A stretch of DNA of 23,998 bases. Origin: a virus. The position numbers and the translations under genes were made by a program. The stretch spans positions 1-23,998 of the IMG/VR virus record IMGVR_UViG_3300011116_000185. The stretch is one strand, 5' to 3'. The notes under the pieces were generated by a model, which worked only from the letters and a program-made list of their open reading frames with translations, made no database searches and had not been told where the DNA came from. Positions 1-23,998 of the stretch are shown piece after piece; position 1 is the stretch's first letter; every line of letters begins with the position of its first letter.

Positions 1-24
1 TCTATTGCTCAGCTTAGTTCTTAA
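1..24 (+). CDS. C-terminal end of an upstream gene (partial)
   Basis: The first 24 bases read in frame 1 as SIAQLSS followed by TAA, just before the next gene's ribosome-binding site. In podovirus structural arms the gene before this position is often the major capsid protein, so this may be its C-terminus. Seven residues cannot prove identity, and frame 2 is also open to a stop at 32-34. Confidence 0.35.
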   Translation, partial: SIAQLSS

Positions 25-35
25 AATAGGTTAAT

Positions 36-380
36 ATGAGCAGAAAAGTCTCAGCAGTCGCTACTAAGACCACTACTACCAAGGATACTATTCTTACGGT
101 ACCAGTTAAAAATACTGGTCTTTGGCAGGTAATGTATGTTATTAGCCTTACCGGCAATGACACACCAAAGGTTTATTGGTATGATGCTTCTACCAACACT
201 GAATACTTTATTGTTGGTGGTAAGAACTTAGGTGCTGGTGAGTACATTCTGTTAAGCAATGCCGAGGTGGTTATGCAGGCTGGTGATCAGATTCGTGTGC
301 AGAACTCAGGCACTCAGACAGTAACTTACATAGCAACAGTAGAATTTGTCCCTGAAACAGCAGTCCAATTCCAATTCTAA
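36..380 (+). CDS. Small beta-rich structural-region protein, unknown function
   Basis: A 114-residue protein with no recognised family. It has a Thr/Lys-rich start (ATKTTTTKD), then alternating hydrophobic and polar stretches such as YVISLTG, YWYDAS, EYILLS and DQIRVQNSG, which suggests an all-beta fold. There is no signal peptide or membrane segment. An AGG lies 6-7 bases before the ATG. By position, between the presumed capsid gene and the tail adaptor, it may be a head decoration or head-completion protein; this is inference from order only. It ends 10 bases before the next gene, whose ribosome-binding site overlaps its stop codon. Confidence 0.75.
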   Translation: MSRKVSAVATKTTTTKDTILTVPVKNTGLWQVMYVISLTGNDTPKVYWYDASTNTEYFIVGGKNLGAGEYILLSNAEVVMQAGDQIRVQNSGTQTVTYIATVEFVPETAVQFQF

Positions 381-390
381 GGAGAATAGT

Positions 391-561
391 ATGCCAATGG
401 TCGGAAAGAAGAAGTTCCCATATACCGCTAAAGGTAAAAAAGCCGCTGAGTCCTATGCTAAGAAAGAAGGCTACAAGTCTGCCAAAGGCATGAAAATGCA
501 CGAAAGTTCAGAGTCTAAGGCTATGGAAGCAAAAGAGAAAAAAGCAAAGAGGATGAAATAA
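391..561 (+). CDS. Small lysine-rich phage protein
   Basis: A 56-residue, highly basic protein with about 17 lysines, beginning [15 protein letters not shown] and ending KKAKRMK. Similar short KFPYT-type proteins recur beside podovirus tail genes; their function is not known. The ATG at 391 is preferred over an upstream in-frame start at 346 because TAAGGAGA lies just before it and the upstream start would overlap the previous gene. Its stop overlaps the next start (TAATG). It opens a run of four tiny basic genes. Nucleic-acid binding inside the virion or during packaging is possible from charge alone, but not shown. Confidence 0.7.
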
Positions 562-701
562 TGCCACTCAAAAAAGGTTATTCACAAAAGACCGTCTCTG
601 AAAACATTCGTAAAGAGATGAAGGCAGGTAAGCCACAGAAGCAGGCAATTGCGATTGCTCTGTCTACTGCCCGTAAAGCAAAGGCAAAGGCTAAGAAATG
701 A
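561..701 (+). CDS. DUF6496-like small basic protein
   Basis: A 46-residue protein ([16 protein letters not shown], then [17 protein letters not shown], then a Lys/Ala tail). The segment with KAGKPQKQA(I/V)AIAL is the hallmark of DUF6496, a family of small phage and bacterial proteins of unknown role, recognised here from memory of the family. It is translationally coupled on both sides: TAATG with the previous gene at 559-563 and ATGA with the next at 698-701. The KAKAKAKK tail resembles histone-like tails, but DNA binding is only an inference. Confidence 0.72.
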
Positions 702-841
702 AGCCCGGACTCTACTCTAACATCTGGGCCAAGCGTAAACGGATAGCTGAGGGATCTGGTGAGAAGATGCGTAAGGTTGGCTCCAAAGGTGCTCCTACAG
801 CTAAGGCGTTCAAACAAGCTAAGAAGACTGCGAAAAAATAA
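698..841 (+). CDS. Small basic phage protein ([16 protein letters not shown] type)
   Basis: A 47-residue basic protein beginning [20 protein letters not shown], with GSGEKMRK and [11 protein letters not shown] segments and ending KKTAKK. Proteins of this pattern occur next to DUF6496 and DUF6321 genes in other phages; I know of no assigned function. The start overlaps the previous stop (ATGA) and the stop overlaps the next start (TAATG), so the four-gene cassette is probably translated as a coupled unit. The conserved glycine/lysine pattern argues against a chance frame. Confidence 0.68.
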
Positions 842-1086
842 TGGTAAAAAAAGTATATCAGAACCCAGAAGGTGGCTTAAATGCCAAAGGCAGGGCATAC
901 TTTAAGAACAAGGAAGGCGCTAACCTGAAGCCTCCTGTGTCTGCTAAAGAGGCTGCTAAGTCGCCTAAGAAGGCTGCTCGTAGGAAGTCTTTCTGTGCCC
1001 GTATGAGTGGTGTTCCTGGGCCTATGAAGGATTCCAAAGGCAGACCAACAAGGAAAGCCTTAGCATTAAAGAAATGGGACTGTTAA
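841..1086 (+). CDS. DUF6321-like protein
   Basis: An 81-residue protein with the pattern NPEGGLNAKGRAYFK, LKPPV, ARRKSFCARMSGVPGP and DSKGRPTRKALALKKW, which matches DUF6321 (phage proteins, function unknown) as I recall it. It ends with a terminal cysteine (KKWDC). It is basic like its three upstream neighbours and is coupled to them through TAATG at 839-843. The next gene begins directly after its stop. Its place before the adaptor gene suggests a role in head or head-tail assembly, by context only. Confidence 0.78.
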   Translation: MVKKVYQNPEGGLNAKGRAYFKNKEGANLKPPVSAKEAAKSPKKAARRKSFCARMSGVPGPMKDSKGRPTRKALALKKWDC

Positions 1087-1746
1087 ATGGCAAACAAAAC
1101 TTACTTAGAACTTGTCAATGAAACCTTGGTTCGCTTGCGTGAGCCAGAGGTTACTGCCGTTACTGACAACGCCTATTCTAAACTGATTGGTAGGTTCGTC
1201 AACGATGCTAAACGGCAGGTTGAGGATGCTTACACCTGGAATGCTCTGTCAGAGACACTAACGGTGACTACCTCTGCTAACCTCTTTAACTATGTCTTGA
1301 CCGGCATTGGTCAGCGGTTTAAGGTCATCGATGTCATTAACTCTGAGTCTGACTGGTTCTTGAACTATGAAACAACTAGGAAGATGGATGAGTTGTTCTT
1401 AAACAGCGGAACAGTCTTGGTAGGCGCTCCTGACCGTTATAACTTTAACGGCGTAGACTCCAACGGAGATACACAGGTAGACCTCTATCCTATCCCTGAT
1501 GGTGTCTATAACATCTACTTTAACGTCATCAAGCCACAGGCAGAATTTACCGTTGCTTCTACACAGATCAAGGTACCATCAGAGCCTGTGATCTTCCTAG
1601 CCTATGCCAAGGCCTTGAATGAGCGTGGCGAGGACAACGGCATTAACAGTGTTGAGGCTTATGAACTCTATCGCCAGTCTCTGTCAGACCACATAGCTGC
1701 TGAGGCTAACCGTTACCCTGAAGAACTCATCTGGGGTTCAATTTAA
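1087..1746 (+). CDS. Head-tail adaptor / tail tubular protein A-like
   Basis: A 219-residue protein starting MANKTYLELVNETLVRLRE, followed by IGRFVNDAKRQVEDAYTW and TGIGQRFKVIDVIN. This matches adaptor proteins of short-tailed phages (T7 gp11-like), which form a dodecameric ring under the portal and hold the nozzle. The family has a helical N-terminal bundle and a later beta-rich part; the sequence fits, with helices in about the first 60 residues. It sits directly before the nozzle-like gene and shares a TAATG stop/start with it at 1744-1748, the usual order in podoviruses. Confidence 0.82.
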   Translation: MANKTYLELVNETLVRLREPEVTAVTDNAYSKLIGRFVNDAKRQVEDAYTWNALSETLTVTTSANLFNYVLTGIGQRFKVIDVINSESDWFLNYETTRKMDELFLNSGTVLVGAPDRYNFNGVDSNGDTQVDLYPIPDGVYNIYFNVIKPQAEFTVASTQIKVPSEPVIFLAYAKALNERGEDNGINSVEAYELYRQSLSDHIAAEANRYPEELIWGSI

Positions 1747-3611
1747 TGAAAAGAATACAGACCGCTACTATTGCTGCTCCAGGCTTTCTAGGCCTAAACA
1801 CGCAAGAAAGCAGTATTCAACTGTCTTCAGGGTATGCTCTGAAGGCACAGAACTGTGTTATCGATAGGTATGGTCGTATTGGTGCAAGGCGTGGCTGGAC
1901 TCCTGTAAACTCAGCAGTCAACACAGACTTAGGTGCTGCTAACCCTGTAGAGTTTATCTTTGAGATGATTGAGGCTGGTGGAAACCAGACCATCAGTGCT
2001 GGTAACAATAAACTGTTTACTGGCACCACAACCATGACCACTAAGACTGTCAGAACACAGGCCAATACCGCTAATGTGTCTTACACGATAACAGGCAATA
2101 ACTGGCAAGCTGCGGCTCTGCCCTATGGTGACGGTGCTGACGCTATATCCCATGCTTATATGGTCCAGACAGGACACCCTGTACTGGTCTACCACAACCT
2201 GCCTACTCCAGGCACTGGCGCTACCTTTTCTGTTGCTACGATTAGCGGTGGTGGCGGTACTGGTCCAATAGCGACTGTAACGGTCACTGCTGCTGGCTCT
2301 GGATACAATGTAGGCGATATATTGACCTTAGCAGGAGGTTCTGGCACTGGGGCTAAACTGACTGTGGCAACCCTGAGTGGTACCGGCATTGCCACTGTGA
2401 CAGTCTCTACAGCCGGTACAGGATACACAGTTGGTAATTCTTTAACCAGCACAGTGACCACTATTGCTAATCCGCACTCACACGCAGGCTCCTTTGGCTT
2501 TCAGCAGTTGGGTGACGTTGGTACACTACCAACAGGCTACTCCACATCAGACTTTAAGCCTAATTGTGCTTTAGCTGCCTATGGTCGTATCTGGATGGCA
2601 GACATTGTTGGTGACAGGCAGACTGTGTACTTTAGCAGGCTCTTGGACGGCTCTGACTTCCAAGGCGGTGATTCAGGTTCTCTATCAATCAACTCTGTGT
2701 TCCCTAACAATGACCAGATTATCGCTCTAGCAGCCCATAACGGCTTCCTAATCATCTTTGGTAGGAACAACATTGCTATCTACAGCAACCCCATAGATGT
2801 CACTTCCTTGGCCTTGGCAGACTTTATTCCCAATGTAGGTTGTATTGCTAGGGACTCTGTTCAGAATACCGGCACAGATATCGTCTTCTTATCTGACTCT
2901 GGTGTGCGTAGTCTCCAGCGGGTCATCCAAGAGAAGTCCCTACCTATGCGGGATATGTCCAAGAACGTCCGTGATGATCTTATAGCCGCTGTAGCCTCAG
3001 AAACAGCCAGCAACATCAAGTCTGTCTATTATGACCGGGATGCCTTTTACCTGCTTACCCTGCCTGCAACTAAGGTTACTTACTGCTTTGATATGCGAGG
3101 TGCTCTACAGGACGGTTCTGCCCGTGTCACTATATGGGATAGCCTTGAGCCTAAGGCCTTGTTTGTCAACCAAGCCAAGGAACTGCTATTAGGCAAACCT
3201 GGGTATATTGGTAAATACTTTGGACACCTAGATAACGCCTCTACCTACCGGCTACAGTATTACACCAATTACTTTGACTTTGGTAGTCCAACAGCCTTAA
3301 AAGTCCTTAAAAAGATAGGATTTGTGGTTATTGGAGGCTCTGGCGACGCTGTAGCCATCAAATGGGGCTTTGATTACAAAGAAAATTACAATAGTGAAAC
3401 AAAAACACTTGACACCGGCGTAGTTTACGAGTATAATGTCGGGGAATACAATATTGCTGAGTTCTCCAACGGTGTGGTCCTAGACCAGTTCCAGATCAAT
3501 GCAGGCAGTAACGGGGCTGTTTTGCAACTAGGCTTAGAAGCAGAATTAAACGGTGATCCTCTTTCTATTCAGAAAATCGATGTCTATGTCGCACAAGGAA
3601 AAACAGTATGA
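1746..3611 (+). CDS. Tail nozzle / tail tubular protein B-like
   Basis: A 621-residue beta-rich protein. The N-terminal GFLGLNTQESSIQLSSGYA and the CVIDRYGRIGARRGW stretch (about residues 14-51) are typical of podovirus tail-tube or nozzle proteins. Central segments include RIWMADIVGDRQTVYFSRL and IIFGRNNIAIYS, and the repeated IGKYFGHLD and LRYY-type strands fit a beta-propeller nozzle like T7 gp12, though this protein is shorter than gp12. Residues 159-239 hold two tandem Gly/Thr-rich repeats that look like an inserted module. The gene lies between the adaptor and the fibre, with TAATG before it and ATGA overlapping the next start. Confidence 0.78.
   Translation: MKRIQTATIAAPGFLGLNTQESSIQLSSGYALKAQNCVIDRYGRIGARRGWTPVNSAVNTDLGAANPVEFIFEMIEAGGNQTISAGNNKLFTGTTTMTTKTVRTQANTANVSYTITGNNWQAAALPYGDGADAISHAYMVQTGHPVLVYHNLPTPGTGATFSVATISGGGGTGPIATVTVTAAGSGYNVGDILTLAGGSGTGAKLTVATLSGTGIATVTVSTAGTGYTVGNSLTSTVTTIANPHSHAGSFGFQQLGDVGTLPTGYSTSDFKPNCALAAYGRIWMADIVGDRQTVYFSRLLDGSDFQGGDSGSLSINSVFPNNDQIIALAAHNGFLIIFGRNNIAIYSNPIDVTSLALADFIPNVGCIARDSVQNTGTDIVFLSDSGVRSLQRVIQEKSLPMRDMSKNVRDDLIAAVASETASNIKSVYYDRDAFYLLTLPATKVTYCFDMRGALQDGSARVTIWDSLEPKALFVNQAKELLLGKPGYIGKYFGHLDNASTYRLQYYTNYFDFGSPTALKVLKKIGFVVIGGSGDAVAIKWGFDYKENYNSETKTLDTGVVYEYNVGEYNIAEFSNGVVLDQFQINAGSNGAVLQLGLEAELNGDPLSIQKIDVYVAQGKTV
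2220..2462 (+). repeat. Two tandem Gly/Thr-rich repeats inside the nozzle gene
   Basis: The encoded residues 159-202 and 203-239 of the nozzle-like protein align with each other. Each runs SVATISG or TVATLSG, then IATVTV, then AGSGYNVGD or AGTGYTVGN. The GxGYxVG(D/N)xLT motif is found repeated in many phage tail and fibre proteins. The repeats are divergent at DNA level, so the duplication is not recent. Confidence 0.75.
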
Positions 3612-4264
3612 GCAATTACACGAAAGCAACTAACTTTGCATCTAAAGACAGTCTTAGCACTGGTAACCCAGCAAAGGTCATCAAGGGCACTGAGATTGAT
3701 GCAGAATACACTGCCATTGCCTCGGCTATATCGTCCAAGGCAGACAGCAACAGCCCTACCTTTACAGGCACTCCAGCAGCGCCTACAGCGTCCTCTGGCA
3801 CCAGCACTACACAGATTGCTACTACAGCCTTTGTTGCTACTGCGGTAAATGCGGCGTTCCCTAGTGGTGGTATCATTATCTGGTCAGGATCTGCAGCCTC
3901 AATACCGTCTGGTTGGTATCTCTGTAACGGTTCTAACAGCACTCCTGACTTAAGAGATAAATTTGTTGTTGGCGCTGGTTCTACCTACGCTGTTGCCGAT
4001 ACTGGTGGTTCTGCTAATGCGGTAGTAGTAAGCCACACTCACACAGCAACTGTAACAGATCCGGGCCATGCTCACTTATATGGAAACACTGCTCTTAATC
4101 TCCAAGCAGGATCTAATGCCACTCAGCTACAAAATAATCCAGTAGGTGTTTCAACTAATTCAGCAACAACAGGAATAACAGTAAGCAATAGCACAACAGG
4201 TGTCTCAGGCACCAACGCTAACCTGCCACCGTACTATGCTCTTTGCTACATTATGAAGGCCTGA
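3608..4264 (+). CDS. Short tail fibre with collar domain
   Basis: A 218-residue fibre. Residues 1-80 form an attachment and shaft region (NYTKATNFASKDSL, KVIKGTEIDAEY, then SPTFTGTPAAPTA and TTQIATTAFV), a common N-terminus of podovirus fibres. Residues about 92-130 match the phage tail collar domain (IIIWSGSAASIPSGWYLCNG, TPDLRDKFVVGAG). A His-rich stretch, SHTHTATVTDPGHAH, follows, and the protein ends LPPYYALCYIMKA, as collar fibres usually do. HxH motifs bind metal in some fibres such as T4 gp12; here this is inference. The start overlaps the nozzle stop (ATGA). It probably contacts the host surface. Confidence 0.85.
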   Translation: MSNYTKATNFASKDSLSTGNPAKVIKGTEIDAEYTAIASAISSKADSNSPTFTGTPAAPTASSGTSTTQIATTAFVATAVNAAFPSGGIIIWSGSAASIPSGWYLCNGSNSTPDLRDKFVVGAGSTYAVADTGGSANAVVVSHTHTATVTDPGHAHLYGNTALNLQAGSNATQLQNNPVGVSTNSATTGITVSNSTTGVSGTNANLPPYYALCYIMKA

Positions 4265-4557
4265 TGAATAAAGAACAAATAAAAAAATACCTAACTAAGT
4301 CTAAAGATACCAGAATAAGATTAGACAACTTAGTTGAGAATGAACATGGTTTTATGTCTTGGACGGAGCATGATGACGCTTTAGTTGCTTTGCAAGTTTA
4401 TGGTGACGGGTATTATTGGAATATCTATCTCAATGAACTAGCAAAGCAATTAGGCTACAAGAAGATAATCATGGGCACTAAGCGTAATTACAAAGCATTT
4501 GAGAAGAAGTTTGGATTTAAACTAACTGGTTATATTTTAGAAAAAGAGGTAATCTAA
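4264..4557 (+). CDS. Small GNAT-like protein, possible gp13-type virion assembly protein
   Basis: A 97-residue protein. The C-terminal half (YYWNIYLNELAKQLGYKK, then IIMGTKRNY, then FEKKFGFKLTGYILEKEV) resembles the last helix-strand-strand of GNAT acetyltransferases, where the k.GFk.tG..l pattern is typical. T7 gp13, at the equivalent place in the T7 arm, is also distantly GNAT-like (DUF2833 as I recall), so this may be its counterpart. A full acetyl-CoA motif is not clear. The ATG at 4264 overlaps the fibre stop (TGATG) and is preferred to a TTG at 4243. Base composition is more AT-rich than its neighbours. Confidence 0.68.
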   Translation: MNKEQIKKYLTKSKDTRIRLDNLVENEHGFMSWTEHDDALVALQVYGDGYYWNIYLNELAKQLGYKKIIMGTKRNYKAFEKKFGFKLTGYILEKEVI

Positions 4558-5598
4558 ATGAGTGAAGTAGTCGGAGCCGTTATAGGCGCTAGTGGAGCAA
4601 GATCAGCAGCTTCAAAGCAAGCAGCCGCAACTAGATATGCAGCCGATCAGCAATTAGAAGCCGCTCGATTAGCAGCCGAAGAAGCCAGATTTAGACCTGT
4701 AGGAATCTCTACCAGATTTGGTCAATCACAGTTTCAGTTTGGCCCTGAAGGTCGTCTTACTGGTGCTAGTTATACCACATCGCCAGAGATACAAGCACTG
4801 CAAGACAGGCTCTCTGCCCTCTATGGAGACAGTCTAGGCCTTGCTGAACGTGCTGTAGCGCCTTCTGAGACCTTGTTTGGCCTTGGTCAACAGTATCTTG
4901 CACAGTCCCCAGAGCAGGCTAGAGCCAAGTATCTGCAAGAACAGTATGCAATGCTTGATCCTATCCGTCAGCGTGAAGAACAAAGGCTTGGCGCTTCTGT
5001 GTTTGGTCGTGGTCGTGCAGGCCTCAATATTGGCGATATTGGTCAGCCTGAGTTGGCTGCTTTGGCTACAGCAAGACGCACACAAGACCTGCAACTAGCT
5101 GCACAGGCAGAGCAGGAGGCCAGGAATCGTATCAACTTTGGTACTGGGTTATTTGGAGAAGCCGGTAAACTACAGACATCAGCATTGGCACCCTTCCAGA
5201 CTCAGTTTGGTGTGTCTCAATTGCTTGAGCAGGCAGGTCAGCAACCTCTGGACATCGGTGCTCAGTTGGGTGGTAGAACAGCCACTGCTGGTGCTACTGC
5301 TGGTCAGATGCTATTAAGAGGTGGTTTAGAAGCCGCACAGACCAGACTTGGTGGACAGCAACAGCAGATTGCCTCTAATCAGTTAGCAGGTCAGAACCTT
5401 ATGAACCAGTTCTTTAAGAGCCTAAACTTTGGCGGTAAACAAGCACCAGCGCCTATCTCTACAGCATCTTCGTACTACCCAATGGGAGCAGGTAGCGGTA
5501 GTGGTTTTGCTTATAACCCTGACATTGATACATCAGGCGGTTATTATGGAAGTTCTTCAGGCTTTGAAGACATGAGTGGCGGTTACAGCCCTTACTAA
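4558..5598 (+). CDS. Putative internal virion protein (Ala/Gln-rich)
   Basis: A 346-residue protein beginning MSEVVGAVIGASGARSAAS, a short glycine/alanine-rich hydrophobic segment. A long Ala/Glu/Gln helical region follows (AADQQLEAARLAAEEARF). Further repeats are Gln- and Gly-rich, and the last 60 residues are low-complexity Gly/Ser/Tyr. No catalytic motif is seen. Size, composition and place between the fibre and two larger helical proteins fit a T7 gp14-like internal or ejection protein that travels into the host with the DNA. AGAGGT lies about 9 bases before the ATG, and the gene abuts the previous stop. Confidence 0.65.
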   Translation: MSEVVGAVIGASGARSAASKQAAATRYAADQQLEAARLAAEEARFRPVGISTRFGQSQFQFGPEGRLTGASYTTSPEIQALQDRLSALYGDSLGLAERAVAPSETLFGLGQQYLAQSPEQARAKYLQEQYAMLDPIRQREEQRLGASVFGRGRAGLNIGDIGQPELAALATARRTQDLQLAAQAEQEARNRINFGTGLFGEAGKLQTSALAPFQTQFGVSQLLEQAGQQPLDIGAQLGGRTATAGATAGQMLLRGGLEAAQTRLGGQQQQIASNQLAGQNLMNQFFKSLNFGGKQAPAPISTASSYYPMGAGSGSGFAYNPDIDTSGGYYGSSSGFEDMSGGYSPY

Positions 5599-5609
5599 AG
5601 GAAATATAA

Positions 5610-6785
5610 ATGGCAGAGCAAACATTATTTGGTTCTTACAGTCCTGAACTAATGCAACAGGCTATTGAGGCTGAGAGAGAGCGTAACCTATTAGAACAGG
5701 CTAAGTTAACCCCTCAGCAGATTACGTTGCTTGGTGCTGCTAGGGCCGGTCAGCAGTTAGGTGGTGCATTGGGTGGAGTTGTTGGTAACTTGTTTGGTAC
5801 CACACCAGTGCAAGACCCAAGGCTACAACAGGCTCAGTTGGGTCAGCAAGCCTACCAAGAGGCCTTAGAACTTTCAGGTGGTGATGCTTCTTCACCGGCA
5901 TTTTTTAAGAGACTGTCTTCTTCTGCGGCTAAGTTAGGTGTAACTACCTTGGCTCAACAGGCGGCTCAACAGGCTGCTAAGTTGGAGGCTGAACAGGCGT
6001 TAGGAATACAAAGATTTGCTGCTGCACAAGCATCTTTGGCTCAAGCGGCTAAGGAAAAACTAGAAGCACCATTGACCATCGCTGATCGTACTCGTCTAAA
6101 TGAGTTAGTACAGAAGTTTGGACCTACTGAGGGTGCTAGGAAGTTTAGAGAAGAGCGTGATGCAGCAGAGCGGAGCAAAGCAGGCGCTGGTGCTTCTAAG
6201 ATTGAAATTAAAGGGCAAGAAAATATTCTTGATATTGATAAAGAAGACGCTAAAGATTATAAATTATCTCAAAAATCAGCACAAAAAGCATTACCGGTTC
6301 TAAACAATATGCAAAAACTTCTAGATTCTCCGCAAAGCATTATTAAAGGAACCGCAGCAGAGGCCCGTACTGGTTTCTTAAAGGCGCTTGATACATTTGG
6401 AATTAGTACCGCAGAAGCAAGAAAAGTAGTTTCTAACACAGAAGAGTTTAACATTCAAACACGAAATCTATTACAGAGCATTATTAAACAATTTGGATAC
6501 AACCCGTCTAATGCTGACGTAAAATTTGCTTTAGAGTCTTTACCAAATATTTCTAACTCGCCAGAAGGTCTTCGTGCAATCCTTAATGCACTTATTAAGG
6601 CTAACAAAGATCAACTTAATGAGTCAACAAGGGCCTTGGATTATTACCGTAAAAACAGAGGTAGTTTTGAAGGGTTTACTCCGAACCTTGATATTGTTGC
6701 TCCAGGCGGTGGCCCTAAACCACCGTCTCAGATGACTGATGAAGAACTTCGGGCTGAGATTGCTCGCCGCCGTCAACCAAAATAG
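5610..6785 (+). CDS. Putative internal virion / ejection protein
   Basis: A 391-residue, largely helical protein. Residues 1-60 include AARAGQQLGGALGGVVGNLF, a glycine-zipper-like hydrophobic stretch that could insert in a membrane. The middle has long Ala/Gln/Lys helices (AAQQAAKLEAEQALG). The C-terminus ends DEELRAEIARRRQPK, a helix that reappears at both ends of the next protein. No enzyme motif is recognised. With its neighbours it forms the set of ejection proteins expected in podoviruses (gp14-gp16 or P22 gp7/16/20 type). AAAGGAAA precedes the ATG by 6-7 bases. Confidence 0.65.
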   Translation: MAEQTLFGSYSPELMQQAIEAERERNLLEQAKLTPQQITLLGAARAGQQLGGALGGVVGNLFGTTPVQDPRLQQAQLGQQAYQEALELSGGDASSPAFFKRLSSSAAKLGVTTLAQQAAQQAAKLEAEQALGIQRFAAAQASLAQAAKEKLEAPLTIADRTRLNELVQKFGPTEGARKFREERDAAERSKAGAGASKIEIKGQENILDIDKEDAKDYKLSQKSAQKALPVLNNMQKLLDSPQSIIKGTAAEARTGFLKALDTFGISTAEARKVVSNTEEFNIQTRNLLQSIIKQFGYNPSNADVKFALESLPNISNSPEGLRAILNALIKANKDQLNESTRALDYYRKNRGSFEGFTPNLDIVAPGGGPKPPSQMTDEELRAEIARRRQPK

Positions 6786-6797
6786 TAAGGGTAAGAA

Positions 6798-8837
6798 ATG
6801 GCATCTTTACAAGAACTTGAAGCAGAGTTAGCAAAAAGAGAAAAAGAATCTTTTAGCGTATCTAAGGCTTCTCAAGCATTTGCCGCTGGCGCTGCCCGTG
6901 GTGGCTACGGCGTGGCTACGCTTCCTGCATTGCCTGGGGAAGTAGCAAGACAAGTTGCTGGACAGCCATCTGAAATTGAAAGAGGTGCAAAAGCATTAGG
7001 AATTAAAACAGAAGCAGACTTCCCAGGGTATGAACGGTTCTTTAGAGCAGGGGAAGGTGCAGGCCCAGGCGCTGGTTTTGGCGCAGCTACAGGCGCAGCA
7101 TTAGGCCCAGTAGGTATTTTAGGCGGTGCTTTAGTAGGAGGTCTTGGTGGTTTGATCTCAAACGTAGCGGCAAAAGAGTTATTCCCGTCTTCACCAACTG
7201 GTCAAATGGCGGTAGGCTTATTGGCTCCTAGTGGTGTTGCTACAGCACGAGCAAGGGCTGGCGCTGCTCCAAAAGGAATAGAAGGTCCTGTAACGCAACG
7301 TGAGACAGGCATTATCGAAACCGCTGGTCAGCGCACTGGTGCTCCTGCCGCCTTGCTTCAAGAAGAGAAGATTAGACGGTCTGCACAGGCTGGACCAATT
7401 GCATCGGCTTTTGATGTGGCACAGGCTCAATCTGTTGATGGATTTTTAGGAAATATACAAAAGTTTAGTGCTAATCCTAACCTAAATGCAGAGCAGATTA
7501 CCCAAGGTATTTATAAAGCCTACGACAACTTTGCAACACAATTACAAAATAAGTTTAAAGCAACCAATACTGCTAATTTTAATAAAGCAAAAGAAGAGGC
7601 AGGCTCGTCTTCAATCATACCGACAAACAATGTGCAACAAACCATTGATCGATTGATTGCTCAGTATGACAATCCAGAAGTTCCTGGTATGCAAGCAATA
7701 GTTGGTTCTTTGCGTAGAATTAAAGGAGAACTAACAACCACTACAACAACTGGTGGTAGACTTGTGGATGAACGTGGTGTTCCTTTTGCAGAAGCCACAA
7801 CAACAGTGTCTCCAAACAATATTAGTATAGATAGATTACAGCAAAATTTATCTGCTTGGGGAGATGCAGCTTATAAAGGTACATATTCCGTGCCTGGTAA
7901 AAAAGTGTCGGAATTTGCAGACGCTTCCCCTGGTGTTGTAAAAGGCATTGCTAGACAGGTTTTAGGGGCGTTTAGAGATGATTTAAATGAAGCGGCTGAG
8001 TCAGGTGTGCGTGGTGCTGGGACATTAAAGCAGGCTCGGGATGCCTTTAGAGAAAACCTACAAGTTTTGGATGACTATGCGTCTAAACCACTTGTAAAAT
8101 ACTTTGACCAGCCTTCTGCTAATGCTTTGGTGCCTAAAGATGTTGTATCTAAGTTTGTTAACTTGCCAGCAACACAGAAAGCAGATGCCGCTGCTGTGCT
8201 CCGTAGTGCTCGTCCAGACATCTGGGAATCGCTTAGAAGCCAAGGATTAGGACAGATATTAGAACCTGCCCGTATTGGAGATGCCGCCGCTGCTGGAAGT
8301 CCTAAGTTTGATGTTGGAACAGCATTAAAACAACTTGGTGGCTTAAAAGATGCAGATATACAGTGGCTATTTCCTACTAAAGAAGAAAAGAATTTGTTTA
8401 GGACAGGATTAGAGCAGATTCAACGAATCCAGCGTAGGTCATCATTTATGGACCTAGATCCAGCACAGTTCAATCAAGCAGCTAGAACTGCTGCTGAGGG
8501 TGCCGGTGCTCTAAAGGGGGCTATTGCTAAGTACGGTGTTCAGACTGTGGTTGACTCTTGGAGACTGATGGTAGGTTTTGCTGATGAGCAAAAGATGGCC
8601 TACATGATGTTTAATCCCAACGGAAGGCAACTAATTAGGGAACTATCAAAGCCTAATCCAAATTTAGATAAAGTACCAACAGAGGCTATCAATACCTTGG
8701 TTGCTGGTTCTTTAGCGCCTGCTGTGACGGCTAGACCGGCTGCTCCACAAAGACCAGAGGCACAACAAGAACAATCTGTATTTTCTGTTGAGGATTTAGA
8801 GGCAGAACTGCGCCGCAGAGAACAAGCGGGGCAGTAA
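6798..8837 (+). CDS. Large internal virion / ejection protein
   Basis: A 679-residue protein. It begins with an acidic/basic helix (SLQELEAELAKRE), then about residues 88-125 are Gly/Ala-rich and hydrophobic (FGAATGAALGPVGILGGAL, LVGGLGGLIS), likely a membrane-active glycine-zipper segment. A long helical body follows, and the C-terminus repeats the opening motif as EDLEAELRRRE. It is the longest product in this arm and lies just before the lysis genes, where T7-like phages place their largest core protein. No lytic transglycosylase motif was recognised, unlike T7 gp16. A good AAGGG ribosome-binding site precedes the ATG. Confidence 0.65.
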   Translation: MASLQELEAELAKREKESFSVSKASQAFAAGAARGGYGVATLPALPGEVARQVAGQPSEIERGAKALGIKTEADFPGYERFFRAGEGAGPGAGFGAATGAALGPVGILGGALVGGLGGLISNVAAKELFPSSPTGQMAVGLLAPSGVATARARAGAAPKGIEGPVTQRETGIIETAGQRTGAPAALLQEEKIRRSAQAGPIASAFDVAQAQSVDGFLGNIQKFSANPNLNAEQITQGIYKAYDNFATQLQNKFKATNTANFNKAKEEAGSSSIIPTNNVQQTIDRLIAQYDNPEVPGMQAIVGSLRRIKGELTTTTTTGGRLVDERGVPFAEATTTVSPNNISIDRLQQNLSAWGDAAYKGTYSVPGKKVSEFADASPGVVKGIARQVLGAFRDDLNEAAESGVRGAGTLKQARDAFRENLQVLDDYASKPLVKYFDQPSANALVPKDVVSKFVNLPATQKADAAAVLRSARPDIWESLRSQGLGQILEPARIGDAAAAGSPKFDVGTALKQLGGLKDADIQWLFPTKEEKNLFRTGLEQIQRIQRRSSFMDLDPAQFNQAARTAAEGAGALKGAIAKYGVQTVVDSWRLMVGFADEQKMAYMMFNPNGRQLIRELSKPNPNLDKVPTEAINTLVAGSLAPAVTARPAAPQRPEAQQEQSVFSVEDLEAELRRREQAGQ

Positions 8838-8839
8838 CT

Positions 8840-9280
8840 ATGAGCGAACCAGTCACTCAAGTTGCCAAGGCTGCGGTCGCTGGCATCAAAGAGGCTTTGG
8901 CTGTTGGCAAGGAACTGGAGTCAGTCACTAAGGACATCCAAGACCTTGGCAAGGCTGATGTGCAGGCTAGAGCCGCTTTTCGCAAGAAGCAGTTAAATAG
9001 GCCTAAAGACACTTCTGTATTTTCTGCCGTTGAAGAATGGCGAGGACTATACGAAATTAAGAAGATAGAAGAAGAACTCAAAAGAGACATCATCGAGAAG
9101 CATGGTCCTGCTGCCTGGGCTGAGATAGAAACGATTAAACAGCGTATCTTGGCAGACAACAAAAACCTGACTGATGAGTTTGGCAGAGACTTAAAGAAGC
9201 TGGCTGAACTAAAGATGTATTGTTTCATAGCCGCACTGTTGATTGTTAGTTTTGCCTATGTAATGGGCTACAAACCCTAA
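8840..9280 (+). CDS. C-tail-anchored helical protein next to the holin
   Basis: A 146-residue protein with an Ala/Lys-rich helical N-terminus (VAKAAVAGIKEALAVGKELE), a charged coiled-coil-like middle (YEIKKIEEELKRDIIEKHG, then AAWAEIETIKQRIL), and one C-terminal transmembrane helix (MYCFIAALLIVSFAYVMGY, about residues 126-144). Proteins of this build occur before the holin in other podoviruses. The topology, a cytoplasmic domain with a C-terminal anchor, differs from a classical Rz spanin, which is anchored at its N-terminus. It may belong to lysis, but that rests on position alone. Its start is two bases after the previous stop. Confidence 0.7.
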   Translation: MSEPVTQVAKAAVAGIKEALAVGKELESVTKDIQDLGKADVQARAAFRKKQLNRPKDTSVFSAVEEWRGLYEIKKIEEELKRDIIEKHGPAAWAEIETIKQRILADNKNLTDEFGRDLKKLAELKMYCFIAALLIVSFAYVMGYKP

Positions 9281-9288
9281 GGAACCCT

Positions 9289-9792
9289 ATGCTATCACTA
9301 ATCTCCTCCGCTATCGGCTTTCTAGCCTCTGGGCTGCCACAAATTCTAAATTTCTTCCAAGACAAGGCAGATAAGGCACAGGAACTTAAACTAGCACAGA
9401 TGCAGACTGAGCGTGAACTGGCACTGGCTGAGAGGGGTTACATAGCCCAGCAGAAGGTTGAAGAGATCAGGACTGACCAGATTGCACTACAGACCGATGC
9501 AGACCGCCAGGGGGCTGCTCTAGAGCACGACAAGGCTATCATGGCTCGTGCGTCATCGTGGGTTGTTAATCTCAATGGCATTGTCAGGCCAACAGTGACC
9601 TTTATCTTTGTGCTAGAGTTGGTCTTAATCAATATGGGGCTTACCTACTTCCTATTACAGGGCGGCCTCGGCAGTATGTCTGTAGAGCAGTTTATCGCAG
9701 CTACGGATGTTATCTTCTCTGAAGATGAAATGGCTTTACTGTCAGGAATCATTGCTTTCTGGTTTGGTTCTCGTCAGTGGGGCAAGAAGTGA
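9289..9792 (+). CDS. Holin, three-helix GTA-type (Holin_3TMs-like)
   Basis: A 167-residue protein. Residues 1-23 are hydrophobic (LISSAIGFLASGLPQILNFF), residues about 25-85 form a charged helix rich in Glu, Gln and Asp, then membrane segments lie at about 102-123 (VTFIFVLELVLINMGLTYFL) and 148-160 (MALLSGIIAFWFG). It ends SRQWGKK. This build matches the Holin_3TMs family first noted in gene transfer agents, which forms inner-membrane holes so that endolysin can reach the cell wall. AAGGAACCCT lies directly before the ATG. The lysozyme gene overlaps its stop by four bases, so the pair is coupled. Confidence 0.82.
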   Translation: MLSLISSAIGFLASGLPQILNFFQDKADKAQELKLAQMQTERELALAERGYIAQQKVEEIRTDQIALQTDADRQGAALEHDKAIMARASSWVVNLNGIVRPTVTFIFVLELVLINMGLTYFLLQGGLGSMSVEQFIAATDVIFSEDEMALLSGIIAFWFGSRQWGKK

Positions 9793-10265
9793 ATGTATCA
9801 AAAGAGTGTATAGAGGGCATCAAGAAGGATGAAGGAATACGATTTCGTCCCTATCGCTGTCCTGCTATATTGTGGACTGTTGGTGTTGGTCATGTTATTG
9901 ACCCTAATCATATAAAGGTGAAACTAGATGAACGTAAAGGACTTGCAATCCCTGATGGGTGGGATCGAACTCTCACAATGGCAGAAGTCGATGGAATCTT
10001 GGCAGCAGACTTGGCTATCTTTGAACGAGGCGTGTGTAGATTATGCCCTCAAGGACTTACCCAAGGCCGCTTTGACGCATTGGTCAGCTTTAGCTTCAAC
10101 GTTGGCCTCGGCAACCTGCAAAGAAGCACAATAAGGATGAAGCATAACCGTGGCGACTTTGAAGGCGCTGCGGAGGCTTTCATGGCTTGGACCAAGGCAG
10201 GGGGTAAAGAACTCCCTGGCCTTGTTAAACGCCGTAAGCATGAAAGAGCAATGTATCTAGGATAA
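9789..10265 (+). CDS. Endolysin, GH24 lysozyme (T4/P21 type)
   Basis: A 158-residue muramidase that cleaves the MurNAc-GlcNAc bond of peptidoglycan. The catalytic triad reads E15-C24-T30 in KKDEGIRFRPYRCPAILWT, with the same spacing as T4 lysozyme E11-D20-T26 but Cys at the Asp site, a change known in other family members. GVGH, FDALVSFSFNVG and LPGLVKRRKHE are further family motifs. There is no signal peptide or anchor, so release through the holin is expected. GTG at 9789 is chosen because it overlaps the holin stop (GTGA) and a G-rich stretch precedes it; another GTG at 9777 would add four residues. Confidence 0.9.
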   Translation: MNVSKECIEGIKKDEGIRFRPYRCPAILWTVGVGHVIDPNHIKVKLDERKGLAIPDGWDRTLTMAEVDGILAADLAIFERGVCRLCPQGLTQGRFDALVSFSFNVGLGNLQRSTIRMKHNRGDFEGAAEAFMAWTKAGGKELPGLVKRRKHERAMYLG

Positions 10266-10289
10266 AAAAAGAGCCTCTTGAGGAGGCCC
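10264..10289 (-). terminator. Intrinsic terminator of the leftward operon
   Basis: Read on the minus strand, GGGCCTC pairs with GAGGCTC (seven pairs, one G-U) around loop CTCAA, followed at once by seven T's. On the plus strand no T run follows the stem, so it acts on leftward transcripts. Its T run overlaps the lysozyme stop codon at 10263-10265. Confidence 0.88.
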
Positions 10290-10309
10290 GTTAAGTACTA
10301 CACCCTAGA

Positions 10310-10432
10310 CTACCAAAAAACCATTATCCTGAGGATGAACAGGTCGATGACGACACAGTGCTCATCTTCAAAGTCATCCACATATTCAAACCCAACCATA
10401 CAGCCACCGATGATGTGTAGGAGTATTGACAT
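10310..10432 (-). CDS. Small hydrophobic protein, last gene of the leftward operon
   Basis: A 40-residue frame beginning MSILLHIIGGCMVGFEYVDD, with an acidic patch (DDFEDEH) and ending VVIDLFILRIMVFW. It starts one base after the ribonucleotide reductase stop (TGATATG), so reinitiation is likely, and it ends 21 bases before the terminator. Short proteins with a GFE(Y/F) start and an IDL..LR(I/L) end are familiar from other phages, but I know no function. A shorter version from the internal Met at residue 12 is possible. A longer frame starting within the reductase gene is less likely. Confidence 0.6.
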   Translation of the reverse strand: MSILLHIIGGCMVGFEYVDDFEDEHCVVIDLFILRIMVFW

Positions 10433-10433
10433 A

Positions 10434-12323
10434 TCAGATCTCGCAGTGACCGGCAACGCAGGCCAATGTTTGTGCGCCTTCGACATTGTCATCTACCTCG
10501 ACTAAGTCGTCCCATTTGATCTCTTTAGGCATCTTAGAGAGCATTTCTTCATACTGCTCTTTAGTGCATTCCTCATAAGGAGCCTGTCGGTATGTGCCAC
10601 CAGCCCAAGGCAGGAAAGACACACCAGAGATTTCATCGAAGTTCCTAAACACCCAAGCCCCGACATCCATCCATTCATCTTCTTTGACTGAGATGGTCAC
10701 AGACGGTTTATGCTCACACCAGTGACGCTGATACATCATCCAGACATCGAGGTGCTCAATTGCTGTTAGATCATCACGCAGTCTTGCTCCTTCAGGGGCC
10801 TTCATCGGAAATGAGAAGACTACTGTGCTGTCTGGTCGCATTACACAGTCTTCGGCAGGCACACCAGCAGTGCTCAAAAACGCCGAGAGAGGGTCTTTCT
10901 TGTCTCCACGAACACGGCGAATATAATACTGACTATGTCGAGCATGAATACCAGAGGCAGAATCAACAAGTTGAGAGACAGTGCCAGAAGGTTTGACACA
11001 AGTAATCGCAGCAGACTGAGGGATTCCCAACCGTGCTGCAAGGTCAGCGTTGGTATCAACGGCGACTTGCCGTAGTTGTTCAAGAGCCTTCGCAGTGCTG
11101 TCACTTACCTCTCCCATCCATTTGTTGTCTAAGATGCCAGTCAACGATACACCTAAGAGGCGCTCCTCTTCTGTGTTCTTCTGCCATACCTTACGCAGGT
11201 AAGGGAAGTTAGTCATCGTAGACTGGAACGTGCCCATAATCGTTGCTATTCGTATCTTTTTAGATAGTGATTCAACGGTGTCCTCGGCCCGTACAACGAC
11301 TTCTGTGAGGTTACAGAACTGGTATGGTCTGAGGATGATTTCTGAGCAGGGGTTTGTTCCGAAGTCAAAACTAGAATCACGTCTGCCGTTCTTTGCAGCT
11401 TGGCTTTTACTTGCTTCTCTTGAGAAGATTCCCCGTTCTCCAGAGTGACTGTTGTATAGACTTGTCCATTCTTGGAGAAACTGTCCAATCTCTGGTTTAG
11501 AGTTATAAGTTGCTGTGTTGTTAGCGAGTGCCCTATGACCATTTTGTTCCCACCAGTTTCCAGATTTACAAGACCGCATACGGTCATCCTCAAGGTCCGA
11601 CAAAGAAATCATTGCAGATCTTCGTACTCCACCGACAACAACAACTTCCCCGATTTTACAGAGAATATCGTGACATTCGATTGATGTAAGTTTTCTACCC
11701 ACTGCTCCTCTGAACTTGGCGATAGTGAACTTAAAAAGCTCATCCAAAGGTCCGGGACCAGAGGCACGTCCTCCAAAAGTTTTGAGTCTGGCTCCTGCAG
11801 GTCGAATTCTATTAAGGTCGTATTTTGCAATTTCCCCAGAGTATAATAGAGCCACGAGTTGGCGTAGTGCTTTGGCCCATCCTTCTTTTGAATCCGCAAC
11901 CGAAATAGTAGTCTGAGAATCAAACAACTGATCCGGGACTTCAGGCAATTGATCGACATATTTATGCTCCACAGAAAAGCCTACACCTGTGCCACAGAGT
12001 AGGATATACATAGCCTCATCAAAGGCTTTGGGGTCATCGATAGGCAAGTAGCTGCAATTGTAGCCAGCGGTGTTGTCCCGATCAAGGGCCTTGCCTGCGG
12101 TCATTATAGCCCTCATAGAAGGCATTACTTCCAGGTTAGTGATAGCAGACTTGATTTCTTCTGCTAACTTGTCATCGATGGTGTAGTTGTGCTTGTCTTT
12201 TAGGTGTTCCCACATAAAAGTACAGTATCGAGACACAGTTTCATTCCAGTGCTCACGCCGATTCTTGTCATTCAAGTAACGGCTGTACCGGCTCTTGGCA
12301 ATAAAGGTGCTATAGGGTGTCAT
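10434..12323 (-). CDS. nrdJ: Adenosylcobalamin-dependent (class II) ribonucleoside-triphosphate reductase
   Basis: A 629-residue monomeric class II reductase (RTPR type), which makes dNTPs from NTPs with coenzyme B12 as radical source. Residues equivalent to those of the Lactobacillus leichmannii enzyme are present: C90 in NCSYLP (C119), N324-C326-E328 in NPCSEI (N406, C408, E410) and C337 in FCNLT (C419), with matching spacing. The C-terminal pair C622/C627 in ACVAGHCE is the swivel-arm dithiol that is re-reduced by thioredoxin or glutaredoxin. It is shorter than the Lactobacillus enzyme. It works without oxygen or a second subunit but needs cobalamin from the host. Its start overlaps the preceding 54-residue gene by 14 bases. 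Confidence 0.95.
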   Translation of the reverse strand: MTPYSTFIAKSRYSRYLNDKNRREHWNETVSRYCTFMWEHLKDKHNYTIDDKLAEEIKSAITNLEVMPSMRAIMTAGKALDRDNTAGYNCSYLPIDDPKAFDEAMYILLCGTGVGFSVEHKYVDQLPEVPDQLFDSQTTISVADSKEGWAKALRQLVALLYSGEIAKYDLNRIRPAGARLKTFGGRASGPGPLDELFKFTIAKFRGAVGRKLTSIECHDILCKIGEVVVVGGVRRSAMISLSDLEDDRMRSCKSGNWWEQNGHRALANNTATYNSKPEIGQFLQEWTSLYNSHSGERGIFSREASKSQAAKNGRRDSSFDFGTNPCSEIILRPYQFCNLTEVVVRAEDTVESLSKKIRIATIMGTFQSTMTNFPYLRKVWQKNTEEERLLGVSLTGILDNKWMGEVSDSTAKALEQLRQVAVDTNADLAARLGIPQSAAITCVKPSGTVSQLVDSASGIHARHSQYYIRRVRGDKKDPLSAFLSTAGVPAEDCVMRPDSTVVFSFPMKAPEGARLRDDLTAIEHLDVWMMYQRHWCEHKPSVTISVKEDEWMDVGAWVFRNFDEISGVSFLPWAGGTYRQAPYEECTKEQYEEMLSKMPKEIKWDDLVEVDDNVEGAQTLACVAGHCEI

Positions 12324-12474
12324 CTAAGTCTATCTCCAATTCATCAAATTTATCTTCTATCTTATCAGCAAACTTCTCTATCAATTCTTCTGAAGAAATA
12401 TCTAGCACTTCCAAGATTGTAATTTCGTCTAACTTCTTCATTCGCTCCATTATATCTCTAATCGTCAACGACAT
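12310..12474 (-). CDS. Small acidic helical protein
   Basis: A 54-residue protein, MSLTIRDIMERMKKLDEITI, then LEVLDISSEELIEKFADKIE and a terminal acidic helix ending LDDTL. It has no cysteines or membrane segment. The ATG lies inside the end of the glycosyltransferase-like gene (10-base overlap) and its stop lies inside the reductase gene (14-base overlap), so it is embedded in one coupled unit. Similar short helical proteins sit near replication genes in other phages; the function is unknown. The tight packing on both sides supports a real gene. Confidence 0.68.
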   Translation of the reverse strand: MSLTIRDIMERMKKLDEITILEVLDISSEELIEKFADKIEDKFDELEIDLDDTL

Positions 12475-13373
12475 AATCTTTTCAGTGCTTCATCAAGCCC
12501 TGCCTCCCAGTTAGTATAAGGTTCATAACGTATAAGTTCCATTGAGTCGTACCAGTTAGTGCTGTCTGTATCAGCAGGGAGATAAAACCACCCCGTTTTT
12601 GATGTAGACCCAACTAAGTTCAATGTCCTTACCCCAAGTGCTCCTGCTAAGTGCGCTACACCAGTGTCAACAGTAACGACTGCCTTCAATGACTGTATCT
12701 TCTTAGCCGTTTCAAGCCAACTTCTACCATCCAAGTTCTCTGGCATAAAATCAGGCTGAATCTGTAATGATACCACTTTATGCTTCTTTGTCAACTGATT
12801 ATAGAACTTTTCTGCTAGGTTTCTAGGAATAACCTTAGCACTAGCATTCCATGAATCATTGTCACTGTACCAGCAAAACCCTATCTGGCTAGTCTTTTTA
12901 ACGCCTTTAAACTTGAAGTAGCCAGCACTGCTATGCACAGGGCCGCCGTCAACCATAGGGAACTTGTTATACTGCATCAGCAGTGCCGGTATAGACATCA
13001 CCTTGACACGCATTGCAGGCACAGCACAGTTCTCATCAGTCAGGACACCATCCACGCCCTCTAGAGAGGCTATCAGGTTCATCAGTGGCTTTTGCATATA
13101 GACACTCACGGACTTGACTGGTAACTCTTTGAGCAACGGTATGAATCGAGAGAACATGATTGTGTCGCCAACGCCTTGCTCGTTAGTTACTATCAAGTGT
13201 CGGTCTCGGACATCGTATCCAGGTTCCCAGATGATGGACCTAGACAGCGGTGTCTTCATACCCAAAGCAAACTTAACTTTACGGATTTCACGGCACTCAT
13301 ATAGATTGAAGCCTTTACTCCACTGACCCTCTTTCAGCAGTGCATAAGCCCTATCAAGATCACGCTGACTCAT
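12465..13373 (-). CDS. Glycosyltransferase-like protein (GT9/OGT-like, TPR-associated type)
   Basis: A 302-residue protein. The N-terminus (LLKEGQWSKGFNLYECR) resembles the last TPR-like helix of bacterial TPR-glycosyltransferase proteins. NEQGVGDTIMFSRFIPLL (64-81) and TVDTGVAHLAGALGVRTLNL (234-253) are hallmark segments of the heptosyltransferase (GT9) and OGT-like GT-B group, and bind the nucleotide-sugar in relatives. The donor and acceptor are unknown; host surface glycan, a virion protein or a modified nucleobase are all possible. It lies between a DUF3310 gene and ribonucleotide reductase. It overlaps the upstream gene by ATGA (13370-13373) and the next by 10 bases. Confidence 0.78.
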   Translation of the reverse strand: MSQRDLDRAYALLKEGQWSKGFNLYECREIRKVKFALGMKTPLSRSIIWEPGYDVRDRHLIVTNEQGVGDTIMFSRFIPLLKELPVKSVSVYMQKPLMNLIASLEGVDGVLTDENCAVPAMRVKVMSIPALLMQYNKFPMVDGGPVHSSAGYFKFKGVKKTSQIGFCWYSDNDSWNASAKVIPRNLAEKFYNQLTKKHKVVSLQIQPDFMPENLDGRSWLETAKKIQSLKAVVTVDTGVAHLAGALGVRTLNLVGSTSKTGWFYLPADTDSTNWYDSMELIRYEPYTNWEAGLDEALKRLCR

Positions 13374-13621
13374 TTGTAGTACACAGCCTTTATCTTGTCG
13401 TAGTTCTCGATAGCAAACTCAAGATAGTGCTTTGCCTTCTCAAGGTCTTCGATGCCGTTCTTCTTAGCGTGGCGTTGCACATACTTGATTACATTACACA
13501 GCCAAGGGTCCATCTCCCAATCAAGGAAGACATCCCAAGGCTGGATCTGTGTCTTGTAGTGATTGCCACCAATCTGCCTAGCCTTGATGTAGTCTGCTAG
13601 TGTTTCAAGCTGCTGTGACAT
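13370..13621 (-). CDS. DUF3310 / T7 gp1.7-like protein
   Basis: An 83-residue protein with QIGGNHYKTQIQPWDVFLDW, then CNVIKYVQRHAKKNGIEDLE and KAKHYLEFAI. The GGNHY, NVIKY..R and K.G.EDL.KA motifs define DUF3310 and are shared with T7 gp1.7, described as a nucleotide kinase acting on dTMP and dGMP. A role in dNTP metabolism fits its place two genes before ribonucleotide reductase, but kinase activity is an inference because this protein is short. The ATG at 13621 follows AAGGAAC and overlaps the end of the exonuclease gene by 17 bases. Confidence 0.85.
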   Translation of the reverse strand: MSQQLETLADYIKARQIGGNHYKTQIQPWDVFLDWEMDPWLCNVIKYVQRHAKKNGIEDLEKAKHYLEFAIENYDKIKAVYYK

Positions 13622-14339
13622 GAGCGTGTTCCTTTACTGCTTTGGTTGACTTTGACCAAGTTCCACAATGGGTACACTGGTATCTTTGGAAGGTTCCTGT
13701 GGTTGTATAACTGAAACCTCTTTTTTGTAGTTTGGCACTTCCGCAGGTGGGGCATCCAGTGGAATTATACAGGTTACGATTAGGATGGTTTCTACCAAGC
13801 CAAGGGAGCAGGCGCTCATAGACTTTCTCCAATAGAATAACGTCTTGTTTGTTGTACTTCTCCATCACTTTCCAAGCTGCTGGGTCTTTGTTCATGCACT
13901 TAACCCAGAGTTGATAGCCCTCGTGTGAGGTCTTCTGACCAAGGCCAAGCCTCTGTGCAATATGGTCTAGCTTATTGCTTGCAAAACGAAACTCTTTACG
14001 AACTACCTTTAGCAAGTCAATCTGCTTATACGGAGCAGGCGGTGCCAGATGGTGTAGCAGGAACTCTTTATTGAGCACGGGAATGTCAAAGCGAGTGCCG
14101 TTGTAATGACAGACTGCATCGGCATCAGAGATCAGGTCATGGATCTTACGGAGCATGAACTTAGAGTTAGTCTTTTGCACAGAAGAGAACATAACTTCCT
14201 TCTCACCATGCCACTTCGCAGCCCAACACAGAACATAAGACGACTCTAACAGATGGTCTGGACTGATGTATTGGTCACGAAGGCCCCAGATGTGTGCAGT
14301 ATTGGGGCTTGTTTCGATGTCAAGCATCAGTAACTTCAT
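13605..14339 (-). CDS. DEDDy 3'-5' exonuclease (RNase H-like) with C-terminal zinc ribbon
   Basis: A 244-residue protein. DIETS carries D7 and E9 (Exo I), HYNGTRFDIPVL carries D85 (Exo II), and KYNKQDVILL carries Y162 and D166 (Exo III), the metal-binding set of DnaQ/YprB-like nucleases. A zinc ribbon follows near the end: CPTC (196-199) and CTHC (222-225). The zinc ribbon may help bind nucleic acid. This exonuclease is separate from the one within the polymerase, so a repair, recombination or RNA-processing role is possible. It overlaps the upstream gene by ATGA and the downstream one by 17 bases. Confidence 0.85.
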   Translation of the reverse strand: MKLLMLDIETSPNTAHIWGLRDQYISPDHLLESSYVLCWAAKWHGEKEVMFSSVQKTNSKFMLRKIHDLISDADAVCHYNGTRFDIPVLNKEFLLHHLAPPAPYKQIDLLKVVRKEFRFASNKLDHIAQRLGLGQKTSHEGYQLWVKCMNKDPAAWKVMEKYNKQDVILLEKVYERLLPWLGRNHPNRNLYNSTGCPTCGSAKLQKRGFSYTTTGTFQRYQCTHCGTWSKSTKAVKEHAHVTAA

Positions 14340-14644
14340 AGGGCATCCTTGTCTTCATTATCCAATGCCTCGATGTACTCTTCTAAGCGGTCAGCGGTGG
14401 TAACTTCCCTGTTGAAGAAGTCTTGGAAGAGGCAGTTATGACGCAGTCCTTCAATGACTACACGCTTACGGACACCCTCAAAGCCTGTGTGCTCCAGGAA
14501 CTTGCAGAACTGCCACAGAATGGTTTCCCATGTCTGGTCATCAGCGAACTCATGGTAGGACTCTATCGTTGTCTTTGACGGGAAAGGGCTGTTACCTTCG
14601 TCCTCAAAGTCACCACCTTCATAGATAAATCGAAAACTACTCAT
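14336..14644 (-). CDS. Acidic hypothetical protein
   Basis: A 102-residue acidic protein of no recognised family. Sequence highlights are EGGDFEDEGNSPFPSKTTIE, ETILWQFCKFLEHTGF and EYIEALDNEDKDAL. It looks mostly helical after residue 30. AAGGAG lies eight bases before the ATG. Its start overlaps the upstream nuclease gene and its stop overlaps the DEDD exonuclease start (ATGA, 14336-14339), so it is translated with two nuclease genes; a role in the same process is only contextual. Confidence 0.78.
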   Translation of the reverse strand: MSSFRFIYEGGDFEDEGNSPFPSKTTIESYHEFADDQTWETILWQFCKFLEHTGFEGVRKRVVIEGLRHNCLFQDFFNREVTTADRLEEYIEALDNEDKDAL

Positions 14645-14981
14645 TGCTTGCTCTCCTTAATAGTTCAAAAAAGTAAACACAGTCTACCACAACCAAGGGC
14701 TTATCTCTGTTTTGCTTGACAACGACAACTGGCTCGTATCCTCCTGCATTTGCTTTTGCTTGTTCATAGAATCCGTAAACAGAGATACTTGCTCTGGACT
14801 TGCATTCCAGACTAATTGGTAACTGCCGTCTGGCTGCTGGACTGAGTAGCAAATCCTCCCCCGTTGCGCCCATACTAACTGAACGGACATCATCTTGCTC
14901 TAGGTTGAACTTTGCTAGGATTAGATCCCTTACGGCTTGCTGCAGGACTCGCCCTTTTGCTTTCGCTGACGATGGCTTCAA
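14637..14981 (-). CDS. Putative PD-(D/E)XK endonuclease / resolvase-like protein
   Basis: From a TTG at 14981 the protein has 114 residues: KAKGRVLQQAVRDLILAKF, then a metal site made of D43 (GEDLLLSP) and E59/K61 (ISLECKSR), then a conserved EQAKANAGG helix and PVVVVKQNRDKPLVVVD. The D...ExK pattern plus the core-helix Gln is typical of PD-(D/E)XK nucleases, including phage Holliday-junction resolvases and VRR-type enzymes. The start is uncertain: AAGGA lies eight bases before the TTG, while an ATG at 15035 or 15155 would lengthen the overlap with the gene at 14890-15252. The nuclease core lies entirely downstream of all these starts. Confidence 0.7.
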   Translation of the reverse strand: MKPSSAKAKGRVLQQAVRDLILAKFNLEQDDVRSVSMGATGEDLLLSPAARRQLPISLECKSRASISVYGFYEQAKANAGGYEPVVVVKQNRDKPLVVVDCVYFFELLRRASNE

Positions 14982-15252
14982 AGCTGATTTCCTTTCTGTT
15001 TTTAACCCAAGCCTTTGGTATGTGCATCCTCGCATTACTGCTTTCCATGCTGACTGTGCAGGCAATACAGATGGCTTCTTCTGTTTCGCCAACAAGCCAA
15101 CCGATGCTTTTACACGCATGGATTTCTGGTTTGACATTCTCTTGCCATTCGACATCAGCTACGGCATCCACCCACTCGATATAGATTATCGGGGCTTTCT
15201 CCAAAGTTGATTTGGCTTTCTTCGTATCCATAGTAACTGCGCCTGTTCGCAT
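14890..15252 (-). CDS. Hypothetical phage protein with a C-terminal extension overlapping the nuclease
   Basis: A 120-residue frame. The core IIYIEWVDAVADVEWQ, IHACKSIGWLVGETEEAICI and MHIPKAWVKNRKEI is a recognisable small phage protein (IEWVDA...GWLV...IP pattern), function unknown. Homologs as I recall end near the IPK...RKEI segment. Here the frame continues 31 residues (rich in Ser, Lys, Pro and Arg) across the beginning of the nuclease gene. The ATG at 15252 has GAGGA six bases upstream but overlaps the exonuclease by 67 bases; an ATG at 15231 is an alternative. Real coding is supported by the core pattern. Confidence 0.72.
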   Translation of the reverse strand: MRTGAVTMDTKKAKSTLEKAPIIYIEWVDAVADVEWQENVKPEIHACKSIGWLVGETEEAICIACTVSMESSNARMHIPKAWVKNRKEISFEAIVSESKRASPAASRKGSNPSKVQPRAR

Positions 15253-15863
15253 AAGTATTCCTCATTGTTGTCATAAGCCTTCAGTACAGCCTCATAGAGT
15301 TGGTCTTCGGTCTTGCAACCCTTCAGTATCTTCTCAGCCTTCTTAGGACCTATTCCATGCAATCCTGGTATGTTATCGACACGGTCCCCAGTGAGAACTT
15401 GTGTGTAGAAATTGTACAGGGTATCGTCTTCATCAACCCAAAACTTCTCATTCTTACGCATATTGTAATGCCAGCCACGAATCATGTTCAGATCCTTGTC
15501 TGTCGTGCAAATGATATAGTCTTCAGGTTCCATAGAATAGGCAGCAATACCAAGGGCATCATCTGCTTCTTGATATTGCTCCACAGAGAACTTCCAAGCC
15601 GTAGTCAGATAATCCCTCAGTAGGTTTAAATGCTTTGGCTTGTCCTGTGTCCTAGTACCTTTGTAGGGCTTGGTCTTAGCAATGCTGACACGAAAGTTCT
15701 CATAGCCGGTAAGAAAGCCTTCGGCATCAGAACAGTCAGCGTGTACAAAGACCAAGTCTTCCAAATACTCTGAACACTTTGATAGTGCGGTTTTCTCATC
15801 ATAGTCTTCACAGCCAGCAGCTACTGTGTAGGCTATGATGTCTCCGTCTATCAGAGCGATCAT
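15186..15863 (-). CDS. 5'-3' exonuclease / FEN-type nuclease
   Basis: A 225-residue structure-specific nuclease that would remove RNA primers and 5' flaps. The metal-binding residues appear in order: LIDGDIIAY (D6, D8), EADDALG, CTTDKDLNMI, and the helix-hairpin-helix region GDRVDNIPGLHGIGPKKAEK. It is close in build to T7 gp6 and to the 5' nuclease domain of Pol I, which the phage polymerase here lacks. It follows the SSB gene with a TAATG overlap at 15861-15865, and its end overlaps the next gene. Confidence 0.9.
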   Translation of the reverse strand: MIALIDGDIIAYTVAAGCEDYDEKTALSKCSEYLEDLVFVHADCSDAEGFLTGYENFRVSIAKTKPYKGTRTQDKPKHLNLLRDYLTTAWKFSVEQYQEADDALGIAAYSMEPEDYIICTTDKDLNMIRGWHYNMRKNEKFWVDEDDTLYNFYTQVLTGDRVDNIPGLHGIGPKKAEKILKGCKTEDQLYEAVLKAYDNNEEYLCEQAQLLWIRRKPNQLWRKPR

Positions 15864-16276
15864 TACAGGGCTTCTTCGGTTACTGGAGTGTCTTCGGCAT
15901 CATAGGCGACTAGGTTATCAATAGTCATCTTGATGAGTGAGGCAGACAGGCCTTTCTTGTTCTTGAAAGCCCACTCGTAAGTACCAACAACTGCGGTGCC
16001 TGTAGAGCCATTGCCGATGGCAACATCGATCAGACTTGCACCAGTCTTATCAAAAATCTTGTCCATCTGACGCACAGACTTGCAAGTAATGTAGAAGCCT
16101 TTCTCTGGCTTGTCTTCACGCTTGCGTACTTCTAGGCCAATGCCCTCAAGAGCCTTGACTGCGTTGTCACTAAGATTAGTCAACTCAAGCTGATACTTCT
16201 CAGACATCTCGTTGATCTTGTTATGGTTACACCACATAACGGTGGCTTTGACTGTAACCGGCTTTGCATCACTCAT
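15863..16276 (-). CDS. Single-stranded DNA-binding protein (T7 gp2.5-like)
   Basis: A 137-residue protein: VTVKATVMWCNHNKINEMSE, YQLELTNLSDNAVKALEGIG, KGFYITCKS and LSASLIKMTIDNLVAY. The beta-strand pattern, with a long-range NLV.Y strand before an acidic tail (DAEDTPVTEEAL), fits phage OB-fold SSB proteins of the T7 gp2.5 group. The acidic tail usually contacts polymerase and helicase; T7 gp2.5 ends in Phe, here it is Leu. A very strong AAAGGAG lies before the ATG, consistent with high expression. It lies between the polymerase side and the FEN exonuclease. Confidence 0.82.
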   Translation of the reverse strand: MSDAKPVTVKATVMWCNHNKINEMSEKYQLELTNLSDNAVKALEGIGLEVRKREDKPEKGFYITCKSVRQMDKIFDKTGASLIDVAIGNGSTGTAVVGTYEWAFKNKKGLSASLIKMTIDNLVAYDAEDTPVTEEAL

Positions 16277-16293
16277 ATAATTCTCCTTTTAGG

Positions 16294-16494
16294 TTAGTGA
16301 GTAATTTTGTTAGACTTCGGTTCTGCTGCTTCAGAAATCATTATACAGGCAGTTTCTAGTATGTCAAGCATTTCTTCATATTTATTTGTTAAATTTTTGC
16401 TATAGGCCACATGGATAGCCCCATCGATGACCGCTATCATCAAGGCAGACTCTGGCTCTCCCATGTCCTTAAAATCGTCTAGTGCGTTTGACAC
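16294..16494 (-). CDS. Small hypothetical protein after DNA polymerase
   Basis: A 66-residue protein, SNALDDFKDMGEPESALMIA, then VIDGAIHVAYSKNLTNKYEE and a helix rich in Ile, Glu and Ala. No family is recognised. GTG at 16494 is chosen because GGAG lies about seven bases upstream; TTG at 16497 and ATG at 16464 are alternatives. The start lies within the last codons of the polymerase (16-base overlap), so coupling is likely. Confidence 0.65.
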   Translation of the reverse strand: MSNALDDFKDMGEPESALMIAVIDGAIHVAYSKNLTNKYEEMLDILETACIMISEAAEPKSNKITH

Positions 16495-18215
16495 CAATTA
16501 TCTCCAATCTTGTATTCGCCGTCTAGGGGACAGCGTAGGTTAAGGGTTCTACCCGCTTTCCTGATGCTCTCTACTGCTAAAAACCCTACTCTTTGTGCGT
16601 GTTCTTCCTTGACCTCTAACTGGAACTCGTCATGCACATTGACCACAAACTTTGCATCTAGTTTGTTCCTGCGGATGCTCTCATCTAAGAACACCAAAGC
16701 CTGCTTCATCACTATCGCACCAGCACCTTGTAAAAGGGTGTTGAGGGCTGCGTGTTCGGAGCGAACGAATAGCCTGCGTCCATCAAGACCTGGAAGGTGC
16801 CCTTTAACGGCGAGTTCGTTAACCGTGCTGCGAAGAGTCTGCAAAGCTGGCGTGTTCCTAAGAAAAGAATCGATGAGCCTTTGCCCTTCCTTCGCTGAAC
16901 CACCAACAATCGACCCGATTTTGGCAGCCCCTGCGCCATAGAGGAATGCATAGATAAACGTTTTGGCTTGCGCCCTTGTAGATAACCCCGCAGCTTGCTG
17001 GTTCTTGGTATGTACATCAGTTCCCAAATCCTGCGTGCCTTCTGTGACCGTCTTAACATAATCCTGATCCTTCATATAGTGAGCCAACATACGCAACTCT
17101 AAGCCACTGGCATCAGCACCAACGAGTTTATAGCCCTTTGGCACGGTAAAGAGACTGCGACACTCTACACCATACGGAGAGCCAACGGAGGGCACCTGGG
17201 CCATGTTAGGGCTTTGGTGCGTCATTCTTCCCGTGACTGCTCCGTTGGTGATGACCTTACCGTGAATCCGTTGCTGGTCTGTCGTATTCTCAATCCACGA
17301 CTCAACCATAGCCACCCGTTTCTGAAGCAATAGATATTCGGCAATAGCCTGCGCTTCTGGAATATTAACTCCTGCAAGAACGGTCTCATCTACTTTGGCT
17401 TGACCGTTGTCCGTGAAGTGCTGCGGCTTCCAACCTTTTTCTTGGAGGCGCTTGGCGATTTGCTGCCTCGAGCCGGGGTTAAAGACTTCGATATCGTCCT
17501 TGAGCCTTTTTCCAGTTTTCTCTGAATAACGCTCGGTTGTGATTGGAGGAAAGATGAACTGTAGGGATGCCTCAATTGCGCCCATTTTATCTTTAAGTCC
17601 TGCCAGAAGTACCATAGCCGCTGGCAAATCGAATTTAAAACCGTTTCGCTCCTGCTTACAGATAATGGCTGCGACTTTGTGTTCGAGTTCGATACTCTTT
17701 TCCGAGAAACCATAATGTTGTTGCTCCTTTAAAAGTTCAAAGTAAGTTAACTCCAATACTTCTACATCACGCCTGCAATAACGCTCTAACAGTTTGGGGT
17801 GCGGCTGGTCAAACGGTAGAGTGCTCTTCTTGTCATAAGAGAGTTTGTTGATCCTGTGCCAGACTCTCTTGTAGTCTATCTTCTTCCTGCCTAGCCTGTT
17901 TCCCCAGCTTTCTAGGCTGTGTCCGTTTTCTCGGTTTGGACTCATCAGCCTTGACATGACTAGGGTGTCTATGCACATCGACGGAGTTATCTTCGTATTC
18001 CACAGCTTGTTCAAGATTGGGAAGTCGAAGCTGATTCCGTTGTGCGCTACTACTTGTGGTTGTTCCTCTAACATTTTTAATAAAGTGTCGGCCTTGTGAT
18101 GACATCTAACCTCTCCGCTTCTTAGTTCCTTTGTTACGCACAGGTGGATCTGGCTCAACTGGGAGTTGGTCTCTATGTCCAGAAAAACTATCGATTTGTT
18201 GCCAATCTCGGTCAT
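16479..18215 (-). CDS. Family A DNA polymerase with 3'-5' exonuclease (T7-like)
   Basis: A 578-residue replicative polymerase. The proofreading domain shows FLDIET (D13, E15), HNGISFDFP (D64) and YCRRD (Y146, D150). Polymerase motif A is GADASGLELRML (D368), motif B is RAQAKTFIYAFLYGAG with K418 and Y422, and motif C is NVHDEF (D529). Y422 is equivalent to E. coli Pol I position 762, as in T7 (Y526). It lacks a 5' nuclease domain, supplied by the gene at 15186, and is shorter than T7 gp5. The only reasonable ATG lies inside the upstream 68-residue gene, overlapping it by 110 bases. Confidence 0.96.
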   Translation of the reverse strand: MTEIGNKSIVFLDIETNSQLSQIHLCVTKELRSGEVRCHHKADTLLKMLEEQPQVVAHNGISFDFPILNKLWNTKITPSMCIDTLVMSRLMSPNRENGHSLESWGNRLGRKKIDYKRVWHRINKLSYDKKSTLPFDQPHPKLLERYCRRDVEVLELTYFELLKEQQHYGFSEKSIELEHKVAAIICKQERNGFKFDLPAAMVLLAGLKDKMGAIEASLQFIFPPITTERYSEKTGKRLKDDIEVFNPGSRQQIAKRLQEKGWKPQHFTDNGQAKVDETVLAGVNIPEAQAIAEYLLLQKRVAMVESWIENTTDQQRIHGKVITNGAVTGRMTHQSPNMAQVPSVGSPYGVECRSLFTVPKGYKLVGADASGLELRMLAHYMKDQDYVKTVTEGTQDLGTDVHTKNQQAAGLSTRAQAKTFIYAFLYGAGAAKIGSIVGGSAKEGQRLIDSFLRNTPALQTLRSTVNELAVKGHLPGLDGRRLFVRSEHAALNTLLQGAGAIVMKQALVFLDESIRRNKLDAKFVVNVHDEFQLEVKEEHAQRVGFLAVESIRKAGRTLNLRCPLDGEYKIGDNWCQTH

Positions 18216-18312
18216 CTTCGCTCTTCTTCAGTAATTTGCCGTCATCTGTCAGTAGGTACAATGTCAATACACCACTCTTATTTATCACGCTTGTAACGCT
18301 TATCGGCTTCAT
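18106..18312 (-). CDS. Small hypothetical protein overlapping the polymerase start
   Basis: A 68-residue protein: MKPISVTSVINKSGVLTLYL, TDDGKLLKKSEDDRDWQQID, then a proline- and lysine-rich tail. It looks like a small beta domain (YLLTDDGKL turn) with an extended basic tail. A near-perfect AAGGAGGA lies eight bases before the ATG, which is the main evidence that it is real. Its last 36 codons overlap the beginning of DNA polymerase, including the polymerase Exo I motif. It also overlaps the DUF1289 gene upstream by 35 bases. Function unknown. Confidence 0.68.
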   Translation of the reverse strand: MKPISVTSVINKSGVLTLYLLTDDGKLLKKSEDDRDWQQIDSFSGHRDQLPVEPDPPVRNKGTKKRRG

Positions 18313-18466
18313 TTGCTATCCTCCTTAACTCTGAAGCTGCTACTACAAAGGCCTTCTGTGTGTCGTCCATCTTAGGCCAGTCCTCAATCTCTGATATCAA
18401 CCTAAAGCAGGCAACACAATATACACCTGTTTTGTCTAATTTGCAAATGGTTTTACAGGGCGACAT
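18278..18466 (-). CDS. DUF1289-like small cysteine protein
   Basis: A 62-residue protein with four cysteines: MSPCKTICKLDKTGVYCVAC (C4, C8, C17, C20), followed by FRLISEIEDWPKMDD. The C..iC.ld....yC..C.R...EI..W pattern is DUF1289, a small family common in Proteobacteria and probably metal-binding; its role is unknown. It seems to have been taken up into the phage operon. The ATG lies inside the end of the upstream nuclease-like gene (14-base overlap), and the end overlaps the next gene. Confidence 0.8.
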   Translation of the reverse strand: MSPCKTICKLDKTGVYCVACFRLISEIEDWPKMDDTQKAFVVAASELRRIANEADKRYKRDK

Positions 18467-18869
18467 CGTGTTCCTTTACAGCCGACAACGGCACCTGATA
18501 AAACAACTCTCCAGCAGACACATACTTATTGTAAATCTCTTTTACCGGCGATGTCAAAATATCTTCTCCTCTGACAATAAAAACCTTAGAGCAGTCATCG
18601 TTGAAAACCAGGAACAGACAGCCCAGCTTTGCAAACTTCTCTTTCCTGAATGGTACCTGCAAAGAATCAAAAGCGAACCTGTCTTTCCAAGTATGCTTTA
18701 CTTCTACCTCTACAAAAGAGCCGTCTTCTAAGACAAGGTCTGGACCATATTTGTCTGTGTTGTCAACTGCTTTTTGACCTTGAGACAACAAAAAGTCTTT
18801 AGCTGCATCTCTGGCCCTGAAGTCGTTTTGTTTAAATAACTCAGGATCAAACTTTTTCGCTAGACTCAT
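18453..18869 (-). CDS. Putative PD-(D/E)XK nuclease-fold protein
   Basis: A 138-residue protein. KYGPDLVLEDGSFVEVEVKH shows D44 and then E56-V-K58, the D...ExK core of the PD-(D/E)XK fold, preceded by a helix (ARDAAKDFLLSQ). Downstream strands are LGCLFLVFNDD and VFIVRGEDIL. It may cut host or recombination DNA, or be an inactive relative; sequence alone cannot tell. It is unlike T7 endonuclease I. It overlaps the coiled-coil gene upstream by ATGA (18866-18869). Confidence 0.72.
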   Translation of the reverse strand: MSLAKKFDPELFKQNDFRARDAAKDFLLSQGQKAVDNTDKYGPDLVLEDGSFVEVEVKHTWKDRFAFDSLQVPFRKEKFAKLGCLFLVFNDDCSKVFIVRGEDILTSPVKEIYNKYVSAGELFYQVPLSAVKEHDVAL

Positions 18870-19066
18870 TTGGTGCTGTTCTTTAGGTTTATCAGTTCTG
18901 TGTTTAACTTGAAGACCAAGGCATCTAGTGTACGGTTCTCATCTTCAAGCCTCTGCATCCTGGCCCTCATCATTGCATTCTCACGCTCTAACTCAGCAAT
19001 GAGGCCAGCCTCGTCTAAGCCGTGGGGCAGATCAACCTCATAAGGGACACCACTAACCTTCACCAT
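18866..19066 (-). CDS. Small coiled-coil protein
   Basis: A 66-residue protein: MVKVSGVPYEVDLPHGLDEA, then a continuous charged helix with leucines at heptad positions (AELERENAMMRARMQRLEDE, TLDALVFKLNTELINL). The sequence strongly suggests a dimeric coiled coil. The ATG at 19066 is preferred to one at 19084 because TGGAGG lies seven bases upstream. The stop overlaps the next start (ATGA). Function unknown. Confidence 0.72.
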   Translation of the reverse strand: MVKVSGVPYEVDLPHGLDEAGLIAELERENAMMRARMQRLEDENRTLDALVFKLNTELINLKNSTK

Positions 19067-19130
19067 ACGACCTCCAAAATGCAAAGATGATTGTAAAGAA
19101 CATGATCCACAGAAACGGTATTAGATTCAT
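19056..19130 (-). CDS. Possible 24-residue membrane peptide
   Basis: Reads MNLIPFLWIMFFTIIFAFWR then SYGEG. It is almost entirely one hydrophobic helix. The ATG overlaps the previous stop (ATGA, 19127-19130), and its end overlaps the start of the coiled-coil gene by 11 bases, so it fills a gap exactly as coupled phage genes do. It has no strong ribosome-binding site of its own. No family known; the call rests on the coupling and composition. Confidence 0.45.
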
Positions 19131-19273
19131 TTCGTTGCCATCCAATAAAGACCTACGTTAGAGAAAGCATAACCGGCATAAACCACCAGCAGAGCAATGT
19201 TACCCTTCATGCCCTGCTCTGCTGCAATGTAGGCATAGATACAGCCGGTTACGATGATAAGCCAGCTACTCAT
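19127..19273 (-). CDS. Small two-helix membrane protein
   Basis: A 48-residue protein, MSSWLIIVTGCIYAYIAAEQ, GMKGN, then IALLVVYAGYAFSNVGLYW. Two hydrophobic helices are separated by a short GMKGN turn, giving a hairpin in the inner membrane. The VYAGYAFSN(V)GLY segment is familiar from small phage proteins of unknown role. ATGA overlaps on both sides (19270-19273 and 19127-19130) place it in a coupled run. Confidence 0.68.
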   Translation of the reverse strand: MSSWLIIVTGCIYAYIAAEQGMKGNIALLVVYAGYAFSNVGLYWMATK

Positions 19274-19515
19274 GCTTGCTTCAAGAGTGCTAGGCAGTCT
19301 TCCAGTGCATTCATCAGTTCCTGCCTTTCAGGATTGTGAGCAGCAGAGTATTTGCCGTTGGACTGCCTTAACTCGATAAACTCTAGCACCAAGTCTTCCA
19401 GCTTCTTATCGATGCTCATAGCAGGACTGCTGCCGTCATCAGTAAAAATAAGACACTCAACATTGCCACTATCGCCCATTCCAACATAGGTATCAACCTC
19501 CAGTTCTAACTTCAT
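19270..19515 (-). CDS. Hypothetical acidic protein
   Basis: An 81-residue protein, MKLELEVDTYVGMGDSGNVE, followed by IFTDDGSSPAMS and a helical second half (KKLEDLVLEFIELRQSNGKY, LMNALEDCLALLKQA). No family is recognised. It is coupled to both neighbours by four-base overlaps at 19512-19515 and 19270-19273. Nothing in the sequence suggests enzymatic activity. Confidence 0.72.
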   Translation of the reverse strand: MKLELEVDTYVGMGDSGNVECLIFTDDGSSPAMSIDKKLEDLVLEFIELRQSNGKYSAAHNPERQELMNALEDCLALLKQA

Positions 19516-19763
19516 TTTAGATAGTCTCCATAAATTTTAAGAAAGTCCATTACATCACGCTTTGCATCAGAGTCGAGCAAGTGCCCGTATTCCTCAGGAT
19601 GATTAAACTTGCTAACCAGTTTAACAGCAACCTTGATCTGTGCTGTCAGTTCCTCGTTAACCTCTTCCAGGTCTTTGATGCGCTCTTCTAGCTGCTCTAC
19701 GGCTGTGTAGTCCATAGTGTCGTAGTCAGCATCGTTCCAGTAGTCGTAAGAGTATTCAGTCAT
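19512..19763 (-). CDS. Hypothetical protein with acidic start and coiled-coil segment
   Basis: An 83-residue protein. It starts MTEYSYDYWNDADYDTMDYT, very rich in Asp and Tyr, then has a coiled-coil segment (AVEQLEERIKDLEEVNEELT) and ends DFLKIYGDYLK. The ATG at 19763 has AAAGG upstream and overlaps the preceding stop (ATGA, 19760-19763). A longer frame back to 19946 would run through the neighbouring gene and is rejected. Function unknown. Confidence 0.7.
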   Translation of the reverse strand: MTEYSYDYWNDADYDTMDYTAVEQLEERIKDLEEVNEELTAQIKVAVKLVSKFNHPEEYGHLLDSDAKRDVMDFLKIYGDYLK

Positions 19764-19825
19764 TTCAAGCCTTTCAGTATTGATGAAATAAAAGCAAAGC
19801 AGCCTATCAGTAGTGCGGATGTCAT
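19760..19825 (-). CDS. Possible 21-residue membrane peptide
   Basis: Reads MTSALLIGCFAFISSILKGLK, one hydrophobic helix with a basic end. AAGGAGG lies directly upstream at ideal spacing, and the ATG overlaps the previous stop (ATGA, 19822-19825) while its stop overlaps the next start (ATGA, 19760-19763). The site upstream is much better than most in the window, which supports translation, though a peptide this short could also be a mere coupling device. Confidence 0.5.
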   Translation of the reverse strand: MTSALLIGCFAFISSILKGLK

Positions 19826-20061
19826 AGTGCCTCCTTGAAGTCATTGTCATCTTTCTCGCTAAATATCTTATGCCAAATCTTTCGAGTAGGAACTCTTTCC
19901 TTTTTCCAATGCTGATCTCGTTGCACATAGGCGTTAAAAACGTCACACGCTAACAACTCATCCTTACATCTCTGCCTCTGCGAGCACTTGTCGCATGGTG
20001 CAGGGCGTGGGGTTAAATCATAGTGTGCTGCAAAGGCTTTGTTCCAGGGTTTTGTGTTCAT
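19822..20061 (-). CDS. Small four-cysteine protein, probably metal-binding
   Basis: A 79-residue protein: NTKPWNKAFAAHYDLTPRPA, then CDKCSQRQRCKDELLACDVF. Cysteines at C-x2-C-x6-C-x6-C suggest zinc or iron-sulfur binding. The second half is basic and helical (KKERVPTRKIWHKIFSEKDD). Proteins with the CxxC..R..C...(L/I)AC..F pattern are common small phage proteins with no known role. AAAGG precedes the ATG. It follows the primase-helicase gene and begins the ladder of small coupled genes. Confidence 0.76.
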   Translation of the reverse strand: MNTKPWNKAFAAHYDLTPRPAPCDKCSQRQRCKDELLACDVFNAYVQRDQHWKKERVPTRKIWHKIFSEKDDNDFKEAL

Positions 20062-20085
20062 GATATTTTCCTTTAATGTTAAATG

Positions 20086-21699
20086 TTATAATGCTTCTTC
20101 GTTAATTTCGTTCATACGACCTGAGTGCTTGTCATACAGGACTGCACAGGCTTTGCCGGTCTCTCCGCTGTATCGGTTCTTGATAACCCTGACCCTTGTG
20201 GTATTGCGCTCGATAGGGTCTTCATGCTGTGCTGACCTTTCCAATCCTAGCACCATATCAGCCAATTGTCCAATACTTGCTGAACCCCTTAATTGGGACA
20301 GGCTAGTTGCTGCGCCCTCTTCGTGACCTTTACCGTCTGGCCTGCGTAGGTGGGACACCACAAACAAGGCTACCCCTGTCTCCTGCACTATCATCCGCAG
20401 CTTGGTCATAATCTCATCAATGGCTTTACGCTCATCTCCATGATCCTGTGCTGACACCACGATAGAGACATGGTCTAGCAGGATGTACTTGCAGTCTAGC
20501 CCTTTGGCAAAGTATCTCACCCGATTGATAATGTTATCGATTGCTGTGGAGCCAAAGCAGTCATAAAAGAACAGCCGGTTAGAACCTAGGGTCTTATCAA
20601 AGGCTTCCTTCTTTGATGCCTCGGTTACCTCAGTCTCTGCCAAGTGCAATGGCTTATTGATCGCCAATGACATCAGAGACAAGGCAGTCCGCTTGACCGA
20701 CTCTTCCAAGAACATAATCCCGATGTTGTCCTTGGTCTCACAGAGCAATTGCCAGATGACCTCACGAATAAACTGCGACTTACCAAGACCTGAGCCAGCA
20801 GTGACCACAACCATCTCTTGTTGCCTGATGCCGCCGGTCATGTCATTCAAGCCGGCATAGGGATAGTGCGCCTGAGCCTTTGGAAGTGGCTGCATCACTA
20901 ACTCAAACAGCTCTGAGCCAGCAACGATGCCATCAGGCACATAGGTCTCTGCTGCCCACCATGCTTTCACAAAGTCCGCAGATTTGTTGTCCTTGAGATA
21001 GTCGCAGGCATCTTTGTGGGGCTTAGTCATCTTCATAATCTTGACCTTGGAGCCAAACAGATCAGCAACGGCTAGGGCTGCTTCCTGCCCAGGTTCATCA
21101 GCATCAAATGCGAGCACAATAGTCTCAAAGCTGTCGATGTACTCAAATTGTGCTTGGCAGTCCTTCACAGCCGATTGTGCCCCGTTCTTGATGGACACCA
21201 CAGGGTAGAGCGACCCCGTCATCTGAAAAGCAGCCAAGGCATCTAACTCGCCCTCACAGATAGTCAGGTACTTGCCACCGGCAGGGTATCGATTCTGACC
21301 GAAGAGCAGAGCTTCTTTAATGTTGCCCTGAGACCTGAACTGCTTGTCTGCCACTGTCCTAATCTTAAAGGCTACCTCAGTGCCCCTATCGTCAGTGTAA
21401 GGATAATAATGTTCTGTCCCTGATTGTCTGACACCGTAGGCCTCGCAGGTGGCTTTAGTGATTCCCCTTTCGGGTATGCTTAGGAATTGACCGCTAAGGC
21501 CTCTAAAAGGCTCTACAACGGGTTTCTGAGTCATAGTTAGTACCTTACCCCTTCCTTGGTCAACAAAGCCGTCTGAGGGCCTGCTATGGGTTTTACAATT
21601 AAAACAGTATTCTGAGCCGTCAGAATAGACTGCTCTGGCATCAGAGGAACCACAGCCCTCACAGGCTATGTGCTTGATAAATTTAGATTGAGTTTGCAT
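20086..21699 (-). CDS. Primase-helicase (T7 gp4-like)
   Basis: A 537-residue bifunctional replication enzyme. A zinc-binding domain carries C13, C16, C32 and C35 (ACEGCG, CFNCKTH). The TOPRIM primase core shows CEGELDALAA (E149, D153) and LAFDADEPGQ (D199, D201). The DnaB-type helicase has Walker A AGSGLGKS (K307), FLEES, ILLDHVS (D409) and SHLRRPDGKGHEEG, then QLRGSASIGQLAD. It makes primers and unwinds the fork for the polymerase at 16479. ATG at 21699 is chosen; a TTG at 21723 would add eight residues. It is the second gene after the promoter region. Confidence 0.95.
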   Translation of the reverse strand: MQTQSKFIKHIACEGCGSSDARAVYSDGSEYCFNCKTHSRPSDGFVDQGRGKVLTMTQKPVVEPFRGLSGQFLSIPERGITKATCEAYGVRQSGTEHYYPYTDDRGTEVAFKIRTVADKQFRSQGNIKEALLFGQNRYPAGGKYLTICEGELDALAAFQMTGSLYPVVSIKNGAQSAVKDCQAQFEYIDSFETIVLAFDADEPGQEAALAVADLFGSKVKIMKMTKPHKDACDYLKDNKSADFVKAWWAAETYVPDGIVAGSELFELVMQPLPKAQAHYPYAGLNDMTGGIRQQEMVVVTAGSGLGKSQFIREVIWQLLCETKDNIGIMFLEESVKRTALSLMSLAINKPLHLAETEVTEASKKEAFDKTLGSNRLFFYDCFGSTAIDNIINRVRYFAKGLDCKYILLDHVSIVVSAQDHGDERKAIDEIMTKLRMIVQETGVALFVVSHLRRPDGKGHEEGAATSLSQLRGSASIGQLADMVLGLERSAQHEDPIERNTTRVRVIKNRYSGETGKACAVLYDKHSGRMNEINEEAL

Positions 21700-21898
21700 T
21701 AATCCTAACCCTTTCCTCAGCAAGCTGATCCAACACAGCCAGCAAAGCTACACAATTGCCCGATGTGGGCTTAGTGCGCTTCAAAGCCTCATAGACATCG
21801 TTTAAAAGGGTCTCGATGTCAGTAGAGCCATGAGCCAATAGGTCTACACAATCAGAAACACAAAACCAATAAATCCTTTCTAAGTCATCATTTTCCAT
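21683..21898 (-). CDS. Small hypothetical protein, first gene after the promoter region
   Basis: A 71-residue, mostly helical protein: MENDDLERIYWFCVSDCVDL, then STDIETLLNDVYEALKRTKP and VALLAVLDQLAEERVRI. No family is recognised. It is the first gene downstream of the sigma-54 and sigma-70 elements, with AAGGTGG about six bases upstream. It overlaps the primase-helicase start by 17 bases, so the two are likely translated together; it may act with that enzyme, by context only. Confidence 0.7.
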   Translation of the reverse strand: MENDDLERIYWFCVSDCVDLLAHGSTDIETLLNDVYEALKRTKPTSGNCVALLAVLDQLAEERVRINANSI

Positions 21899-21921
21899 TG
21901 ACTACCACCTTTCTTTATTGT

Positions 21922-21931
21922 CTCTATAGAG
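21922..21931. promoter_or_regulatory. Palindrome CTCTATAGAG at the predicted sigma-70 start site
   Basis: A perfect 10-base palindrome that lies where transcription from the sigma-70 element should begin (about 21930-21932). It could be an operator. Its core TATAGAG also resembles the T7-promoter core, but no repeat copies were found elsewhere in the window. Low certainty. Confidence 0.35.
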
Positions 21932-21937
21932 TAAAGA

Positions 21938-21966
21938 ATTAAAATCTTTATTAAAGTCTTTTTCAA
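21938..21966 (-). promoter_or_regulatory. Sigma-70 promoter driving the replication genes
   Basis: On the minus strand, TTGAAA (21966-21961) and TTTAAT (21943-21938) are separated by 17 bases, each one mismatch from the TTGACA and TATAAT consensus. The surroundings are very AT-rich. The predicted start near 21931 gives a leader of about 33 bases before the ATG at 21898. It lies in the only sizeable gap of the leftward arm. Confidence 0.68.
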
Positions 21967-21969
21967 TAT

Positions 21970-21992
21970 AGACTATTTAGTTAATATAGTCT
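21970..21992. promoter_or_regulatory. Inverted repeat, possible operator
   Basis: AGACTAT (21970-21976) and ATAGTCT (21986-21992) form a perfect 7-base inverted repeat with a 9-base AT-rich spacer. It sits just upstream of the sigma-70 -35 box and covers the expected sigma-54 start site near 21987, a position suited to a regulator that affects both. A role as an origin element is an alternative. Confidence 0.45.
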
Positions 21993-21998
21993 TTAATA

Positions 21999-22013
21999 GC
22001 AAGAATCGTGCCA
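21999..22013 (-). promoter_or_regulatory. Sigma-54 (RpoN) -24/-12 promoter element
   Basis: On the minus strand TGGCACG (22013-22007), four bases, then TTGC (22002-21999) match the sigma-54 consensus TGGCACG-N4-TTGC exactly, and the next base T also fits. It lies just after the stop of the gene at 22018 and upstream of the primase-helicase genes. The expected start is near 21987, leaving a leader of about 90 bases. An enhancer-binding activator would be needed; none is encoded in this window. Confidence 0.7.
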
Positions 22014-22017
22014 GCCT

Positions 22018-22269
22018 CTATCGTGACTGCCAAGGGTCATCAATATCGTCATCAAAGTCATGGATGCCCGCTAATGGGTCTAAATCGGCCTCAGTGCCTT
22101 CCTCGACTTCATCGGCCTCAGACATCAGGGAAACATTTCCAACGGCACAGAGGTCTGTTTTAATCGATTTTAGGCACTGTTTACACATAGAGACATATTC
22201 CATAGTGTGAAGTGACCGAATTGTGGTCTCATAATCGGTTAAAGCCTCATTACAGGATCGGCAGCGCAT
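22018..22269 (-). CDS. Small zinc-ribbon protein with acidic tail
   Basis: An 83-residue protein: MRCRSCNEALTDYETTIRSL, then VSMCKQCLKSIKTDLC and a strongly acidic C-terminus (EADEVEEGTEADLDPLAG, then DFDDDIDDPW). CRSC and CKQC form a zinc ribbon like those of many small phage proteins with the C..C...L...E pattern. ATG at 22269 is chosen because GAAAGGG precedes it; a longer frame to 22308 lies within the upstream gene. The acidic tail could mimic DNA or contact a basic partner, but this is speculation. Confidence 0.72.
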   Translation of the reverse strand: MRCRSCNEALTDYETTIRSLHTMEYVSMCKQCLKSIKTDLCAVGNVSLMSEADEVEEGTEADLDPLAGIHDFDDDIDDPWQSR

Positions 22270-22435
22270 CTTTTTCCCTTTCCTGCTGTAGCTTGAGCAT
22301 TTTCTCATTCTCAGCCTTCACAACATAGTAGGCGAATTCAATCAAGGCATCCTCGTCACCGTACCAATTGCCCCAATCGCTATAGTCTAGGCGATCATCT
22401 AGGATCTCTACCACCTCTGCATTCGTTAACAGCAT
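22250..22435 (-). CDS. Small acidic hypothetical protein
   Basis: A 61-residue protein, LLTNAEVVEILDDRLDYSDW, GNWYGDEDALIEFAYYVVKA, then a charged helix ending KDALPIL. No family is recognised. AGGAGG lies seven to eight bases before the ATG. It overlaps the upstream gene by 10 bases and the zinc-ribbon gene by 20. Confidence 0.7.
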   Translation of the reverse strand: MLLTNAEVVEILDDRLDYSDWGNWYGDEDALIEFAYYVVKAENEKMLKLQQEREKDALPIL

Positions 22436-22755
22436 GATAAAACCTCCTGTTGTTGTTGGACAAAATTAGATACCTTCGATTCTAACACGGCATTATGCAC
22501 CGATGCAACGGCAAAGGCATCGAATCCCCCTATATGCCACCGATAAGGTTCCAAAGGTACATGATCGAGCTTCCAATCGTAAACGGTAGCGACTGAGCCA
22601 TCCTCGAATTCGATGAACCATTCTGCGTTAGTCTTATCGCCGACAAATATGCTAGGCGCTCCGAAAGTGCGACACAGATCCGCATAGGTTGTCGTAATGT
22701 AGCCCTTGAGACTTGTCCCATTGACCTGGTTTGAGCTGCACTTTTTATGCTTCAT
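22426..22755 (-). CDS. Hypothetical phage protein (GTSLKGYI...YDWK type)
   Basis: A 109-residue protein: NGTSLKGYITTTYADLCRTF, GAPSIFVGDKTNAEWFIEFE, DGSVATVYDWK and WHIGGFDAFAV. This pattern is common in phages and plasmids as a small protein of about 100 residues with no known function; it looks like an alpha/beta domain. The last residues are QQQQEVLSCC. AGGAGC precedes the ATG by nine bases. Confidence 0.78.
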   Translation of the reverse strand: MKHKKCSSNQVNGTSLKGYITTTYADLCRTFGAPSIFVGDKTNAEWFIEFEDGSVATVYDWKLDHVPLEPYRWHIGGFDAFAVASVHNAVLESKVSNFVQQQQEVLSCC

Positions 22756-22786
22756 GTTTAATGCTCCTCTGATTAGTCAAAATGTT

Positions 22787-22954
22787 TTACCAAGCGTCTG
22801 CCATGTCTCTCAATTGAGTCCATGAGTGATCATCCAATAGGCTAGGATCATCTGCCAATAGGGCAAAAATCTTATCCGATACCATTAGATGCTCTTCAGG
22901 TCTCACTTTAGAGTCTAGCCATGCCATGAAATGCTTTAGAGTCTGATCATCCAT
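22787..22954 (-). CDS. Small hypothetical protein
   Basis: A 55-residue protein, MDDQTLKHFMAWLDSKVRPE, then MVSDKIFALLADDPSLLDDH and WTQLRDMADAW. Helical and acidic; no family is recognised. The ATG at 22954 follows AAAGGAG at good spacing and is preferred to a longer frame from 23074 that would cover a neighbouring small gene. A 31-base gap separates it from the next gene. Confidence 0.65.
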   Translation of the reverse strand: MDDQTLKHFMAWLDSKVRPEEHLMVSDKIFALLADDPSLLDDHSWTQLRDMADAW

Positions 22955-22965
22955 TATAGTCTCCT

Positions 22966-23055
22966 TTAGTCCAAGTCCCAAGGTTTCATCGTCATGATAA
23001 TGCCTGCACAGCCTAACAAAAGCACAGCGATACTTGCGTATTCCCATGCGCTCAT
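22966..23055 (-). CDS. Possible 29-residue membrane peptide
   Basis: Reads MSAWEYASIAVLLLGCAGII then MTMKPWDLD. One hydrophobic helix, with LLGC resembling a weak lipobox. The ATG overlaps the previous stop (ATGA, 23052-23055) and AGAGG lies about eight bases upstream. It is of the same type as the 21-, 24- and 48-residue membrane peptides at 19056-19825. No family known. Confidence 0.5.
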   Translation of the reverse strand: MSAWEYASIAVLLLGCAGIIMTMKPWDLD

Positions 23056-23243
23056 TTTGAAACCTCTCTTTCATGTCGTTTATTTGCTTCTGCTACCGCA
23101 CGCTCAAGGCCGATACTGCGCCCTATGATGGCCACACGGACTGAGTGTGTTATGCCGTTCTTATACACTTCAAAACCTTTTACACCTGCATCGAACACCC
23201 AATGCGTAGGATTCTCAAATAAAATGTCGGACTCTTTTAGCAT
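23052..23243 (-). CDS. Small hypothetical protein
   Basis: A 63-residue protein: MLKESDILFENPTHWVFDAG, VKGFEVYKNGITHSVRVAII, GRSIGLERAVAEANKR. An alpha/beta fold is likely: two strands, VFDAGVKGFEVYKNG, then a helix. The pattern, with a hairpin ending before RAVAEANKR, is common in small phage proteins of unknown function. ATG at 23243 is preferred because GGAGG lies nine bases upstream. Confidence 0.72.
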   Translation of the reverse strand: MLKESDILFENPTHWVFDAGVKGFEVYKNGITHSVRVAIIGRSIGLERAVAEANKRHEREVSK

Positions 23244-23258
23244 GGTTGAAACCTCCAT

Positions 23259-23573
23259 TTAAAATTGACGGAAAACAAACGAACCTGCATCAGTCTTACC
23301 CACCACCCACGTCTGATTGGACAGCCAATCTTCCATGTCTTTATGGGATTCGTCAAGATTTACATTATAAGACCTTGAGATTTCCTCCTCCGTCATCTCC
23401 GAGAAGTCACAGCATAGAGCAATCACGTCAAAGTCTAGCTCCTCGCCCGTGTCCTCTTCGTACTCTTCCAAGCCATTGAAGAGCACTTCTAAGCCCTCCC
23501 AAGAGAAGTTGTCTTTGCGATCCATGCGGTAGAAAGCGTCACGGAATTGATGTAGATTAATTGTGGTTTTCAT
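23259..23573 (-). CDS. Hypothetical protein, common phage/plasmid family
   Basis: A 104-residue protein: MKTTINLHQFRDAFYRMDRK, FSWEGLEVLFNGLEEYEEDT and ELDFDVIALCCDFSEMTEEE. The F..AF..m.R..nFs.egL..Lf..LEe..e.tG.e.e.DvialcC.f.E pattern is frequent in phages and plasmids and has no assigned function. AAGGAAC precedes the ATG at 23573. Confidence 0.78.
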   Translation of the reverse strand: MKTTINLHQFRDAFYRMDRKDNFSWEGLEVLFNGLEEYEEDTGEELDFDVIALCCDFSEMTEEEISRSYNVNLDESHKDMEDWLSNQTWVVGKTDAGSFVFRQF

Positions 23574-23599
23574 AGTCTAGGTTCCTTTTTAGTTAGTGA

Positions 23600-23806
23600 T
23601 TAGATAGCAGAAAAACATCCTGCCCATTCTTTATAAGCCCATTGCGGTTCAATCTTAAGTATCTCAGGACTTCCGCTTGATTGTCTAATGACGCACAATT
23701 CGCCCCGTTGAATATTATCCGCAGGCTTCACCATTGTCCAATCGTAAGACCATGCCTTGTTCGTTCTTGCTCTCAATGTTTGATCTGCTTGTGCCATGTC
23801 TATCAT
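23600..23806 (-). CDS. Small hypothetical protein
   Basis: A 68-residue protein from MIDMAQADQTLRARTNKAWS, with YDWTMVKPADNIQRGELCVI, RQSSGSPEILKIEPQWAYKE and the C-terminus WAGCFSAI. Probably a small beta domain. ATG near 23806 follows AAAGGGAAC and is preferred to a GTG at 23866, which would begin inside a hairpin region. No family is recognised. Confidence 0.65.
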   Translation of the reverse strand: MIDMAQADQTLRARTNKAWSYDWTMVKPADNIQRGELCVIRQSSGSPEILKIEPQWAYKEWAGCFSAI

Positions 23807-23837
23807 TTTAGGTTCCCTTTCTTGGTTTGTGCCTAAG

Positions 23838-23869
23838 ACCGTATCTCTACGGTTTCGCCGATTCACGGC
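23838..23869 (-). promoter_or_regulatory. Two adjacent RNA hairpins upstream of a small gene
   Basis: On the minus strand, GCCG-TGAAT-CGGC is followed three bases later by ACCGTA-GAGA-TACGGT, a perfect six-pair stem with a GNRA-type loop. No T run follows, so this is not a classical terminator. It may stabilise or process the leftward mRNA. A tRNA is not supported. Confidence 0.5.
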
Positions 23870-23876
23870 TCGTCAG

Positions 23877-23998
23877 TTAGACTTCGACTCTGCTCTGCCG
23901 TAGTGCTTGTAATTCTGCCGCATCTTTGGCTCTAAGTGCAACACGCTTGCGCTCTTCTGCTTGTTTCCGCTTTGCCCATGCTATGGCGTGAGCCTGTG
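23877..23998 (-). CDS. C-terminal part of a charged helical protein (cut by window edge)
   Basis: The open frame runs from the window edge to a stop at 23877-23879 and reads QAHAIAWAKRKQAEERKRVA, then LRAKDAAELQALRQSRVEV. Rich in Ala, Arg, Lys and Glu, so a long helix is likely. The other two frames contain stops. The function cannot be judged from this fragment. Confidence 0.55.
   Translation of the reverse strand, partial: QAHAIAWAKRKQAEERKRVALRAKDAAELQALRQSRVEV

Follow-up and report, generated by a model that had tools for sequence, protein, structure and literature searches.

We have identified a sigma-54 (RpoN)-type -24/-12 element upstream of the replication genes in a virus contig of 23,998 bases from a group of freshwater phages; the whole contig is called the window below. 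The interpretation that we favor, as the probable one and no more than that, is that the element serves both as a binding site for host E-sigma-54 and as the promoter of the replication operon. The sequence of the element, its conservation, its fixed direction and its agreement with RpoN specificity, at the free positions as well as in the mismatches that are tolerated, were observed directly; the host RpoN, its occupancy of the site, transcription and the identity of the activator are inferred from these sequence data.

Lytic phages are thought to rely on the housekeeping sigma factor, on phage sigma factors or on phage RNA polymerases. Our results suggest that phages tap a regulatory system of the host that was not known before to drive phage genes. 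The element represents an ordinary promoter type, that of RpoN. In the open-access literature we found no paper describing its invariant use ahead of a lytic phage's replication genes or the clusters of similar sites described below, and none on sigma-54-driven phages (subscription papers were not covered). If the interpretation is true, a clade-wide invariant RpoN site before replication genes, together with clusters across unrelated phages, would constitute a new route of host takeover.

The Element and its Surroundings in the Window

The plus strand of the left 10 kb of the window encodes structural and lysis functions. The remainder runs leftward, with small ORFs, a T7-like primase-helicase (20086–21687, minus strand; phrog_239, E 3.7e-182; DnaB_C and Toprim), a family A DNA polymerase downstream and co-directional (16479–18215, minus; E 1.1e-52), a 5'-3' exonuclease, likewise co-directional (15186–15863, minus), and, as the last gene of the arm, a B12-dependent (class II) ribonucleotide reductase (10434–12323, minus). 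A protein at 12465–13373 (minus), within the replication arm, matches glycosyltransferase family 9 (heptosyltransferase-like). The replication half of the window gave no megablast match among 50,697 phage records, a search of bacterial genomes by primase found no prophage, and no close cultured relative of this phage was found; the nearest cultured primases, from the Pelagibacter phages HTVC115P, HTVC103P and HTVC104P, are 49–51% identical.

The element, TGGCACG-ATTC-TTGCT, occupies positions 21998–22013 of the minus strand. Positions 21999–22013 read TGGCACGATTCTTGC on that strand, and the T at 21998 extends this to TGGCACGATTCTTGCT; the -24 GG lies at 22012–22011 and the -12 GC at 22000–21999. 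The exact minus-strand match to TGGCACG-N4-TTGC claimed by the sequence-only reading was confirmed, and a search with TGGCRNGNNNNTTGCW allowing zero or one mismatch returned this site (22013–21998) as the single match in the whole window. The sequence YTGGCACG-N4-TTGCW, with its exact spacing, satisfies the criterion of a sigma-54-dependent promoter. Scored with a matrix derived from 29 intergenic sigma-54 sites of Salmonella that have ChIP support (PMC3844500, table 3), the site reaches 22.6 bits, compared with 16.2–23.6 for the known Salmonella sites.

Immediately upstream is an ORF with CxxC pairs (22018–22308, minus), the stop codon of which lies 4 bp before the element and the place of which is taken by other genes in some relatives. 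The element stands 100 bp upstream of a 71-aa ORF (21683–21898, minus) that has no Pfam or PHROG match and is presumed to be the first gene of the operon; the primase-helicase follows directly. From the standard spacing of sigma-54 promoters, transcription is predicted to start at about 21987 (minus), 12 bases past the -12 C. The AT content and an alignment of intergenic regions delineate a presumed melting region and leader at 21899–21997 (minus), which diverges among relatives save for its AT-rich start and a Shine-Dalgarno sequence, GAAAGGTRG, near its end. Averaged over 77 loci, the AT content is 85% in the 24 bases downstream of the primase site vs. 50% in the 24 bases upstream. An RNA element at the site was considered and rejected: Rfam gave no match, and the folded leader had a z of -2.9, but the stem sequences are not kept in relatives.

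How much can be drawn from a single match is limited. First-order Markov copies of the window yielded 0.010 matches to TGGCACG-N4-TTGC per window over both strands, in agreement with the figure of about 0.01 in the sequence-only reading, and 0.028 to TGGCAYG-N4-TTGCW. A chance match without function has this in its favor, that with 0.01–0.03 matches expected per window many windows will hold one. Because scanning many windows yields single matches of this sort by chance, we place the weight on conservation and on the clusters rather than on the lone match.

Conservation Upstream of the Primase

A total of 80 relatives were retrieved from IMG/VR on the primase alone. The element was present in all those with enough upstream sequence, about -300 to -370 from the primase start, and at -169 in one relative with a shortened spacer. 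When all loci were pooled, every one of the 75 distinct relatives with at least 70% primase identity possessed it (51/51 distinct loci in the 90% identity bin, 17/17 in the 80% bin and 7/7 in the 70% bin), facing the operon in each case and away from it in none. This bears out the earlier claim that the site is aimed at the primase-helicase, and the comparison with related phages that the same reading proposed thus came out in its favor. Below 60% primase identity, none of 39 loci carried the element near the primase.

The spacer N4 varies among the relatives (ATTC, GAAC, AAAC or ATCC) and position 6 is either C or T, while the base preceding TGGC is a pyrimidine in 61/66, matching the published extended consensus. 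Information is near 2 bits per column in the element and mostly below 0.6 bit over the 60 bases upstream, and the element sits close behind a stop codon even in relatives with a different upstream gene. When 12 divergent intergenic regions were aligned, the only invariant blocks were the element and the Shine-Dalgarno/ATG. A promoter element on which selection acts shows just this pattern. A chance match cannot account for invariance in 75/75 close relatives whose flanking DNA diverges on either side; this conservation excludes it, and we leave it only a vanishing share of probability.

Two further observations concern the same region. In seven relatives (L024, L027, L030, L032, L044, L047 and L052) a second TGGCACG half-element (TTGGCACGCCCTGYTTTGTATGCCAAAAAGCAAGC) lies about 35 bp upstream of the site; it is tied to the GAAC spacer variant and has the look of a small cassette that is mobile or has recombined. 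In L294, L306 and others, the string TGGCATAAYCCTTTTA gave an appearance of homology that was rejected, the string being coding (CWHNPFN).

The AT-rich DNA downstream could also be taken as the sign of an ordinary sigma-70 promoter, in which TTGCTA would be the -35 box, followed by an AT-rich -10, and TGGCA would be incidental. Two relatives, L193 and L251, do have TTAACA-N17-TATAAT or TATTAT just past the site. However, there is no sigma-70 match at the site position in the window, no -10 occurs at a constant distance among the relatives, and the supposedly incidental TGGCA is among the most invariant parts; we regard this reading as very improbable. A clean replacement of a sigma-70 by a sigma-54 promoter at the primase junction was only partly supported: of 19 relatives that lack the element, HTVC103P and L289 gave a convincing sigma-70 match (p ≤ 0.02) and L272 gave a weaker one (p = 0.05).

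Clusters of Sites in Relatives and Other Phages

Past the right end of the window, where a noncoding region separates the terminase from the early genes, relatives carry at least one further site; in one of them, L099, seven sites fall within about 200 bp. Scans of IMG/VR returned at least 120 matches for two sites 3–32 bp apart and at least 120 for convergent pairs, against one match for a scrambled control of the tandem pattern, and the pattern read backwards gave zero matches in 27 whole records. About half of the loci listed belong to the terminase family of the window's relatives and the others to unrelated phages of up to 354 kb; no close cultured relatives of the other cluster-bearing phages were found. 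In bacterial and archaeal genomes, convergent pairs occurred in only 20 stretches in 257 Gb, and the dense clusters are therefore a viral feature.

Dense clusters of four to nine RpoN-type sites are located upstream of the terminase operon in related podophages (L099:2911–3106, L273:1923–2024, L121:2042–2223, L339:8236–8446, L318:18–256, L353 and L368). The sites are packed 25–29 bp apart or face to face, with preferred gaps of 9–13 bp for tandem, 1–5 bp for convergent and 10 or 20 bp for divergent pairs (these counts include loci fetched by the paired patterns), which implies an ordered packing too tight for independent promoters. In the terminase family the clustered sites point away from the terminase, toward the early arm, in 235 cases vs. 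83. DnaA boxes are enriched 27-fold and G-tracts 10-fold near the clusters, and the AT content directly downstream is 53% for clustered sites vs. 85% for the primase site. In the unrelated phages L372 and L333, in which spacing to sigma-70-like boxes was measured, the site is fixed 32–33 bp upstream of such (TTGACA-type) boxes and aimed away from small genes; this is not promoter geometry.

These features speak for the view that RpoN or E-sigma-54 binds the sites chiefly for purposes other than transcription, such as titration of host sigma-54, a roadblock or operator beside sigma-70 promoters, or origin activation, with the primase copy as a regulatory or origin site. Clusters of up to nine sites in tandem or face to face (gaps of 1–5 and 9–13 bp), without AT-rich DNA downstream, close to DnaA boxes and G-tracts, and the constant spacing to sigma-70 boxes in L372 and L333 would all be accommodated. 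The primase site does not conform to it: unlike the clustered sites it is single, faces the operon in 75/75 and is followed by AT-rich DNA, as a promoter would be. We consider non-promoter binding a possibility of limited likelihood as an account of the element, while the clusters themselves may exploit RpoN in the role of decoys, origin elements or operators.

Several other features of these regions were recorded. The terminase/early noncoding regions at L197:8900–9450, L043:1100–1700 and L012:250–800 contain many inverted repeats of the TATGTTGCAGTGCAGCA type, DnaA boxes (TTATCCACA, seen in L197) and a GGGGGGGTGGGG tract; this noncoding region is probably the replication origin of the phage group. 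Site pairs in the unrelated phages L372 (2055–6026), L333 (8990–10032) and L397 (4706–6804) point away from small genes and lie beside CTGCCAAAATGGCAG palindromes, the distance to the sigma-70-like box being 53 bp in one instance. Repeated promoter/stem-loop cassettes similar to this arrangement are known in T4-like phages. A large phage with clustered RpoN-type sites (L541:13546–15465, record G035, 223 kb) encodes a PrkA/YeaG serine kinase (PF08298, E 2.4e-112), which is also present in Thermus phages; yeaG of Salmonella is sigma-54 dependent (PMC3844500).

Agreement with RpoN Recognition

Statistics at the free positions are biased by construction when the loci were collected with the strict pattern, and those were superseded by a core-only scan and by loci fetched through their proteins. 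The core-only scan fixed TGGCA-N6-TTGC alone, required twice at 9–14 bp apart, and produced 173 sites in 70 loci. A pyrimidine at position 6, a purine at position 7 and A or T at position 16 were found together in 84% of these sites vs. 12.5% by chance. The frequencies were 0.45/0.49 for C/T at position 6, 0.74/0.20 for G/A at position 7 and 0.53/0.36 for A/T at position 16; the corresponding values in the Salmonella set are 0.59/0.38, 0.66/0.34 and 0.48/0.45. The same rule was fulfilled by 18 of the 20 clustered sites in the protein-fetched loci.

Tolerance of the -15 position together with strict GG and GC is a hallmark of sigma-54 recognition. Among one-mismatch sites near clusters, changes were common at positions 12 (55), 16 (29), 4 (28, all C to T) and 1 (25), and rare at G2 (4), G3 (3), T13 (1) and G14 (0); the Salmonella set displays the same trend. 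A promoter criterion of invariant GG and GC, degenerate N4 and tolerant -15 is hence met, the N4 being taken from the primase site and the tolerance profile from the clustered sites. Since both the base preferences and the order of tolerated mismatches match those of sigma-54, we identify the element as a -24/-12 element of the RpoN type, and RpoN-type recognition is, in our estimate, highly likely.

The remaining possibility is that a protein other than RpoN, either a replication initiator, whose iterons would lie at the origin with a regulatory copy upstream of the primase, or a regulator of the host, recognizes TGGCAYR-N4-TTGCW by coincidence. The clusters, which resemble iterons and lie close to DnaA boxes in divergent noncoding DNA, would suit such a protein, as would the spacing to sigma-70 boxes in L372 and L333, which resembles that of a class I activator. 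Yet the bases preferred where positions were left free, and the ranking of positions by the mismatches they tolerate, are those of sigma-54, and it would be a large coincidence for another protein to share them all. Moreover, no regulator family is common to the 249 cluster-bearing loci, in which the terminase is the largest protein family (135/249). Recognition by a protein other than RpoN is thus unlikely, in our view.

Activator and Proposed Mechanism

The sigma-54 polymerase needs an ATP-driven activator to open DNA, and phage replication could therefore be gated by host state (nitrogen, envelope stress or motility). Neither Sigma54_DBD (PF04552) nor Sigma54_activat (PF00158) was present in the window; PF00158 was absent from 20 records comprising the window and relatives, and both were absent from 27 cluster-bearing records, with the proviso that the records may be incomplete. 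As no phage gene for RpoN or an activator occurs in the records searched, the activator must be that of the host. The sequence-only reading had proposed a search of the upstream DNA for an enhancer-binding site, and its outcome was negative: we found no conserved enhancer in the weakly conserved 60 bp upstream of the site, where the gene is replaced in some relatives. Such a site is not strictly required, and some activators act without one. The lack of both a phage activator and a conserved enhancer implies one of two things: an activator of the host acts remotely or while free in solution, or the event that counts is binding without transcription.

On the promoter interpretation, host E-sigma-54 would be held on the element as a closed complex until a host AAA+ enhancer-binding protein, active in infection, opens the AT-rich DNA just downstream. 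Transcription would then begin near 21987 and the replication operon would fire, the presumed operon consisting of the 71-aa ORF, the primase-helicase and, further on, the DNA polymerase, exonuclease and ribonucleotide reductase genes. The original proposal of a sigma-54 promoter for the replication operon thus stands in substance on sequence, conservation and direction, while promoter activity itself is an inference.

A broader hypothesis, which we offer only tentatively and would not ourselves expect to hold in full, is that many unrelated environmental phages use dense clusters of RpoN sites near origins and early/late divergent regions to capture or redirect host sigma-54 polymerase. Working like a sponge, the clusters would silence the sigma-54 regulon of the host; working like a switch, they would couple both the replication of the phage and its gene expression to an activator of the host. 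The primase promoter of the window would be one output of this system.

Comparison with Known Systems

The stoperators of phage L5 are a dispersed system of asymmetric operators. Like these and like origin iterons, the phage sites are repeated, asymmetric, noncoding and often in one orientation; they differ in obeying RpoN sequence rules, and the flanks examined showed no phage repressor in common. T7-like phages, with their primase-helicase, PolA and exonuclease modules, have the same replication genes in a similar order. So do the Pelagibacter phages HTVC103P and HTVC115P (primase 49–51% identical), but in these phages the primase has no such element nearby, and in HTVC103P a sigma-70-like TTGACA-N17-TATAGT is present there. 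Compared with bacterial sigma-54 promoters, the phage element is distinguished by its location in a phage, by the lack of a conserved upstream enhancer and of an activator gene nearby, and by the presence of clustered copies elsewhere in the phage group, an arrangement that is very rare in bacterial genomes. With the Salmonella sigma-54 regulon (PMC3844500) it shares the consensus, the spacing, the degenerate positions, a similar matrix score and an intergenic position about 100 bp before the first gene.
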